From Curvibacter sp. PD_MW3 (GTDB taxonomy: Bacteria > Pseudomonadota > Gammaproteobacteria > Burkholderiales > Burkholderiaceae_C), in the NCBI GenBank assembly GCA_002633085.1, contig NSIV01000001.1:62001-126000 (forward strand): a DNA stretch of 64,000 nt. Reading direction: 5' to 3'. Position numbers and translations under genes: made by a program. Below, one piece after another: positions 1 to 64,000 of the stretch (positions are counted from its first letter, which is position 1; each line of letters begins with the position of its first letter). The notes below the pieces were generated by a model. That model was not told the DNA's origin, did not search any database, and worked only from the letters and a program-made list of their open reading frames with translations.

Positions 1-1262
1 CCGAAGGCGACATAAGCGCCGTTGCGGTCGAGCACAAAGACATACATGTCGCGGTCGTGGAAACCTTGCTGGGGATCGGTCAGCCCGCGCAGGAAGCTGT
101 CGCGCCCGGTCTGCTGACGGAACTGGATGGCACGCTGCACCAGGGCCAGCGCTTCGTCGGCCGTGCCCTGCTGCAGGCGGAAGGCGGAGACCGCCTGCGC
201 CAGCGTGGAGGCCCGGCTCTCCAGGTTGACCGCCTGCGTCACGGCCCGCTCCACCATCTGCGCGTTGCGCTGCGTGATCTCGTCGAGCTGGCGCACCGCT
301 TGCGTGATCTCGGTGAGCGAGGAGCTTTGCTCAGCACTGGAGGTGGAAATATGCGACATGTTGTCGGCCACGCCACGGATGCCGGAGACGATGTCGGCAA
401 TGTGGGTGCCGGCGGTGCGGATCTGTCCCACGCTGGTGGTGACCTGTTCGCTGGAGGCGCCAATGAGCAGGCGAATCTCCTTGGCCGACTCGGCCGAGCG
501 CTGCGCCAGCGAACGCACCTCGCTGGCGACCACGGCAAAACCGCGGCCAGCCTCACCGGCGCGTGCCGCTTCCACCGCCGCGTTGAGCGCCAGGATGTTG
601 GTCTGGAAGGCCAGGCCATCGATGACACCGATGATCTCGTTCATGCGCTGCGCCGTGCCCTGCACCGCCTCCACCGACTTCACGGCCTCGGCCATGGCCT
701 GGGCACCGCGGTCGGCCACGTCGCGCACGCGCGCCGCCTGGGTGTTAGCTGCCTGTGTGGTCTGGGCGTTGTCCTGCACGGTGCTGGAGAGCTCCTCCAC
801 ACTGGCGGCCGTCTGCTCCAGGTTGGCCGCCTGCTGCTCGGTGCGGTCGGAGAGTTCTCGGTTGCCGGCCGCCATGCTCTGGCCGGCATTGGCCACCAGC
901 GCCGAGTTGCTGCGGATGCTGGCCACCATCGCCGACAGGCTGCCGACCATCGCGGTCATGGACTGGCCGATCGTGGCAATTTCATCGCTGCCGCGAACCC
1001 GAACCTGGTTGCGCAGATCACCGGCCGTGGTCTTGTCCATCAACTGCATGACCTGCCGCAGATCGGACATGAAGCTGATCTGGAAGGCCACCATCAGGTA
1101 CAGCAGGATCAGCAAGCCCGCGATCCCCGCTTCCACTCTGATGAAATACTCGGCCGCGACGGTTGCCACCATCACGGCCATCAGCAGTGTCAGCTTCGCT
1201 GACATCTGCAACCGGCGCATCAACCACGCGCCGGGCCCAAACAGACGCTTGATGAGTCTCAT
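1..1262 (-). CDS. Methyl-accepting chemotaxis protein, 3' end cut by window edge
   Basis: Chemoreceptor that relays a stimulus to CheA/CheW. Translating the minus strand from the ATG at 1262 gives an N-terminus ([11 protein letters not shown]) with two hydrophobic segments separated by only a few residues, so there is almost no periplasmic domain. A HAMP-like stretch follows, then the classical signalling hairpin with the tip sequence [20 protein letters not shown]. After the signalling domain a further segment ([18 protein letters not shown] at the window edge) looks like the start of a Cache-type sensor, so the sensor seems to lie at the C-terminus. The gene stays open to base 1 and its stop is outside the window. 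No sigma-28 promoter could be recognised upstream. The MCP assignment is very secure; the C-terminal Cache reading is from memory of similar proteins. Confidence 0.9.
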
Positions 1263-1474
1263 TGTGTTGTCTCGCTCTTATGCTTGTAATCGCACATCCT
1301 GCCTTCAAGCGCGCGCGCAGAAAGACGGATATGTCCCGTTTTTGCGCAGTATATGGCTCGGGAATGCGTTTGAATCTAGTAGTTGAGCCAGAAGAAAGCC
1401 CGTAAGTCCATCGTCAGTGTTCGTCCGCGTTCGCGACGACACCTAGAGGCAAGATTCAGCATAAGGAACGTCGA

Positions 1475-1530
1475 GGCCGGGCCCCTGAAACAGGGTTAAC
1501 CCGGCCTGACAGAGCAAGAGCGTGTCAGGC
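1475..1530 (-). terminator. Two adjacent hairpins after the VOC gene
   Basis: GCCTGACA (1504-1511) pairs perfectly with TGTCAGGC (1523-1530), overlapping the VOC stop codon. A second hairpin follows in the direction of transcription: GGCCGGG (1475-1481) with CCCGGCC (1500-1506), with an inner CCCTG/CAGGG stem. There is no clear T-run, so termination at the end of the propionate operon is an inference. Confidence 0.45.
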
Positions 1531-1998
1531 CGCCAGGGCGCTGAAGGCGCTCACCACTTCGGGCGGCGCCTGGACCAGTTCGATCAACACGCCTTCGCCG
1601 GCGATCGGGAACTCCTCGCTGGCCTTGGGGTGCAGAAAGCAGATGTCAAAACCCGCCGCGCCCTTGCGGATGCCGCCGGGCGCAAAACGCACACCCCGTG
1701 CTGTCAGCCATTCGACGGCCTTGGGCAGGTCGTCGATCCACAAGCCGACGTGGTTGAGCGGCGTGGTGTGCACTGCCGGTTTCTTCTCCGGGTCGAGCGG
1801 CTGCATCAGGTCGACCTCGACCTTGAACGGGCCGCTGCCCATGGCACAGATGTCCTCGTCCACGTTCTCGCGCTCGCTCTTGAAGGTGCCGGTGATTTCC
1901 AGCCCCAGCATGTCGACCCAGAGTTTTTGCAGGCGGGTCTTGTCCGGCCCGCCGATGGCGATCTGCTGGATGCCCAGCACCTTGAAAGGACGGCTCAT
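1525..1998 (-). CDS. VOC-family protein, probable methylmalonyl-CoA epimerase
   Basis: A 157-aa vicinal-oxygen-chelate (glyoxalase-fold) protein. It is last in the propionyl-CoA block, and its ATG overlaps the stop of the carboxylase alpha gene (TAATG at 1996-2000), so it is translationally coupled. In this setting the missing enzyme is methylmalonyl-CoA epimerase, which converts the S to the R isomer between carboxylase and mutase. Candidate metal ligands are Q12 (in QQIAI), E61, H83 (in NHVGLWIDD) and E140 (in LIELVQAP). Known bacterial epimerases have His at the first position; here it is Gln, as in human glyoxalase I. The family call is firm. The epimerase function rests mainly on context, and lactoylglutathione lyase-like activity remains possible. 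Confidence 0.75.
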
Positions 1999-4046
1999 TA
2001 CTGGAACTCCACAATCGGCTGGTCCACCACCAGGCTGTCGCCCTTGGCCGCCAGCACCTTGCCCACCACGCCGTCAGCGGCGGCGAACAACACGTTCTCC
2101 ATCTTCATGGCCTCGATCACGGCCACGCGCTCGCCTGCCAGCACTTTCTGGCCCGGCTGCACCGCCACATCCACCAGCAGACCGGGCATGGGCGAGAGCA
2201 CGAAACGGCTCAGATCCGGCGGTGCCTTGAACGGCATCAACTGGTGCAGCTCGGCCATGCGCGGCGAGATCACCAGCGCCTCGATGCGGGTGCCGTTGTG
2301 CTGCAGCCGCAAGGCCAGCGGGTTCTTCTGCATGCCGCGCTCGACCTGGGCAGTGAAGGCCTGGCCATTCACCGTGCCGGTGATACAGATGTCGTTCAGG
2401 CGCGAGTTGCTACGAATTTCATAGCTGGTCGCGCCGATCTTGACGCGCGCCGAGCCGGTTTCGCCCACGAACTCGTCCACATGCACCGGGGTGTAGGTGT
2501 TCTTGCCGTCGGCCGCCAGCGTGATCACCACGTAGTCCTTGCCGGCATTCACGGCATAACCCGGCAACTGGCCGGAGATCGTCGTGGCACGCTCACGCGA
2601 CTTTCGGCGAACGAAAGCCGCCAGTGCCACCAGGAAATTCGGGTCTTCGTGCGGCACGTCTTCCGCGGCAAAACCCTTGCTGTAGTGCTCGGCAATGAAA
2701 CCGGTGTTGAAGTCGCCGGCCACGAATTTCGGGTGTGCCAGCAAGGCGGCCTGGAACGGGATGTTGGAGCTGATGCCGCGGATAACGAAACCGTTGAGCG
2801 CTTCACGCATCTTGGCAATCGCGTCATTGCGGTCGGTCCCGTGCACGATGAGCTTGGCGATCATCGAGTCGTAGTACATCGGGATCTCGCCGCCGTCCTG
2901 CACACCGGTGTCCACGCGCACGCCGAACAGGTGCTCGGTATCGGACTGCCACATGCTCTGCGCCGGTGGCGTGAAACGCACCAGGCGGCCGGTGCTTGGC
3001 AGGAAGTTGCGGAACGGGTCTTCGGCGTTGATGCGGCATTCGATGGCCCAGCCGTTGCGCTTCACATCCTTTTGCGTCAGCGGCAGTTTCTCACCGGCAG
3101 CGACGCGGATCATCAACTCCACCAGATCCAGGCCGGTGATGCATTCCGTCACCGGGTGCTCCACCTGCAGGCGGGTGTTCATCTCCAGGAAGTAGAAGTC
3201 CTGGTCCTTGCCGACCACGAACTCCACCGTGCCGGCGCTCTGGTACTTCACGGCCCGGGCCAAAGCCACGGCCTGCTCGCCCATGGCCTTGCGCGTTGCG
3301 TCGCTGATGAAGGGCGACGGCGCCTCCTCGATCACCTTCTGGTGGCGACGCTGGATCGAACATTCGCGCTCGTTCAGGTAGATCACATTGCCGTGGCTGT
3401 CGCCCAGGATCTGGATCTCGATGTGGCGCGGCTCCTGCACGAACTTCTCGATGAAGATGCGGTCGTCGCCGAAGCTGTTGCGGGCTTCGTTCTGGCAGGC
3501 GGTGAAGCCTTCGAGCGCTTCCTTGTCGTTGAAGGCCACGCGCAGACCCTTGCCGCCACCGCCGGCCGAGGCCTTGATCATCACCGGATAACCGATGTCC
3601 TTGGCGATCTCCACCGCACGCGCGGCGGACTCGATGGCGTCATTCCAGCCCGGAATGGTGTTGACCTTGGCTTCGTTCGCCAGCTTCTTGGAGGCGATCT
3701 TGTCGCCCATGGCCGCGATGGAGTAATGCTTGGGGCCGATGAAGGCAATGCCCTCGTCCTCGCAACGCTTGGCGAAAGCCTCGTTCTCGCTCAAAAACCC
3801 GTAGCCCGGGTGAATAGCCTCGGCACCCGTCTGCTTGGCCGCAGCGATGATCTTGTCGGCCACCAGGTAGGACTCGCGGCTGGCTGCCGGGCCCAGCAGC
3901 ACGGCTTCGTCCGCCAGCAGCACGTGGCGTGCGTCGCGGTCGGCCTCGGAATACACCGCCACGGTGGCGATACCCATTTTTTTGGCGGTGGCGATGACTC
4001 GGCAGGCGATCTCGCCGCGATTCGCAATCAGGATTTTCTTGAACAT
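1998..4046 (-). CDS. pccA: Propionyl/acetyl-CoA carboxylase alpha subunit (biotin carboxylase + BCCP)
   Basis: A 682-aa biotin-dependent acyl-CoA carboxylase alpha chain. It carboxylates biotin with bicarbonate and ATP and passes it to the beta subunit; the context points to propionyl-CoA as substrate. The N-terminal biotin carboxylase starts [16 protein letters not shown], carries the ATP-grasp glycine loop GGGGKG at 162-167 and the [12 protein letters not shown] motif. A linker of the PCC type follows, then the C-terminal biotinyl domain with AMKMEN, where K648 is the biotinylation site. The length fits PCC alpha chains (about 650-700 aa). The gene is separated from the beta subunit by a small helix-hairpin-helix gene, and its stop overlaps the start of the VOC gene. 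Confidence 0.93.
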
Positions 4047-4065
4047 GATGCTTTCCTGTTCTTAC

Positions 4066-4356
4066 TCAATGTTGTTGGGCCAGCAGCGCCTTGCGCCGGG
4101 CCGTGAAGTTCCACCACGGCTGGCTGGGCCCGCCGTTCATAAAGTCGTGTGCGGCCAGAAAAACATCCAGCACGCAAGGGTCATGGCGTTGCCCCATGGG
4201 GCCGCGCAGTTGCTCGTAGGTCTCCAGCGGGTCCATCTCACGCACTTGCAGCGGCGTTGCAATACCCAGGCCGCGCAGATCGGCCGCCATCGACTTCCCG
4301 ATGTTCGGGATGTCGGTCAGCACACGGGCTTGCTCGGCGTGGGTTGCTTTGGACAT
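4066..4356 (-). CDS. Helix-hairpin-helix protein of the Cdd1/TfoX-C type
   Basis: A 96-aa protein with a helix-hairpin-helix signature near the N-terminus (VLTDIPNIGKSMAADLRGLGI), followed by a conserved-looking region rich in Trp/Phe (GGPSQPWWNFTARRKALL). It resembles the 'pathogenicity locus' Cdd1 family, sometimes annotated as a mitomycin-resistance protein; the molecular function is not established. Helix-hairpin-helix folds usually bind DNA non-specifically. It sits between the alpha and beta carboxylase genes, with 19 bases to pccA and 21 bases to pccB, so it must be cotranscribed with them, although no metabolic role is evident. The family call is from memory. Confidence 0.75.
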   Translation of the reverse strand: MSKATHAEQARVLTDIPNIGKSMAADLRGLGIATPLQVREMDPLETYEQLRGPMGQRHDPCVLDVFLAAHDFMNGGPSQPWWNFTARRKALLAQQH

Positions 4357-4377
4357 GGCAGGACTCGTAAAGCAGCT

Positions 4378-5910
<1,533 letters not shown>

Positions 5911-5948
5911 GGTTCGTCCTCTGTCGGTGCTGATATGGATGACTGATC

Positions 5949-5980
5949 GTTACTACTGATTTGATAGCTGCTCACGCCCG
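5949..5980 (+). repeat. Dispersed GCTAT/ATAGC palindrome copy (partial)
   Basis: TACTACTGATTTGATAGCTG followed by CTCACGCCCG. It matches the core and right half of a repeat family found at five other places in the window. It lies at the meaB stop codon, in the meaB-pccB gap. Confidence 0.5.
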
Positions 5981-6985
5981 TTTTTCGTAGGCCTGGAGCA
6001 GATTTCTTGCAGCCGTGGAAGCGGCCAGCCGGCCGGCCGCCACGTCGGCATGGAGTTGGGGCAAGAGCTCGCGCACCTGCGGATGGGCACGGAAAGCCTG
6101 CTTGAGGCCGGCCTCGATGCGCTCCCACATCCAGGCCTGGGCCTGGGCCTGGCGTCGCGCGGCCAGCTTGCCGTTGGCGGTTTGCAGCGCGCGGAATTCG
6201 GTCACCGCGGCCCAGAAGTGGTCCACGCCCTGCCCCAGCAGGGCGCTGAGCTGCACCACCTTCGGGTGCCAAAGCTTGTCGTCGTGGTGCGCATGCTCGG
6301 GGTTGCCGTGCAGTCCGAGCAAGCGCAAGCTGGAGGTGATCTGCGCCTGGGCGCGCGTGGCGGCAGCCGGGTCGATGTCGGCCTTGTTGATGGCCACCAG
6401 GTCGGCCAGCTCCATCACGCCTTTCTTGATGGCCTGCAGGTCGTCACCGGCGTTGGGCAGCTGCAGCAGCACGAACATGTCGGTCATGCTGGCCACCGCC
6501 GTCTCGCTCTGGCCCACGCCCACGGTCTCGACGATCACGATGTCGTAACCCGCGGCCTCGCACACCAGCATGGCCTCGCGCGTCTTTTCGGCCACGCCGC
6601 CCAGCGTGCCGCTGCTCGGGCTCGGGCGGATGTAAGCCTGCTCGTGCACCGAGAGTTTTTCCATGCGGGTCTTGTCGCCCAGGATGGAGCCACCCGAAAC
6701 CGTGCTGCTGGGGTCCACCGCCAGCACCGCTACACGGTGGCCCTGGCCGATCAGGTACAGGCCCAGCGCTTCAATGAAGGTGGACTTGCCAACCCCTGGC
6801 ACCCCGCTGATGCCCAGACGGAACGACTTACCGGTGTGCGGCAGCAAGGCCGTCAGCAGCTCGTCGGCCTGGGCGCGATGGTCGGCGCGCGTGGACTCCA
6901 GCAACGTGATCGCCTTGGCCATGGCGCGGCGCTGCTGGGCGGGGGTGCCCTGCAGAATGCCGTCCAGGAGAGGCAGAGGCGCCAC
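5972..6985 (-). CDS. meaB: Methylmalonyl-CoA mutase-associated GTPase MeaB
   Basis: A G3E-family P-loop GTPase that protects and reloads adenosylcobalamin in methylmalonyl-CoA mutase. From the GTG at 6985 the protein is 337 aa, the normal size for MeaB/ArgK. Visible motifs are Walker [10 protein letters not shown] (61-69), [19 protein letters not shown], the switch region [10 protein letters not shown] and the guanine-specificity motif NKAD. The GTG begins one base after the mutase stop (TGA at 6987-6989), which argues for this start. An upstream in-frame start near 7075 would add 30 unrelated residues overlapping the mutase coding region and is less likely. It lies directly downstream of the mutase it serves. 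Confidence 0.92.
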
Positions 6986-6986
6986 G

Positions 6987-9146
6987 TCAGGCCTTGTTGG
7001 CAGCTTTGATTTGCTCCAGCACATCCTTGGCGCTGGCCGGGATCGGCGTGCCGGGGCCGTAGATGCCCTTGACACCCGCCTCGTACAGGAAGTCGTAGTC
7101 CTGGCGCGGAATCACGCCGCCGACGAAGACGATGATGTCATCGGCGCCCTGCTTCTTCAACTCGGCAATGATGGCCGGCACCAGGGTCTTGTGGCCGGCG
7201 GCCAGGGTGGAGACGCCCACCGCGTGCACGTCGTTCTCGATCGCTTGGCGCGCGCATTCCTCGGGGGTCTGGAACAGCGGCCCCATGTCGACGTCGAAGC
7301 CGAGGTCGGCAAAGGCCGTGGCCACCACCTTGGCCCCGCGGTCATGGCCGTCTTGGCCGAGCTTGGAAATCATCACGCGCGGACGCCGGCCATGGCTCTC
7401 GGCAAAGTCGGCAATTTCTTTTTTGAGGGCTTCCCAGCCTTCGGCTGAGTCATAGGCTGCTGCGTACACACCGGTCACCTTTTGCGTATCGGCGCGATGG
7501 CGCCCAAAAACCTTTTCCAGCGCATCCGACACCTCGCCCACCGTGGCGCGCAGGCGAATGGCCTTGATCGACAGATCCAGCAGGTTGCCACTGCCCTGCT
7601 CGGCGGCAGCGGTCAAGGCATCGAGCGCGGCCTGCACCGCCTTGGCATCGCGCTGGGCCTTGATGGCCTTCAGGCGCGTGATCTGGCCCTCGCGCACCTT
7701 GACATTGTCGACCTCGAGAATCTCGATCGGGTCTTCTTTTTTCAGCTTGTACTTGTTGACGCCGACGATCACGTCCTTGCCCGAATCGATGCGCGCCTGC
7801 TTCTCGGCGGCGGCGGCCTCGATCTTGAGCTTGGCCCAGCCGCTGTCCACGGCCTTGGTCATGCCGCCCATGGCCTCGACTTCCTCAATGATGGCCCAGG
7901 CGGCGTCCGCCATGTCCTGGGTCAGCTTCTCCATCATGTAGCTGCCGGCCCAGGGGTCGATCACGTTGGTGATGTGGGTTTCTTCCTGGATGATGAGCTG
8001 GGTGTTGCGGGCGATGCGGGCGCTGAACTCGGTCGGCAGCGCAATCGCCTCGTCAAAGCTGTTGGTATGCAGGCTCTGCGTGCCGCCAAAGACGGCCGCC
8101 ATGGCCTCGATGGTGGTGCGCACCACGTTGTTGTACGGGTCCTGCTCGGTCAGCGACCAGCCCGAGGTCTGGCTGTGCGTGCGCAGCATCAGGCTCTTGG
8201 GGTTCTTGGCGTTGAAGCCCTTCATGATGCGGCACCACAGCAGGCGCGCCGCACGCATCTTGGCGATTTCCAGGTAGAAATTCATGCCCACCGCCCAGAA
8301 GAAGGACAGGCGGCCGGCAAAGTCGTCTACGTCCATGCCCTTGGCGATGGCGGTTTTCACATACTCCTTGCCGTCGGCCAGGGTGAAGGCCATCTCGAGT
8401 GCCTGGTTGGCCCCGGCTTCCTGCATGTGGTAACCCGAGATCGAGATCGAGTTGAACTTGGGCATGTTCTTGCTCGTGTACTCGATGATGTCGCCGATGA
8501 TGCGCATGCTCGGCTCGGGCGGGTAGATGTAGGTGTTGCGGACCATGAACTCTTTCAGAATGTCGTTCTGAATCGTTCCGGACAGCTTGTCCTGGCTCAC
8601 GCCCTGCTCTTCCGCTGCCACCACGTAACCGGCCAGCACCGGCAGCACGGCGCCGTTCATGGTCATGGAGACGCTGACCTTGTCCAAAGGGATCTCGTTG
8701 AACAGGACCTTCATGTCTTCCACCGAGTCGATCGCCACGCCGGCCTTGCCGACGTCGCCGGTCACGCGCGGGTGGTCGGAGTCATAACCGCGGTGGGTGG
8801 CCAGGTCAAAAGCCACGCTCACGCCCTGGCCGCCGGCGGCCAGCGCCTTGCGGTAGAAGGCATTGGACTCTTCGGCGGTGGAGAAACCGGCGTACTGGCG
8901 GATGGTCCAGGGCCGCACGGCGTACATGGTGGCCTGCGGGCCGCGCAGATAGGGCTCGAAGCCCGGCAGCGTGTCGGCGTACGGCAGGTTCTGGGTGTCG
9001 GCTGCGGTGTACAGCGGCTTGACGCTGATGCCGTCGGGCGTGACCCAGTTCAGGGCGTCAACGTTGCCGCCGGGGGCGGATTTGACGGCAGCTTTATGCC
9101 AAGCTTCGAGGCTGGCGCTCTGGAATTCGGGGTTTTTCTGGCTCAT
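6987..9146 (-). CDS. scpA: Methylmalonyl-CoA mutase (adenosylcobalamin-dependent)
   Basis: A 719-aa single-chain mutase that interconverts (R)-methylmalonyl-CoA and succinyl-CoA. The N-terminal TIM barrel holds the substrate-binding region ([22 protein letters not shown]). The C-terminal cobalamin-binding domain has the base-off/His-on motif DGHDRG with H601 as the cobalt ligand, followed by [11 protein letters not shown] and FVGGVIP. The start at 9146 ([20 protein letters not shown]) matches family N-termini. An in-frame ATG at 9254 would run across the promoter region shared with the divergent GntR gene and is rejected. It heads the propionate operon mcm-meaB-pccB-HhH-pccA-VOC. Confidence 0.95.
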
Positions 9147-9218
9147 GGCGTGGCGGCGGGGCACAACAAGGCGCCCAGTGTTGCGTTGCGTGGAGTTTAC
9201 ATCATTCATAATTATTGA

Positions 9219-9234
9219 TGCAAAATATTCTGCA
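9219..9234. promoter_or_regulatory. Probable GntR operator between mutase and regulator genes
   Basis: TGCAAAATATTCTGCA is a 16-bp inverted repeat (14 of 16 positions symmetric). It lies between the divergent starts at 9146 and 9253, 18 bases before the regulator's ATG. FadR/GntR-type regulators typically bind such a site to control themselves and the divergent operon. The binding is an inference; the symmetry is directly visible. Confidence 0.55.
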
Positions 9235-9252
9235 AAGCTTACAATCGCGCCC

Positions 9253-9900
9253 ATGTCTGCCGTATCCCTCTCCCCCCGCGCACTTTATGAGGAAGTGGCC
9301 GAACTCCTGCGCCAGCGCATCTTCAAGCGCGAGCTGGAGCCCGGCAGCTGGATTGACGAACTGAAGATTGCCGAGGACTACGGCATCAGCCGCACGCCCC
9401 TGCGCGAGGCGCTCAAGGTCTTGGCCGCCGAAGGCCTGGTGACAATGAAGGTGCGCCGCGGTGCCTACGTCACCGAGGTCAATGAGAAAGACCTGGCCGA
9501 CGTCTACCACCTGCTCTCCCTGCTGGAGTCCGACGCCGCCGGCGTGGTGGCCAGCCAGGCCACGCCAGTCCAGCTGCGCGAGTTGCAGGCCCTGCATGAC
9601 GAACTGGAGGCTTCGGCCCGCCCGCCCAAGCAGGACCGGGAGCGTTTCTTCGAGATCAACGAACGCTTTCACATGCGCCTGTTGGAGATCGCCGACAACC
9701 GCTGGCGCGACCAGATGGTGGCCGACCTGCGCAAGGTCATGAAGCTCAACCGCCACCATTCATTGTTCAAGTCCGGCCGCATCGAAGAGTCGCTGGCCGA
9801 GCACCGCGCCATCATGGCGGCGCTGCTGGCCCACGACGCGCCAGTCGCCACCCAGGCCATGCAGGCGCATTTCCGCAACGGGCTGGAAGCCGCCACCTGA
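9253..9900 (+). CDS. GntR-family (FCD) transcriptional regulator, propionate block
   Basis: A 215-aa regulator starting [21 protein letters not shown]. Residues about 8-75 are the winged helix-turn-helix with the typical [26 protein letters not shown]. The rest is an all-helical FCD ligand domain ([14 protein letters not shown] ... [20 protein letters not shown] ... [15 protein letters not shown]). FCD domains usually bind small carboxylates or acyl-CoA intermediates through a metal site. It is divergent from the methylmalonyl-CoA mutase operon with a palindrome in between, so control of propionyl-CoA metabolism is likely. The ligand is unknown. An upstream extension to 8971 in the same frame runs through the mutase gene and is not real. 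Confidence 0.9.
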
Positions 9901-10070
9901 GCCAGCCTTGAGCGCCCGGCTGTCGCACAGGCGGCCCGGCGAGCTCCTCCAGTCAGCGTATGATTCGAGGGTTTACCCTAGGCGCAGCACCCTCTCAGCA
10001 GCCTGCGCCCCAGAACCGCGCCAGCCAGGCCCAGCCCAGCCGGTGCATCCCGTCCTGAATTGTTGATTGC

Positions 10071-11912
10071 ATGCATTCCGTCATTCCCGCTCTCGGCCGC
10101 GTCGACACGTTGCCCCAATTGCTCGCATTGCGCGTGGCCACCAGCCCCCAGCGCGAAGCCTTCCGTGAATTCGATGCCGCCAGCGGCCGCTGGATCAGCC
10201 TGAGCTGGGCCGCCACCCAGGAACGGGTAAAGCAATGGCAGCGCGCGCTGGCGGCCAGCCAGTTGCCGGTCGGCGCCCGCGTGGCCATCCTGCTGCCCAA
10301 CGGCCTGAACGCCATGAGCATCGACCAGGCCACCCTGGCCCAGGGCGCCGTGCCGGTGCCCTTGCACGCCATCGACAACCCCGGCAGCATTGCCTACATC
10401 CTGGCCGATTGCGAAGCCTCGCTGCTCATGGTGACGTCCACCGAACAGTGGGAGAAGATTCGCGACGTGGGCACCCCACTGCCGGCACTGCGTACCGTGG
10501 TGGTGACCGATGTGGACAGCCCCCTGCCCGCCGCCACCGACAACCTGTCGGTGGTCGCCTTGGCCGACTGGCTGGCCCGTGGCCAGGCCGATGTCAGCCT
10601 GGCCACGCCGCCGGGCCCGGAGGATTTGGCCGCCATCGTCTACACCTCTGGCACCACCGGCAAACCCAAGGGCGTCATGCTGTCGCACCGCAACGTGGTG
10701 GCCAACGTCAAGGCCGTGCTGGCGCGTGTCACGCCCACCGAAGAAGACGTCTTCCTGTCGTTCCTCCCGCTGTCGCACACCTTCGAGCGCACGGCCGGCT
10801 ACTACCTGCCGATCGCAGCCGGCAGTTGCGTGGCGTATGCGCGCTCGGTGGCGCTGCTGGCGGAAGACCTGAAGATCGTGCGCCCGACGGTGCTGATCTC
10901 GGTGCCCCGCATCTACGAGCGGGTCTATGCCAAGCTGCTGGAGAAGGTCTCCCCCTCCCCCTTCAAGATGCGCCTGTTCGAGGCGGCACAGGCCGTGGGC
11001 TGGCGCCGCTTCCGGGCCGGCCAGGGCTTGTTGCCCCCGCGGCCGGAAGAAGAACGGGCCGCCGGCCTCTGGCGCCTGTTGCCCTGGAGCCTGTTGCAGC
11101 GCCTGGTGGCCCAGCCTCTGCTGGCGCAATTCGGCGGCCGCGTGCGCGTGGCCGTCAGCGGCGGCGCCCCCCTGTCGCCGACGATCGCCCGCTGTTTCCT
11201 CGGCCTGGGCCTGCCACTGCTGCAAGGCTACGGCATGACCGAAACCTCGCCGGTGGTGGCCGTCAATACCCTGACCGACAACGACCCGGTCACGGTGGGC
11301 CGGGCACTGCCCGGGGTCGAAGTCCGGATCGGCGCCAACCGCGAACTGCTCGTGAGCGGGCCGTCTGTCATGAAGGGCTACTGGAAACGTCCCGAAGACA
11401 CCGATCGCATCCTGTCGGTCGACCGCTGGCTGGCCTCGGGTGATCAGGCCGAGATCCGCGACGGCCGCATCCGCATCCTCGGGCGCATCAAGGAAATCAT
11501 CGTGACCTCCACCGGCGAAAAAGTCCCGCCGGGCGACCTGGAACTGGCCATCACCTCGGACCCGCTGTTCGAGCAGGTGTTCGTGGTCGGTGAGCAGCGC
11601 CCCTTCATCGCCTGCGTGGCGGTGGTGCAGCGCGACGAATGGCGCCGCCTGGCCGAAGAACTGGGCCTCGACCCGGATGACGCCGCCAGCCTGAATCACC
11701 CGGACGCACAAAAGGCCGCGCTGGCGCGTATCGAGCAGGTGACGTCAAGCTTTGCGCGTTACGCCGTGCCGCGTGCCGTGGCCCTGACGCTGGAGCCCTG
11801 GACCATCGACAACACCTTCATGACCCCGACGCTCAAGCTCAAGCGCAACAACCTGATGGGCCACTTTGGTGAGCAAATCGAGTTGCTGTACCAGAAGCCG
11901 GGCGCTCGCTGA
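10071..11912 (+). CDS. AMP-dependent long-chain acyl-CoA synthetase/ligase
   Basis: A 613-aa member of the ANL adenylate-forming family. It activates a carboxylic acid as acyl-AMP and then forms the CoA thioester. Motifs are the P-loop YTSGTTGKPKGVMLSH (from about residue 191), GYGMTETSPVV, the SGDQAEIRDGRIRILGRIKEII hinge region and a C-terminal domain. The region LSFLPLSHTFERTAGYYLP is typical of the FadD15-like group of long-chain acyl-CoA ligases. The ligase stands alone downstream of the GntR gene with a 170-base gap. The substrate is unknown; a long-chain or branched fatty acid is the best guess. Confidence 0.9.
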   Translation: MHSVIPALGRVDTLPQLLALRVATSPQREAFREFDAASGRWISLSWAATQERVKQWQRALAASQLPVGARVAILLPNGLNAMSIDQATLAQGAVPVPLHAIDNPGSIAYILADCEASLLMVTSTEQWEKIRDVGTPLPALRTVVVTDVDSPLPAATDNLSVVALADWLARGQADVSLATPPGPEDLAAIVYTSGTTGKPKGVMLSHRNVVANVKAVLARVTPTEEDVFLSFLPLSHTFERTAGYYLPIAAGSCVAYARSVALLAEDLKIVRPTVLISVPRIYERVYAKLLEKVSPSPFKMRLFEAAQAVGWRRFRAGQGLLPPRPEEERAAGLWRLLPWSLLQRLVAQPLLAQFGGRVRVAVSGGAPLSPTIARCFLGLGLPLLQGYGMTETSPVVAVNTLTDNDPVTVGRALPGVEVRIGANRELLVSGPSVMKGYWKRPEDTDRILSVDRWLASGDQAEIRDGRIRILGRIKEIIVTSTGEKVPPGDLELAITSDPLFEQVFVVGEQRPFIACVAVVQRDEWRRLAEELGLDPDDAASLNHPDAQKAALARIEQVTSSFARYAVPRAVALTLEPWTIDNTFMTPTLKLKRNNLMGHFGEQIELLYQKPGAR

Positions 11913-11971
11913 ACGGCTGAACAGCCGAACGCCGGCCAGTGGGCCTGTGGGCAGAACCGGCCGAGGAAGCA

Positions 11972-12020
11972 GCGCCGATTGCTATTATTTTTATAGCTAT
12001 CGGCGCAATACCTGCAAGGG
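11972..12020 (+). repeat. Dispersed palindrome, copy A (complete)
   Basis: The arms GCGCCGAT and ATCGGCGC, and inner arms GCTAT and ATAGC, enclose a T-rich loop; the tail is CAATACCTGCAAGGGG. This is the most symmetric copy of the repeat family. It lies between the convergent acyl-CoA ligase and dusA genes. Confidence 0.75.
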
Positions 12021-12052
12021 GACAGCCCCGATTTCTCTCCAAACCCCGATCG

Positions 12053-13051
12053 TCAGGCCGCCTTCGGCGCTGCCTCGTGCGCCAGCGCCATGACCTCGCG
12101 CGGCGGCCGAGTCTTGAGCTTGTGGTCGCTCCAGACCTGGCGCCAGCGCCGTGCGCCCGGCAGCCCATGGCGCAGGCCCAGCATGTGGCGGGCGATGGCA
12201 TACCAGGGCGTGCCATGCTCGGCCGCCTCGCGTTCCATGTAATCCACCATCTGCGCTTCCACCGCCTCGCGCGTCAGGCCCGACGGCGCGGCGCCGTAAA
12301 ACGCTTCGTCCCATTCGGCCAGCCACCAGGGGTTGTGATAGGCCTCGCGCCCGACCATCACGCCGTCGAGCTGCGCCAGTTGCGCCGTGACCTGCGCCCC
12401 CGTGCTGATGCCGCCGTTGACGACGATGGTCAACTGCGGGAACTCGCGCTTGAGTTGGTGCACCAGCTCATAGCGCAGCGGCGGCACCTCACGGTTTTCC
12501 TTCGGCGACAGCCCCTTGAGCCAGGCATTGCGCGCATGGACGATGAACACGTCGCAGCCGGCCTCGGCGACCGCCCCCACAAAGTCGCGCACAAAGTCGT
12601 AACTCTCGGTCTTGTCGATGCCGATGCGGTGCTTGACCGTGACCGGCACCGAGACCACATCCACCATGGCCTTGACGCAATCCGCCACCAGTTGTGGCTC
12701 AGCCATCAGGCAGGCGCCGAAGGCACCGCGCTGCACGCGCTCGCTCGGGCAGCCGCAGTTCAGGTTGATCTCGTCGTAGCCCCACTCCTCACCGAGCGCG
12801 GCACAACGGGCCAAGTCGGCCGGCTCGCTCCCCCCCAACTGCAACGCCACGGGATGTTCTTCCGCGTTGAAGCGCAGATGACGCGCCACATTGCCATGCA
12901 GCAGCGCACCGGTGGTGACCATCTCGGTGTACAGCAAGGTCTGACGGGTCAGCAGACGGTGAAAATAACGGCAATGGCGGTCAGTCCAGTCCAGCATGGG
13001 TGCAACCGACATGCGCCAGCGCTCAGGGGCAACGGGCTTCTTCAAAGGCAT
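12053..13051 (-). CDS. dusA: tRNA-dihydrouridine(20/20a) synthase DusA
   Basis: An FMN enzyme that reduces uridine 20/20a of the tRNA D-loop with NADPH. It is 332 aa and begins with the DusA-specific APMLDWTDRHCR. The catalytic Cys is C101 in NLNCGCPSERVQRGAFGACLM. FMN-binding elements VKHRIGI and VVNGGI follow, with a C-terminal helical domain (ARHMLGLRHGLPGARRWR). The DusA subtype (not B or C) is supported by the MLDWTDRH motif. The gene is monocistronic, converging on the acyl-CoA ligase gene. Confidence 0.92.
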   Translation of the reverse strand: MPLKKPVAPERWRMSVAPMLDWTDRHCRYFHRLLTRQTLLYTEMVTTGALLHGNVARHLRFNAEEHPVALQLGGSEPADLARCAALGEEWGYDEINLNCGCPSERVQRGAFGACLMAEPQLVADCVKAMVDVVSVPVTVKHRIGIDKTESYDFVRDFVGAVAEAGCDVFIVHARNAWLKGLSPKENREVPPLRYELVHQLKREFPQLTIVVNGGISTGAQVTAQLAQLDGVMVGREAYHNPWWLAEWDEAFYGAAPSGLTREAVEAQMVDYMEREAAEHGTPWYAIARHMLGLRHGLPGARRWRQVWSDHKLKTRPPREVMALAHEAAPKAA

Positions 13052-13084
13052 GGCGCAGATTATCCCAGCCCGTGAACGGCCGGC

Positions 13085-14185
13085 TCAGACAACTTCGGTG
13101 TCACGCACCACGCAATTGCGCCCCGTCGCCTTGGCCTGGTAGAGCGCCTTGTCGGCACGCGCTACCAGGGTGAGGCTGTCCTGGCTGGCACGCGCGGCTG
13201 CCACCCCCAGGCTGACTGTGACCGGCCGGTGTGGCCAATGGGCATCCTGCACTTCCTGGCGGATGCGCTCGGCCACGCCCAGCGCCTCCGCCATGCTGGT
13301 GTCCGGCAGGACGATGGCGAACTCTTCACCGCCGTAACGGGCCACCCGGTCGTAAGCCCGTGCCTGCGCTTGCAGCACGCGGGCGAGCTGCTGCAAGGCC
13401 TCGTCGCCGCTGACATGGCCGAATTCGTCATTGAACGCCTTGAAGCCGTCAATATCAAGCAGGATCAAGGCCAGCGAGGACTGCGTGCGCGCCATGCGCG
13501 ACGAATCCTCTCTCAGAATCTGATCAAAGGCCCGCCGGTTCTTGAGTCCTGTCAGCGAATCGGTCATGGTTTGCTGGGCCAATTCCAAAATCACCTGGTC
13601 CAGCCGCCTCTGGGTGGCCTCCAGTTGCTGCTGTCGCTCCTGCTGCGCTTGCGCCAGGGTTTCCAGCTCGGCCAAGGCCCGCCGCAATTCCAGCAGGCGG
13701 ACGACTTGCCGCGCCAGCGCCTTGAGCGCCTTGGCCATCGGGGGCGTCAGGCGGCGCGGCACCCGGTCGATGATGCACAGCGTGCCCAGCGCGCTGCCGG
13801 ACGGTGTGACCAGCGGCGCCCCGGCATAAAAACGGATTCCTGGCTCACCGGTGACCAGCGGGTTGTTGGCGAAGCGCGGGTCAAGCGTCGCATCCGGTAC
13901 TTCCATGATGTCGGCCGGATTAAGGATGGCATGGGCGCAGAAGGCCTGTTCACGCGGCGTCTGCTGCACCTCAACCCCCACCTTGGCCTTGAACCACTGG
14001 CGTTCGCTGTCGATCAGGCTGATCAACGCAATCGGAACACCGCAGATATGCGAGGCCAGCGTGACGATGTCGTCGTAGGACTGCTCGGGCAGGCTGTCCA
14101 GAATCCGAAAGGATTCGAGGGACTGCAGGCGCGTCACCTCATCCGCCGGAAGCTGCGCCGAAATACCGCATGGTGAAGTCGCCAT
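13085..14185 (-). CDS. GAF-domain diguanylate cyclase
   Basis: A 366-aa cytoplasmic sensor that makes cyclic di-GMP. An N-terminal GAF domain (about 25-165) contains FCAHAIL and the LGTLCIID core seen in GAF-GGDEF proteins. A coiled-coil linker (about 165-210, rich in Gln/Glu/Arg) leads to the GGDEF domain. The active-site motif is GGEEF at 285-289, and the product-inhibition I-site RAYD lies at 276-279, exactly five residues upstream. The cyclase is therefore predicted to be active and feedback-inhibited. It has no membrane segments and no neighbouring chemosensory genes. The GAF ligand is unknown. Confidence 0.92.
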   Translation of the reverse strand: MATSPCGISAQLPADEVTRLQSLESFRILDSLPEQSYDDIVTLASHICGVPIALISLIDSERQWFKAKVGVEVQQTPREQAFCAHAILNPADIMEVPDATLDPRFANNPLVTGEPGIRFYAGAPLVTPSGSALGTLCIIDRVPRRLTPPMAKALKALARQVVRLLELRRALAELETLAQAQQERQQQLEATQRRLDQVILELAQQTMTDSLTGLKNRRAFDQILREDSSRMARTQSSLALILLDIDGFKAFNDEFGHVSGDEALQQLARVLQAQARAYDRVARYGGEEFAIVLPDTSMAEALGVAERIRQEVQDAHWPHRPVTVSLGVAAARASQDSLTLVARADKALYQAKATGRNCVVRDTEVV

Positions 14186-14217
14186 AGGGCGCCATGATAG
14201 CGCCCGCCCCTACTCCC

Positions 14218-14904
14218 TCAGGCGCCGGGGGTTACGCACCAAGGCGCCGTGTTGTGCACCAGCCCCATCCACAAAGCCCAGGCCGAACTGGCCGCCAGCG
14301 CCAGCCCTGCCAGCCGCACGCCCCAATCCCCAGCCCCGGGTTGGCCACGCAGACGCAGCCACAGCCAAGGGCCGGCCATCATGGAGACACTGGTACCGAG
14401 GGCGAACAGCGCCATCACGACAGCGCCCTCCACGGCATGGCTGGTCATGGCCGCCACCAGCAGGGCTGAGTACAGCAGGCCGCAGGGCAACAAGGCCCAC
14501 AGCATGCCGATCACCAGCGGCGCGCCATGGCCCCGCCCGGCGGCCAGTGCGCGAGCACCAGCCCACAGCCTGCGCCCGGCGCTTTCCAGCCAGATCGGCT
14601 GCTGCGCCTTCCACAGCAGCAGCAGCCCCAGCAACAGAGCGGCCACGTGAAACAGGCTCCAGACCGGACGCAGGGCGGAAGACTGGATGGTGAGCCAGCC
14701 CAACCCCTGGATGGAGGCGGCAGCCAGCCCGCCGAGGATGGCATAGCCGATGATGCGCCCCAGCTGGAACGTCCACATGGCCGCATTCTTGTGGGCACCG
14801 GCGGCCTGGCCGATGCCGGCACAGGCGGCGCCGCACATGGCAATACAGTGGGGGCCGCCCGCCAGCCCCATGAGCAGGGCCGTGACGGCAAGTGATGTCT
14901 GCAT
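14218..14904 (-). CDS. TauE/SafE-like membrane protein of the cbb3 cluster
   Basis: A 228-aa integral membrane protein with six or so hydrophobic segments, of the DsbD_2/TauE-SafE type often found in cco clusters. The N-terminal signature GGPHCIAMCGAACAG (about 17-31) holds two Cys and a His in the first membrane segment, which suggests copper or redox handling during cbb3 oxidase assembly. It lies 32 bases downstream of hemN on the same strand and probably belongs to the Fnr-controlled unit. A role in copper supply is an inference from cluster context; no transport activity can be read from sequence. Confidence 0.8.
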   Translation of the reverse strand: MQTSLAVTALLMGLAGGPHCIAMCGAACAGIGQAAGAHKNAAMWTFQLGRIIGYAILGGLAAASIQGLGWLTIQSSALRPVWSLFHVAALLLGLLLLWKAQQPIWLESAGRRLWAGARALAAGRGHGAPLVIGMLWALLPCGLLYSALLVAAMTSHAVEGAVVMALFALGTSVSMMAGPWLWLRLRGQPGAGDWGVRLAGLALAASSAWALWMGLVHNTAPWCVTPGA

Positions 14905-14936
14905 GCGCCGAGTCTAGAGCAACTCCAGATGCATCC

Positions 14937-16334
14937 TCAGATGATCTTAGAGAAGCGCGCGCGGTTGCGGTCGGCCTGCAAATAGCGGTCGAACACCATG
15001 GCCACCGCCCGCACGAAGAACCAGCCGTTGGCCGTGACCTGGACGCCGCTGTCGTCCACCGTCACCAGCCCTTGCTCCACCAGGTTCTGCAAGGTTTCCA
15101 TCTCGGCAGCAAAGTAGCTGCGGAAATCGATCAGGTAAGCCAACTCGATGGATTCGAACAGCACCTCACCCTGGCACATCAGGGCCATGATGACGGCACG
15201 GCGCACCAGGTCATCGCGCGACAAGGCCAAGCCCCGCACCACGGCGAAGCGCCCGTGGTCGATGGCGTCGTAATACTCTTCCAGCGTCTTGGCGTTCTGG
15301 CTGTAGGTCGCGCCAATCCGACCAATGGACGACACGCCCAGGGCAATCAGGTCGCAGTCGGGCTGGGTGCTGTAGCCCTGGAAATTGCGATGCAGGCGAC
15401 CCTGCCGCTTGGCGATGGCCAAGGCATCGTTGGGCAGAGCGAAATGGTCCATGCCCACATAGACGTAGCCGGCCCCCATGAAGGTCGCCAGCGAATTCGA
15501 CAGCATGGACAACTTGGCCGCGGCCCCCGGCAATTCGGTGGTGGCAATGCGACGCTGCGGCTTGAAGCGCTCCGGCAGGTGCGCATAGGCATACAGCGCA
15601 ATACGGTCCGGCCGCAACTCGGTGACCTGCTTGAGCGTGCGTGTGAACGATTCGGGCGTCTGCTGCGGCAGGCCGTAGATCAGATCCACGTTAACCGATT
15701 CGAACCCCCTGGCGCGCGCGGCTTCGACCAAGGCAAACACCTGCTCGGCCGGCTGCACGCGGTGCACCGCCTTCTGCACGGCCGGGTCGAAATCCTGCAC
15801 ACCAAAGCTCAACCGGTTGAAACCGAGTTCGGCCAGCGTATCGAGCCGGCTGGCGTCGATAGTGCGCGGATCAACTTCGATCGAGTACTCGCCGCCGGGC
15901 GCCAGCGTGAAGCTGCGCCGCAACATGGCCATGAGTTCACGCAACTCGGCATCGCTGAGGAACGTCGGTGTGCCGCCGCCCAGGTGCAGTTGCGACACCG
16001 TCTGCCCGACGCCCAGTTGGGCGGTGTGCAGATCCACCTCGCGACTCAGGTAACGCAGATACTCGGCCGCGCGGTCATGGTGCTTGGTGATGATTTTGTT
16101 GCAGGCGCAGTAGTAGCACAGCGATTCGCAGAACGGAATGTGCACATACAGCGACAGCGGCAGCACCAAGGCTGCCGCACCCGAACGGCGCTGCTGCAGG
16201 GCTTGCACGTAATCGTTCGCCGTGAAGGCCTCGACAAAGCGGTCTGCCGTCGGATAGGAGGTGTAGCGCGGCCCGGCCACGTCATAACGACGCAACAACT
16301 CAGGAGATACGGGCTCAACGGTTTCGGCATTCAT
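14937..16334 (-). CDS. hemN: Oxygen-independent coproporphyrinogen III oxidase HemN
   Basis: A radical-SAM enzyme for anaerobic or micro-oxic haem synthesis. It is 465 aa from the ATG at 16334 (MNAETVEPVSPELLRRYDVAGPRYTSYPT), the usual HemN beginning. The iron-sulfur motif CESLCYYCACNK is the HemN-type CxxxCxxCxC, unlike the HemW group. LHLGGGTPTFLSDAEL follows, and the C-terminal HemN domain is present. An in-frame start 42 bases upstream is weaker. The gene is divergent from fnr with a perfect FNR box between them (16385-16398), so induction under low oxygen is likely. It supplies haem for the cbb3 oxidase. Confidence 0.94.
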   Translation of the reverse strand: MNAETVEPVSPELLRRYDVAGPRYTSYPTADRFVEAFTANDYVQALQQRRSGAAALVLPLSLYVHIPFCESLCYYCACNKIITKHHDRAAEYLRYLSREVDLHTAQLGVGQTVSQLHLGGGTPTFLSDAELRELMAMLRRSFTLAPGGEYSIEVDPRTIDASRLDTLAELGFNRLSFGVQDFDPAVQKAVHRVQPAEQVFALVEAARARGFESVNVDLIYGLPQQTPESFTRTLKQVTELRPDRIALYAYAHLPERFKPQRRIATTELPGAAAKLSMLSNSLATFMGAGYVYVGMDHFALPNDALAIAKRQGRLHRNFQGYSTQPDCDLIALGVSSIGRIGATYSQNAKTLEEYYDAIDHGRFAVVRGLALSRDDLVRRAVIMALMCQGEVLFESIELAYLIDFRSYFAAEMETLQNLVEQGLVTVDDSGVQVTANGWFFVRAVAMVFDRYLQADRNRARFSKII

Positions 16335-16384
16335 GGGGGGTCCTCGACTGATGCTCAATGTGCCTGCAAAGCGCAAATCCCATC

Positions 16385-16398
16385 TTGATATGCATCAA
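16385..16398. promoter_or_regulatory. FNR box between hemN and fnr
   Basis: TTGATATGCATCAA is a perfect match to the FNR consensus TTGAT-N4-ATCAA. Its centre (16391.5) is 57.5 bases upstream of the hemN ATG. On the fnr side it overlaps the likely -35 region ahead of TATAGG (16411-16416). This fits activation of hemN and negative autoregulation of fnr; both are inferences. Confidence 0.85.
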
Positions 16399-16447
16399 AT
16401 ACTGGTAAGGTATAGGTCTGAGTCAGGGGAAACCAGGAGATGCTGCG

Positions 16448-17191
16448 ATGGCTGATGTCAAAATACAGACTATGAACCCGCAAACGATCAAAGTTGCCTG
16501 CTCGAACTGCAACCTGCGCGAACTGTGCATGCCCATGGGGCTGAGCCCCGAAGAGATTGACCGCCTGGACAACGTGGTCGCCAATCGCCGGAAAATCAAG
16601 CGTGGCACCTCGCTGTTCCGCAATGGCGAGAAGTTCAGTTCGCTCTACGCCATCCGCACCGGCTTCTTCAAGACCTGTGTCGCTTCCGAGGATGGCCGCG
16701 ACCAAGTGACCGGCTTTCAGATGGCGGGCGAGATCATCGGCCTGGATGGCATCGTGAATGATCACCATACCTGCGATGCGGTGGCACTGGAAGACGCCGA
16801 GGTCTGCGTCATGCCCTTCGATCGGATTGAGGACCTGTCGCGCGAGATCAATGGCCTGCAACGCCACGTCCACAAGATCATGAGCCGCGAAATCGTGCGC
16901 GAGCACGGCGTCATGCTGCTGCTTGGGAGCATGCGTGCCGAAGAGCGTCTGGCCGCCTTCCTGCTGAATCTGGTGCAACGCCTGCACGCACGCGGCTTCT
17001 CGCAGTCCGAACTGGTCCTGCGCATGACGCGCGAGGAAATCGGCAGCTACCTGGGCCTCAAGCTGGAGACCGTGAGCCGGACGTTCTCAAAGTTTGTGGA
17101 AGATGGCATCGTCGAGGTCAAGCAGCGCCATGTGCGAATTCTTGACACCGATGCCCTGTCCCTGATCGTCAACCACCAGGAATGCCACTGA
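16448..17191 (+). CDS. fnr: Fumarate/nitrate reduction regulator Fnr
   Basis: A 247-aa CRP/FNR-family oxygen sensor. The N-terminal cysteines C18, C21 and C27 (CSNCNLREL then C) together with C120 (AEVCVMPF) match the four ligands of the oxygen-labile [4Fe-4S] cluster of E. coli FNR. The recognition helix contains LETVSR, the E-xx-SR signature for TTGAT half-sites, which agrees with the three FNR boxes in this window. The start has a good ribosome binding site (CCAGGAGA). Its position between hemN and the cco operon suggests it controls both. Confidence 0.95.
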   Translation: MADVKIQTMNPQTIKVACSNCNLRELCMPMGLSPEEIDRLDNVVANRRKIKRGTSLFRNGEKFSSLYAIRTGFFKTCVASEDGRDQVTGFQMAGEIIGLDGIVNDHHTCDAVALEDAEVCVMPFDRIEDLSREINGLQRHVHKIMSREIVREHGVMLLLGSMRAEERLAAFLLNLVQRLHARGFSQSELVLRMTREEIGSYLGLKLETVSRTFSKFVEDGIVEVKQRHVRILDTDALSLIVNHQECH

Positions 17192-17204
17192 GGTCGCAGC
17201 GACC

Positions 17205-17498
17205 TTAGCAGCAAGTCTCCTGCTTGGGGCAGCCCTCAGGACGCTCCGTGGCCGGCAGCGGACATTGATTGACTTCAAAGGGTGACATGGCCAGCAGCGC
17301 GGTGAGTCCGCTGGAGAGCATGGTCATCACCCAGAACACAAAAAACGCCAGCGTGTAGACGCCTTGGCGCGACAAAGTCACCGGCTGGCCGAACCAGTGC
17401 AGATCCTGCGGATCGACCATGGCAAACACCAGCATCTCCAGCACACCTGCCACCAAAAAGGCTGGCCAGGCTATCCACATCATTTTTTGCATGTTCAT
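17205..17498 (-). CDS. Small Cys-rich two-helix membrane protein of the cco cluster
   Basis: A 97-aa protein with two hydrophobic segments (about 8-27 and 47-71) and a short tail containing four Cys (NQCPL, EGCPKQETCC). The ATG at 17498 follows AGGAGA. It is last in the ccoNOQPGH direction, 27 bases after the ccoH-like gene, and convergent with fnr. I recognise it as a conserved hypothetical of Comamonadaceae cbb3 clusters, but no function is known to me. The cytoplasmic or periplasmic Cys tail could bind a metal; this is speculation. Confidence 0.7.
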   Translation of the reverse strand: MNMQKMMWIAWPAFLVAGVLEMLVFAMVDPQDLHWFGQPVTLSRQGVYTLAFFVFWVMTMLSSGLTALLAMSPFEVNQCPLPATERPEGCPKQETCC

Positions 17499-17525
17499 GC
17501 TTGTCTCCTGATAGCCTGAGTGTAA

Positions 17526-17807
17526 TCAGGGCTTGGGCGACGGCTTGGCAGCGGGCGCCACGCCTGTGGCGGCATGGTTGCGCGCCTGGATCGCCGGCGC
17601 CAGGCTGCTGGGATCGGCCTCCAGGGTTTTATTGATCTCGATGCCCTGACGGTAGTAATCCTCGCTCACCACCGGGTCGGGGGTGCGAATGGCCAGATAC
17701 AAGGTGAAGAAACCGGCCACCACCACCACTGCAGGGCCAGCCAGCACCAGCCAGACGTGGCCGAACTTCCACCAGGGCTGGGCCACCAAATGGGCACTCT
17801 TGCTCAT
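17526..17807 (-). CDS. ccoH: FixH/CcoH-like cbb3 oxidase assembly protein, short form
   Basis: A 93-aa protein with one membrane helix (about 18-40) followed by VSEDYYRQGIEINKTL, the characteristic FixH/CcoH segment. CcoH helps assemble cbb3 oxidase and associates with its subunits. Full-length FixH proteins are about 150-170 aa with a C-terminal beta domain; this one ends soon after the YYRQG motif in an Ala/Pro-rich tail, so it is a short variant. It is located 9 bases downstream of ccoG in the same operon. Confidence 0.8.
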   Translation of the reverse strand: MSKSAHLVAQPWWKFGHVWLVLAGPAVVVVAGFFTLYLAIRTPDPVVSEDYYRQGIEINKTLEADPSSLAPAIQARNHAATGVAPAAKPSPKP

Positions 17808-17816
17808 ACGTACTCC

Positions 17817-19277
17817 TTAACGCGGCACCAGAAACACGGATTTTTCACTCACATGCGCGGGGGTATCCTGCGCTGCGATCTCGAAATGAATGGGATGCGA
17901 CCCGGGAGCCGCCGCCTCGTAAGGCAGCTGGGCCCGAATCACAACCCAGCGCGCCTCGGTAGGGTCAACGGTCACCAGCGAATCTTGGTCGGAGGCCAGC
18001 TGCAGACCGGGCAAGCCCGCCACTGTGATCTTGTAATGTTGAACGGTCTCGGTCGCGTTCATGACCTGCAGACGATACACGTTCTCGATCATGCCGCCGG
18101 AGACGATGCGCGCCATCACCCCGCGGTCGCGCACCACATCCACCTTCAGTGGCGTGCGCGTTGCCAGGCTGACCAGCATCGCCAGACTGATAGCCAGAAG
18201 GATGCTGGTGTAAATCAGCACGCGGGGCCGCAGCACATGGCGCAAGGTCTGGGAACGTGTCCAGCCCAACTGAACCGAGTTCTGCGTCGTGTACTTGATG
18301 AGGCCACGTGGATAGTTCATCTTGTCCATGACGTCGTCACAGACATCGATGCACGCCGCGCAACTGATGCACTCGTATTGGAGCCCTTTGCGGATATCGA
18401 TGCCGGTGGGGCACACCTGCACGCACAGGGTGCAATCGATACAGGCTCCCAGCCCCAAAGCCTGGGGGTCGGCCTTGCGCGAGCGGGCACCCCGCGGCTC
18501 ACCGCGCTTCTCGTCGTAGGAGACGATCAGCGTATCCTTGTCAAACATGGCGCTCTGGAAACGAGCGTAGGGACACATGTATTTGCACACCTGCTCGCGC
18601 ATGTAACCGGCGAACCCATAGGTGGCAAAACCATAGAAAAAGACCCAGAAGATTTCCCACGGCCCCAGCGTGGCATACACGAAGGACCGTCCCAACTCGT
18701 GGATGGGCGAGAAATAGCCGACAAACGTGAAGCCGGTCCACAGCGCCACCGAAATCCAGGCGATCTGCTTGGCACTCTTGATGGAGAACTTCTTGAAGGA
18801 CATCGGCGCGTTGTCGAGCCGCATCCGTGCGCTGCGGTCACCTTCGATCTTGCGCTCGATCCACAGGAAGATTTCGGTGTAAACCGTCTGTGGGCAGGCG
18901 TAGCCGCACCATTGACGGCCTGCTACCGCCGTGAAAAGAAATAGCGACAGCGCTGAGATGACCAGCAGGCCGGTCAAATAAATGAAGTCCTGCGGGTACA
19001 GGACCAGACCGAAGATGTAGAACCGCCGCGCTTCGAGATCGAACAGCACCGCCTGGCGCTGTCCCCACTCCAACCACGGCAGACCGTAGAACACCAGTTG
19101 CGTCAGGAACACCATCCCCCAGCGCCAGCGTGCGAACAGGCCGGAAACACTGCGGGGATAGACTTTCTTGTGCGCCTGGTACAAAGAAACCATCTCCGCA
19201 TCGTCCGCATCGGATGACGTCACCTCTTGCGAAACGATGGGAATGATTTTTCTGTCTGCGCTGTCAGGATGGTTCAA
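17817..19277 (-). CDS. ccoG: Cytochrome c oxidase accessory protein CcoG
   Basis: A 486-aa membrane iron-sulfur protein (FixG/RdxA family) needed for copper delivery to the cbb3 oxidase; CcoG homologues reduce Cu(II). It has about five membrane segments, an NapH/CcoG-type CGYACPQTVYTE motif, a ferredoxin region with two clusters (CIDCTLCVQVCPTGIDIR and CISCAACIDVCDDVMDKM) and a C-terminal Ig-like domain. The length matches the family. It follows ccoP by 23 bases and precedes ccoH. Confidence 0.94.
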   Translation of the reverse strand: MNHPDSADRKIIPIVSQEVTSSDADDAEMVSLYQAHKKVYPRSVSGLFARWRWGMVFLTQLVFYGLPWLEWGQRQAVLFDLEARRFYIFGLVLYPQDFIYLTGLLVISALSLFLFTAVAGRQWCGYACPQTVYTEIFLWIERKIEGDRSARMRLDNAPMSFKKFSIKSAKQIAWISVALWTGFTFVGYFSPIHELGRSFVYATLGPWEIFWVFFYGFATYGFAGYMREQVCKYMCPYARFQSAMFDKDTLIVSYDEKRGEPRGARSRKADPQALGLGACIDCTLCVQVCPTGIDIRKGLQYECISCAACIDVCDDVMDKMNYPRGLIKYTTQNSVQLGWTRSQTLRHVLRPRVLIYTSILLAISLAMLVSLATRTPLKVDVVRDRGVMARIVSGGMIENVYRLQVMNATETVQHYKITVAGLPGLQLASDQDSLVTVDPTEARWVVIRAQLPYEAAAPGSHPIHFEIAAQDTPAHVSEKSVFLVPR

Positions 19278-19300
19278 AACAACTCCGGTCGGATTTCTGC

Positions 19301-20218
19301 TTACTTGGCCGCCACTTTAGCGCCGTTGGACAGGCTCCAGACATACGATGTCAACACTTGGATCTGGCTTTCGCTCAGCTTGCCTTCCTGGGCCGGCATC
19401 TGGTTGACCTTGCCGTTGTTGATCATGGCAACAATGGCGTTCTCGCCATAACCATGCAGCCAGATGTCATCGGTCAGGTTGGGAGCGCCCAGAGCCTGGT
19501 TGCCCTTGCCGTCCATGCCGTGGCAGGCGGCGCAGGCCCCAAACTTGGCCTTGCCCAACGAAGCACGCAGGGAGTCATGCGGGCTGCCCGACAGGCTCAG
19601 AACGTAGTGCGCCACGTTCTTCACGTCGTCCGGCGTGCCCACGGCAGCCGCCATGGGCGGCATGTTGCCGATACGGCCCTTGGTCAAGGTTTCCTTGATC
19701 TTGTCCGGTGTGCCGCCATGCAGCCAGTCGCCATCGGTCAGGTTCGGGAAGCCCTTGCTGCCGCGTGCATCCGAGCCGTGGCACTGAGCACAGTTGTTCA
19801 TGAACACGCGCTCGCCGATGCCCATGGCCTGGGGGTCCTTGGACATGTCTTCCGGCGACATGCCGGCGAACTTGGCATACAACGGTGCCACTTCCTTGGC
19901 GCCCTTGCTCATTTCAGCCTCGTACTGGCCTTGTTGAGTCCAGCCCAGCTTGCCGGCGCTCGTGCCGAGACCCGGGTACATGGCAAGGTAGACCGCGCTG
20001 AAGACAATCGTGATGACGAACAGCCACACCCACCAGCGTGGCAGGGGGTTGTTCATCTCGCGCAGATCACCGTCCCAGACGTGGCCGGTCGTGTTGTCGT
20101 TCGAGGTCATGGCCTTGGCTTTGCCGCTGAACCACAGCAGCAGCAGACAGGCGGCAATGCCCACGACAGTGATAACGGTAACGTAGACCGACCAGAAGTT
20201 GCTTGTAAAGTCGCTCAT
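19301..20218 (-). CDS. ccoP: cbb3-type cytochrome oxidase dihaem subunit III
   Basis: A 305-aa membrane-anchored dihaem cytochrome c. Two N-terminal membrane helices (about 10-30 and 63-81) precede two cytochrome c domains with haem motifs CAQCH (143-147) and CAACH (229-233). Met ligands are available in MPPMA and MPAQEG. It carries electrons from cytochrome c to CcoO/CcoN in the high-affinity terminal oxidase. It is placed after ccoQ with 21 bases between them, as in standard ccoNOQP operons. Confidence 0.95.
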   Translation of the reverse strand: MSDFTSNFWSVYVTVITVVGIAACLLLLWFSGKAKAMTSNDNTTGHVWDGDLREMNNPLPRWWVWLFVITIVFSAVYLAMYPGLGTSAGKLGWTQQGQYEAEMSKGAKEVAPLYAKFAGMSPEDMSKDPQAMGIGERVFMNNCAQCHGSDARGSKGFPNLTDGDWLHGGTPDKIKETLTKGRIGNMPPMAAAVGTPDDVKNVAHYVLSLSGSPHDSLRASLGKAKFGACAACHGMDGKGNQALGAPNLTDDIWLHGYGENAIVAMINNGKVNQMPAQEGKLSESQIQVLTSYVWSLSNGAKVAAK

Positions 20219-20239
20219 TTTTCTTCCTTTGACGGCTCG

Positions 20240-20377
20240 TTATTCCTGTTCGAACGGCAGCATGGCGGCCTGCTCGAAATCGGCGGCATTACGCTTGGAC
20301 CACGCCCACAGCACGATGCCGATGAATGTGATGAAGCTGGCCACGGTGGCAATGGAACGAAGGGTATTGACATCCAT
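20240..20377 (-). CDS. ccoQ: cbb3-type oxidase subunit CcoQ
   Basis: A 45-aa single-helix protein read on the minus strand from the ATG at 20377. It starts MDVNTLRSIATVASF, has one membrane helix and ends ADFEQAAMLPFEQE. The N-terminal motif and the tail are typical of betaproteobacterial CcoQ, which stabilises the cbb3 complex. It lies between ccoO and ccoP in the conserved order. Confidence 0.92.
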   Translation of the reverse strand: MDVNTLRSIATVASFITFIGIVLWAWSKRNAADFEQAAMLPFEQE

Positions 20378-20393
20378 GATGTGATCTCCCGTC

Positions 20394-21020
20394 TTACTTG
20401 AGGGCCGTACCCAGAACCTGCAGATAGGCGATCAGTGCTTCGACTTCCGTCTTGCCTTTGACCTCCTCCACAGACTTGGCGATTTGCTCATCGGTGTAGG
20501 GCACGCCCACCGTCCGCAGAGCCTTCATGTGCGCCGGCATGACCGAGGCATCCACCGTGTCCTTGAGCAGCCAGGGGTAAGCCGGCATGTTGGACTCGGG
20601 CACCAGATCCCGCGGGTTGTTCAGGTGAATGCGGTGCCACTCATCGCTGTAGCGGCCACCAACACGCGCCAAGTCTGGACCGGTGCGCTTGCTGCCCCAC
20701 TGGAACGGGTGGTCGTAGACCGACTCGCCAGCCACCGAATAGTGGCCGTAGCGCAGGGTCTCGGCACGGAACGGGCGAATCATCTGCGAGTGGCAGTTGT
20801 AGCAGCCTTCGCGGGTGTAGATGTCGCGCCCGGCCAGTTGCAGTGCCGTGTAGGGCTGGATGCCCTTGATCGGCTCGGTGGTGGACTTCTGGAAGAACAG
20901 CGGCACGATCTCGACCAGACCGCCGACCAACAGAACCAACAAGATGAGAACGATCATCAGGAAGTTGTTGGTCTCGATTTTCTCGTGCGACATACCGCCG
21001 CTCGTGTTGTGGTTTGCCAT
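20394..21020 (-). CDS. ccoO: cbb3-type cytochrome oxidase monohaem subunit II
   Basis: A 208-aa membrane-anchored monohaem cytochrome c. The N-terminal helix (about 20-42) is followed by the haem site CYNCH at 73-77 within [15 protein letters not shown], a strong CcoO signature. The conserved [19 protein letters not shown] and the axial Met region ESNMPAYPW are present. It transfers electrons from CcoP to the catalytic subunit. It follows ccoN by 16 bases. Confidence 0.96.
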
Positions 21021-21036
21021 GATGGTTTCCTTCTTC

Positions 21037-22473
21037 TTATGCGTGAGACGCAGCGGCCGGGATGGTGACGTTGACCGAGCGGCCGGCAGTGGCCGTCTTG
21101 ATCACGTTCCAGAGCATGACCAGCATGCCACCCAGGTAGAGCAGACCACCCAGCAGACGCAGCACATAGAACGGGAAGGTGGCCTTGACCGACTCGACGA
21201 AGGTGTAGGTCAACGTACCGTCCGTGTTGATGGCGCGCCACATCAGACCCTGCATCACACCGGCAATCCACATGGCAGCGATATAGATCACGATACCGAT
21301 GGTGGCGGTCCAGAAGTGAACTTCAATGGCCTTGACGCTGTACATCTGCTTCTGGCCGAACAGGCGCGGAATCAGGTAGTACATGGACCCCATGGTGACC
21401 AGACCCACCCAGCCCAAGGCGCCGGAGTGCACGTGACCCACGGTCCAGTCGGTGTAGTGGCTCAGGGCGTTGACGGTCTTGATCGACATCATCGGGCCTT
21501 CAAACGTGCTCATGCCGTAGAAGGACAGGGACACGATCAGGAAGCGCAGGATCGGGTCGTCACGCAGTTTGTGCCAAGCACCCGACAGGGTCATGATGCC
21601 GTTGATCATGCCGCCCCAGCTGGGAGCCAGCAGGATGAGCGAGAACACCATGCCGACCGACTGAGTCCAGTCCGGCAGTGCGGTGTAGTGCAGGTGGTGC
21701 GGACCCGCCCACATGTAGGTGAAGATCAGGGCCCAGAAGTGGACGATGGACAGGCGATAGCTGTACACAGGACGCTCAGCCTGCTTCGGGATGAAGTAGT
21801 ACATCATGCCCAGGAAGCCGGCCGTCAGGAAGAAGCCCACCGCGTTGTGGCCGTACCACCACTGCACCATGGCATCCTGCACGCCGGCATAGGCCGAGTA
21901 GGACTTGAGGAAACCGGCCGGGATGGCTGCGCTGTTGACGAGGTGCAGCAGGGCCACGGCGATGATGAAGGCGCCGAAGAACCAGTTGGCCACATAGATG
22001 TGCTTGACCTTACGGGTGCCCACCGTGCCAAAGAACACGACGGCAAACGCGACCCAGACCAGTGTGATCAGGATGTCGATCGGCCACTCCAACTCGGCGT
22101 ACTCCTTGCCGGAGGTGTAACCCAGCGGCAGGGAAATGGCGGCCAGCAGGATCACCAGTTGCCAGCCCCAGAAGGTGAAGGCAGCCAGCTTGTCACCGAA
22201 CAAGCGCACCTGACAGGTTCGCTGAACCACGTAGTAGGCAGCGGCAAACAAGCCGCAACCGCCAAAGGCGAAGATCACGGCATTGGTATGCAACGGCCGC
22301 AGACGACCGTAGCTCAGCCATGAAATGCCCAGATTGAGTTCGGGCCAGGTCAGCTGGGCGGCGATGATCACGCCAACCAACATGCCCACCACCCCCCATA
22401 CCACCGTCATGATGGCGAACTGTCGTACAACGGTGTCGTTGTAGACAGTGGCTTTTGTGTTTGCAAATGTCAT
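21037..22473 (-). CDS. ccoN: cbb3-type cytochrome oxidase catalytic subunit I
   Basis: A 478-aa haem-copper oxidase subunit with about 12 membrane helices that reduces O2 at haem b3-CuB. The C-family features include [13 protein letters not shown] (CuB His and the cross-linked Tyr region) and [11 protein letters not shown]. The ATG at 22473 has AGAGG five bases upstream; a GTG two codons earlier is possible. An FNR box lies 60-73 bases upstream. It heads ccoNOQPGH. Confidence 0.96.
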
Positions 22474-22532
22474 GTGCACCTCTTTTCTTAGTTGTCCACT
22501 ATCAAGTCTGTAACAAAGTTCTCGGAATCCAT

Positions 22533-22546
22533 TTGACTCATATCAA
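22533..22546 (-). promoter_or_regulatory. FNR box upstream of ccoN
   Basis: TTGACTCATATCAA differs from the consensus TTGAT-N4-ATCAA at one base. Its centre is 66.5 bases upstream of the ccoN ATG, which is compatible with a class II (-41.5) activating position. Confidence 0.8.
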
Positions 22547-22552
22547 CCGCTT

Positions 22553-22690
22553 TCAAGAATCCCGCAAAATCCGCTCGCCTTCGGCCTCGATGTCCTCAAA
22601 TTGGCCACGCTCGATGGCCCACCACAGGCCGCCGAGGATGAAAAACACCAGAATGACCGAGAGCGGAATCAGCAAATAGAGTATGTCCAT
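22553..22690 (-). CDS. ccoS: cbb3 oxidase assembly protein CcoS
   Basis: A 45-aa protein with one N-terminal membrane helix (MDILYLLIPLSVILVFFILG) and a short acidic tail (RGQFEDIEAEGERILRDS). CcoS is needed for cofactor insertion (haem b, copper) into cbb3 oxidase. Its ATG overlaps the stop of ccoI (TGATG at 22688-22692), so the two are translationally coupled. It lies just upstream of the ccoN promoter. Confidence 0.92.
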   Translation of the reverse strand: MDILYLLIPLSVILVFFILGGLWWAIERGQFEDIEAEGERILRDS

Positions 22691-25035
22691 CAGGTTACCT
22701 TCGTGTGACGCCAGCGACCAGCCAAGCGCAGGGCATTGAGCACCACCAACAGAGAACTCGATGCCATGCCGAGGCCCGCCAGCCAGGCGGGAAGCCAGCC
22801 GACCACTGCCAGCGGCACGCAGACGGCGTTGTAGGCCACCGCCCACCACAGATTCTGGTTCACGACCCCCATGGTGCGGCGCGCCAACTGCAGCGACTGC
22901 CCGACACTGGCCAGTCTCTCGCCCAGCACCACAAAATCGGCTTGCGCGCGGGCCAGCGGCACGGCGTGGCCGACGGCAAACGACACATGGGCGCCAGCCA
23001 GCACTGGCCCGTCGTTCAGACCGTCCCCCACCACTGCCACGTGCTTGCCATTCTGCTGCGCGATGTGAAGAAAGGCCAGCTTGTCCTGCGGCGTGCAGCC
23101 GCCACGCGCCTGCTGGATGCCGAGTTGCGATGCCACTCGAGCCACCGCCTGCTCGCCATCGCCGGACAGGATCTGCACCTCAATCCCCGAAGCCTGCAAG
23201 GCCGCCACGGTGCTGAGCGCATCGGGCCGGATGTCCTCGCCGAACTCAAACGTGGCCAGCCAGCCCTGCGCATCACTCAGACACGCGTGCGGCCCTTGCG
23301 GTACCGGCTCGTTGACACCGCAGAAACGGGAAGAACCCAACCGTACCTCGTACGCCGCCCCTGTCGACACAGGCGACACCAGCTGGCCGACCAACCCCTG
23401 GCCAGCCAGTTCGCGCACATCGCTTGACGGCTGGGCCAACAATCCCCTGCCCTGCCCGGCTGCAGCCAGGGCGCGCGACACTGGGTGCAGCGACTGTTGC
23501 GCCAACGCCATGGCCATGGCCAGCGCCTGTTCATCGGTCACGCCGGGTCGGGTCCGGATGGACTGCAGCACCATGGCGTCACGCGTCAGGGTGCCGGTCT
23601 TGTCAAACACCACCATGTCGACTTGCGCCAATGCCTCCAAGCCGCCCAGCCGGCGCACCAGCACGCCATGGCGCGCCAGCCTCCCGGCCGCAGCCAGCAT
23701 GGCCGCCGGCGTCGCCAACGACAAGGCGCAGGGGCAGGTCACCACCAATACAGCCACCGCCACCATCAGCGCATGACCGGGATCGCTTACCCACCAGTAG
23801 GCCGCGGCGCCCGCGGCCGCCAGCAAAACGCCCACCAGAAACGGTTTGGCCAGGCGGTCCACCCGCTGCGCCAGCTGCGGCTTGCTGCTGGCAGCCTGCT
23901 CCATCAGTGCCACGATCTGGGCAAAACGGGTATCGGCTCCGGTGCGGTCCACCCGCACCAGCACCGACGCGGCCAAGTTGTGACTGCCGGCAATGACGGC
24001 CTCGCCCATACCCCGTGGAATCGGCCTCGACTCCCCTGTGAGCAGCGCCTCGTCGGCCAGCGTCTGCCCTTGCAGCACCGTGCCGTCCGCCGGAAAAGCC
24101 TCACCCGGCAGGATGCGCACCACATCCCCCGCCTGTAGCCGGCGCACCGCGACGCGCTCGAACACCCCGTCGGCACGCTGGCGCTCAACGCTGTCGGGCA
24201 GGCGATTCATCAAGGCATCCAGGGCACCGGCGGTGCGGTCGCGCAACCGCAACTCCAGCCAACGACCCGTTAGCAAGAAGAAAACGAACATGGTCAGGGA
24301 ATCGAAGTACACCTCTTTCCCGAAAATGCCCTGCGGGTCGAAGGTGCCTGCCGTGCTGACCACAAAGGTGATGCCCATGCCCAGCGCCACGGGCAGGTCC
24401 ATGCTGATGCGGCGTTGCGCCACATCGCGCAGCGCGGCAGAAAAGAAGGGACCACAGGAAAAGAGCATGACCGGCAGTGTCAGCACCCAGGAAGCCCAAC
24501 GCAGCAACTGCTCCATCTCGGCCGAGAGGTCGCCCGGCAGTGCCACATAGGCCGGCCACGCGTACATCATGACCTGCATCATGCACAGCCCGGCCACCGA
24601 CCAGCGCCACAGCGCCTTGCGGGTTTCCTGGCGGCGACGCTGGTTGGCGAAGGCGTCATTGGCCGGCACGGCACGGTAACCGGCCTTGAGCACGGCCTGC
24701 ATCCAACCAGAAGGCTGCACGGCATCGGCCTGCCAGACCACACGGGCGCGGTGACTGCCCGCGCTGACACTGGCACTGGCCACGCCGGGAACACCAAGCA
24801 AGGCGTCCTCGACCGTCAGCGCACAGGCGGCACAGTGCATGCCTTCGATGACCAGATGGGATTCCCAGCAGTCGGCCTGGCCTTCAACCCGCCGGCTGAA
24901 AGCCGACCACTCCTGTGGATCGTCAAGCAGGCCAAGGCCGGCCGGGGCTGAGTCCACAAGCGGCTCGGCAGCTTCTGCCCTTTTGCGTTCCGGCAAGAAC
25001 GTCGCGGCAAGACTTGCTGTTTGCATAGTGCTCAA
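22690..25035 (-). CDS. ccoI: Copper-exporting P1B-type ATPase CcoI/FixI
   Basis: A 781-aa heavy-metal P-type ATPase that supplies periplasmic copper for CuB of the cbb3 oxidase. The N-terminal heavy-metal-associated domain has GMHCAACA (C68, C71). Membrane CPC is in VTCPCALSLATPAA (about 434-436), the phosphorylation site is DKTGTLT (about 476-482), and the hinge is VGDGLNDGPVL. The slightly unusual GDGLND and the cco context mark the FixI/CcoI subgroup (CopA2-like) rather than the resistance CopA. A perfect FNR box lies 28-41 bases upstream of the start. An alternative ATG at 25026 is equally possible. Confidence 0.94.
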   Translation of the reverse strand: MSTMQTASLAATFLPERKRAEAAEPLVDSAPAGLGLLDDPQEWSAFSRRVEGQADCWESHLVIEGMHCAACALTVEDALLGVPGVASASVSAGSHRARVVWQADAVQPSGWMQAVLKAGYRAVPANDAFANQRRRQETRKALWRWSVAGLCMMQVMMYAWPAYVALPGDLSAEMEQLLRWASWVLTLPVMLFSCGPFFSAALRDVAQRRISMDLPVALGMGITFVVSTAGTFDPQGIFGKEVYFDSLTMFVFFLLTGRWLELRLRDRTAGALDALMNRLPDSVERQRADGVFERVAVRRLQAGDVVRILPGEAFPADGTVLQGQTLADEALLTGESRPIPRGMGEAVIAGSHNLAASVLVRVDRTGADTRFAQIVALMEQAASSKPQLAQRVDRLAKPFLVGVLLAAAGAAAYWWVSDPGHALMVAVAVLVVTCPCALSLATPAAMLAAAGRLARHGVLVRRLGGLEALAQVDMVVFDKTGTLTRDAMVLQSIRTRPGVTDEQALAMAMALAQQSLHPVSRALAAAGQGRGLLAQPSSDVRELAGQGLVGQLVSPVSTGAAYEVRLGSSRFCGVNEPVPQGPHACLSDAQGWLATFEFGEDIRPDALSTVAALQASGIEVQILSGDGEQAVARVASQLGIQQARGGCTPQDKLAFLHIAQQNGKHVAVVGDGLNDGPVLAGAHVSFAVGHAVPLARAQADFVVLGERLASVGQSLQLARRTMGVVNQNLWWAVAYNAVCVPLAVVGWLPAWLAGLGMASSSLLVVLNALRLAGRWRHTKVT

Positions 25036-25062
25036 GCGTATCGGGCAGCACCCGCCTCTGTC

Positions 25063-25076
25063 TTGATTTGGATCAA
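25063..25076. promoter_or_regulatory. FNR box between ccoI and usp
   Basis: TTGATTTGGATCAA matches TTGAT-N4-ATCAA perfectly. Relative to the plus-strand usp gene its centre (25069.5) is followed by TAATCT at 25100-25105. That places the box at about -41.5 from the predicted start near 25111, the class II activating geometry. It may also act on ccoI. Confidence 0.85.
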
Positions 25077-25138
25077 GACGATAACAGAAGTGAACGTAGT
25101 AATCTAGAATCCGTTTCGCACAACACGGAGATCACCTC

Positions 25139-25582
25139 ATGTACCAAAGAATCCTCGTTGCCACCGATGGCTCCACCCTGTCCAAGAAAGCTGTGAGCAG
25201 CGCCATTGCCATGGCCCAGCTCACCGGCGCAGAATTGGTCGCCCTGAAGGTGATCCCGCGTTACCCGCAAAGCTATTTTGAAGGCGGCCTGGCCCTGCCG
25301 GCCAGCGACATCGCCCGCGTCGAAAAGCAATGGGCTGAACACGGTCAATCGATCGTGGATGCCGTGAGCAAGACTGCTCTGGGCAAGGGCGTCAAGGTCA
25401 AGGCCGTCACGGCCAAGTCGGACCTGGTGAGCGAGGCCATCATCGCCGCCGCCAAGAAACACAAATGCGACCTGATCGTCATGGCCTCGCATGGCCGCAA
25501 GGGCATCAAGCGCCTGCTGCTGGGCAGCGAGACGCAACAGGTGCTGACGCACTCGCACGTGCCGGTGCTGGTGCTGCGCTAA
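25139..25582 (+). CDS. Universal stress protein UspA family
   Basis: A 147-aa single Usp domain. It begins MYQRILVATDGSTLSKKAVSS and ends with the ATP-binding signature GRKGIKRLLLGSETQQV (G-x2-G-x8-G-S type) and VLVLR. Such proteins bind ATP and support survival under energy or oxygen stress; the target is unknown. The gene is divergent from ccoI and shares a perfect FNR box placed at the ideal activating distance, so micro-oxic or anaerobic induction is the best reading. A bidirectional terminator follows. Confidence 0.93.
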   Translation: MYQRILVATDGSTLSKKAVSSAIAMAQLTGAELVALKVIPRYPQSYFEGGLALPASDIARVEKQWAEHGQSIVDAVSKTALGKGVKVKAVTAKSDLVSEAIIAAAKKHKCDLIVMASHGRKGIKRLLLGSETQQVLTHSHVPVLVLR

Positions 25583-25611
25583 GCGAATCGCTCAAGCGCT
25601 GGACGCAAGAC

Positions 25612-25644
25612 AAAGGCCCGCCCTGCAAGGGGTGGGCCTTTTTT
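25612..25644. terminator. Intrinsic terminator between usp and malonyl-CoA ligase genes
   Basis: AAAGGCCC (25612-25619) and GGGCCTTT (25634-25641), followed by more T. It can serve the convergent usp and malonyl-CoA ligase genes. Confidence 0.85.
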
Positions 25645-25672
25645 CATGCTGCCGCAGAGGCAGCGCACCAGC

Positions 25673-27205
25673 TCAGTAGAACAGGTGCTTGTACTGTTCG
25701 CGCAGCAGGTTCTTCTGCACCTTGCCCATGGTGTTGCGCGGCAACTCGTCGACCACGAAGCAGCGCTTCGGGATCTTGAAATTGGCCAGCTGCGACTTGA
25801 GCTTGGCAATGATGTGATCCGGATCGAGCGCCACGCCGGACTTGCGCACCACTGCCACCACACCCACCTCACCGAAATCGGGATGCGGCACCCCGACCAA
25901 AGCGCTTTCCGCCACGCCCGGCAATTCGTTGATGTAGCCCTCGATCTCGGCCGGGTACACGTTGTAGCCGCCGCTGATGATCAGGTCCTTGCTGCGACCG
26001 ACGATGGTCACGTAGCCGCGCTCGTCGATCTTGCCAACGTCGCCGGTCTTGAAGTAGCCGTCGGCGGTGAACTCTTCCTTCGTCTTCTCCGGCATGCGCC
26101 AGTAGCCCTTGAACACATTGGGGCCCTTGACCTGGATGCCACCGATCTCGCCCACCGGCACCGGTTGGCCGGCATCGTCCTGCACCCGCAGGCTGACGCC
26201 GGGCAAGGGAAATCCCACCGTGCCGCCGCGGCGCTCACCGTCCTTGGACTTGTAGGGGTTGGACGTCAGCATGATGGTTTCGCTCATGCCGTAGCGCTCC
26301 AAGATGGTGTGGCCGGTGCGCTGTTGCCAGGCGACAAAGGTCTCGATCAGCAGCGGCGCCGAACCCGCGACGAACAGACGCATGTTGCGTGTGGACTCGC
26401 GGTTCAGGCCATGCTCCGCCAACAGGCGCACATACAGCGTGGGCACGCCCATGAAGACCGTGGCTTCAGGCAGCTTCTCCAGCACGCGCTTGGGGTCGAA
26501 CTTGGCCATCCAGATCATCTTGCTGCCGTTGAGCAGCGCACCATGCAGCGCCACGAACAGGCCGTGCACATGGAAAATCGGCAACACATGCATCAGCACG
26601 TCACCAGGCTGCCAGCCCCAGTAGTTCTTGAGCACCTGGGCGTTGCTCAGCAGGTTGCCGTGCGTCAGCATGGCCCCCTTGCTGCGGCCGGTAGTACCGC
26701 TGGTGTAGAGGATGGCGGCCAGGTCGTCGGCTTGGCGCGGCACCACCTGGTGGTGGTCGGAACAATGGGCAGCACGTTCCAGCAACGAGCCGGTACGGTT
26801 CTCATCCAGCGTGAACACATGCTGGGTGCCGGCCTTGAAGGCGATCTTGCTGACCCAGCCGAAGTTCTTGCTGCTGCACACCACCACCGCCGGCTCGGCG
26901 TTGCCGACGAAGTACTCGATCTCGGCACTTTGGTAGGCGGTGTTGAGCGGCAAAAACACATAACCGGCACGCAGCGTGGCCAGGTACAACATGACCGCCT
27001 CGACCGACTTCTCGACCTGCACCGCGATACGCGAGCCCTCGGGCAGATCCAGCGATTTGAGCAGGTTGGCCATCATGGCCGTGGCGCGTTCCAGGTCGCG
27101 CCAGGAGTAGTTCAGACCGTTGTCGGTCTCGATGGCGATTGCATCCAGTTTGTGCGGAAAGGCCGCACGCAAGGCGGCAAACAGATTGGCATTGGCTTGT
27201 GACAT
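25673..27205 (-). CDS. matB: Malonyl-CoA synthetase-like AMP-dependent ligase
   Basis: A 510-aa ANL-family ligase. It has the P-loop YTSGTTGRSKGAMLTHGNL, RYGMSETIMLTSNPY, the FKTGDVGKIDERGYVTIVGRSKDLI hinge and the C-terminal catalytic Lys region (ELPRNTMGKVQKN). The sequence and its location with malonyl-CoA decarboxylase indicate malonate plus CoA plus ATP to malonyl-CoA. The ATG at 27205 is preferred; a TTG at 27217 would overlap the hydratase stop. It is the last gene of the malonate block and ends at a bidirectional terminator. Confidence 0.88.
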   Translation of the reverse strand: MSQANANLFAALRAAFPHKLDAIAIETDNGLNYSWRDLERATAMMANLLKSLDLPEGSRIAVQVEKSVEAVMLYLATLRAGYVFLPLNTAYQSAEIEYFVGNAEPAVVVCSSKNFGWVSKIAFKAGTQHVFTLDENRTGSLLERAAHCSDHHQVVPRQADDLAAILYTSGTTGRSKGAMLTHGNLLSNAQVLKNYWGWQPGDVLMHVLPIFHVHGLFVALHGALLNGSKMIWMAKFDPKRVLEKLPEATVFMGVPTLYVRLLAEHGLNRESTRNMRLFVAGSAPLLIETFVAWQQRTGHTILERYGMSETIMLTSNPYKSKDGERRGGTVGFPLPGVSLRVQDDAGQPVPVGEIGGIQVKGPNVFKGYWRMPEKTKEEFTADGYFKTGDVGKIDERGYVTIVGRSKDLIISGGYNVYPAEIEGYINELPGVAESALVGVPHPDFGEVGVVAVVRKSGVALDPDHIIAKLKSQLANFKIPKRCFVVDELPRNTMGKVQKNLLREQYKHLFY

Positions 27206-27213
27206 GGCTTCGC

Positions 27214-28029
27214 TCAAGTCTCAGAGGTTGAAAAATTGCTGGGTCGCTTCTGCAGGAAGGCGCTGATGCCTTCGCGATGCTCCGGGCTATCGGCGTAGGC
27301 ATAGGCTTGGGAAAGGAGTTTTGCTATCGAATTCGAAGCTGCCGGCGCAATACCATAAAGGGCTGGCGGCAAATTCAATGCCCGAAGCGTCTGCTTGTTC
27401 AAGCGTGCGGCTTGCGGTGCCAGTGCCGTGATGCGCGCGGCGGTGGCCGCGGCCTCACTGGCACAGTGCCCAGCTGACACCACACGGCTGAGAAAGCCGC
27501 GCTGCAGCATCAACTCGGCGCTGAAGACGGCTGCTTCCAGCAGCATCTCGCGTGCCGTCAAGGCACCGGCTTCTCGCAGCACCAGCGCCGCCTCACGCGG
27601 CGCCATGGGAAACCCCAAGCGGGCGATCGGCGCGCCGAATTTGGAGGCGGCATCCGCCACGCGAATGTCGCAACAGCAGGCGATCTCCACCCCCGCGCCC
27701 ATGCAATTGCCCTCGATCTGCGCCACGATCGGCACATCGCAGTCCAGCATGGCCTGCAGGCCGCCCCAGACATCGTTGTCATGAAAATCACGCAGGCCGG
27801 CCTCGTCGAAGCGAAAGTCCGGGTATTCCGAAATATCGCCACCCGCGCAGAAATGCCCGCCCTCCCCGCGCACCAGCACACAGCGCACCGCCGGTTCGGC
27901 CTGGATTGTCGTGAACACCTGGCGCAGTTCGCGCCACATGGCGCGTGACATGGCGTTGAACTTGCCTGGGTGGCTCAAGGTCACCAGCGCGAGTGCGCCC
28001 TGGCGTTCGGATCGAATGCTGCCACTCAT
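27214..28029 (-). CDS. Enoyl-CoA hydratase/isomerase family protein carrying an in-frame repeat
   Basis: A 271-aa crotonase-fold protein (from the ATG at 28029). The oxyanion-hole segments are GEGGHFCAGGDISEYPD and IEGNCMGAGVEIACCCDIRVA. The C-terminus AYADSPEHREGISAFLQKRP is typical. The exact substrate is unknown; the context is malonyl-CoA or short-chain acyl-CoA metabolism. Residues about 222-237 (YGIAPAASNSIAK) are encoded by a copy of the dispersed GCTAT...GGCGC palindrome (27319-27362), an apparent in-frame insertion ahead of the conserved C-terminus. A GTG at 28062 would add 11 residues. Confidence 0.88.
   Translation of the reverse strand: MSGSIRSERQGALALVTLSHPGKFNAMSRAMWRELRQVFTTIQAEPAVRCVLVRGEGGHFCAGGDISEYPDFRFDEAGLRDFHDNDVWGGLQAMLDCDVPIVAQIEGNCMGAGVEIACCCDIRVADAASKFGAPIARLGFPMAPREAALVLREAGALTAREMLLEAAVFSAELMLQRGFLSRVVSAGHCASEAAATAARITALAPQAARLNKQTLRALNLPPALYGIAPAASNSIAKLLSQAYAYADSPEHREGISAFLQKRPSNFSTSET
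27319..27362 (+). repeat. Dispersed palindrome, copy D, inside the hydratase gene
   Basis: TTTTGCTATCGAATTCGAAG followed by CTGCCGGCGCAATACCATAAAGGG. It shares TTGCTAT, GGCGCAATACC and AAAGGG with intergenic copy A. It lies wholly inside an open coding frame on the opposite strand. Confidence 0.7.
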
Positions 28030-28083
28030 CGCTTTGACTTCACTTCTCTCATTCGGTATCACGCGCCAGAGCCCCTGCGCGCA

Positions 28084-29079
28084 TCAGTCCAGCTTGGCGC
28101 CCGAGAGCTTGACCACGTTGGCCCAACGCTTGACTTCCGCACTGATGAACTGGCCGAACTGCTGCGGCGTCAGGTTGCCGAACTCGGCGCCCTGGTTGGC
28201 CCAGACCGCTTTGGCCTCGTCCGTCATACCGGCCTTGCGGATGTCCTCCACCGCGCGCGCCTGCACATCGGCCGGCGTGCCCTTCGGTGCCCAGATGCCA
28301 TACCAGGTGGTCACGGTGTAGTCCGGCAGCCCCAACTCGGCCGCGCACGGCACATCGGGGAACGCCGGGTTGCGCTTCGCTCCGGCCACCATCAGCGCCT
28401 TGATGCGGCCGCCCTTGATGTGCGAGGCCGAGGAGCCCAGGCCGTCGAACATCATGTCGATATTGCCGGCAATCAGGTCCTGCAGCGCCGGGCCGGCACC
28501 GCGATAGGGAATGTGGGTGATGAAAGTCTTGGTCTGCTGCTTGAACAACTCGCCCGCCAAGTGGTGGCTGCTGCCGCTGCCGGCCGAGCCGTAGTTCATC
28601 TTGCCGGGGTTCTGCCGCAGCATGGCGAGGAAGGCCTTGAAGTCGACATTGATCTTCTTCGGGTTGACCACCAGCACCTGCGGCACGTTGGCCACCAGCA
28701 CCAAGGGTACGAAGTCCTTTTCCAGGTCGTAGTCCAGCTTGGGGTACATCGACGGTGCGATGGCATGGTGAGCGCCGCCCATGAACAGGGTGTAGCCATC
28801 GGGCTGCGCCTTGGCCGCGATGCTGGCGCCCAAGGTACCGCCGGCGCCGCCACGGTTGTCGATGATCAACTGCTTGCCAGTGACCCTGGCAAACTGCGCC
28901 GACAGTGGGCGGGCAAAGGCGTCGGTCCCACCACCCGCCGGAAACGGCACGATCAAGGTGACCGGCTTGGTCGGCCAGGTTGATTGGGCCTGCCCGGTCA
29001 GGGCAGTCCCGGCCAGGCCGGCTGCCGCCAGGCGCAACACATCACGTCGGCTGGAAATGACGCGGTCGATCGTAGTCAT
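28084..29079 (-). CDS. Tripartite tricarboxylate transporter substrate-binding protein (TctC/Bug family)
   Basis: A 331-aa periplasmic solute-binding protein. It begins with a probable Tat signal (SSRRDVLRLAAAGLAGTAL, twin Arg at 11-12). The mature part has the Bug-family motifs WPTKPVTLIVPFPAGGGTDAFARP and NRGGAGGTLGA. Bug proteins bind small carboxylates; with malonyl-CoA genes on both sides, malonate is the likely ligand. No TctA/TctB membrane genes are adjacent, which is common for orphan Bug proteins in this group. GAGGAGA precedes the ATG at 29079. Confidence 0.9.
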   Translation of the reverse strand: MTTIDRVISSRRDVLRLAAAGLAGTALTGQAQSTWPTKPVTLIVPFPAGGGTDAFARPLSAQFARVTGKQLIIDNRGGAGGTLGASIAAKAQPDGYTLFMGGAHHAIAPSMYPKLDYDLEKDFVPLVLVANVPQVLVVNPKKINVDFKAFLAMLRQNPGKMNYGSAGSGSSHHLAGELFKQQTKTFITHIPYRGAGPALQDLIAGNIDMMFDGLGSSASHIKGGRIKALMVAGAKRNPAFPDVPCAAELGLPDYTVTTWYGIWAPKGTPADVQARAVEDIRKAGMTDEAKAVWANQGAEFGNLTPQQFGQFISAEVKRWANVVKLSGAKLD

Positions 29080-29124
29080 GGTTGTCTCCTCTTTTGGTAA
29101 ACCAACTAACAAATGGCGCGGCTG

Positions 29125-30510
29125 TCAGAACGCCAGCTTGGCGATCTCGCCCGACACAGGTATTTTGCCCTGCCCCAGTTGCACCCGATGCTTGTCCAGG
29201 CGCTTGAGGTCATACAGGTAGTTGACCATCATGCCGTAAGACTGCTTCCACGCCTTGGGCGAGCCGTCACCGGCCCAGTTGAGCCGCTCCACTCGCGCAC
29301 CATTGCCCAGGTGAAAGCGCGCCACCGGGTCGACCGGCTTGCCATCCTGCAACTCCTGGCCCAGGTAGTGCGCGGCGCATTGCATCAGAAGGTGGCCCAG
29401 CGGGGACGCGGCATCCAGCTCGCGCGCGTTGTCTGCCGCAGCCAGGAATAGCTCCGCCGTCAAGGCCTCGCCACCGAGCGAGCGCTGCAGTTCCGTGCGT
29501 GCGCGGCGTTCCATCCGCTCCAGCATGGCGCCGGCGTGCCGGCCCAGCCAGGTGCGAAAACCCGGAATGGGCGACAGCGTGACGAAGGTCTTGAGCTTGG
29601 AGAATTCAGCGCGCAGGGTTTCGACCACGCGCTTGATCAGCGAATCGCCAAAACTCACCCCGCGCAGGCCGGTCTGGGTGTTGCTGATGGAATAGAAAAT
29701 GGCCGTCGTCGCCTTGGTCAGGTCGGATGCCGCAGCGGTTTCATCCAGCAGCGGCGCGATGCTGCCCGGCATTTCGCCCAGCAAGGCCACTTCGACAAAG
29801 ATCAGCGGCTCGTCCGGCAAGCTTGGGTGAAAAAAGCCGTAGCAACGGCGGTCGCTGTCCAAGCGGTTCTTGAGGTCGGCCCAACTGCGGATGTCGTGCA
29901 CCGCCTCGTACTTGATAAGTTTCTCGATCAGCGAGGCCGGCGAATCCCAGCTCATGCGCCGCAACTCCAGGAAGCCGACGTCGAACCAGGTGGAAAACAG
30001 GTTCTCCAACTCGGCATCCAGCGCCAACAGGCGTTTCTCGCCCTTGAGTTGCGGCAGCAGCTCGGCGCGCAGGTCGAGCAGAAAGCGCATGCCCTCGGGA
30101 AACGCGGAAAAACGCTGTAACAGCCGCGTGCGCGGCGACACCAACGCCTTGCGCAAGCGGATTTCAGCCTGCCCTTCCTCGGGCGTCCCGATGGCCGTGT
30201 CGTACTGGTCGCGCGCTGCCGCCACCTTCTTGGCGTCAGGGGCAAACTGCTCGCTCATCAACAACCACATGTCGCGCCGCTGCTCAGGCGTGGCCGTGGC
30301 ATACCCGGCCGCCACGGTGCGTGCGCGGCGCCCGCCTTCGACCTCGCTCACCTGAGGGTCGACGATCGCCTGCAGGGTTTTGAGCATGCGGCGCTGCTCG
30401 CGCGTGAGCGCCGCATCGCGCTCAGGTTTGGCGGCGGTGGCAACCACGCCACGCAGGCGCGGACTTAGCTGCGAAACGCTGCGCGCCAACCAGGATGTTG
30501 CGACATTCAT
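29125..30510 (-). CDS. Malonyl-CoA decarboxylase
   Basis: A 461-aa enzyme that converts malonyl-CoA to acetyl-CoA and CO2. It has an N-terminal helical domain and a C-terminal GNAT-like catalytic domain. Characteristic segments are ISNTQTGLRGVSFGDSLIK, LSPIPGFRTWL, the catalytic His region ASPLGHLLMQCAAHYL, and NGARVERLNWAGD with SYGMMVNYLYDL. The ATG overlaps the stop of the upstream GntR gene (ATGA at 30507-30510), so regulator and enzyme are translationally coupled. With the malonyl-CoA ligase it forms a malonate to acetyl-CoA route. Confidence 0.93.
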   Translation of the reverse strand: MNVATSWLARSVSQLSPRLRGVVATAAKPERDAALTREQRRMLKTLQAIVDPQVSEVEGGRRARTVAAGYATATPEQRRDMWLLMSEQFAPDAKKVAAARDQYDTAIGTPEEGQAEIRLRKALVSPRTRLLQRFSAFPEGMRFLLDLRAELLPQLKGEKRLLALDAELENLFSTWFDVGFLELRRMSWDSPASLIEKLIKYEAVHDIRSWADLKNRLDSDRRCYGFFHPSLPDEPLIFVEVALLGEMPGSIAPLLDETAAASDLTKATTAIFYSISNTQTGLRGVSFGDSLIKRVVETLRAEFSKLKTFVTLSPIPGFRTWLGRHAGAMLERMERRARTELQRSLGGEALTAELFLAAADNARELDAASPLGHLLMQCAAHYLGQELQDGKPVDPVARFHLGNGARVERLNWAGDGSPKAWKQSYGMMVNYLYDLKRLDKHRVQLGQGKIPVSGEIAKLAF

Positions 30511-31175
30511 ACCAGCCTCCTGCTTTTCTGTTGGCGCGCCAGTTCGCGCAATGCTTCACGTTGCCGCGTCAGGTGCGTGCGCATGGCCGCTTCCGCCCCC
30601 TCGGAGTCGCGTGCCTTGAGCGCCGCAAACACCGCCAGATGCTCGCTCAGGCTTTGCGCCAGGCGCCCCGGCGCATGCAACTGCTGCAAACGCGCCAGTT
30701 TGAGGATCTTGCGCAAATCCGCAATCACCTGCGCCAGCCAGCGGTTGTTGGCCAGCGTGATGATGGCCTCATGAATGGTGAAATTGGTCTGGTAGTAGTC
30801 GACGATGCGCTTGGCCGCCGCATGGGCCTGCAACTTCTGGTGCAGCGTCTCCAGCACGGCCAGATCGGCATCGCTGGCATTGCAGGCTGCCTCGAAGGCA
30901 CAGCGCCCTTCCAGCAGGGCAATGACGGGAAAGATTTCATCCAGATCCTGCTCGGTCACTTCATTGACAAAGCAGCCGCGGCGCGGCTCGTGCCGCACCA
31001 GCCCTTCGGCCGACAGCACCTTGAGCGCCTCGCGCAGCGGTGTGCGGGAAATTTTCAAGCGCTCGCACAAGGCCACCTCGTCCACAAAACTGCCTGGCGC
31101 CAGGGTGCCGTCAAAAATCTCCTCGCGCAGCGTGGCGGCGACGCGCTCGTGCAGAGAGTTGTGGACCAGACGCAT
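30507..31175 (-). CDS. GntR-family (FCD) regulator of the malonate block
   Basis: A 222-aa regulator. The winged helix (SLHERVAATLREEIFDGTLAPG ... [25 protein letters not shown]) is followed by an FCD effector domain (LEGRCAFEAACNASD ... IHEAIITLANNRW). It is the first gene of the malonate operon and overlaps the decarboxylase start by four bases. A perfect palindrome lies 62-83 bases upstream (31237-31258), so autoregulation of the operon is likely, with malonate or malonyl-CoA as a plausible ligand. It is related in type to the GntR gene at 9253. Confidence 0.91.
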   Translation of the reverse strand: MRLVHNSLHERVAATLREEIFDGTLAPGSFVDEVALCERLKISRTPLREALKVLSAEGLVRHEPRRGCFVNEVTEQDLDEIFPVIALLEGRCAFEAACNASDADLAVLETLHQKLQAHAAAKRIVDYYQTNFTIHEAIITLANNRWLAQVIADLRKILKLARLQQLHAPGRLAQSLSEHLAVFAALKARDSEGAEAAMRTHLTRQREALRELARQQKSRRLV

Positions 31176-31236
31176 GAGAGGCTCGAATCAGGTTGAGGAA
31201 CGACACGGGATGGGCCCGCTCAGAGCCCTTCCTTTT

Positions 31237-31258
31237 CTGTAATTTTCCATAATTACAG
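31237..31258. promoter_or_regulatory. Probable GntR operator of the malonate operon
   Basis: CTGTAATT (31237-31244) and AATTACAG (31251-31258) form a perfect inverted repeat with a 6-base spacer, upstream of the GntR start at 31175. The AT-rich surroundings suit a promoter. Confidence 0.6.
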
Positions 31259-31310
31259 GTAATTATTCGATCCTGAAAAACCCTAATACCGGCTGTGCAA
31301 TAGGGCACAG

Positions 31311-31358
31311 CGCCAAATAGCTACACTTTTTATAGCATTTGGCGCATATTTGACAAGG
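31311..31358 (+). repeat. Dispersed palindrome, copy B
   Basis: GCGCCAAAT (31311-31319) and ATTTGGCGC (perfect arms) enclose AGCTACACTTTTTATAGC; the tail is ATATTTGACAAGG. It lies in the intergenic space between the GntR gene and lgt. Confidence 0.75.
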
Positions 31359-31393
31359 AATTCAGGCGAATTTCGTCTGAAGAAGCTCGCGCC

Positions 31394-32221
31394 TCAGGCC
31401 AAACGTGCGGCTGGCCGGCGACTCGCCCACCACCACAGTCCGATGCCGCCCACGATCATTGGCAGGCACAGCCACTGCCCCATGCTCAGGCCCAGCGACA
31501 GCAGGCCGAGAAAGTCATCCGGTTCGCGGAAGAACTCCGCCACGAAGCGCAGCACGCCGTAGCCGAACAGGAAAGCTGCCGCCACTTGGCCGGTGCGGCG
31601 CGGCTTACGGGCATACAGCCACAGCAGCACAAACAGCAGCAGGCCTTCGAGCAGGAACTGGTAGACCTGCGAAGGATGGCGCGGCACATCGCCGGCGCCG
31701 CGGAACAGCATGGCCCAGGGCAAGGATGGATCGGCCACACGGCCCCAGAGCTCGCCGTTGATGAAGTTGCCAACCCGCCCAGCCGCCAGCCCGGTGGGCA
31801 CACACGGCGCCACGAAGTCGGCCACCTGCAACCAGGGTTTCTTGCGGCTGTGGGCAAACCAGAGCATGGCCCCCACCACGCCGAGCATGCCGCCATGAAA
31901 ACTCATGCCGCCTTGCCAGACAAAGAAAATCTCCAGCGGATGGCTCAGGTAGTAGCCCGGCTTGTAGAACAGGCAATAACCCAGGCGGCCACCGATCACC
32001 ACGCCCATGACACCGAGAAACAGGATGTCTTCCACGTCACGCCGGCTCCAGGCCTGCGTGCCACTGAGCGATGCGTACGGCTCATGCCGCAGCCGGCGCA
32101 CGCCCAGGAACATGAACAAGGCAAAGGCCACCAGGTAGGTGATGCCATACCAGTGGACAGCAAGTGGCCCCAACTGCAGGGCGACCGGATTGATTTGCGG
32201 GTGGATCAGCATGGGCGCCAT
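31394..32221 (-). CDS. lgt: Prolipoprotein diacylglyceryl transferase Lgt
   Basis: An inner-membrane enzyme that attaches diacylglycerol to the lipobox Cys of prolipoproteins. It is 275 aa with about seven membrane segments. The Lgt signature [14 protein letters not shown] is intact, with the conserved His-Gly region [11 protein letters not shown]-terminal [23 protein letters not shown] is typical; the ATG at 32212 would give exactly this N-terminus, whereas the ATG at 32221 has the better spacing to GGGGC. It is monocistronic beside ilvD. Confidence 0.94.
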
Positions 32222-32355
32222 TGTGCCCCGGCTAGCACCCCGGGTGCCGGCTCACACGCACAAACACGACTTGGCGCCACCATGGCACCCTGCCTTGTGC
32301 TCAGCCGCCCCGGTAGCCGGCCGCCGCAACGGGCATGCCGGCAACAGGGCAACCG

Positions 32356-34188
32356 TCAGTCCAGCAGCGACAGGTCGCGCACCGCGCCCTTGTCGGCCGA
32401 CATCACCAGCTTGGCATAGGCCTTGAGCGCAGCCGACACCTTGCGCTTGCGCGGCTGCGCCGGTTTCCAGCCCTTGGCGTCCTGCTCGGCGCGGCGCTTG
32501 GCCAGTTCCTCGTCGGACAGCAGCACGTCGATGCGACGGTTCGGGATGTCGATGCGGATGCGGTCGCCATTGCGTACCAGCCCGATCGCACCGCCGGCCG
32601 CCGCTTCAGGCGAGCAGTGGCCAATCGACAGGCCGGAGGTACCGCCAGAGAAACGGCCGTCCGTCAGCAGCGCGCAGGCTTTGCCCAGGCCCTTGGACTT
32701 GATGTACGAGGTCGGGTAAAGCATTTCCTGCATGCCGGGGCCGCCTTTGGGGCCTTCGTAGCGCACGATCACCACGTCACCGGCCTTGACCTTGTCATCC
32801 AGGATGTTGGCCACCGCCTCGTCCTGCGATTCGGTCACATGGGCCGGGCCTTCGAACACCAGCAAGGCGTCGTCCACACCGGCGGTCTTCACCACGCAAC
32901 CGTTCTGCGCAATATTGCCCACCAGCACGGCCAGGCCGCCCTCTTGCGAGAAAGCATGATCGATGGAGCGGATGCAGCCTTCGGCGCGGTCGGTATCCAG
33001 GCTGGGCCAGCGTGTAGATTGGCTGAAGGCGATCTGGGTCGGCTTGCCGGCCGGCCCCGCTTTGTAGAAGGTCTGCACCTCGGGCGAGGGGTTGCGCTTG
33101 ATGTCCCACTGGTCCAGCGCGTCCTTCATGGTCTTGGCATGCACGGTCGGCACGTCGGTGTGCAGCTTGCCGGCGCGGTCGAGCTCACCGAGGATGGCCA
33201 TGATGCCGCCGGCGCGGTGCACGTCCTCGACGTGGTATTTGTTCGTGTTCGGTGCTACCTTGCACAGCTGCGGCACCACGCGCGACATGCGGTCGATGTC
33301 CTTCATGGTGAAGTCGATCTCGGCTTCCTGTGCAATCGCCAGCAGGTGCAGGATGGTGTTGGTCGAGCCGCCCATGGCGATGTCCAGCGCAATCGCATTC
33401 TCGAAGGCCTTGAAGCCGACCGAGCGCGGCAGCACGCTCTCGTCGTCCTGCTCGTAGTAGCGCTTGCACAGCTCCACGACCAGGCGGCCAGCGCCCTTGA
33501 ACAACTGCTCGCGGTCAGCATGGGTGGCAACGATGGTGCCATTGCCGGGCAGGGCCAGACCCAGCGCCTCGGCCAGGCAGTTCATGGAGTTGGCCGTGAA
33601 CATGCCGGAGCAGGAGCCGCAGGTCGGGCAGGCGGAACGCTCCACCTCGGCCACTTCCTCGTCCGACACCTTGTCATCGGCGGCCATCACCATGGCATCG
33701 ATCAGGTCCAGCTTGATCACGCCCAATTTGGTCTTGCCGGCTTCCATCGGGCCGCCGGAGACGAACACCACCGGGATGTTCAGCCGCATGGCGGCCATCA
33801 GCATGCCGGGGGTGATCTTGTCGCAGTTGGAGATGCACACCAGCGCATCGGCACAGTGGGCGTTGACCATGTACTCCACCGAGTCGGCAATGATCTCGCG
33901 GCTGGGCAGCGAATACAGCATGCCGTCGTGGCCCATGGCAATGCCGTCATCCACCGCAATGGTGTTGAATTCCTTGGCGACACCACCTGCGGCCTCGATC
34001 TCGCGTGCCACCAGTTGGCCCAGATCCTTCAGGTGCACATGGCCAGGCACGAACTGGGTGAAGGAGTTGGCAATCGCGATGATGGGCTTGCTGAAGTCGC
34101 CGTCCTTCATGCCGGTGGCGCGCCAGAGTGCACGCGCACCTGCCATGTTGCGACCGGCAGTGGAAGTTTTGGAACGATAGGCTGGCAT
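32356..34188 (-). CDS. ilvD: Dihydroxy-acid dehydratase
   Basis: A 610-aa iron-sulfur dehydratase of branched-chain amino acid synthesis that makes the 2-keto acid precursors of valine and isoleucine. Cluster and active-site segments are [15 protein letters not shown] and [20 protein letters not shown]. The C-terminal domain has [24 protein letters not shown]. The length is normal (about 560-620 aa). The gene has its own upstream space (34189-34348) in which I see no clear regulatory site. Confidence 0.95.
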
Positions 34189-34348
34189 GGTGATTCTTCG
34201 AGTCAGTGGTTACAAGTGAGAAGGCCTCTGCAATTATGGCCTAGCGTGCGGTTTGCCGATGGCTGGAGGGTCCATGCCAACACCCGCCACACAGGTACCG
34301 CCAATGTGCGCATGCCAACGGCTTGACTGCATCAACCCCACTCGTACT

Positions 34349-34588
34349 TCAAGGCCGTTTTCTTTTGGTCCCCAGCGCAGCATGGCTGCGGTCGATGCGC
34401 GTCTGCCGGCGCTGGTCCTCCCGCGCCATAGCCTTGCGCCGGGTGTAGCCGGAAGCATCTGCCCAGGCCCACCAGGCAACGGCCAAGGCGAAAGGAACCA
34501 GCACCACCCACCAGTCCCAGGCCGCCACCGGCCCGATTTCCAAGAATTTGAGCAACAGCAAAACAATGCCAATAGCAAGCAAATACAT
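34349..34588 (-). CDS. Small Trp-rich membrane protein (TIGR04438 type)
   Basis: A 79-aa protein starting MYLLAIGIVLLLLKFLEIG from the ATG at 34588, preceded by GGAG. Two hydrophobic segments with many Trp (AAWDWWVVLVPF, AVAWWAWADASG) are followed by a highly basic tail (RRKAMAREDQRRQTRIDR). This pattern is a known small family of Burkholderiales with unknown function. It is divergent from the cytochrome c gene, with about 100 bases between them. Confidence 0.85.
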   Translation of the reverse strand: MYLLAIGIVLLLLKFLEIGPVAAWDWWVVLVPFALAVAWWAWADASGYTRRKAMAREDQRRQTRIDRSHAALGTKRKRP

Positions 34589-34689
34589 CCTATTTCTCCA
34601 GTTTCTGCATAACCGATCGTGCGCACCGGTCAACCATAGTTATTACAATATCGTTGTTCACTTAATTTAACTCAACCCACGAGGAAATG

Positions 34690-34995
34690 ATGAAACGTGC
34701 TCTGTTTGCCCTGGTCGCTGCTGTTTCCGTGACCGCCCCCGCCTTCGCCGACCAGGCTCTGGCCACTTCCAAGAACTGCATGGCTTGCCACGCTGTCGAC
34801 AAGAAGCTGGTCGGCCCGGCCTTCAAGGAAGTTGCCGCCAAGTATGCCGGCGACAAGTCTGCCGCTGACAAGCTGGCTGCCAAGGTCATCAAGGGTGGCG
34901 CTGGCGTCTGGGGCCCGGTGCCCATGCCCGCCAACCCGCAAGTGAGCGAAGCCGAAGCCAAGAAGCTGGTTGCCTGGGTGCTCGCCGCCAAGTAA
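34690..34995 (+). CDS. Class I cytochrome c (c551/c552 type)
   Basis: A 101-aa periplasmic monohaem cytochrome. A Sec signal peptide (MKRALFALVAAVSVTAPAFA) precedes a mature domain with the haem site CMACH and the axial Met in VWGPVPMPANPQVS. It is probably an electron donor for terminal oxidases such as cbb3. GAGG is five bases from the ATG at 34690 and only two bases from the ATG at 34687, so the later start is preferred. It is followed by a strong terminator. Confidence 0.93.
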   Translation: MKRALFALVAAVSVTAPAFADQALATSKNCMACHAVDKKLVGPAFKEVAAKYAGDKSAADKLAAKVIKGGAGVWGPVPMPANPQVSEAEAKKLVAWVLAAK

Positions 34996-35012
34996 TCGCC
35001 TCTCGGCACAAC

Positions 35013-35040
35013 AAAAAAGCCCGCAATTGCGGGCTTTTTT
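35013..35040. terminator. Bidirectional intrinsic terminator
   Basis: AAAAAAGCCCGCAA and TTGCGGGCTTTTTT form a perfect hairpin with A and T runs on the two sides. It serves the cytochrome c gene and the convergent acs gene. Confidence 0.92.
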
Positions 35041-35103
35041 GTTGCTGCGCGTGAACTGCCGCCCCTTGCGGGGCAGACAGGAAACACGCTCAAGACCAGC
35101 GCA

Positions 35104-37098
35104 TCAGTAGGCTTGGCCCAACTGATCCAGGATTGCCGGGTTTTCCAGGGTGCTGGTGTCCTGGGTGATCGTCTCACCCTTGGCAATGGAGCGCAGCAGG
35201 CGGCGCATGATCTTGCCGGAACGCGTCTTGGGCAGGTTTTCGCCGAAGCGGATGTCCTTCGGTTTCGCAATCGGACCGATTTCCTTGGCCACCCAGTCAC
35301 GCAGTTCCTTGGCGATCTGCTTGGCTTCGTCGCCCGTGGGGCGCGGACGCTTGAGCACCACGAAAGCACAGATGGCCTCGCCGGTCAGGTCGTCCGGACG
35401 GCCCACCACGGCCGCCTCGGCCACTAGGTCGGTCTTGGCCACCAGAGCCGATTCGATCTCCATCGTTCCCATGCGGTGACCGGAGACGTTGAGCACATCG
35501 TCAATACGACCGGTAATGCGGAAATAGCCACGGTCTTCGCTGCGCACAGCACCGTCGCCCGCCAGGTAGTAGCCCTTGAGCTCTTCAGGGAAGTAGCTCT
35601 TCTTGAAGCGCTCAGGGTCGTTCCAGATGGTGCGGATCATCGAGGGCCAGGGCTTCTTGACCACCAGGATGCCACCCGCGCCGTTGGGCATGTCGTTGCC
35701 CGCTTCGTCAACGATGGCGGCCGTGATACCCGGTAGCGGCAGCGTGCAGGAGCCCGGCACCAGCGGCGTGGCACCCGGCAGCGGCGTGATCATGTGGCCG
35801 CCGGTCTCGGTCTGCCAGAAGGTGTCGACGATCGGGCAGCGCTCGCCGCCGACGTTTTTGTAGTACCACATCCAGGCTTCGGGGTTGATCGGTTCACCCA
35901 CTGAGCCCAGGATGCGCAGGCTGCTCAGGTCGGAGCGGTCCGGGTGTACGCTGGCATCCGCTTCGGCCGCCTTGATCAGCGAACGGATGGCGGTGGGTGC
36001 CGTGTAGAAGATGGTGCACTTGTGGCGCTCGATCATCTGCCAGAAGCGACCGGCGTTCGGATAGGTCGGCACGCCCTCGAAGATGATCTGCGTAGCGCCG
36101 GCGGCCAGCGGGCCATAGGCCACATAGGTGTGGCCGGTGATCCAGCCGATATCGGCCGTGCACCAGAAGATGTCGTCGGACTTCAGGTCGAACGTCCAGT
36201 CCATGGTGAGCTTGGCCCACAGCAGGTAGCCGCCGGTGGCGTGCTGGACACCCTTCGGCTTGCCAGTGGAGCCGGAGGTGTAGAGGATGAACAGCGGGTG
36301 CTCGGCCCCCACGGCCACCGGTGCGCACTCGGTGCTCTGGCCCGCCAGGGCTTCGGCAAAAGTCTTGTCGCGGCCGGCCACCATGTTGCAGGCGGTGGCG
36401 GTGCGCTGGTAGACCAGCACGGTCTTGATGGTGTCGCAGCCACCCATGGCCAGCGCTTCGTCCACGATGCCCTTCAGGGGCAGTTCCTTGCCGCCACGCA
36501 TCTGGTAGTTGGCGGTGATCACGGCCACAGCGCCGGCGTCGATGATGCGCTCCTGCAGCGACTTGGCCGAGAAGCCACCGAACACCACGCTGTGGGTGGC
36601 GCCGATGCGGGCGCAGGCCTGCATGGCCACCACGCCTTCGACCGTCATGGGCATGTAGACCAGAACGCGGTCGCCCTTCTTGATGCCTTGTGCCTTGAGG
36701 GCGTTGGCAAACTGGCTCACCTTGGCCAGCAGTTCCTTGTAGGTGACCTTGGTCACCGCACCGTCGTCGGCTTCAAAGATGATGGCCGTCTTGTTCTCGA
36801 CCGGGGTGCCGACATGCTTGTCCAAGCAGTTGGCCGAAGCGTTCAGTTCGCCGTCGTCGAACCACTTGTAGAACGGGGCATTCGACTCGTCCAGCGTGCG
36901 GGTGAACGGCTTGTTCCACACCACGTTTTCACGTGCCAGCTTGGCCCAGAAACCCTCGAAATCCTTTTCCGCAGCGGCACACAGGGCGTTGTAGCCGTCC
37001 ATGCCGGAGATCCGGGCGGCCTTCACAACCGATTCGGCCGGAGGGAAGACCCGGTTCTCGACCAAGACAGATTGGATGGCGGACGAAGATGAACTCAT
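35104..37098 (-). CDS. acs: Acetyl-CoA synthetase
   Basis: A 664-aa ANL-family enzyme that activates acetate to acetyl-CoA through acetyl-AMP. The P-loop is [14 protein letters not shown], followed by [39 protein letters not shown] and the C-terminal [14 protein letters not shown], whose Lys is the known acetylation-regulated residue. The length fits bacterial Acs (about 650 aa). It is divergent from a YqhA-like gene, and the space between them holds a 15-bp perfect palindrome (37155-37169). Confidence 0.95.
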
Positions 37099-37154
37099 GG
37101 CTTGTTTCCTCTAATAGAAATTGAATCGCCACGGAATGTCGGGTTTTGCCCTTA

Positions 37155-37169
37155 CAAGTCACTGACTTG
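37155..37169. promoter_or_regulatory. Palindrome in the acs/yqhA-like divergent region
   Basis: CAAGTCACTGACTTG is a perfect 7+1+7 inverted repeat, 57-71 bases upstream of the acs ATG. It could be an operator; the regulator is unknown. Confidence 0.4.
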
Positions 37170-37261
37170 ATTGACATCCGACCACCAATGTACCCAATCC
37201 TCGCCCGAATGGAAATGCAGCCTAAAATCTTTCGCCTAGATACAAACCCGAGATTGCCCCG

Positions 37262-37864
37262 ATGTCGCCCCCTGAACCGTCCAAAGCCGCGCCGCTGCGT
37301 CCCCTGCCCGCTTTCATCTTTGCCAGCCGCTGGCTGCAGTTGCCGCTGTACCTGGGCCTGATTGCTGCGCAAGGTGTCTACGTCTTCCACTTCTGGGTCG
37401 AACTGGTGCACCTGCTGGAAGCCGCCTTCGGCAGCCAGACCGCGCTGCAAGCACTGGTCACCAGCATCGGCTACAAGGAAACGGTCAGTGTCACCTCGCT
37501 GAACGAAACCATCATCATGTTGGTGGTGCTGGCATTGATCGACGTGGTGATGATCTCCAACCTGCTGATCATGGTCATCGTCGGCGGCTATGAAACCTTT
37601 GTCAGCCGCATGAACCTCGAAGGCCACGCGGACCAGCCCGAATGGCTGAGCCATGTGAATGCATCCGTGCTCAAGGTCAAGCTGGCCACCGCCATCATCG
37701 GCATCAGCTCGATCCACTTGCTCAAGACCTTCATCAACGCGGCCAACTACGACGTCAAGGTCCTGATGTGGCAGACCCTCATCCACATCGTGTTCCTGAT
37801 GAGCGCACTGGCGATCGCCTACACCGACAAGCTGCTCACCAGCACCCACCAGAACGATCACTGA
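37262..37864 (+). CDS. YqhA/UPF0114 family membrane protein
   Basis: A 200-aa inner-membrane protein with about four hydrophobic segments. Family hallmarks are the N-terminal [17 protein letters not shown], the central [25 protein letters not shown] and the C-terminal [22 protein letters not shown]. The function is unknown. It is 34 bases upstream of the fumarase gene and probably cotranscribed with it. Confidence 0.9.
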
Positions 37865-37898
37865 AAATTACCCACCACGTTTAACCATCCGCCTGAAC

Positions 37899-39455
37899 AT
37901 GTCTACCACCACCATCCGTCAAGCCGACCTGATCGAGTCCATCGCCGCTGCCCTGCAGTACATCAGCTACTACCACCCGGCTGACTACATCGCCCACCTG
38001 GCCCGCGCCTACGAGCGCGAGCAAAGCCCGGCCGCCAAGGATGCGATTGCGCAGATCCTGACCAACAGCAAGATGAGCGCCACCGGCCACCGCCCGATCT
38101 GCCAGGACACCGGCATCGTCAACGTGTTCCTGAAGATCGGCATGGACGTGCGGCTCGAAGGTTTCACTGGCAGCCTGGACGACGCCATCAACGAAGGCGT
38201 GCGCCGCGGCTACAACCACCCGGACAACACGCTGCGCGCTTCCGTCGTGGCCGACCCGCAGTTCGCGCGGAAGAACACCAAGGACAACACGCCGGCGGTG
38301 ATCTTCACCGAGATCGTGCCGGGCAACAAGCTCGACGTGACGGTGGCCGCCAAGGGTGGCGGCAGCGAGAACAAGAGCAAGATGGTCATGCTCAACCCGA
38401 GCGACTCCGTGGTCGACTGGGTGCTCAAGACCGTGCCGACCATGGGCGCCGGCTGGTGCCCGCCCGGCATGTTGGGCATCGGCATTGGCGGCACGGCTGA
38501 GAAGGCGGTGCTGATGGCCAAGGAAAGCCTGATGGACGACCTCGACATGTACGAGCTGCAAGCCAAGGCCGCCAAGGGCGAGAAGCTGACGCAGGTAGAA
38601 GAGTTGCGCCTGGAGCTGCACGAGAAGGTCAACGCACTGGGCATCGGCGCGCAAGGCTTGGGCGGCCTGACCACCGTGCTCGACGTCAAGATCAAGATGT
38701 ACCCGACGCACGCCGCCAGCAAGCCGGTGGCCATGATCCCGAACTGCGCCGCCACCCGCCACGCGCACTTCGTCATGGACGGCTCCGGCCCGGTCTATCT
38801 GGATGCGCCGAGCCTGGACCTGTGGCCCAACGTCGACTGGACGCCTGACACCCAAAAGAGCAAGCGCGTCAACCTCGACACGCTCACCAAGGCAGAAGTG
38901 GCGAGCTGGAAGCCGGGCGACACCCTGCTGCTCAACGGCAAGATGCTGACCGGCCGCGACGCCGCGCACAAGCGCATCCAGGACATGCTGGCCAAGGGCG
39001 AGAAGCTGCCGGTCGACTTCACCAACCGCGTCATCTATTACGTCGGCCCGGTCGACCCGGTGAAGGGCGAGGCCGTCGGCCCGGCCGGCCCGACCACCGC
39101 CACCCGCATGGACAAGTTCACCGACATGATGCTCAGCCAGACCGGCCTGATCGCCATGATCGGCAAGGCCGAGCGCGGTCCGGAGGCCATCAAGGCGATC
39201 GAGAAGCACAAGAGCGCCTACCTGATGGCTGTCGGCGGTGCCGCCTACTTGGTGAGCAAGGCCATCAAGACCGCCAAGGTGGTGGGCTTTGCCGACCTCG
39301 GCATGGAAGCCATCTACGAATTCGACGTGGTCGACATGCCCGTCACCGTGGCGGTGGATTCCGGCGGCACCAGCGCCCACATCACCGGCCCGGCCGAGTG
39401 GCAAAAGCGCATTGCCAGCGGCGAGTTCAAGGGCATCTCGGTCACCAACGCTTGA
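37899..39455 (+). CDS. Fumarate hydratase class I
   Basis: A 518-aa iron-sulfur fumarase (FumA/FumB type) that interconverts fumarate and malate. The N-terminal domain carries the cluster region (RPICQDTGIVNVFLKIG, MGAGWCPPGMLGIGIGGT, MIPNCAATRHAHF); the C-terminal beta domain follows (GPTTATRMDKFTDMMLSQTG). Single-chain architecture distinguishes it from split FumDA-type enzymes. This oxygen-sensitive form completes the TCA connection of succinyl-CoA from the propionate block. The stop overlaps a possible TTG start of murI. Confidence 0.94.
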   Translation: MSTTTIRQADLIESIAAALQYISYYHPADYIAHLARAYEREQSPAAKDAIAQILTNSKMSATGHRPICQDTGIVNVFLKIGMDVRLEGFTGSLDDAINEGVRRGYNHPDNTLRASVVADPQFARKNTKDNTPAVIFTEIVPGNKLDVTVAAKGGGSENKSKMVMLNPSDSVVDWVLKTVPTMGAGWCPPGMLGIGIGGTAEKAVLMAKESLMDDLDMYELQAKAAKGEKLTQVEELRLELHEKVNALGIGAQGLGGLTTVLDVKIKMYPTHAASKPVAMIPNCAATRHAHFVMDGSGPVYLDAPSLDLWPNVDWTPDTQKSKRVNLDTLTKAEVASWKPGDTLLLNGKMLTGRDAAHKRIQDMLAKGEKLPVDFTNRVIYYVGPVDPVKGEAVGPAGPTTATRMDKFTDMMLSQTGLIAMIGKAERGPEAIKAIEKHKSAYLMAVGGAAYLVSKAIKTAKVVGFADLGMEAIYEFDVVDMPVTVAVDSGGTSAHITGPAEWQKRIASGEFKGISVTNA

Positions 39456-40264
39456 CCCAAGCCTCGCATCCGATCGGCGTTTTCGACAGTGGCATTGGAG
39501 GACTCAGCATCCTCCAGGCCCTGCGCGCCGAGCTGCCGGCCGAGAACTTCGTCTACGTGGCCGACAGCGGCCATGCGCCCTATGGCGAGCGTGATGCGGT
39601 TCACGTCATCGGCCGTTCGCAGACCATCACCCGCCACCTGCTGGCACAGCACCATATCAAGGCGCTGGTGGTGGCCTGCAACACGGCAACGGCCGCAGCC
39701 ATCCACCTGCTGCGTCAGCAGTACCCCACGCTGCCCATCGTCGGCGTCGAGCCGGCGCTCAAACCGGCCGCACAGCTGAGCCAGACCCGGCGTGTCGGCG
39801 TCATGGCCACACGCGGCACGCTGGAGAGCGTCAAGTTCCGCGCCCTGCTTGATGCGCTGCAGGGCCAGGGCGAATTCATTCTGCAACCCTGCGATGGCCT
39901 GGCCGATGCCATCGAACGCCAGGATGCTACAAAAACAGAAGCACTTTGCGCTGATTACACAAGGGCTATTGGCCAATTTGGCCATGAACCGGGACAGATC
40001 GACACGCTGGTGCTGGGTTGCACCCACTACCCGTTCGCCATCTCCGAACTACGTGCGCTGCTGGGGCCGCAGGTGCAACTGATCGACAGCGGCGCGCCGG
40101 TGGCCCGGCAAACCCAGCGCCTGCTGAAAACGCACGACGCACTGTCCACCAGCCTGACACCGCCAAGCCTCCAGCTCTACGCCACCGGCTACCCCGAACG
40201 CCTGCAGGCGGCCGCAAGCCATTGGCTGCAGCTCATTCAGCCCGTTCATTTGCTATCAATTTGA
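39452..40264 (+). CDS. murI: Glutamate racemase carrying an in-frame repeat
   Basis: Makes D-glutamate for peptidoglycan. It is 270 aa from the TTG at 39452, which overlaps the fumarase stop (TTGA). An upstream GTG at 39398 would overlap the fumarase gene by 57 bases. The N-terminus HPIGVFDSGIGGLSI is canonical. The catalytic cysteines are C76 (ACNTATAAA) and C190 (GCTHYPF). Residues about 158-174 (DATKTEALCADYTRAIG) are encoded by a copy of the dispersed GCTA...GCGC repeat (39922-39972), an apparent insertion in a variable surface region. Confidence 0.92.
   Translation: MTQASHPIGVFDSGIGGLSILQALRAELPAENFVYVADSGHAPYGERDAVHVIGRSQTITRHLLAQHHIKALVVACNTATAAAIHLLRQQYPTLPIVGVEPALKPAAQLSQTRRVGVMATRGTLESVKFRALLDALQGQGEFILQPCDGLADAIERQDATKTEALCADYTRAIGQFGHEPGQIDTLVLGCTHYPFAISELRALLGPQVQLIDSGAPVARQTQRLLKTHDALSTSLTPPSLQLYATGYPERLQAAASHWLQLIQPVHLLSI
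39922..39972 (+). repeat. Dispersed palindrome, copy E, inside murI
   Basis: GATGCTACAAAAACAGAAGC followed by ACTTTGCGCTGATTACACAAGGGC. It matches the family at GCTA, AGC, TTGCGC and ACAAGGGC, but is more diverged than the intergenic copies. It is translated in frame. Confidence 0.6.
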
Positions 40265-40305
40265 TAGCCTTTGGCGCATATTTAACGGCGCCAAGGCGAT
40301 AAATC
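40249..40305 (+). repeat. Dispersed palindrome, copy C, at the murI stop
   Basis: TTGCTATCAATTTGATAGCC then TTTGGCGCATATTTAACGGCGCCAAGG. The GCTATCAA/TTGATAGC stem overlaps the last codons and stop of murI; a second stem pairs TTTGGCGC with GGCGCCAA. Confidence 0.75.
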
Positions 40306-40318
40306 AATAAGATTTTCG

Positions 40319-40345
40319 GGGTGTCGCTGGAACCATAACCGTGCC
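40319..40345 (+). repeat. Left copy of a 27-bp inverted repeat bounding an accessory island
   Basis: GGGTGTC-GCT-GGAACCATAA-CCGTGCC. The reverse complement of 43975-44001 matches at 24 of 27 positions. It is followed by an 11-bp stem (40358-40368 with 40374-40384, one mismatch). Confidence 0.7.
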
Positions 40346-40429
40346 ACGAAGGGAAGCATAAGCGCGCCGAATAGGCGTGCTTATCCCGGGAAAGTCGGCA
40401 AAGACTGCCGCCGCTACCGGGCGATTCAA

Positions 40430-40822
40430 TCAGTCCTGCATGGCTTGTGCAACCAGCAATGTGTCCGTGAATTGCTCGAAACTAACGATTTTTCCACCAG
40501 CAAGCCGCCACACATGCGTTGCTCGCGCCTGCATCGGCTTGTGGGTCTTTCGGTAGATGCCGGAATAGGTTCCGATGCCCACCAATTGTTCGCCCCCGTC
40601 GATGATTTGCTCCAGCGAAAAGGTGTAGTCCTTCCATTCACGGCCGAGCACGGCGAAGACATTGGCAACGACTTGATCGGGGCCGATCCAGGTGCCTGCG
40701 CACGGGAAACCAGCCATCTCGGTCCAGACCACCCCGGGGGACACTTCAGCCATCATGCCGGCAATGTCCCGGCGTGCCGATGCTGCGTAGTGGTCAGCGA
40801 CGATCTGCAGATTGGTTTTCAT
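40430..40822 (-). CDS. SnoaL/NTF2-like fold protein
   Basis: A 130-aa protein starting MKTNLQIVADHYAASARRD at 40822, with AGGTGA upstream. The pattern VSPGVVWTEMAGFPCAGTWIGPDQV ... RATHVWRLAGGKIVSFEQFTDT is typical of the SnoaL-like/ketosteroid-isomerase-like alpha+beta cone fold. Such proteins range from small-molecule isomerases or cyclases to binding proteins; no specific reaction can be assigned. It lies 14 bases downstream of the DsbA-like gene in the accessory island. Confidence 0.8.
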   Translation of the reverse strand: MKTNLQIVADHYAASARRDIAGMMAEVSPGVVWTEMAGFPCAGTWIGPDQVVANVFAVLGREWKDYTFSLEQIIDGGEQLVGIGTYSGIYRKTHKPMQARATHVWRLAGGKIVSFEQFTDTLLVAQAMQD

Positions 40823-40836
40823 GTGAGTCACCTGAT

Positions 40837-41532
40837 TCAGATGGCGCAGCCATTGGCGTCGCAACCGAATGCATCGGATACGGGGGTCGCTGCAGATGAG
40901 TTTGTCTGGCTGCGCAGCCAGCTCTGAAAGTCTTGCGGACGCCCCAGGTAGCTTGCGACATTCACGTTTTTCAAGACGCCCCCGGTTTCGAGTACGAAGC
41001 TAGGGAAGCCCTGAGCGCCGACCTGAGCCATGAAAGCCCGGGTTTCATGAAAATGGGCCTGAACCGCGTCGCCAGACTGGCGATCCAGCGCTTCAGCGAA
41101 GGTGGCTGGATCGAGGCCGAGTGTTGCAGCGACTTCTATCAGGACAACCCGATCCGCAATATGGCGACCCTCGACATAGTGCGCGACTTGCAGTTGGGCG
41201 AGCATGTCCAGCCCGCGGCCAGCGATTGCTTCGGCGGCCAGCATGGCGGCAGTAGGTGGCTCGGAATCGAACACGGCATTCGTGTCGCGCAACAGGCCAT
41301 CAAGATAACCCTCGCCGAAACGCTGCCCGCTCAGTTGCGCAATCCGTGCGTCATGCGGCTTCACGAATTCGCGTAGCTGCGGCGTCACCGCCTGACGGCG
41401 TGCGCCAGTCATCATGCCGCCACCGTGCGGACGCACGCGGAGGACTTCGCGCGCCGCCTTCACCAGCGGAGCCGCGCCATAGCACCAGCCGCAAAGCGGG
41501 TCGTAGATGTAATGCAGGGTTGTCGTATTCAT
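40837..41532 (-). CDS. DsbA-family thioredoxin-fold protein
   Basis: A 231-aa protein with the active site CGWC (C14 and C17) in YIYDPLCGWCYGAAPLV and the cis-Pro region GFPSFVLETGG near residue 185. It has no signal peptide, so a cytoplasmic location is likely, as for FrnE/2-hydroxychromene-isomerase-like DsbA relatives. The C-terminus ends with two further Cys (FGCDANGCAI). The substrate is unknown. It is upstream of the SnoaL-like gene in the same unit of the island. Confidence 0.85.
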   Translation of the reverse strand: MNTTTLHYIYDPLCGWCYGAAPLVKAAREVLRVRPHGGGMMTGARRQAVTPQLREFVKPHDARIAQLSGQRFGEGYLDGLLRDTNAVFDSEPPTAAMLAAEAIAGRGLDMLAQLQVAHYVEGRHIADRVVLIEVAATLGLDPATFAEALDRQSGDAVQAHFHETRAFMAQVGAQGFPSFVLETGGVLKNVNVASYLGRPQDFQSWLRSQTNSSAATPVSDAFGCDANGCAI

Positions 41533-41625
41533 GGTTCAGGGCCGATCAATGCTGTTGCATTAGTGAATGGGGAATGCTGTCCCCCGCACCACCGCAGGAG
41601 GCGATGCGGGAGACGGTTCAGCGCA

Positions 41626-42516
41626 TTACCACTGCATTTCGCCCTTGCTGACCTTGGCACCGATGTCAAGCGCGATGCCCAGACCGGCTTGCGGGTAGGC
41701 CTTCTTCATGGCTTCGATCAACTCAGCACCGGTCTTGGCCTTGGCGGCTTCTACATCGAAACGCTGCAGGTAGTCACGGGTGTAGCGGATGGCGCTGGCG
41801 TCCAGGGCTGTGCCGGCGGCCATGTGGCCAGGCACGACGGAGGCCGGCTTGAGCGCTTCAATCTCATCAAGCTGGGCAAACCAGGCTTTGCGTTCGCTCG
41901 CCTTTTGCGTATCGGCTGTCCACACATGCAGGTTGCCGAAGATGGCGATGTTGCCAGCGATGGTCTTGATGGACGGAATCCACACATAGGGGCGATGGGC
42001 CAGCTCACCCGTGGTGCCACGGACCTCGATAGTTTCGCCGTCGACGCTCAGGGTCGTACCCTGCAGCAGTTCCGGCACGATCGGCTTTTGCGGTGCATTA
42101 CCCCCCATCTTCGGCGACCAGAAAGCCACCTTGCCAGCCAGCTTGGCCTGGATCTTCTCGCGCACGGCCGGGGTCGTCAGCACCTGGGCTTGCGGGAAAT
42201 AGCCCTTGAGCACTTCGGCACCGAAGTAGAAATCGGGGTCGGCATTGCTGATGAAGATGGTCTTCAGCGTCTTGCCGCTATCGAGCACGTTGGCAGCCAC
42301 GCGCAGGGCATCGGCGCGAGTGAAACCACTGTCGATCACGATGGCTTCGGTCTTGCCGCTGACCACGACTGCATTGACGTGGAAGCTGTTTCCGTCGGCG
42401 TTGTAGACCTTCACGGCCAGCGGGGCCGGGGTTTGTGCGCCAGCGCCGCTGGAGGCAACGACGCCAAGCGTCAGGGCGGGGAAAATAAAGTGACTGACTT
42501 TTTTGAGGAAGAACAT
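41626..42516 (-). CDS. Periplasmic metallo-beta-lactamase-fold protein with altered metal motif
   Basis: A 296-aa protein with a signal peptide (MFFLKKVSHFIFPALTLGVVASSGAGAQ). The MBL fold is seen in IVIDSGFTRADALRVAANVL and the later VVPGHMAAG. At the place of the HxHxDH metal motif it has ISNADPDFYFG; members I remember have HxDPDxYFG here, so even the first His is replaced by Asn. Metal binding and hydrolase activity are therefore doubtful. It is divergent from the LysR gene (112-base gap) and is probably its target. Confidence 0.82.
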   Translation of the reverse strand: MFFLKKVSHFIFPALTLGVVASSGAGAQTPAPLAVKVYNADGNSFHVNAVVVSGKTEAIVIDSGFTRADALRVAANVLDSGKTLKTIFISNADPDFYFGAEVLKGYFPQAQVLTTPAVREKIQAKLAGKVAFWSPKMGGNAPQKPIVPELLQGTTLSVDGETIEVRGTTGELAHRPYVWIPSIKTIAGNIAIFGNLHVWTADTQKASERKAWFAQLDEIEALKPASVVPGHMAAGTALDASAIRYTRDYLQRFDVEAAKAKTGAELIEAMKKAYPQAGLGIALDIGAKVSKGEMQW

Positions 42517-42628
42517 ATGAGTTTCCTTGAGTGGATAAGTAATTAGTGATGGCGGAACGAACTCTATCTATTGCAGAATGATTGATAAACTACGAATTGA
42601 TTGATTATTTATTGCATACATCGATTAA

Positions 42629-43549
42629 ATGGACCGCCTGACAGCAGTACGCGTATTCGTAGAAGTGGCCGATCGCGGCAGTCTCACCCAGACCGCCGAG
42701 CATCTGGAGATGTCGGCCGCGATGGTCAGCCGCTATCTCGCTGCGGTCGAAGACTGGTTCGACGCACGTTTGCTGCACCGAACCACGAGAAAAGTCAGCC
42801 TCACGGATGCTGGCTTCGCTGCGCTCCCCTCGTGCCGGCAACTGCTTGAAATCGCGGAAGAGGCTCAGCACATTGCCGCCGAACGCAACCGTGAGCCAGC
42901 GGGCGTGCTGCGTGTCACCACTTCCAGCTCTTTTGCGGATGCCCAGCTCACGGCTGCTCTGGTCGACTTCCAGCGCCAGCACGAACAGGTGGAAATCCTG
43001 CTGTCAGTCGGCGATAAGGCAACTGATCTGGTCGCTGAGCGGGTTGATCTGGCGGTGCGCATCACGAACAATCTGGACCCGACGATGATCGCGCGGCCGC
43101 TGGCACGCTGTCGTTCAATGCTGTGCGCTTCACCCGGGTATCTGGAGCGGTACGGTGTGCCGCACTCGGCCGAGGACTTGAGTCGGCATCGCAGCATCGC
43201 ACATGCTTTTGGCATCGGCAAGCAATACCGTTTCACCCGGGGCGGCGAGACGATCACGGTGCCGGTCGACTGGAATTTCCATACCAACGAAACGGCCGTG
43301 CTCCGACGCGCCGTACTCTCCGGCGCTGGCGTCGGCGTGCTACCGACCTACTATCTGGGTGATGACCTGCGCGCAGGTCGCTTGGTGCATCTGCTGCCGG
43401 ATCATGAGCCGGACGTGTTGGGCATTCATGCGATCTATCTCTCGCGTCAGCACCAACCGCTGGCCCTGCGCTTGCTGGTGGATTTCCTTGCCGCGCGCTT
43501 TGCCGGTGAGCTCGCACCGTGGGATCTGGCGCTCAAGGCACAGGCCTGA
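42629..43549 (+). CDS. LysR-family transcriptional regulator
   Basis: A 306-aa regulator. The N-terminal helix-turn-helix (MDRLTAVRVFVEVADRGSLTQTAEHLEMSAAMVSRYLAAVE) is followed by a periplasmic-binding-protein-like effector domain (about 90-295; GVLRVTTSSSFADAQLTAALVDF, VDLAVRITNNLDP, VLRRAVLSGAGVGVLPTYYLGDDL). It is divergent from the MBL-fold gene across a short AT-rich region with several T-N11-A-like motifs, and so likely controls that gene and the DsbA-like/SnoaL pair. The inducer is unknown. Confidence 0.92.
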   Translation: MDRLTAVRVFVEVADRGSLTQTAEHLEMSAAMVSRYLAAVEDWFDARLLHRTTRKVSLTDAGFAALPSCRQLLEIAEEAQHIAAERNREPAGVLRVTTSSSFADAQLTAALVDFQRQHEQVEILLSVGDKATDLVAERVDLAVRITNNLDPTMIARPLARCRSMLCASPGYLERYGVPHSAEDLSRHRSIAHAFGIGKQYRFTRGGETITVPVDWNFHTNETAVLRRAVLSGAGVGVLPTYYLGDDLRAGRLVHLLPDHEPDVLGIHAIYLSRQHQPLALRLLVDFLAARFAGELAPWDLALKAQA

Positions 43550-43565
43550 ATTGGAGGAGAACGAC

Positions 43566-43811
43566 ATGACCCCTTTGCTCGATATCCTTGCGCTGATGCG
43601 CCAGGGCAAATGGAACGAGGCCCACAACCTTGTCCAGCTCGATGATTCGGGGGCTGCAGCTTGGCTGCATGCCCTACTGCATGTGCAGGAGGGAGATCTC
43701 GAAGACGCCGAGTACTGGTACGAAAAATCAGGGCGCAACTTCCGTCGCCGGGGATCCCTCCGCGAAGAGTTGGATGAGTTGGAAGCCAACCTCCGAGGCT
43801 TGGTGATGTAG
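43566..43811 (+). CDS. Small protein of unknown function after the LysR gene
   Basis: An 81-aa protein beginning MTPLLDILALMRQGKWNEAHNLVQ from the ATG at 43566, with GGAGGA upstream and 16 bases after the LysR stop. It is mostly helical and acidic; AAWLHALLHVQEGDLEDAEYWYEKSGRNF looks like a single TPR-like helical hairpin. I recognise similar small proteins as conserved hypotheticals in Burkholderiales. The likely cotranscription with the LysR gene is directly visible; the function is unknown. Confidence 0.8.
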   Translation: MTPLLDILALMRQGKWNEAHNLVQLDDSGAAAWLHALLHVQEGDLEDAEYWYEKSGRNFRRRGSLREELDELEANLRGLVM

Positions 43812-43974
43812 CTCAAGTAGGCCACCTCAAGGCAATCCAACGACATCACCGCCCTCCGCACTTCCAGACAGATACGACTTGAGTGCGAGACCATATCCGC
43901 TCGGAGAACGTGAGCAAACACGGTCGGAAGCATAAATGCTCCGCCCCTTTGTGGAAGCAAAAGCGTTCCTAGGC

Positions 43975-44023
43975 GGCACGGTTATGGTTCCGAGGACACC
44001 CGGATATGGTTCCGGGGACATTT
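43975..44023 (-). repeat. Right copy of the island-bounding inverted repeat plus a tandem half-copy
   Basis: 43975-44001 is the inverted counterpart of 40319-40345. TATGGTTCCGAGGACA (43983-43998) is followed 22 bases later by TATGGTTCCGGGGACA (44005-44020), a direct repeat with one mismatch. Confidence 0.7.
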
Positions 44024-44050
44024 CCGGGGGAGGAACACGGCCATCAGAAC

Positions 44051-44127
44051 TGGCCTGCCCGGAGGGGATCGAACCCCCGACCCACAGCTTAGAAGGCTGT
44101 TGCTCTATCCAACTGAGCTACGGGCAG
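44051..44127 (-). tRNA. tRNA-Arg(TCT)
   Basis: A 77-base tRNA on the minus strand with encoded CCA. The acceptor CTGCCCG (44121-44127) pairs with CGGGCAG (44055-44061). The D-arm is GCTC..GAGC, the anticodon loop contains TCT (reads AGA), and the T-loop is TTCGATC. It is separated by only 14 bases from a truncated tRNA-Pro and so was originally the downstream member of a tRNA-Pro/tRNA-Arg transcript. Confidence 0.95.
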
Positions 44128-44141
44128 AGATCGTGAAGAGA

Positions 44142-44188
44142 TGGTCGGGGCGGTGGGATTCGAACTCACGACCCTCTGCTCCCAAAGC
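44142..44188 (-). pseudogene. 3' half of tRNA-Pro(TGG): left prophage attachment site
   Basis: From CCA (44142-44144) back through the acceptor CGCCCCG, the T-arm TTCGAAT and the 3' anticodon-stem GCAGA to the anticodon loop TTTGGGA, the sequence matches tRNA-Pro(TGG). At 44189 the match stops: the 5' half of the anticodon stem, the D-arm and the 5' acceptor strand are missing. This is the classical pattern of a tRNA gene split by a phage integrase, with the intact copy expected at the other prophage end. Identity core is about 47 bp. Confidence 0.9.
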
Positions 44189-44454
44189 TGCTGCACATTT
44201 GTTGAAAATCAACAACTTAGCGCAACTTCTTCTAACGACGAAGCTTGGATTGTGCCATGTCATCCCCTCTGAAGAGAATAGCGCGTTAGAAGATTTTTGC
44301 ACGCGGCAAAAGCACTCGCCACAAACAAAAAAACCCCTCCACCCGAAGGCGGAGGGGTATGAGGTCCCGAGTCCCTGATCAAGACCCAGGCTGGTGACAA
44401 CTGCAATTCAAAACAAACCGGCCGGCTGCGCCGCCAGCAGGCAAATAGCCCGGC
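44189..44454. other. Attachment-site-proximal non-coding region
   Basis: No convincing gene. It contains a perfect 17-base inverted repeat next to the att core (TTGTTGA-AAA-TCAACAA, 44199-44215), a pair of 10-bp inverted repeats (44228-44237 and 44284-44293), and a terminator. Such repeats could be integrase or excisionase binding sites; this is an inference. Any promoter for the downstream tRNA-Arg must now lie here or further right; I could not identify a good one. Confidence 0.6.
44324..44357 (-). terminator. Terminator at the end of the prophage late operon
   Basis: On the minus strand CCCCTCC and GGAGGGG form a stem followed by a run of seven T. It closes the lysis cassette and isolates the tRNA-Arg from late transcription. 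Confidence 0.88.
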
Positions 44455-44823
44455 TTAAATCTCTGCCTGGCCGGCGTAGGCGCCACGCCTGACCAGCGCG
44501 GCCGTGGCGGTGTTGCGGTGGACGTGCAACTGGGCGGCTATCTGCCCGGTGGTGGCCTGGGCTGCGCGCAAGGTGGCGGCACAGGCCACCTTGTCGGCCG
44601 ACAAGATGGGGCGGCTGCCTGGCTTGCCTGCCAGGGGTTCTGCCAGGATGCCGGCGTAGGCGCCCTGCCCGCTGAGTGCGCGGTGCAGGGTCTTGCGGTC
44701 GACCTCTAGGTTGATGGCAATGTGCTTGATGAGGTGACCGGCCAGCAGCTCATTGGCGGCATAGCGCACCTGCTCGGGCGTAAGCGCCGGCGGGCAGTGC
44801 CGGCGACGGCGGCCGCCTCTCAT
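44455..44823 (-). CDS. Small helix-turn-helix protein at the end of the lysis cassette
   Basis: A 122-aa basic protein from the ATG at 44823, which overlaps the Rz stop (ATGA). Two similar helix-turn-helix segments can be seen: LTPEQVRYAANELLAGHLIKHIAINLEVDRKTLHRAL and ADKVACAATLRAAQATTGQIAAQLHVHRNTATAAL. These resemble the DNA-binding part of Hin-type resolvases, but no catalytic domain is present. It is the last phage gene before the attachment site. The role is unknown; a regulator or a DNA-binding accessory factor is possible. Confidence 0.75.
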   Translation of the reverse strand: MRGGRRRRHCPPALTPEQVRYAANELLAGHLIKHIAINLEVDRKTLHRALSGQGAYAGILAEPLAGKPGSRPILSADKVACAATLRAAQATTGQIAAQLHVHRNTATAALVRRGAYAGQAEI

Positions 44824-45350
44824 GGCGTTGCCTCGGACGCGCGGCGCATCAGGTCGACCCGGCAGCTGGCATAGGCCAAGTTGATCTGGTCGGCCTCTGT
44901 CAGTCGCGCTTGAAGTAGTCCAGAAAGCTCTGCAGAAAGTAGCCCGCCGGCTTCGGCTCCGTCTGCTGGACGATCTGGGGCGCCGGTTGCTGGCGCTCCC
45001 TGGGGGCCACCACCACCGCACCCACGTCCGGGCTTGGCGTTGGGGTCCCACAGCTGGCCAGAAGGGCCAGCAAGAGCACGCAGGCGAGCCTGCAGGGTGG
45101 CCACGGTGTTGAGGTTCTTGGCATCTCGTTTCTCCTGTTCAGCAATTAACTCGCGGGCGCGGCGCTCAGCCTCGTTGGCGCGAGCGGTCTCAGTGGCCAA
45201 CAAGGCGGCAGCCTCGCCTTTCTGGGTCTTGAGCGCTTTTTCGTAGCGATCTGTAGCGCGCTGGTCGCCAATGTCCTGCTGGTGGTCGCGCCAGCTGGTG
45301 TAGCCCGCCCAAAGCGCTGCGCACAGGGCCAGGTAAAGAAGCCATCTCAT
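44820..45350 (-). CDS. Rz-like inner-membrane spanin subunit
   Basis: A 176-aa protein with an N-terminal membrane anchor (WLLYLALCAALWAGYTSW), followed by a long charged helix with coiled-coil character (about 25-95, rich in Glu/Ala/Arg) and a Gly/Pro-rich C-terminal part. This is the organisation of i-spanins, which with Rz1 fuse the inner and outer membranes at the last step of lysis. A separate lipoprotein gene is embedded in another frame, which supports the call. It starts in an ATGA overlap with the preceding 57-aa gene. Confidence 0.88.
   Translation of the reverse strand: MRWLLYLALCAALWAGYTSWRDHQQDIGDQRATDRYEKALKTQKGEAAALLATETARANEAERRARELIAEQEKRDAKNLNTVATLQARLRALAGPSGQLWDPNAKPGRGCGGGGPQGAPATGAPDRPADGAEAGGLLSAELSGLLQARLTEADQINLAYASCRVDLMRRASEATP
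44900..45124 (-). CDS. Rz1-like outer-membrane lipoprotein (o-spanin), embedded in Rz
   Basis: A 74-aa lipoprotein encoded wholly within the Rz-like gene in a different frame. The ATG at 45124 has AGGAGA at good spacing. A signal peptide ends in the lipobox LLASC (CRLACVLLLALLASC), followed by a proline-rich mature peptide (GTPTPSPDV ... QQPAPQIVQQTEPKPAG). Nested Rz/Rz1 pairs of this kind are well known in phages. The lipoprotein is expected in the outer membrane. Confidence 0.88.
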   Translation of the reverse strand: MPRTSTPWPPCRLACVLLLALLASCGTPTPSPDVGAVVVAPRERQQPAPQIVQQTEPKPAGYFLQSFLDYFKRD

Positions 45351-45520
45351 GGTATGTACCTCCCTTTGGGCTCCGGCTCGGGGTAGAGCCGCTTGTTCTG
45401 GTCACGCTCATCGATCTCGCGGATCTGGTTGGCGTGCGCCCGGTTGATGGTGGCCAGCCTCGGCTTGGTGGCTCGCTTGCGCGGGGCGCTGCGGCCCTTG
45501 TGGCGGCGGGTGGTGCTCAT
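45347..45520 (-). CDS. 57-aa highly basic protein in the lysis cassette
   Basis: It reads MSTTRRHKGRSAPRKRATKP, then RLATINRAHANQIREIDERDQNKRL to a stop at 45347. About one third of the residues are Lys or Arg. The ATG overlaps the endolysin stop (ATGA) and its own stop overlaps the Rz ATG (ATGA), so it is translationally coupled on both sides. I do not recognise the family. The N-terminal part could bind nucleic acid; it might also serve mainly to couple translation. Confidence 0.7.
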   Translation of the reverse strand: MSTTRRHKGRSAPRKRATKPRLATINRAHANQIREIDERDQNKRLYPEPEPKGRYIP

Positions 45521-45975
45521 GCCAACCCCACAATGCCGGGCACCGTGCCGGCGTCGGTGATGGTGAGCACCCGGTTAATGGCTTTCTCAGGCGTGTGGGT
45601 GGAGACATGCACCCACTGCTTGCCTTTGACGCCCTCCAGGATGAGCTGGCCGATGCCAAGCACACTGACCAGCGGGGCCAACAAGCGGGCCAGCTCAGTG
45701 GGGGAGCCGAAGCCGGGCGCCAGGATGTCGGCCGCATGGCCCTGGGTGTGGTCTGACGACGTGCGGCCGCCCACGGCCCGGTTGACCACGTCGCACCTGT
45801 AGCCACTGGTGACGACGACAGGCACGCCCACCGTGGAGCGGATGCGCTCCAGCAGCTCGGCCGTGCGCACCAGGCGGGGCAGAATCTCTTGCGGCGGTGT
45901 ATTGGCAACACCCAGGCGCTGCGCGGCGGTGCTGCGCGTCAACTCATCCAGGGTGAAATGCTCGGTGAGTTTCAT
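45517..45975 (-). CDS. Endolysin: peptidase M15 family (D-Ala-D-Ala carboxypeptidase-like)
   Basis: A 152-aa zinc peptidase that cuts peptidoglycan cross-bridges at lysis. It begins MKLTEHFTLDELTRSTAAQRLGV, a common start for phage M15_3 enzymes. The zinc ligands appear as H76 and D83 in SSDHTQGHAADI and H123 in QWVHVS. It has no signal peptide, so export depends on a holin; membrane proteins fitting this role are encoded just upstream. Confidence 0.9.
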   Translation of the reverse strand: MKLTEHFTLDELTRSTAAQRLGVANTPPQEILPRLVRTAELLERIRSTVGVPVVVTSGYRCDVVNRAVGGRTSSDHTQGHAADILAPGFGSPTELARLLAPLVSVLGIGQLILEGVKGKQWVHVSTHTPEKAINRVLTITDAGTVPGIVGLA

Positions 45976-45978
45976 GGC

Positions 45979-46299
45979 CTACCCCTCCTTCACACGGGTT
46001 CGAACGATCAGGACAGCAAAACCAAACAGCACGGCCGTCTCGGCCAGCGTGGGGCGCTCCAGGCGCAGCAGGTGCGTGGCGCCGCTCGGTACGCCCAAGG
46101 CAAGCAGAACAGGAGCAACAACGGCGCCGGCAGCGCCCAGGGCCAGGAAGAACCACGCTACCGCCTTGAGCCAGGCCAGCAGGCGCTCATGGGCGCTAAG
46201 CCCTGCGGCCAGCGGGCAGGTGCGCTCCGCCTTATTGAGGGCCTCCGCCAGCACTATGAAACCGGCCAGCCAGTGGATGATCTGCAGCTCGTCCATCAT
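45979..46299 (-). CDS. Putative holin or holin-associated membrane protein (106 aa)
   Basis: Three hydrophobic segments can be seen (about 7-21, 44-68, 88-101). It lies three bases before the endolysin gene and overlaps the preceding holin-like gene by four bases (ATGA). Its size and position suit a holin or antiholin. I do not recognise a specific family; the C-terminal tail is short and basic (RTRVKEG). Confidence 0.6.
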   Translation of the reverse strand: MMDELQIIHWLAGFIVLAEALNKAERTCPLAAGLSAHERLLAWLKAVAWFFLALGAAGAVVAPVLLALGVPSGATHLLRLERPTLAETAVLFGFAVLIVRTRVKEG

Positions 46300-46718
46300 G
46301 GTTGCCCCTCCTGCCCGGGTTTTGCCGGCAGACTTTGCGACCCCTTCCCACTCAGGCGGCCTATCAGGAAGGTCAGCACCGGCTTGGCACCGCCGCCAAC
46401 AGCGAAGGCGCCGCTCAGCATAAGTGCTTCAGGCACATTGGCAATCAGCAACGCGAGCGGGGTGAGGTAGCCCGCTGTGGCGCTGCTGGCCAGTGCCCAG
46501 GCCATGCGCCGCAGCGTGGTGCGCACCAGGTGCACCCATGTGTCACCCATGGCCGGCACGGTATTGAGCAGGATGATGGCAACCAGCGCGCCAGCAAAAC
46601 CGGCCACCAGCAGGTCAACGCGCAGGCCGAGCGGCACGCCGAGAATGGTCAGCACCGGTATGGTGGCTGTTGCGGCAATGAACGTAACGCCGGCGGTGGT
46701 TGAAGCTGGTTCAGCCAT
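46296..46718 (-). CDS. Putative holin (140 aa)
   Basis: From the ATG at 46718 (MAEPASTTAGVTFIAATATIP), with a strong GGAGG site upstream. Hydrophobic segments: about 10-30, 32-53, 75-93 and 97-112. The general look (short N-terminus, several helices, ending GRLSGKGSQSLPAKPGQEG) matches the holin_8-like group of Burkholderiales phages. It is the first gene of the lysis cassette after a terminator at 46748-46771. Holins form membrane lesions that release the endolysin. Confidence 0.65.
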   Translation of the reverse strand: MAEPASTTAGVTFIAATATIPVLTILGVPLGLRVDLLVAGFAGALVAIILLNTVPAMGDTWVHLVRTTLRRMAWALASSATAGYLTPLALLIANVPEALMLSGAFAVGGGAKPVLTFLIGRLSGKGSQSLPAKPGQEGQP

Positions 46719-46747
46719 GAAGCCCTCCTCGCTTCTTGTGGGGGAAA

Positions 46748-46771
46748 ACAAAAAGCCACTCGAAGGTGGCT
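46748..46771 (-). terminator. Terminator between tail-fibre region and lysis cassette
   Basis: On the minus strand AGCCAC-CTTCGA-GTGGCT is followed by TTTTGTTTT. It separates the structural genes from the holin gene. Confidence 0.8.
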
Positions 46772-46791
46772 CGATACAGTTGCTTTTCAGC

Positions 46792-47085
46792 TCAAACGTG
46801 TCGTCCACCGGGGGCGAATGGATCAAGCATCCCGCGAGCCACGAAACGCGCGAAGCTGCCGCGCCAGCCGCCGTCATGCACCAGGCGCTTGAGCCGGTTG
46901 CTGAAGGTCAGCTCATCTTCGTTACGCGGCCAGTCCCAGGTGAGCAAGGCCAACTCGGTGAAGTTGAGCCAGACATCGAGCACCAGCGCTACCAGCGTGA
47001 TCGGCATCAGCACGACCCACCAGCCACCGCGCTCGTACTGAACGCCGATGATGTACAGCGGCCAAAGAATGAGCAGGCTGATCAT
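46792..47085 (-). CDS. Small phage membrane protein of unknown function (97 aa)
   Basis: An N-terminal membrane segment (MISLLILWPLYIIGVQ), then a second (WWVVLMPITLVALVLDVWLNF), then a soluble tail (RNEDELTFSNRLKRLVHDGGWRGSFARFVARGMLDPFAPGGRHV). I have seen similar proteins after tail fibre genes in Burkholderiales prophages, but no function is known to me. It starts two bases after the fibre-chaperone stop and is the last gene before a terminator. Confidence 0.7.
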   Translation of the reverse strand: MISLLILWPLYIIGVQYERGGWWVVLMPITLVALVLDVWLNFTELALLTWDWPRNEDELTFSNRLKRLVHDGGWRGSFARFVARGMLDPFAPGGRHV

Positions 47086-47087
47086 GG

Positions 47088-47507
47088 CTAAAAAATATCG
47101 TTGAAGGCAGACACAACGCTGGCAGGCGTAATGGCAACGATTGACTTCCAGGCCTCAAGAAAGACAGCATCGATATCAGCCTGACTCTGACAGGCACTGA
47201 GGTTGATAGCTGGTAAATCACGCAAGGCAGCCTGCACCGGAAGAATGCTGCTTGCCTTCGTCGCATCGCCCGCTGCCAAGGCTTCAGACTGAAGGCCTGC
47301 TAGTGTTGCAAAAACCGTGCGTTGAAGCTCTTTGACGCGCTGAACGGATTCAGTTTTCAGATCATTGAGCGAAGTCAACGATGAATTTAAAGAACGAATT
47401 TGTGCAGCTTCTTCATCACTGATCTGCAGAGATCCTAGCGGAAGTCTGCTCACATGATCGACGTCATCTAACCAGTGAAGTGAGTTATCGGGTGCTTTGA
47501 AAAACAT
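47088..47507 (-). CDS. Probable tail fibre assembly chaperone
   Basis: A 139-aa protein from the ATG at 47507 (MFFKAPDNSLHWLDDVDHV). It follows the tail fibre gene by five bases, which is the position of fibre chaperones. The N-terminal 'FFKAPDNSLHWLDD' and a helical middle part (about 50-95) are typical of this type. The DNA is visibly more AT-rich than the neighbouring phage genes, as is the 3' part of the fibre gene, so the two appear to have been exchanged together. Confidence 0.7.
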   Translation of the reverse strand: MFFKAPDNSLHWLDDVDHVSRLPLGSLQISDEEAAQIRSLNSSLTSLNDLKTESVQRVKELQRTVFATLAGLQSEALAAGDATKASSILPVQAALRDLPAINLSACQSQADIDAVFLEAWKSIVAITPASVVSAFNDIF

Positions 47508-47512
47508 TTTAA

Positions 47513-48400
47513 TTACCTCATTTCGAGCCAGCGTGACAGAGACCAAGAATTACCTGAGAGCGTCAATAAATAGGAATGCCCTGGAGGAATAATCGCTTCA
47601 ACGTTAGCTGAATATCCAGCGTTGGCTCCGTAAGCCGTCACATCATCTAAATCAACGCCATTAACCGTAAGCTTCGCCGTTGTCGATCCAGATGCTGTCG
47701 TCTTGCTACAAATCCGAACCTTAATGGGCTTGTTACTCAGGTTGTAATAAGTAACACCATCAGACCTGCTGCCAGTCAAGTTTTGCCAGGTCTGCCCAAT
47801 ACCGATCGTCTGCAAAGAATCAATACGAGCAAACGATAAGGCCGTTGTCCCGATGGTGATCGTTCCATCCGTCGTCAGCATCCACTCGCTGTCGTTAAGC
47901 GTTGCGCCTTCTTCGACAGCGACAATGGCCCCGCTGGTCACCTCGCTGGAATTGTCAGCATCGGGGGCACGTACCCATGCGCCTGCAGCGGCAATATAGA
48001 GAAAGTTCTCACTGCCGACGGTTTGGTCTTTTGCAAAAATCCGGTCGCCAGCAGTCAGCGGAGCGCCCCAATCTCCACCGGCTTGCGTTCCCAGCCCAGA
48101 CAGGACAATGTTTCCGGTGGTAGTAAAGCGAGCGCTGGCCTTGGAGTCGTTCGCCGAACCGCCGGCGATCATGGCCTGCACTGCCTGGCTGACCAGGTTG
48201 AGATTGGTATGGTCAGGCGTGAGGCCGGCATCCACGATGAGCTTGCGCAGACTCTCCGTGATCATGTAGACCCAGTACGGCCCCGTCTTGGTGGCCTCGG
48301 TGGCGGTGCTCGGGTTCCCCGACCGGGGGTACCCCACTGCCGGGCTGGCGGGCGGGGATGGCGGCGTGGCCGAAACGTTCGATGCGTAAACGCGATCCAT
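47513..48400 (-). CDS. Tail fibre protein with mosaic C-terminus
   Basis: A 295-aa receptor-binding fibre. The N-terminal, GC-rich part (MDRVYASNVSATPPSPPASPAVGYPRSGNPSTATEATKTGPYWVYMITESLRKLI, broken here only for description) attaches to the baseplate in related phages. The C-terminal part after about residue 190 (GQTWQNLTGSRSDGVTYYNLS, PPGHSYLLTLSGNSWSLSRWLEMR) is encoded by AT-richer DNA and resembles fibre tips found in unrelated phages. It is smaller than many fibres, which suggests a short fibre. Confidence 0.8.
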   Translation of the reverse strand: MDRVYASNVSATPPSPPASPAVGYPRSGNPSTATEATKTGPYWVYMITESLRKLIVDAGLTPDHTNLNLVSQAVQAMIAGGSANDSKASARFTTTGNIVLSGLGTQAGGDWGAPLTAGDRIFAKDQTVGSENFLYIAAAGAWVRAPDADNSSEVTSGAIVAVEEGATLNDSEWMLTTDGTITIGTTALSFARIDSLQTIGIGQTWQNLTGSRSDGVTYYNLSNKPIKVRICSKTTASGSTTAKLTVNGVDLDDVTAYGANAGYSANVEAIIPPGHSYLLTLSGNSWSLSRWLEMR

Positions 48401-48412
48401 GAGCTGTGCTCC

Positions 48413-49003
48413 TTATGTGTAACTGAACAGAACAATCGTGTGCGCCGGCGCCACGCGCTCGATGACGCACTCCAGAAGGGCGTTGCCCCACCAGGCAAGG
48501 GGGTCGTCAACGGTGTCGTCAACGGTGAGTTCGTGCACGGTGTCGAGAGCGGCGTTGACTTGCCAGGCGAAGTTCCAGTCTTCGCCCATCAGCGGGTGGT
48601 CCACATCGTCGTCAACGGTGTGCTCGTGGAACTCGGTGATGGTGATGGCGTAGCCCAGCGCGGCGGCCAGGCCGATGAAGTACGCCCGAGACTGCCCCCC
48701 CAGCATGGTGAGCCTGCCCACCAGGGCTGCCCGGCGCTGGGCGCTGGTCTGCGGGCCACCAAAGGCCACGGCACAGGCGTCCGGCAGGCCGGCCGCGCGT
48801 TCCCAGTCGGAAAACAGCTCGCTGGTGGCTCGGGGGTCTGCCTCTTGCAGCAACTGGCGCGCACGGCCGTCCACGCGGGCCAGCTCGGCCGCCAGGCCAG
48901 CCAACAGCCGGGTGCTGGGGGCGTCGTCGTCTTGCGGCCAGGCGGGGCCTGGGGGCAGCAGCGCCTGCAGCTGGCGCAGGTAGTCTTCTGCGGTCAGGGC
49001 CAT
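48413..49003 (-). CDS. Mu gp48-like baseplate/tail protein (YmfQ type)
   Basis: A 196-aa protein starting MALTAEDYLRQLQALLPPGPAWPQDDD, the characteristic opening of the YmfQ/DUF2313 family. It connects baseplate and fibre in Mu-like tails. The middle part (LFSDWERAAGLPDACAV, QRRAALVGRLTMLGGQS) is conserved in this family. Its start overlaps the end of the baseplate J-like gene by ten bases. It is followed directly by the tail fibre gene. Confidence 0.87.
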   Translation of the reverse strand: MALTAEDYLRQLQALLPPGPAWPQDDDAPSTRLLAGLAAELARVDGRARQLLQEADPRATSELFSDWERAAGLPDACAVAFGGPQTSAQRRAALVGRLTMLGGQSRAYFIGLAAALGYAITITEFHEHTVDDDVDHPLMGEDWNFAWQVNAALDTVHELTVDDTVDDPLAWWGNALLECVIERVAPAHTIVLFSYT

Positions 49004-50040
49004 GACACGGTCCCCATGGTGCTCATGTTGCCCACCGTGTTGGTGACGCTGCCCGTGGGCGAGACCAACGTGTAGTCGCTCTCACCCGCTGCGGCAGAGA
49101 TTGCCGCACGGATGTGGCTGAGCAGGATGGTGCCGCCCGGCTGTGCGGTACGCAGCAGCAGGTCGGCCAGCTCGGCCTCCACCGCGGCGCGCACCGTCGG
49201 CGTGTCCGGCACCAAGCCGGAAATGCTGAAGTTCAGCGGCACCGCCACCGGCGCCACCACAGTCACCTGTGCAGTGACGGGGCGCCGCGCGTCGATGTAC
49301 GCCTGCACTGCAGCCACCTCACCGCTGTCGGGGATGGGGCTCACGTCGTTGTCGCGCACAAAGCGCACCACCACAGTGCCCACACCCAGCTCACCGGGGT
49401 ACACCCATGCGCGGGTAACGCCCGGAACCTCCAGCGCCCAGGTGACGTAGTCGTCAGCCGCGCCGCCCTGCGGCGGCTGCTGGATGCGGCGCAACAGGCT
49501 GGCGCGCAGGGATTCGTCGGACTCTTCGTCCGCACCGCCCACCAGGGCAGCGGCCAGTGCGCCAGGCTGCACGCCAGCGATGGGTGACACCAGGGTCAAT
49601 GTCTGGCCCATGGCGCGGTTGCCGGCCGCTGCCGGCACCACAGCAGCAACCGGCGCGGTGGCGCTGGTGGGGCTGCTCTCGGTGGCGTCTGCCGTGGTGA
49701 CGTACTGCACGCCGTCCAGCGCCTGCAGCAGCGCGCCGGCGGGGATGACGGCACCCGCCTGCTTGGTGAAGGTAACCGAGCCGGTGGCCGCGGCTGCGGC
49801 CTCGCGCGTGATGCCCCAGATGGACGCCCAGCGCTCCAGGTACTCGCGCTCGGCGGTGTCGTAGATGAGCTGGTTGGACAGCCAGTCAATGAAGCCGTAC
49901 AGCCCGTGGGTGACGGCGCCGATCACGCGGGCGTACACCTCGGCGTCAGAGCGGCGCAGCACGTCGTCTGTGCTCAGGCGGGTGAGCACATCGGTGCGTA
50001 CCCGCTCGATGATCTGTGCCAGCGTGGGGCGGCTATACAT
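48994..50040 (-). CDS. Baseplate J-like protein (Mu gp47)
   Basis: A 348-aa baseplate wedge protein from the ATG at 50040 (MYSRPTLAQIIERVRTDVLTRL). Baseplate-J features include YGFIDWLSNQLIYDTAEREYLERWASIWGI and GGADEESDESLRASLLRRIQQPPQGG. It forms the wedge that triggers sheath contraction. It overlaps the gp46-like gene by eight bases. Order and length agree with the Mu-type baseplate cluster gp45-gp46-gp47-gp48. Confidence 0.92.
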   Translation of the reverse strand: MYSRPTLAQIIERVRTDVLTRLSTDDVLRRSDAEVYARVIGAVTHGLYGFIDWLSNQLIYDTAEREYLERWASIWGITREAAAAATGSVTFTKQAGAVIPAGALLQALDGVQYVTTADATESSPTSATAPVAAVVPAAAGNRAMGQTLTLVSPIAGVQPGALAAALVGGADEESDESLRASLLRRIQQPPQGGAADDYVTWALEVPGVTRAWVYPGELGVGTVVVRFVRDNDVSPIPDSGEVAAVQAYIDARRPVTAQVTVVAPVAVPLNFSISGLVPDTPTVRAAVEAELADLLLRTAQPGGTILLSHIRAAISAAAGESDYTLVSPTGSVTNTVGNMSTMGTVSWP

Positions 50041-50476
50041 GGAGGAACTCCCAAACGTCCGTGAATCGCACATTCACCGCAGGCTTGCCCACGGTCTTGA
50101 AAACCTGCACCCCCAGCGCCAGGCCGTCCACGCCCATGCGCTCGGCCTGCACCTGCACGCGGGCGGCCACGCCGTCGTCCACCAGCCACTTGAGAGCCTC
50201 TTCGGCGTACTCACGCGCGCGGGTGATGGTCTCCGGCACCTGCTTGGCGCGAGAAAGCAGCCACAGCCGCGAGCCAATGCGGTCATTGGGCACGGTGGCG
50301 TAGCTGTCGCCCCACCAGCCCATGCGCAGGTCGCCGGGCAGCTCGTCGTCTGCGTTGGCGCGGCGCCAGGTGAAGAGGCTCACCACCACGGCGCGCACCA
50401 GCGGGTCTGCGCCGTCCAGGCCGAGCGGGAACGACCGGCCGTCTATCACGACGGTCAGCGGTTGATCGTTGATCAT
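50033..50476 (-). CDS. Mu gp46-like baseplate protein
   Basis: A 147-aa protein of the GP46 family (W/gp25-like baseplate component). It starts MINDQPLTVVIDGRSFPLGLDGADPLVRAVVVSLFTWRRA and includes DLRMGWWGDSYATVPNDRIGSRLWLLSRAKQ, a strong family signature. It contributes to the baseplate wedge and sheath start. It is placed two bases after the gp45-like gene. Confidence 0.9.
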   Translation of the reverse strand: MINDQPLTVVIDGRSFPLGLDGADPLVRAVVVSLFTWRRANADDELPGDLRMGWWGDSYATVPNDRIGSRLWLLSRAKQVPETITRAREYAEEALKWLVDDGVAARVQVQAERMGVDGLALGVQVFKTVGKPAVNVRFTDVWEFLHV

Positions 50477-50478
50477 GG

Positions 50479-51027
50479 TCAGGGGCCTTCAGGCGGGTTG
50501 ATGGACTGCGGGACCGCCGTCACGGTGGCGCCGGTCTGCCAGGTCTTGTGCTCCCAGCTGGTGCCGCCGGTGTACTTGTAGCTCTCGCCAAAGCCAGCCA
50601 CGTCCCAAGCGAAGGACTCAGTGGCGTGCAGCTTGATGTTCTTCGCCACCGCGCGCAGATCCTTTGCTGTAACAATCTCAATACCGTTGCGCGTGAGGTG
50701 CACTTTCTGGCCCTGGTCGTCATGCAGTGCCACCTCGCCGGGCTGCAAGCCCAGCAAGCGGTAGCGACGGTCTGCTACCACGATGGTGATGCCGTGGGAA
50801 CGGTCGCCATCCATAAACACCGTCACGTGTTCGGCACCCGGCAGCGGGCAGCTGGTGAAGCCGAAGGGCTCGAAGTGCTCCACTCCGTCTTTGCGCTCAC
50901 CGGCCAGCAGGCCCAGCTGCAGGGTCTGCATCTTGCTGGCGGCATTCACCGCCAGCACCTTGCCGCGCGCCAGCATGTTGCTCAGCCGGCGCACGTAGGG
51001 CGCCATCAGCCTTGCCAGATCATTCAT
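50479..51027 (-). CDS. Baseplate spike/assembly protein V (Mu gp45)
   Basis: A 182-aa phage baseplate assembly protein of the Mu gp45 type, which forms the central membrane-piercing spike. An OB-like N-terminal region (LQLGLLAGERKDGVEHFEPFGFTSCPLPGAEHVTVF) is followed by a beta-rich C-terminal part (HDDQGQKVHLTRNGIEIVTAKDLRAVAKNIKLHA), compatible with a triple-stranded beta helix. It follows gp44 by six bases. Confidence 0.88.
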   Translation of the reverse strand: MNDLARLMAPYVRRLSNMLARGKVLAVNAASKMQTLQLGLLAGERKDGVEHFEPFGFTSCPLPGAEHVTVFMDGDRSHGITIVVADRRYRLLGLQPGEVALHDDQGQKVHLTRNGIEIVTAKDLRAVAKNIKLHATESFAWDVAGFGESYKYTGGTSWEHKTWQTGATVTAVPQSINPPEGP

Positions 51028-51033
51028 ATGCGT

Positions 51034-52251
51034 TCACCTCTTTACGTCTGCCCAAGAGGCGCCGCCGCCCTTTTCCTTGCTGGCCTTGGCCGCCTTGCTG
51101 CGGTAGCCGTCCACCGGGCCGACCTTCAGCTCGGTTCGCATGCCGGTGGCGTCCAGCACCCAGGCGCATTCGGCGATGACCATTTCGCCGTCGAACCCGA
51201 TCAGAGAATCACGCACCTGCACCAGCAGGTTGGGCTGCCACAGCGCCCCGCTCTGCTGCCGCCAGCCATTGACCGTGTAGGTGGTCTGCAGCGCCTTGGC
51301 AGCGCGGTTGGCGCGCTCGTACTCGGCACGGTCGCTGCAGGTGCCCTCGTCTGCCTGGCCGGTCTGCTTGAGCACCAGCACACGGCGCCGGCGGGAGCGG
51401 CTGTCGGTGGTGGTGGCCACGCCGCCGTCTATGCCATCGTCGTCCAGAGCCTCGCCCTCTTCTTCTGCCACGTCGTCGGCAAACTGGTCGTCATTGCCGG
51501 CGCGCTGGCCTTTCACGATGTACTCGCTGAAAACTTCCTTGAAGTCCAGTTCGGTGTCGCCCGTCAGCACGTTGACGCCCAGCTCGATGGCGGTGGCCGC
51601 GCGGCCGGTGCTGCCCACGTCGATGAAGACCAGGTCGCCGGCGGCGTTGTCGGTGCTGAGCACATGGCGCAGGCGCATCATGCGGTCGATGCTCTCGAAC
51701 ACCTTTTCGCCTACCTGCACCTGGTGCTCGGCGATCGGGCGACCGGTGTCCACCTCGGTGACCACCCGCACGCCGTAGGGCGCGGCCAGAGCGGCGGCGA
51801 TTTCCTCCAGCTTCTGGTTGCGCCACTGCGCGGCGCTGCGCGCCGGCGGGGCGATCACGCGGGCAATGTCTGGCAAGCCCACCAGGTCGCTCCACTGGGC
51901 GCTTGCGGTGGCCATGGCAACGTCTGCGCCCATGGGGCAGCAGTCCACCAGATCGGCCGTCTTGCTGCGGCCCTTGACGCCCACTGTGATGCTCTTGCCG
52001 GTGTACTTGACGGGGGTGGCGTCCACGTAGCCGGTGAGCACCAGATCTGCACCGATGTAGACCTGGCAGGCATCGAACGGTCGCACACGGCGCGGCACGT
52101 CCGTCTGCCCGGGCCAGCGGTCTGTCACCTGCAGGGTAAAGCTGCGGGCCTGGCGTTCGATGCCGGCCTCGATGCGCACCGACTTCCAGCCGCCGTACTC
52201 AACCCCACCCACCAGCAGCCGCACCTGGTTGGCTGTGTCCGGGGTGTTCAT
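51034..52251 (-). CDS. Baseplate hub protein (Mu gp44/P, gpD-like)
   Basis: A 405-aa hub protein homologous to P2 gpD/T4 gp27. It starts MNTPDTANQVRLLVGGVEYGGWKSVRIEAGIERQARSFTLQVTD, the typical hub N-terminus; PFDACQVYIGADLVLTGYVD is also conserved. A long C-terminal part holds an acidic insertion (DDVAEEEGEALDDDGIDGG). The ATG overlaps the stop of the gp43-like gene (ATGA). Confidence 0.9.
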   Translation of the reverse strand: MNTPDTANQVRLLVGGVEYGGWKSVRIEAGIERQARSFTLQVTDRWPGQTDVPRRVRPFDACQVYIGADLVLTGYVDATPVKYTGKSITVGVKGRSKTADLVDCCPMGADVAMATASAQWSDLVGLPDIARVIAPPARSAAQWRNQKLEEIAAALAAPYGVRVVTEVDTGRPIAEHQVQVGEKVFESIDRMMRLRHVLSTDNAAGDLVFIDVGSTGRAATAIELGVNVLTGDTELDFKEVFSEYIVKGQRAGNDDQFADDVAEEEGEALDDDGIDGGVATTTDSRSRRRRVLVLKQTGQADEGTCSDRAEYERANRAAKALQTTYTVNGWRQQSGALWQPNLLVQVRDSLIGFDGEMVIAECAWVLDATGMRTELKVGPVDGYRSKAAKASKEKGGGASWADVKR

Positions 52252-53456
52252 CGGGTCAGTACCTTCAGCGGAGTGGGCGGCACAAAGCCGGGGTGGCGGA
52301 TGCCGTTGCGGGCGACGATGTCGCCCTCGCGGGCGGCGTCTTCATAGAAGTCATAAGCCACCACCAGCGCCGGCTCGGTGGTGGACGGGGTGATGGTGGT
52401 CAGGCGGGCGCTGTCGCGTGAGCGCTCTGTCAGGTCACGCCACACGGCTGCACGCGCGTCCATGAGCGCGGTGTAGCTGCGGTCTGAGGCGTTGAGCGCC
52501 TCGGCATCGAGCGCGGCAGACAGGCTGTTGCGCAGGCCCACCGTCTCGTCATACACCGCCGCCGGCGCCAGGCTGGCCGCGCCCACTGCCTGCGCCAACA
52601 CCACCTGGCGCACCAGGGTGTTGGTGGCGCTGGCGTTGCGCCAGACCTGCTGACGCGACGGCGTGTACACCGCCGGGCTTGCTGGCGTTGCCAGGCTGCC
52701 CAGCCCGGCCAGCCGCACCAGGGCTAGCGCCAGGGGCGCCCAGCGCAGTGCGGCGCCCGTCCAGCTGCTGCTCAGGCCTGCCGCGCTGAGGTAGCCGGCA
52801 ATGGTCTGCCCCAGGCTCAGCGGGCTGCCAAACTGGCTGCGCGCCAGTGCCAGGCTGCCAGCCTGCTTGCCAGAGAAGCCCAGCATGTCCAGCCCGGACA
52901 CGCTGCCGCTGGATGTGAGGCTGAACGCGCGGGCAATGTCGGCGTCTGCCGTGGTAGCCACGAAGTCGGGGTAACCGGCCACGTCGAACGTGTCGGCAAA
53001 GTCGGCCACCGCGGCGTCTTCCAGGCCGGCGGCTACCAGGCGAGACTGCGCCGGCGTGGAACCGGTGACGCTGGGAAACTCCAGATCCCCAGACTCCACA
53101 AAGGGCATGGAGATCCGGGCCTGCCCCAGCTGCGTGTTGAAGTTCGCACGGGCCAGCTCCGTCAGGCTCACGGTTAGCGTTCCGAACCACGGATGCACCA
53201 GGGTGCCGGGGCCTGCCTCCTCCAGCGCGGCCAGCAGGCGGTTGGCCTGCTCCACGTAGTCCGGCCCGACCAGGAAGCCCTCGATGGTCAGCTCGCGTGG
53301 GGCGCGGCCCAGGTCTTCCACCCAGTGCTTGTCGCGCTGGGGGTAGCTGTGCACCTCGGCACGGCGGCCGACGCCGATGCCGGCGTCTTCCACATGGAAG
53401 GGCACGCCACGAAAGCTGGCCGGGCGTAGCTTGTCGGAGAGTTTGGAGGTGGCCAT
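52248..53456 (-). CDS. Mu gp43/N-like protein (DNA circularisation N-terminal domain)
   Basis: A 402-aa protein. Its N-terminus (LRPASFRGVPFHVEDAGIGVGRRAEVHSYPQRDKHWVEDLGR) is the conserved 'DNA circularisation protein N' domain. In Mu-type tails it is a baseplate component between tape measure and hub. The C-terminal half is Ala-rich and helical. It starts 45 bases after the tape-measure stop, with a hairpin in between (53468-53486). Confidence 0.88.
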   Translation of the reverse strand: MATSKLSDKLRPASFRGVPFHVEDAGIGVGRRAEVHSYPQRDKHWVEDLGRAPRELTIEGFLVGPDYVEQANRLLAALEEAGPGTLVHPWFGTLTVSLTELARANFNTQLGQARISMPFVESGDLEFPSVTGSTPAQSRLVAAGLEDAAVADFADTFDVAGYPDFVATTADADIARAFSLTSSGSVSGLDMLGFSGKQAGSLALARSQFGSPLSLGQTIAGYLSAAGLSSSWTGAALRWAPLALALVRLAGLGSLATPASPAVYTPSRQQVWRNASATNTLVRQVVLAQAVGAASLAPAAVYDETVGLRNSLSAALDAEALNASDRSYTALMDARAAVWRDLTERSRDSARLTTITPSTTEPALVVAYDFYEDAAREGDIVARNGIRHPGFVPPTPLKVLTR

Positions 53457-53465
53457 GGCAATAAA

Positions 53466-53488
53466 GAAGCCGCCTGGTGGGCGGCTTT
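53466..53488 (-). terminator. Hairpin between tape measure and gp43-like genes
   Basis: AGCCGCC (53468-53474) pairs with GGCGGCT (53480-53486); on the minus strand it is followed by TCTTTATT. It is probably an attenuator inside the late operon. Confidence 0.6.
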
Positions 53489-53500
53489 GCGTTGTAGGTT

Positions 53501-54991
53501 CTACGGCATCCCCAGCGCCGCGCTGCTATAGCCGGCACTGAGGTTGATTGGCATGTCACCACCGCCCGACACCTGCTCCACACGGGAGCCGGGTGGCAGG
53601 CCGCTGATGTTGATCTTGACCTCCCCATCGACCCTTCCCCTGGACTGCGGACCGGCCAGGGGCTGCTTGGCCATCGGGTCCGCATTGAACTTGTCGTACA
53701 TCCAGGTACCCAGCGAGGCCTCTTTGTCACCGCTGAGCATCTTGACGGCGGGGTTGATGACGTAGTCGTTGAGCAGGCCACCGATCTGCCAACCCGTGAA
53801 GCCGGCACCCAGCACGCCGGCCGCCGCACCCAGGCGCCCCAGCGTATTGGTGAGCGTCGTGGCCTGCAGTTCTGCGCCCTTCATGCCCAGGGTCATGGTC
53901 TGCAACGGCGCGATCGGCGCGAGCGCCTTGAGCGCAAGGCCGGCCAGATAGAGGCCGAGCCGGCCAATGGAGCCGGCCAGCGCGATCGTGGCAACGATGG
54001 CCTGAGCGTTCATCACCAGCACCAGGGCGATGAGCGCGTTCTTGGCGCCGCCCATCCAGTCCACAAAGGACTTGATGCCGTTGACGATGTCGCCAATGCC
54101 CTTGACCATGCCGGACCAGTCCACATTGGCCAGGCTCTGCGCCATATCGGCCAGGAACTTGGAGACGTTGGTGGCAATCAGCTCCCGGTTGGCCACCGCC
54201 CACATGGTGAACTTTTCCAGCAGCGGGCTGAGCACCGGGATGAGCTTGGCGCCGATGGCGTAGCTGTAGGAATTGATGACGGCGCGGTTTTCGTCCAGCT
54301 GGTCGCCAAAGGCTTCGCCGGCCTGCACGGCGTTCTCTTCGATACCCAGACCCAGTTCGCGGTAGCGATTCGTGAGGCGCTTGATGCCCTCGCTGCCGTC
54401 GCTGAGCAGCGGCGACATGGTCTGCCAGCTTTTCCCGTAGAGCGCGTTGCCCATACGGGCCTGCACGGCTGCGTTGCCGTTTTTCTGGAACAGGTCGGCC
54501 ACCTCGGGCAACAGATCCATGCCACTACGCAGCTGGCCATTGGCGTCGCGCATGGAAATGCCGGCGCGGCTAAGCAGGCCAGCCAGTTCCTTGTTCTTGC
54601 CCGCCGCGGCCTCGGCAATGCGCTTGTTCAAGATGCTGAGCGAAGCGCCCATGCCATCAACGTCAGTTCCCGACATCTTGGCCATGAAGCCCATGCGCTG
54701 GAACTCGTCCGTCGCCATGCTCAAGGACTTGGACTTGTCGGATACCTGGCTAGTTGCATCCGTGAAGTCGGTGACGACTTTCTTGAGCCCGGCCACGCTC
54801 AGCGCGCCAGCGGCGCCGCTGAGCAGGCCCAGGGGCACGCCGACCTGCTGCGCCAGCTTCATGGAGCTGCTGCCCACGTCTGCCAGGTACTTGCGCGTGC
54901 TTCTGGCCGCAGTGCTGACGTTCTTGAGGACGGGGGACATTTTGTCCACCGCGCTCAAGATGGCCTTGAGCTGCCAGTTGTCATTGGCCAT
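53501..54991 (-). CDS. Phage tail tape measure protein
   Basis: A 496-aa tape measure that sets tail length and is ejected during infection. Features: N-terminal coiled region (LKAILSAVDKMSPVLKNVSTAARSTRKYL), the conserved TMP segment (DEFQRMGFMAKMSGTDVDGMGASLSILNKRIAEAAAGKNKELAGLLSRAGI), and hydrophobic helices at about 310-365 (NALIALVLVMNAQAIVATIALAGSIGRLGLYLAGLALKALAP, described only as a region). It is short, so the tail should be short. It follows the tail assembly frameshift region. Confidence 0.92.
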   Translation of the reverse strand: MANDNWQLKAILSAVDKMSPVLKNVSTAARSTRKYLADVGSSSMKLAQQVGVPLGLLSGAAGALSVAGLKKVVTDFTDATSQVSDKSKSLSMATDEFQRMGFMAKMSGTDVDGMGASLSILNKRIAEAAAGKNKELAGLLSRAGISMRDANGQLRSGMDLLPEVADLFQKNGNAAVQARMGNALYGKSWQTMSPLLSDGSEGIKRLTNRYRELGLGIEENAVQAGEAFGDQLDENRAVINSYSYAIGAKLIPVLSPLLEKFTMWAVANRELIATNVSKFLADMAQSLANVDWSGMVKGIGDIVNGIKSFVDWMGGAKNALIALVLVMNAQAIVATIALAGSIGRLGLYLAGLALKALAPIAPLQTMTLGMKGAELQATTLTNTLGRLGAAAGVLGAGFTGWQIGGLLNDYVINPAVKMLSGDKEASLGTWMYDKFNADPMAKQPLAGPQSRGRVDGEVKINISGLPPGSRVEQVSGGGDMPINLSAGYSSAALGMP

Positions 54992-54994
54992 GAT

Positions 54995-55446
54995 TCACTC
55001 CTGCGGGTTGTACTTTTGGGTTAGGCGAACTGCCTGGCTTTCCCAGAGCTCGAAGTCAGCCAACGAGAGGCGCAGCACTTCAGCCGGGCTGACCTGCCAG
55101 AACTGGGCGACTTCGAAGACGCGGTCGGTCAGCTCGCCGGCGTCTCTTCCTCGCCATCGCCCTGACCGAAAAAACCCATCACGATGGCCGTGCAGCGCGA
55201 GAAGTCGTTCATGCTGAGCGACTCGACCGAGCTCAAGGGAATGGCGGCCAGCTTCATGATGTAGCGGGCCACCACCTTCTGGCGTATCTCGACGCCTGCG
55301 CTCTTGCCGTCATCGCTGGGGATGATGAGCGTGGGCACGCCCAGCTCAATCACGTCCTTGGTGCCTGGATCACGCAGGGTGATCTCGCTCACCTCATCAC
55401 CGTGCGCGGTGATGGGCTTGCTGAGCTTGATGGTGGTGCCGCTCAT
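54995..55446 (-). CDS. Frameshift-extended tail assembly chaperone (predicted -1 fusion)
   Basis: If ribosomes slip -1 at 55168-55174 (T TTT TTC in frame), the 105-aa tail assembly protein is replaced at its end by a 57-residue extension reading RSGRWRGRDAGELTDRVFEV then AQFWQVSPAEVLRLSLADFE and LWESQAVRLTQKYNPQE, stopping at 54995. The fusion is 150 aa. The extension has no ATG or good start of its own, and its sequence looks like a genuine small helical tail protein. It sits between tube and tape measure, where lambda G/GT, P2 E/E' and many others use such a frameshift. Confidence 0.75.
55129..55446 (-). CDS. Phage tail assembly protein (Mu gp41-like)
   Basis: A 105-aa tail assembly chaperone: MSGTTIKLSKPITAHGDEVSEITLRDPGTKDVIELG is the standard start of the family, followed by MKLAAIPLSSVESLSMNDFSRCTAIVMGFFGQGDGEEETPAS. 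It coats the tape measure during tail assembly. Its ATG overlaps the tail tube stop by four bases. A slippery heptamer lies 13 codons before the stop. Confidence 0.9.
   Translation of the reverse strand: MSGTTIKLSKPITAHGDEVSEITLRDPGTKDVIELGVPTLIIPSDDGKSAGVEIRQKVVARYIMKLAAIPLSSVESLSMNDFSRCTAIVMGFFGQGDGEEETPAS
55168..55174 (-). promoter_or_regulatory. Slippery heptamer for -1 frameshifting
   Basis: On the minus strand T TTT TTC, in phase with the chaperone frame (GGT TTT TTC). It fits the X XXY YYZ rule. P2 uses a closely similar T TTT TTG at the equivalent place. Confidence 0.75.
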
Positions 55447-55802
55447 TGCCAGATGCCCTTCTTGCCACCGAATTCCAGTTCGATGGTGCCGTCTTCAGCC
55501 TTGGCAGCGGGTTCACCTTCGATGAAGGCCCCGCTGAGGGTGTAGACCTTGCCGTTGGGGAACTCTGCGGTGACGGTCATGTCGGTGCCGTTGCTCAGCT
55601 TCTCCAGGGGGAAGTCTGAAACGAAGATGGTGTTGACCTTGACGTAGGGCCGCAGCGCGGTTTCCTTTTGGCCGGCGGGGCCGGCCACGGCCATGACGGT
55701 CTCGCGTTTGACGGCCAGGATGGGGCACTCCACCCCGCCCTGCACTTCGAGCTGCTCGCCGTCGACCTTGATGTAGCAGATGCCTGCAACACGTTTTGCC
55801 AT
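55443..55802 (-). CDS. Phage tail tube protein (Mu gpM-like)
   Basis: A 119-aa tail tube protein: AKRVAGICYIKVDGEQLEVQGGVECPIL is the family N-terminus, and LRPYVKVNTIFVSDFPLEKLSNGTDMTVTAEFPNGKVYTLSGAFIEGEP follows. It forms the inner tube of the contractile tail. It follows the sheath gene by 36 bases, the normal sheath-tube order. Confidence 0.92.
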   Translation of the reverse strand: MAKRVAGICYIKVDGEQLEVQGGVECPILAVKRETVMAVAGPAGQKETALRPYVKVNTIFVSDFPLEKLSNGTDMTVTAEFPNGKVYTLSGAFIEGEPAAKAEDGTIELEFGGKKGIWQ

Positions 55803-55838
55803 GATTTACTCCTGTGGTGTTTGTGGACGCCAGGCCGC

Positions 55839-57503
55839 TCAGGCGGTGGCCGGGTACTGCAGGCGGAACTGGTTGAGCACCGCGAAGATGCGCAGCTGGT
55901 TGACCAGGTCGGGCGGCAACAGGACGTTGAGGCGGCTGGGGTTGGTACCGTCGCGCTCGACGATCAGGTACTTAGCGAACAGCTCAGCGTTCTCCACCAG
56001 GCCCAGCTGCTCCATGTCTGCGTACTCGGCCAGCAGTTCGCCGCGGATGACGCTGGGCGTGACGATGGCCTGGCCGGCACCGAAGCGGGTACCGTCGTTG
56101 GCCAGCTTGTGGCGCGGGTACTTCTGGGTGATGCGGCTGCGCAGGCGGCGGGTGACTTCCGTCAGGGTGTGCAGAGTCTCGCTGTCCAGGTAGCTGGGGT
56201 CTGCCTGGTTGAAGGCGTTCTTCTGGTATGTGGTGATGGCGCGCTCCACCCGCAGCACGCCGCCAGAGACGAAGCTGGTGGCAATGCCGTAGTTGAGCAG
56301 GCTCTGGCGCTCGGTGAGCAGGAAGCGCTTGCCGGCACGCGGCGCCAGGATGTCGGTGAGCGGCAGGGTCTGGGTGGGGCGTGCGGTGTCGGCGTTGAGG
56401 CCCAAGGCATTGGCGCCACCGTAGGCGGCTGCATATTCCCAGCTGGGGTTGGGGCAATCTGCGTCGATGCCAGCAATGGTGTGGTGCGGGTCATTGCGCA
56501 GGGCGCCGGCCGTGGTGAGCGCACTGAGCGTGCCACGCAGAGCGGTGTAGCAGTGGCCATAGACCTGGCGGCTCCAGGACCAGCGGCCCACGGTGTCGTT
56601 CATCTCGGTCTGAAAGGCGTCCAGACTGGTGCTGTCGGTGTAGGGGTGGATGACGTAGTCGTACTCCTCATCCCCCATGGCGGTGATGACGGTACCCGTC
56701 AGCGTGGGGTTTGTGGCCCCGCTGGCCAGGAAGCCGCTGCCCGAATAGATGAGCGCCACGCCGGCCGGCAGCACTTCGCCGCCTGCCTGGCCGCGGAAGC
56801 TGTCTTGCACGGTGATGTCGTTGCCCGTGGTGCCTTTCCAGCGGCAGGTGAGCGTGACGGTGCTGGCCAGCACGGTACTGGTGACGGGCAGATCCGTGGC
56901 GGCATTGATGGCCGCATTGATGGCGGTGGCAATGGCCGTGGATGCGTCGGCCGCAGCCACCGGCACCAGGACCCGCTGCCCGGCGATGTACAGGCCGATG
57001 GTGCCGGCAGCAGAGGCTGGGCCGGCCACGATGATGGTGCCGGTGGCTTGAACACCGGCGCCGGCGTCAGCCACGGCAATGCACCAGACCTCGCCAAACG
57101 AGTCTTGCGCACGGTACTTGGCGTGCATGCGGGCCAGCATGGAGCCGACGCCGAAGAGTGCCTTGGCCTGGTCGGTGGTGCTCACCAGCATGGGCGTGTT
57201 GACAGCGGCCGTGCCCGTGCTGAGCATCTGGCCAACCAGCAAGGCGCGCTTGTTCTGGGTGAAGTAGCCGGCCTGGCTGTTGTCCATCTCGGCATAGAAC
57301 AGCGGAACGCGCACGCCGGTGGGGATGTTGCTGAACGAAATGGCGCCCACGGCCATGACGGCCACGCCGGCACCGGGGTGGTACAGGGTGCCCAGCACCG
57401 CTGCCAGCAGCACGGCAACGGTGAAGAGGATCTGCCAGCGGTGGCGGATCATGAAGGCATGGAGCGTAGCCAGGCCGACGGGTGCGATGAAGAGGTTGCG
57501 CAT
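55839..57503 (-). CDS. Tail sheath protein with an N-terminal hydrophobic leader
   Basis: A 554-aa contractile sheath subunit. From residue 50 it reads like Mu sheath proteins (MAVGAISFSNIPTGVRVPLF, then YAEMDNSQAGYF), with the C-terminal sheath domain (LTEVTRRLRSRITQKYPRHKLANDGTRFG). Residues 1-49 are extra: MRNLFIAPVGLATLHAFMIR, HRW, then a strongly hydrophobic stretch QILFTVAVLLAAVLGTLYHP. The start at 57503 has AAGGAG upstream, whereas no ribosome binding site precedes M50. Mu-type sheaths normally begin near M50, so a signal-anchor-like leader on this protein is odd. Confidence 0.9.
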   Translation of the reverse strand: MRNLFIAPVGLATLHAFMIRHRWQILFTVAVLLAAVLGTLYHPGAGVAVMAVGAISFSNIPTGVRVPLFYAEMDNSQAGYFTQNKRALLVGQMLSTGTAAVNTPMLVSTTDQAKALFGVGSMLARMHAKYRAQDSFGEVWCIAVADAGAGVQATGTIIVAGPASAAGTIGLYIAGQRVLVPVAAADASTAIATAINAAINAATDLPVTSTVLASTVTLTCRWKGTTGNDITVQDSFRGQAGGEVLPAGVALIYSGSGFLASGATNPTLTGTVITAMGDEEYDYVIHPYTDSTSLDAFQTEMNDTVGRWSWSRQVYGHCYTALRGTLSALTTAGALRNDPHHTIAGIDADCPNPSWEYAAAYGGANALGLNADTARPTQTLPLTDILAPRAGKRFLLTERQSLLNYGIATSFVSGGVLRVERAITTYQKNAFNQADPSYLDSETLHTLTEVTRRLRSRITQKYPRHKLANDGTRFGAGQAIVTPSVIRGELLAEYADMEQLGLVENAELFAKYLIVERDGTNPSRLNVLLPPDLVNQLRIFAVLNQFRLQYPATA

Positions 57504-57509
57504 GGCGGC

Positions 57510-57710
57510 TTACTCCTTTTTGCCTTGGGGTTTGCTGGTGGGGGCGGCGTCTGCCGCTTTTTGGGTGACGGGGGTGGACTCGACCACGTCGCCATCGTTG
57601 AGGCGGCGCTGCCAGTACTGGGTGGGCTCGACCTCGCGCCCTTCGGGCGGCAGGGTGTCGCCACGGGCCGGATCTACGACGCTTCGGCCTTCGGTGGGTT
57701 TGATGAACAT
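57510..57710 (-). CDS. DUF2635 family phage protein (Mu gp38-like)
   Basis: A 66-aa protein: MFIKPTEGRSVVDPARGDTL then PPEGREVEPTQYWQRRLNDGDVVES is the DUF2635 signature. It lies directly before the sheath gene in Mu-like tails. The function is unknown. The Lys/Pro-rich tail ends six bases before the sheath ATG, so the sheath ribosome binding site lies over the stop codon. Confidence 0.88.
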   Translation of the reverse strand: MFIKPTEGRSVVDPARGDTLPPEGREVEPTQYWQRRLNDGDVVESTPVTQKAADAAPTSKPQGKKE

Positions 57711-57725
57711 GGTGGGAACTCCTGG

Positions 57726-58310
57726 TTACTCAAAATTGCCGGTACGCGGCACGGTGAACTTGGCCTCGATGCGGCCGTCCGGCCCGGTGCCTGGGGTGTT
57801 GGGGTCTCGCGGATCGGCGGCGTCCAGCTGCACGGTGGCGCCATCAAAATGCGGCAGGCTGGCCAGCTCCGTGGCCTGGTAGCCGTCGGAGGGGCCGATC
57901 TCCATGGCGGCACCGAACTCGAACTGGTACCAGAGCCGGGCGCGGGTGATGCGCAGCAGCTGGCCACCCTGGTAGGTGATGCCGTCGTAGTCGGCGCCCG
58001 GTTGCCAGCCCAGCAGCGCGGCCCAGAGGGCGATGCGCAGGGAGTGCACCGTGGCGGTGGCGCCCTGCCCTTTTTCGTCTGCCGTGTTACTGATGGCCAC
58101 GATGACGGCAAAGCTGTCCGTCAGCGCCTGGCGGATGCTGTTGCCGCTGGTGTTGTCTTCGGGGTTGTCGTCCAGCGGTATGACGAAGGCGCTGGGCACA
58201 GCCAGGTTGGTGGACTCCTCCAGCATCTTGAACTCGGCGGCACCGGCAACCCTCTCGCCAAAGGTCGGGCACCGGGCACGCAGCGCTTGAATGATGGGAT
58301 CGAGCTGCAT
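57726..58310 (-). CDS. Mu gp37-like tail terminator protein
   Basis: A 194-aa protein: MQLDPIIQALRARCPTFGERVAGAAEFKMLEE and the DSFAVIVAISN ... GWQPGADYDGITYQGGQLLRITRARLWYQFEFGA segments fit the Gp37/tail-terminator family of Mu-like phages. It probably caps the tail and joins it to the head. It starts two bases after the gp10-like gene. Confidence 0.82.
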   Translation of the reverse strand: MQLDPIIQALRARCPTFGERVAGAAEFKMLEESTNLAVPSAFVIPLDDNPEDNTSGNSIRQALTDSFAVIVAISNTADEKGQGATATVHSLRIALWAALLGWQPGADYDGITYQGGQLLRITRARLWYQFEFGAAMEIGPSDGYQATELASLPHFDGATVQLDAADPRDPNTPGTGPDGRIEAKFTVPRTGNFE

Positions 58311-58312
58311 GA

Positions 58313-58753
58313 CTACCTCGGTACAAGTGAATCGGCAAGCTCTGCGCGGATCTCGCTGCGTATGCCATCGCGTTTATTGGTCAGTGCGTCGGCCACGAAG
58401 TTGGCGCGCGGCGCCAGGCCCGTCTTGGGGCTGCCGTGGTGGAGGAAGGCCGGGTAAAAGTCGCTGCCCTTGATGGTGCGCACGCTGACCTTGATCCACC
58501 CGCCCTTGCGACCGCGCGAGACGGTGCCAATGCCCCGCCGCAGCCGGCCGCTCTGCATGCCCGGGTATTCACCAGGCGCTGAGATGGCACGGCGCGAAAC
58601 CAGGCGGCGCGATTCCTTGGTGACCACCGCCGCGCCGGAGCGCAGCGCCCGCCGCATCTTGCTACGGTCGTAGTCGATGGTCTTGTGATACTCAAGACCG
58701 ACTTCGAGCAGCAGGCCGCCGGCGGCGCCTGTCGATGTCTGCTTGTCCATCAC
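58313..58753 (-). CDS. HK97 gp10-like head-tail joining protein
   Basis: A 146-aa basic protein. KMRRALRSGAAVVTKESRRLVSRRAISAPGEYPGMQSGRLRRGIGT followed by FYPAFLHHGSPKTGLAPRANFVADALTNKRDGI is typical of gp10-like minor tail/neck proteins (HK97_gp10). Its position between head closure and tail terminator agrees. The ATG overlaps the head-closure stop (ATGA). Confidence 0.82.
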   Translation of the reverse strand: MMDKQTSTGAAGGLLLEVGLEYHKTIDYDRSKMRRALRSGAAVVTKESRRLVSRRAISAPGEYPGMQSGRLRRGIGTVSRGRKGGWIKVSVRTIKGSDFYPAFLHHGSPKTGLAPRANFVADALTNKRDGIRSEIRAELADSLVPR

Positions 58754-59106
58754 ACCGTTCCCAGGTACTTGGCAGAGACGCGGGTGAATTGCCGCAGGTC
58801 GCCTACGTCGATCGAGTCCAGCACGCGGTAGCGTGTCCCGTTGTGCTCCAGCACGTGGCTGGTGGTGAAGTCCTCCGGCTTGGTGCCGGTGCCCCAGCGG
58901 AACCAGAAGAGGTCGGTCGGCAGCTCGCCGGTGTTGACGCCGGCTCGCAGCTCCAGGCTGCGCACCGGCTCCTTCTTTGCCCAGCGGGGAATGCCGGCGC
59001 TGTATGAGGCGGTGAGCCCGAAGCCAGCGTTAGCTGTATCGGTCTGCAGCCGGATCTGCACGCGGCGGTTGAGCTCGCCACTGCGCGGTAGTACAAGGCC
59101 CGCCAT
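58750..59106 (-). CDS. Phage head closure (head-tail adaptor) protein
   Basis: A 118-aa protein from the ATG at 59106: MAGLVLPRSGELNRRVQIRLQTDTANAGFG is a common start for the SPP1 gp16-like/HK97 gp7-like family, and VLEHNGTRYRVLDSIDVGDLRQFTRVSAKYLG its end. It closes the connector and makes the interface for the tail. It follows the connector gene directly. Confidence 0.88.
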   Translation of the reverse strand: MAGLVLPRSGELNRRVQIRLQTDTANAGFGLTASYSAGIPRWAKKEPVRSLELRAGVNTGELPTDLFWFRWGTGTKPEDFTTSHVLEHNGTRYRVLDSIDVGDLRQFTRVSAKYLGTV

Positions 59107-59108
59107 GG

Positions 59109-59687
59109 CTACAGACTCCAAACCTTGTAGCCGTCGAGCAGGCCGTCGGCAAACTTGATATCAGACACGATGACACCCTGGGCCAGCAGGTCGCGGTTGT
59201 TGAAGAGCGTGGCGGCAAACAGGGCCACCCACTGCTTGATGGTCGCCGGCACTGCCGCTGCATCGGGCCAGCCTGCCTTGTATTCGACCTCCACCGCGTT
59301 CGCCCGCCCTGCCTGGGTGGCCGGCCAGCTGGCGCCCGGTGCCAGGCACAACCTCGCAGGCTCGCTGGCGGTGTCCGGCGTGTAGCTGCTGGGGGACAGG
59401 GTCTGAAGCACGCCGTCAGGGTCGTAGTACTTGACGTGGGTAACGCTGATCAGCAGCGGGTAGTGCAAACGTATGCACGGGCCGGACGGGAAAGCGTCAT
59501 CGTGCCGTCGCCAGGTGGTAGGCAAGATGGTGCGGTTCATGCGCCGCTCGGCGTCCTGTCGCGCAGCGGGGATGCAGAGGCTCTCGAAGAGCGAGTCTTC
59601 ATCGCCGGTGTCAACCCGCGTCCACAGCTTGGCCTGGGCCAGCGTGATGGGCTCAACCGTTGCGTCGGTGACTTTGATGGTGGGCAT
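59109..59687 (-). CDS. Head-tail connector protein (gp6-like)
   Basis: A 192-aa connector: EPITLAQAKLWTRVDTGDEDSLFESLCIPAARQDAERRMNRTI is the typical gp6/YqbG N-terminus, and PATIKQWVALFAATLFNNRDLLAQG the C-terminal part. It forms the ring beneath the portal. It follows a terminator-like hairpin (59712-59745). Confidence 0.87.
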   Translation of the reverse strand: MPTIKVTDATVEPITLAQAKLWTRVDTGDEDSLFESLCIPAARQDAERRMNRTILPTTWRRHDDAFPSGPCIRLHYPLLISVTHVKYYDPDGVLQTLSPSSYTPDTASEPARLCLAPGASWPATQAGRANAVEVEYKAGWPDAAAVPATIKQWVALFAATLFNNRDLLAQGVIVSDIKFADGLLDGYKVWSL

Positions 59688-59711
59688 GGTGGGGCGTCCG
59701 GTTGCTTGGCA

Positions 59712-59745
59712 AAAAGCCCTCGCGCTTTGGGGCGGGAGGGCTTTT
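59712..59745 (-). terminator. Terminator-like hairpin before the connector gene
   Basis: AAAAGCCCTC (59712-59721) pairs perfectly with GAGGGCTTTT (59736-59745). It lies inside the structural gene run and should lower transcription of the downstream genes. Confidence 0.75.
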
Positions 59746-59765
59746 CACGAAACAGGCCTGCGAGA

Positions 59766-60188
59766 TCAGACCGGCGGGTTGGGCGTAGGCACGATCTGCG
59801 GATGGCCCAGGATGGCCACAGCAGCCACCAAAGCCGCGCTGGCGTTATTGGCCGGCGTAATGGTCAGACGCACATAGCGCTTGGAGCCGATGTAGCCGAT
59901 CTTGCGGGTCTCGTCGTCATCACCGAAGGCGAAGCCGGCCAGAGCCTCGGTGCCCAGGAGGTCGGCATCTGCCACGGCCGTGGCATCGCTCATATTGGCG
60001 GCGGCGCCCTCTTCCACCAGGACGGCGAAGGTGACGTCGGCATCTGCCAGGGAGCCGGTGGCGATGGCGAAGGTGAGCGACTCGTAGCCCTGGCGGTCGA
60101 TGATCTGGCTGACCTGGGCAGTGTTGTCAGCAACGCTGACGGGGGAGATCGCACGCATGACGTGGATCTTGTTCATGAGGTCTTTCAT
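59766..60188 (-). CDS. Unknown capsid-adjacent phage protein, possible head decoration protein
   Basis: A 140-aa protein from the ATG at 60188, preceded by AAGGAC. It is acidic and beta-rich in appearance (ITPANNASAALVAAVAILGHPQIVPTPNPPV; YIGSKRYVRLTITP). It sits alone between two strong hairpins, directly after the major capsid gene. That position and separate regulation suit a protein needed in high copy number, such as a decoration protein; this is an inference. I do not recognise a named family. Confidence 0.65.
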   Translation of the reverse strand: MKDLMNKIHVMRAISPVSVADNTAQVSQIIDRQGYESLTFAIATGSLADADVTFAVLVEEGAAANMSDATAVADADLLGTEALAGFAFGDDDETRKIGYIGSKRYVRLTITPANNASAALVAAVAILGHPQIVPTPNPPV

Positions 60189-60231
60189 GGCGGTGTCCTT
60201 GAATTCGGGTTGATGGGGTCTTGGAAGCAAA

Positions 60232-60257
60232 ACGCCGCCGGTGAAGGCCGGCGGCGT
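60232..60257 (-). terminator. Strong hairpin after the major capsid gene
   Basis: ACGCCGCCGG and CCGGCGGCGT (10-bp perfect arms, 6-base loop). On the minus strand TTTTG follows. It lies 25 bases after the capsid stop. Confidence 0.75.
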
Positions 60258-60281
60258 CAGGGTGTCAAGGCTTCAGGCTGA

Positions 60282-61646
60282 TCAGTTGATGAACTTCATC
60301 AGCTTGATGGCCTCGAAGTTCTGCACACCGCCACCAAAACGGCGGCGGAAGTTGAACTTCGTCTTGCCCTTGGCCGTGAGGTTGTCGCGGATCAACACGG
60401 TGCCGCTGCGGTTGACCACCACGTAGCCCTGTTTGAAGTCGCCGTAGGCAATGGAGAAGCTGTTTGCGGCCATCGTCGGCATGTTGTCGTCGATTTCCAC
60501 CGGGCTGCCCAGCAGTCGGCCACCAAAGCCAGTCAGAGGATCCGGCTGCCACAGATAGAAGTTGCCGCTTCCGTCCTTCATTTGGCGCACTTTGGACAGC
60601 GTTGCATCGCCCATGACAAACGCGGCGCCGGGGCGGTACTGCGACTTGAGCGAGTGCTGCAGGTCGATGATTGCATCGCCGGGGTTGGTGGCAGCGAAAT
60701 CTGCGCTGGCGCCAGACTTGATGAAACCGATCTTGCCCCAGCTGTAGCTGCTGTTGGCAACGGTATCGTAGGCAGTGATGCCGCGGGCTTCACCAACACC
60801 GGTGCCGCGGGCAAACTCAACGCCAGCCAGTTCAGAGAAAGCAATGGCAGCTTCATCCGCCAGATCCATCTCCACATCGATGATGGCGTCTTCCAGCGTC
60901 TCGTTGAAGACCCACGGCTCGGCTTCGGCCGTGTGGGCGGTGAATTCCAACTCAGCAAACTGCGGAGTGGAGGTCTCGCCGCCGGTGGCACCAGGGCCCA
61001 CGCGGCGCGCCGTCATGCCGGATTTCTTGGCCGACTTCTTGTACGTATCGGAGCCGATCGTCTTGACGGTGGCCAAGCGACCGATGGCGGAGACGACACC
61101 GACCACACGGATGATTTCGCTGTCCATCTCGGGCAGCACGAGCACTGCTCCATCGGGGATCGAGCCGCTGTTGTAAGCCTTGCGAGCCAAGCTCGCCAGA
61201 TCAGATTCGCTGCCGCCCTTGCGGATGAAGTTGCCGAAGGCTTGCTTGTAGGCGATCTGCTCTTCCGTCAGGTCGTTGCCCTTGGCGTCCTTGATGGCCG
61301 GGCGGTTGGACTTTTTAGCGATGTCGACCAGGTCGGTGCCGAGTTTGGTCAGCTCGCCATTCAGTTTTTCCACGGTTGCCTGCAGATCGGCGACAGCCTT
61401 GCCCTCGGCCTTGGCAGCTAGCAGCTCGTTATTCTTGCGAGTGAATTCGCCCCAGACCTCGGCCTGCTTGTCCAGCGCGTCCTTGATCTCCTTCGCATCG
61501 ATTTCGCCGCTCATGGCCATGGGCAGCATGCCCAAGCCTGCGAGGGCTTCTGGCGGGACCACGGGATGGCCGAGCAGTGCAGCGACAGCCATGACGGCGA
61601 CGATGGCCAGGAAGGCCAACGTCAGAGTTTTACGAGAGAATTGCAT
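60282..61646 (-). CDS. HK97-type major capsid protein with an N-terminal hydrophobic leader
   Basis: A 454-aa capsid protein. From about residue 45 it begins like an HK97 delta/scaffold region (MSGEIDAKEIKDALDKQAEV with a coiled coil to about residue 115), then the HK97 fold (EMDSEIIRVVGVVSAIGRLATVKTIGSDTYKKSAKKSG ... EPWVFNETLEDAIIDVEMDLADEAAIAFSELAGVEFARGTG). Residues 1-44 are extra: MQFSRKTLTLAFLAIVAVMA then VAALLGHPVVPPEALAGLGM, a classical signal-anchor profile. AAGGA six bases before the ATG supports translation from here; M45 has no ribosome binding site. The protease encoded upstream could remove the leader with the delta domain. Confidence 0.93.
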   Translation of the reverse strand: MQFSRKTLTLAFLAIVAVMAVAALLGHPVVPPEALAGLGMLPMAMSGEIDAKEIKDALDKQAEVWGEFTRKNNELLAAKAEGKAVADLQATVEKLNGELTKLGTDLVDIAKKSNRPAIKDAKGNDLTEEQIAYKQAFGNFIRKGGSESDLASLARKAYNSGSIPDGAVLVLPEMDSEIIRVVGVVSAIGRLATVKTIGSDTYKKSAKKSGMTARRVGPGATGGETSTPQFAELEFTAHTAEAEPWVFNETLEDAIIDVEMDLADEAAIAFSELAGVEFARGTGVGEARGITAYDTVANSSYSWGKIGFIKSGASADFAATNPGDAIIDLQHSLKSQYRPGAAFVMGDATLSKVRQMKDGSGNFYLWQPDPLTGFGGRLLGSPVEIDDNMPTMAANSFSIAYGDFKQGYVVVNRSGTVLIRDNLTAKGKTKFNFRRRFGGGVQNFEAIKLMKFIN

Positions 61647-61658
61647 GATGGTTCCTTT

Positions 61659-62372
61659 TCAGATTCGTTGAAGTAGTTCGGTGTTGTGCTTGATGGCGGC
61701 AACAATGTCGTCAAGCTCCGCACTGCCAGCGTCCTGCATGGCCTTGAGGTGCCGGAAGCCTTGGCTGATGACGATGCGGGCTTCCTTTCGTGACAACCCA
61801 GCGTCCTGCATGAGCTGCTCGAATTCGCGTTCGGTGAAGTCCATGCCAGACTTCACGCTTGAGATACGGGCCTTGCCGTTGGCTGGAAAAGTGACGAGGC
61901 TGATCTCGACCAGCTCCACCTCATGCAGCTTGCGGCGCGGCTCATCGGGCTTGGTGCCCATGGAGAACTTGCGGGGGATGTAGCCGATGGACAGGCCGGT
62001 GATGGCCGGCCGCGGTTTCATCTTCATTAGGGTGTAGGCTTCGACGCCCCGCTGAATGGGTGCCAGAACACCTTCGCTGGCCAGGCCCTTCTGGTCTTCT
62101 TCCAGCGTGTCCCAGACGCCAACCGGCATCAGGTCCTGGGCACTCATACCCCAGCCGCCGTGCTGCAACAGCATCGCAGGGTAAGTGCCGGACTTCCGAG
62201 CCTCCTTCAGCGTTTTGCTGAAAGCGCCCTCCTCGATCACGTCACCGTAGCTGTCGATGTTGCCGAAGACAGCGCCGTAGCCCTTGAAGCGCATCTCGCC
62301 TTCGGGTGCACCGTCTTTTTTCTCGATCACCAGGTCGATCAAGTTGACCCGCTTGTGCTCAATGGTGTTCAT
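61659..62372 (-). CDS. HK97-family prohead protease
   Basis: A 237-aa maturation protease (peptidase family S78 type) that cleaves the capsid delta domain. Features are FKGYGAVFGNIDSYGDVIEEGAF, the catalytic His in LLQHGG (H71) and the catalytic Ser in ITGLSIGY (S128), then ELVEISLVTFPAN. It lies between portal and capsid genes, 12 bases before the capsid start, in the standard HK97 order. Confidence 0.92.
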   Translation of the reverse strand: MNTIEHKRVNLIDLVIEKKDGAPEGEMRFKGYGAVFGNIDSYGDVIEEGAFSKTLKEARKSGTYPAMLLQHGGWGMSAQDLMPVGVWDTLEEDQKGLASEGVLAPIQRGVEAYTLMKMKPRPAITGLSIGYIPRKFSMGTKPDEPRRKLHEVELVEISLVTFPANGKARISSVKSGMDFTEREFEQLMQDAGLSRKEARIVISQGFRHLKAMQDAGSAELDDIVAAIKHNTELLQRI

Positions 62373-62374
62373 GG

Positions 62375-63631
62375 TCAGGCTCCAGTGCTTGCGCCGGCGG
62401 GGGCGCCGGTCGGGTCGGTGGTCATGTTGGTAGGGGTGAGCGGATCGTCTAGACCGGGCAGCGGGTCGAGATCCAGCTTTGCTCGCGCCTCATTGCGTAC
62501 CATGGTCCCGCCACGAGTGAGACGGTCGAGGAAGTTGGCGGTATCGTTCATGGCACCGCGCAACAGGCCCGCTTCGACCAGCTTGGTGTAGTACCCATCG
62601 GCTCGCTCCGCGTCGGTCAACAAGTTCACGTCGGCACTTTGCTGGATGCGCTCGTACCAGGGCATCAGAGTGTGGATGACGTGCGCCAGGAACATCTGCT
62701 CGGCACTCGCGTAGGTGGCGGTCTTGTCGGCGTCGCCCAGCATGATGGGCATGACGCGCATGAAGCGGCACACCTCGCGAAGCTGCTCGCGGCGGGTTTC
62801 GAGATGCTGGGCATCGACGCCGTTCATCGTTTGCGAGATGAACTTCGCATTGCGGTCGAGGATCATGACGCTGCCCTTGCTGTCGGCAGCGACCTGCTCC
62901 CTCTCGATCCATTCCTTGAGTTTCTGGTACTTGTCGGCGTCGAGCGTCCCCTCGATCGAATAGATGCCAGAGGGCTGCACGCCATTGGCATGCAGCTTGG
63001 CATGCGACTCTTCGGTGGCGATAGCCAGGCCCAGCGCCTCGCGCGCCAGGTTGAGCATGTCCATGCCCATGAAACCGTTCAGACTAGGTCCACGCACGTG
63101 CCAGATGGCCTCCTGCGGGAATTCCTGCGTAGCGCCGGAGTCGCTGCGCACCTTGTAGGTGATGCTCCAGTCCTGATGCTGTGTCGGCGTGACGCGGGCG
63201 GAATCAATCGGGATCAACTCCGCGATGCGAGATTCATCCCTGATGGAAACTACGTTCTTGAACGCGTAGGCGTTGCCCATGGCGGCATGGATCGCCATGG
63301 TCTCCCGAAACTCAAAGCTGCTCTGCCAGCCGTTGGGCTTGCGGTACAGCAGGTCATAGCGTGGATCGCTTTTCGCCTGGATGATCTTCGGGTATCGGGA
63401 GACATCCGACGGCATCTCGCGCAACAGCTTGAAGGGCACCTGCGCGATGCCCTCGCTGATAACCCGGATGCAGCCCAGGAACGCCGACACCCGGAAGGCT
63501 GTCTCGCGGTTCACGGTCGCGCCCGCCTTGGAGCGACGGCCGCCGTTAAGGATGGCCGACAGAATGGCTGGGTATCCATCGGCAGAACCGGCGCTCTTGC
63601 GCTCAACAACGGCGCGCGCAAAGGCCCCCAT
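62375..63631 (-). CDS. HK97-family portal protein
   Basis: A 418-aa portal. The sequences FRVSAFLGCIRVISEGIAQVPFKLLRE and RYDLLYRKPNGWQSSFEFRETMAIHAAMGNAYAFKN, plus RREQLREVCRFMRVMPIMLGD, are characteristic of HK97-type portals. The dodecameric ring forms the DNA entry point and nucleates prohead assembly. Its ATG overlaps the stop of the preceding 62-aa membrane protein (TGATG). Confidence 0.93.
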   Translation of the reverse strand: MGAFARAVVERKSAGSADGYPAILSAILNGGRRSKAGATVNRETAFRVSAFLGCIRVISEGIAQVPFKLLREMPSDVSRYPKIIQAKSDPRYDLLYRKPNGWQSSFEFRETMAIHAAMGNAYAFKNVVSIRDESRIAELIPIDSARVTPTQHQDWSITYKVRSDSGATQEFPQEAIWHVRGPSLNGFMGMDMLNLAREALGLAIATEESHAKLHANGVQPSGIYSIEGTLDADKYQKLKEWIEREQVAADSKGSVMILDRNAKFISQTMNGVDAQHLETRREQLREVCRFMRVMPIMLGDADKTATYASAEQMFLAHVIHTLMPWYERIQQSADVNLLTDAERADGYYTKLVEAGLLRGAMNDTANFLDRLTRGGTMVRNEARAKLDLDPLPGLDDPLTPTNMTTDPTGAPAGASTGA

Positions 63632-63819
63632 CAGCGGCTCCCTTGGGCCAGCAGCCAGCCACCGACCAGCAGGAATGCACCCGCCACGATGTAGCCAGCC
63701 GGCACGCTGACCAGGTACACGCCGTAGGACACGGCACCTGCGCCTGCGACCATCAGGGCGTCTGGCGCTTGCGCGGCGATCGCATTGCCGGTTCGCACAA
63801 AAAGGTCGGTGATTTTCAT
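63631..63819 (-). CDS. Small membrane protein between terminase and portal
   Basis: A 62-aa protein: MKITDLFVRTGNAIAAQAPD then a hydrophobic domain with two segments (ALMVAGAGAVSYGVYLV and AGYIVAGAFLLVGGWLLA). Its ATG overlaps the terminase stop by three bases and its stop overlaps the portal ATG, so all three are coupled. Its function is unknown. Its place in the packaging/prohead gene order makes a role in locating the portal or prohead at the membrane conceivable. Confidence 0.75.
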   Translation of the reverse strand: MKITDLFVRTGNAIAAQAPDALMVAGAGAVSYGVYLVSVPAGYIVAGAFLLVGGWLLAQGSR

Positions 63820-64000
63820 GATGTTTCCCAGAAGGATTTCTCTTGCGGCCCGTCTGCGGCCAAGGCCCTGTTCATTGCCACGATCGTGGCAATTGCAGCG
63901 TCGATCTTGTTGCTGGCTCTGGCCTTGCGAGGAAATACGTTTTCGTTCCGGTCTTCCTTGACCTCGACGTTGCTGAGCATCCAGACATAGGCCGGGTTGC
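63816..64000 (-). CDS. Terminase large subunit, C-terminal end only
   Basis: The frame enters at the right window edge and stops at 63816. The last 61 residues (NPAYVWMLSNVEVKEDRNEN, then VFPRKARASNKIDAAIATIVAMNRALA) match the end of HK97-type terminase large subunits, where the KIDxAIA helix follows the nuclease domain. Terminase packages DNA into the prohead. The N-terminal ATPase part lies outside the window. Confidence 0.85.
   Translation of the reverse strand, partial: NPAYVWMLSNVEVKEDRNENVFPRKARASNKIDAAIATIVAMNRALAADGPQEKSFWETS

What the first reader, a model, noticed from the sequence alone, without database searches (positions are those of the whole stretch)
57354..57503. Tail sheath protein also carries an extra hydrophobic leader
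Independently of the capsid protein, the sheath has 49 additional residues with a hydrophobic helix before the Mu-type start (M50). AAGGAG precedes ATG 57503 and nothing precedes M50. A sheath subunit tied to the membrane is unexpected because sheath must polymerise round the tube. Two structural proteins of one phage with the same kind of leader (both ending in a Leu-Gly...His-Pro motif followed by Gly/Ala/Pro-rich sequence) suggests a common mechanism rather than chance.
Basis: partly seen in the sequence, partly recalled or inferred. Interest (0 to 1): 0.75.

Follow-up and report, generated by a model that had tools for sequence, protein, structure and literature searches.

The report
Removable hydrophobic leader on tail sheath
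A phage hidden in a bacterial genome makes its contractile-tail sheath protein with an extra greasy, membrane-seeking front end that some close relatives share and others lack, so phages seem able to gain or drop it; what it does is not yet known.

Summary
The Mu-type sheath (55839..57503, minus) begins with about 54 extra residues holding a hydrophobic helix. They are translated: the N-terminal region's only Shine-Dalgarno start is the leader ATG at 57503. Six further full-length relatives, plus one cut by a contig end, carry such leaders with the same arrangement. dN/dS is 0.17-0.92 in the 19 of 21 pairs where it could be computed, and in the clearest comparison the leader is an in-frame 126-nt indel just after an unchanged start codon. 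Close leaderless relatives exist and leader-bearing sheaths are not one clade (p-AU 0.0012): the leader is optional, gained or lost repeatedly.

The capsid protein also has a real leader, but a common mechanism is not supported. Of 73 phages with both genes, 1 has both leaders, 4 the sheath leader only, 7 the capsid leader only (small numbers). No convincing homology was found; His-Pro is frequent in both sets but not universal.

Best reading: a membrane-directing helix-turn-short-helix leader tethers new sheath subunits at the inner membrane and is removed, or kept clear of the N-arm, before polymerisation. Anchoring is inferred. Signal-like leaders also recur on other HK97 capsid proteins in genomes of the window's order.

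The parts
57342..57503 (-). Hydrophobic leader of the tail sheath, residues 1-54, in frame with the core
57513..57518 (-). Shine-Dalgarno AAGGAG serving the leader ATG (57501..57503)
   Evidence: only SD-preceded start in the N-terminal region of this ORF
57381..57440 (-). Main hydrophobic helix, residues 22-41 (predicted)
   Evidence: AlphaFold2 helix H22-41, block pLDDT 76 and 64; hydrophobicity
57351..57377 (-). Second, short hydrophobic helix, residues 43-51 (predicted, low confidence)
   Evidence: block pLDDT about 51
57279..57350 (-). Sheath N-arm region, about residues 52-75, low confidence in the monomer model; in Mu the N-arm takes part in the inter-subunit handshake sheet
   Evidence: passages of PMC11915804
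55839..57341 (-). Tail sheath core, Mu gpL-type (stop codon included)
   Evidence: PF04984, PF17482, PF17481, phrog_165; Foldseek best match Mu sheath 9khy
57510..57710 (-). Small gene before the sheath; relatives are annotated DUF2635; its stop lies between the sheath's SD and ATG
   Evidence: label from annotations, not tested here
61509..61646 (-). Hydrophobic leader of the major capsid protein, residues 1-46
60282..61646 (-). HK97-type major capsid protein
   Evidence: PF05065, phrog_10
61659..62372 (-). Prohead maturation protease (Peptidase_S78)
62375..63631 (-). Portal protein
55443..55802 (-). Tail tube protein, no leader

Best explanation
The sheath leader is a genuine, translated, optional N-terminal module of about 42-55 residues in a group of phages with Mu/SfV-like sheaths. 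SHOWN: start site, reading frame, constraint on the peptide, in-frame presence or absence after the same start codon, more than one gain or loss. INFERRED: the positive front plus hydrophobic helix engages the inner membrane, probably as a helix-turn-short-helix that leaves the sheath body in the cytoplasm, so fresh sheath subunits are held at the membrane and kept from polymerising early. INFERRED: the leader is then cleaved, or stays outside the inter-ring handshake of the N-arm, when the tail is built.
For: SD-preceded starts lie only at the leader in all 7 full-length cases (in L091 two adjacent codons). Leader-bearing L090 and leaderless L011 and L094 share the sequence up to and including the ATG and differ by a 126-nt in-frame block. 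dN/dS in the leader is 0.37 (window-L213), 0.21 (L006-L007), 0.31 (L006-L090) and 0.59 (L007-L090), against 0.11-0.18 in the core for the same pairs. Hydrophobicity is kept at 50-55% nucleotide divergence in L091 and L106 (p 0.010 and 0.002 against a neutral simulation). Net charge is +1 to +3 before the best hydrophobic window and 0 in the 15 residues after it in the 7 full leaders. AlphaFold2 gives helices 9-20, 22-41 and 43-51, then a low-confidence N-arm.
Against: No topology predictor or experiment was available. Summed Hessa-scale values (scale recalled, central values only) are marginal for the sheath helices, +0.85 to +4.0, against -1.8 to -3.0 in 7 of 9 capsid leaders. With a single inserted helix the charges predict the sheath body outside the cytoplasm, so the anchor reading needs the hairpin, whose second helix is only about 9 residues and low confidence. 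Hydrophobicity retention is not significant in the 4 closer relatives (p 0.12-0.43). dN/dS reaches 0.92 in one pair (L006-L091). Among 5 leader and 17 leaderless loci no gene family marks the leader loci, so no dedicated protease or partner is seen. Close relatives do without the leader.
Confidence: 0.42

Rival explanations
1. Cleaved propeptide without a membrane role: the leader masks the N-arm so that sheath cannot polymerise early, and a protease removes it at tail assembly.
For: It abuts the N-arm, which in Mu forms the inter-ring handshake (passages); the phage has a maturation protease; the junction reads G-[A/N]-[I/V]-S-[F/Y] in all 7 full leaders.
Against: S78 proteases are known to act inside proheads, not on tails (background knowledge). 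No cleavage site is demonstrable. A positive front and a lipid-length helix are not needed for masking.
Confidence: 0.25
2. Retained structural element: the hydrophobic helix packs in grooves of the assembled sheath and stabilises it.
For: In a T4 sheath model the N-terminus lies farther from the tube than the C-terminus (passage of PMC9230969), so there may be room.
Against: Leader dN is about 1.6 to 6 times core dN, with hydrophobicity kept better than sequence, unlike a packed interface; leader and leaderless cores are equally close to the window (L006 and L089, both 84%) and interleave on the tree.
Confidence: 0.15
3. Real but functionally near-neutral N-terminal extension, tolerated because the N-arm is flexible.
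For: Leader scattered among leaderless relatives, 6 changes on the tree, not significantly clustered (102 of 500 shuffles as low); fast evolution, dN/dS up to 0.92.
Against: dN/dS below 1 in all 19 computable pairs; open frame and hydrophobicity kept in 7 lineages.
Confidence: 0.15
4. Start-site artefact: the real start is M50.
For: An ATG lies near the Mu-type start in 5 of 7 full leaders.
Against: No SD there in any of the 7; L090 and L106 have TTG, not ATG, there; SD and ATG shared with leaderless relatives; dN/dS.
Confidence: 0.03

Closest known systems
Phage Mu tail sheath gpL/gp39 (9khy, 9ki1)
   Same: Core sequence and fold; query 54-547 aligns to chain 3-494
   Different: Mu has no leader; its protein starts where the core starts here
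SfV/ST64B/SfI-type sheaths and Paraburkholderia phage IPK
   Same: Closest named phage sheaths, about 52-65% identity
   Different: All 60 listed of 79 matching records align only from residue 55-57 (19 were not listed); the leader alone finds nothing at E up to 10
HK97 major capsid protein with N-terminal scaffold (delta) domain
   Same: Capsid protein, protease and portal here form such a head module; HK97's capsid protein has a 103-residue N-terminal scaffold, and scaffold projects into the procapsid (passages of PMC10275583)
   Different: An extra hydrophobic leader precedes the scaffold-like helices
Membrane-attached prohead initiation of phage T4 (recalled, not tested)
   Same: A virion precursor is built at the inner membrane
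   Different: There portal and helper proteins, not sheath or capsid subunits, contact the membrane

Membership tests
Mu-type contractile tail sheath | Sheath domain matches over the core | tested here: met
   PF04984 74.9 bits, PF17482 69.1, PF17481 32.3, all over cut-off; phrog_165 2.6e-190
Mu-type contractile tail sheath | Fold of a solved sheath | tested here: met
   Foldseek 9khy_a E 9.3e-47, TM 0.84 by target length
Mu-type contractile tail sheath | N-arm free to join the inter-ring handshake in the particle | not testable with these tools
   About 54 residues precede it in the primary product; whether they stay is unknown
Inner-membrane anchor | Hydrophobic helix with positive N-flank | tested here: met
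   KD19 1.58-2.20 and charge +1 to +3 in the 7 full leaders; Hessa sums marginal
Inner-membrane anchor | Insertion into the membrane | not testable with these tools
   no topology predictor or experiment
Cleavable Sec signal peptide | Conserved small -3/-1 cleavage residues | tested here: inconclusive
   By eye: Ala at -1 of the junction in 6 of 7, Asn in L106; no SignalP at hand
Leader family shared with the capsid protein | Detectable homology of the two leaders | tested here: not met
   hhalign probability 8.4%, P 0.004 over 11 columns; 3 of 21 shuffle tests below 0.05, none after correction
Leader family shared with the capsid protein | Co-occurrence in the same phages | tested here: not met
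   1 of 73 with both; 5 x 8 / 73 = 0.55 expected by chance; low power
HK97 major capsid protein | Phage_capsid domain beside protease and portal | tested here: met

The most novel reading that the evidence does not exclude
Some tailed phages direct their bulk shell subunits, capsid in some and sheath in others, to the inner membrane with interchangeable signal-like N-terminal modules, so that heads or tails are built on the membrane and released by leader removal.
Probability: 0.2. Interest if true: 0.85.

Novelty: new variant of a known kind. Interest (0 to 1): 0.52.

Why it matters
Tail sheath is a textbook soluble protein that must wrap a tube. A constrained, optional, membrane-type leader on it, gained or lost among close relatives, offers natural with/without pairs for testing where and how contractile tails assemble. 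Together with signal-like leaders on several HK97 capsid proteins, it suggests that membrane contact during virion assembly may be commoner than assumed. Eight paper searches showed no description of either leader among the papers listed; for these I saw only search listings with abstract starts (and only the top of longer lists), plus passages of three papers.

Tried and rejected
Common origin with the capsid leader: not shown. Start at M50: rejected. One clade: rejected. A first tree carried wrong labels, because copies of leader-bearing contigs had come in under other locus numbers, and was replaced. Dedicated partner gene: none found in 5 leader against 17 leaderless loci. Leader as a known Pfam domain: only weak matches below any cut-off at E up to 10, of three sheath leaders and two capsid leaders tried. 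The scan flagged many rows; most are tape-measure proteins, with some portal, protease, terminator and baseplate-type rows whose homologues are merely shorter. That only capsid and sheath rows are leaders is my judgement by eye. AlphaFold2 of the capsid protein was poor (mean 64.6, residues 1-51 under 50) and is not used. The leader profile A3 in 369 genomes gave the own genome plus 9 matches at E 0.002-0.01, taken as chance.

Full report
WHAT IS THERE. It holds most of a prophage on the minus strand: portal, S78 protease, HK97 capsid protein, tail terminator, a small gene whose relatives are annotated DUF2635, sheath and tube, with tape-measure- and baseplate-like genes after them (by position and homology). 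Terminase-like genes lie at and just beyond the right edge (recognised by eye, no domain search). The sheath ORF is 554 aa. The phrog_165 match starts at residue 54, and all 60 listed of 79 named phage records with a match align only from residue 55-57. Of 66 plasmid records, all 30 listed begin at 55 or 56. The leader alone has no match in the phage collection at E up to 10.

THE LEADER IS TRANSLATED AND CONSTRAINED. Seven distinct full-length leader-bearing sheaths were found: the window (near-identical contig L086), L213, L006 (Rhodocyclaceae MAG), L007 (Proteobacteria MAG; L087 has the same leader), L090, L091 and L106. L114 carries a hydrophobic stretch cut by the contig end. In each full-length case the SD-preceded start is at the leader (two adjacent codons in L091) and none lies at the Mu-type place; the leaderless relatives shown have theirs at the Mu-type place. 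The distance from the preceding gene's stop to the start is 2-6 nt in 5 leader loci and -11 to 3 nt in 23 of 25 leaderless loci (64 and 77 in the other two). In a DNA alignment, L090 and leaderless L011 and L094 share AAAAAGGAGTCCTAAGCCATGC and resume at the same core codons; the leader is a 126-nt in-frame block after the start codon. dN/dS in the leader is 0.37, 0.21, 0.31 and 0.59 for window-L213, L006-L007, L006-L090 and L007-L090, against 0.11, 0.18, 0.13 and 0.11 in the core. Over all 21 pairs it is 0.17-0.92 in 19 and not computable in 2. The leader is constrained, but less than the core, and distant pairs near saturation say little.

DISTRIBUTION. On a 57-row tree of sheath cores (7 leader, 48 without, 2 unassigned, among them L114) leader rows are scattered: 6 changes (starred branches alone force at least 2), and a single clade is rejected, p-AU 0.0012. 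Many deep branches are weak, so the number of gains and losses is open. Of 63 Phage_sheath_1 places in 299 genomes of the phylum, the 30 read were among the best-scoring, and only the window's own has such a leader; many of those are other sheath types.

SHAPE. AlphaFold2 predicts helices 9-20, 22-41 and 43-51 at low to moderate confidence, then a low-confidence N-arm, then a fold whose best PDB match is the Mu sheath. In Mu the N-arm joins the C-arm of a neighbour and domain I of the next ring in a four-stranded handshake (passages of PMC11915804). A helix attached there must be removed or kept clear. Charge before the helix is positive and none follows. One inserted helix would place the sheath outside the cytoplasm, so a hairpin or removal is needed for a working tail. 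The predicted break and short second helix fit a hairpin, but weakly.

THE CAPSID LEADER AND THE COMMON-MECHANISM CLAIM. The capsid leader is also real: it is present in L011, L086, L167-L170, L172 and others, and absent from L171 and L173-L175, whose capsid proteins are about 75% identical to the window's. But L006, L007, L090 and L091 pair a sheath leader with a capsid protein without one, and L011 and L178 do the reverse. Over 73 distinct phages in which both genes were recognised the counts are 1 both, 4 sheath only, 7 capsid only, 61 neither (hydrophobicity cut-offs, and capsid proteins found only by similarity to seven queries). The L090 capsid start there is uncertain because its frame runs on upstream, but no hydrophobic leader was seen. 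Profile comparison gives probability 8.4% (P 0.004 over 11 columns), and shuffle tests give 3 of 21 below 0.05, none after correction. His-Pro after the helix is frequent in both sets (5 of 7 each). The leaders share an architecture; a common origin is neither shown nor excluded.

A WIDER PATTERN. The scan of all genes in the loci and 30 of 49 capsid places from 200 genomes of the window's order showed hydrophobic leaders on several HK97 capsid proteins: 5 of those 30 including the window's own (L285, L292, L294, L296, L305), plus L024/L075 (Pseudomonas), L110, L178, L224 and L229 among the phage loci. Those last six were confirmed as Phage_capsid proteins. A class-level sample gave 0 of 18 loci read of 21 places, several of them fragments. 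Some look like ordinary signal peptides by eye (AxA in L296, L305 and L229; a lipobox-like LTAC in L294); no predictor was run.

VERDICT. A real and unusual module on a familiar protein: a new variant of the Mu-type sheath. Its membrane role is the most economical reading but is inferred. The natural with/without pairs make it directly testable.

Noticed in passing
L294, L296, L305, L285 (order-level genomes); L024, L075, L110, L178, L224, L229, L096: HK97 major capsid proteins with signal-peptide-like or lipoprotein-like hydrophobic N-termini ahead of the scaffold-like region, in several dissimilar leader types; 5 of 30 order-level capsid loci including the window's own. L096 is below the hydrophobicity cut-off.
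   Followed up: partly
window 61509..61646 and L011, L167-L170, L172, L294: Capsid leaders of the window type share a second element like PPEALAGLGMLPMAMSG after the helix; L294 (SPEALGAAALLPFLMGD) has a similar one behind a lipobox-like sequence (by eye).
   Followed up: partly
window 44051..44127: A tRNA-Arg gene stands near the left edge of the prophage, a possible attachment site; no exact 16-base match of 43501..45000 was found in the 19.5 kb fetched on the far side.
   Followed up: partly
L167, L169, L172: Capsid-leader head modules with no recognised Mu-type sheath in the roughly 9 kb held downstream, so the capsid leader seems to travel with the head module.
   Followed up: no
L249, L251, L255, L257-L261: Sheath relatives whose best match begins inside the core, after a stretch that looks Ig-like (Big_2-like by eye).
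   Followed up: no
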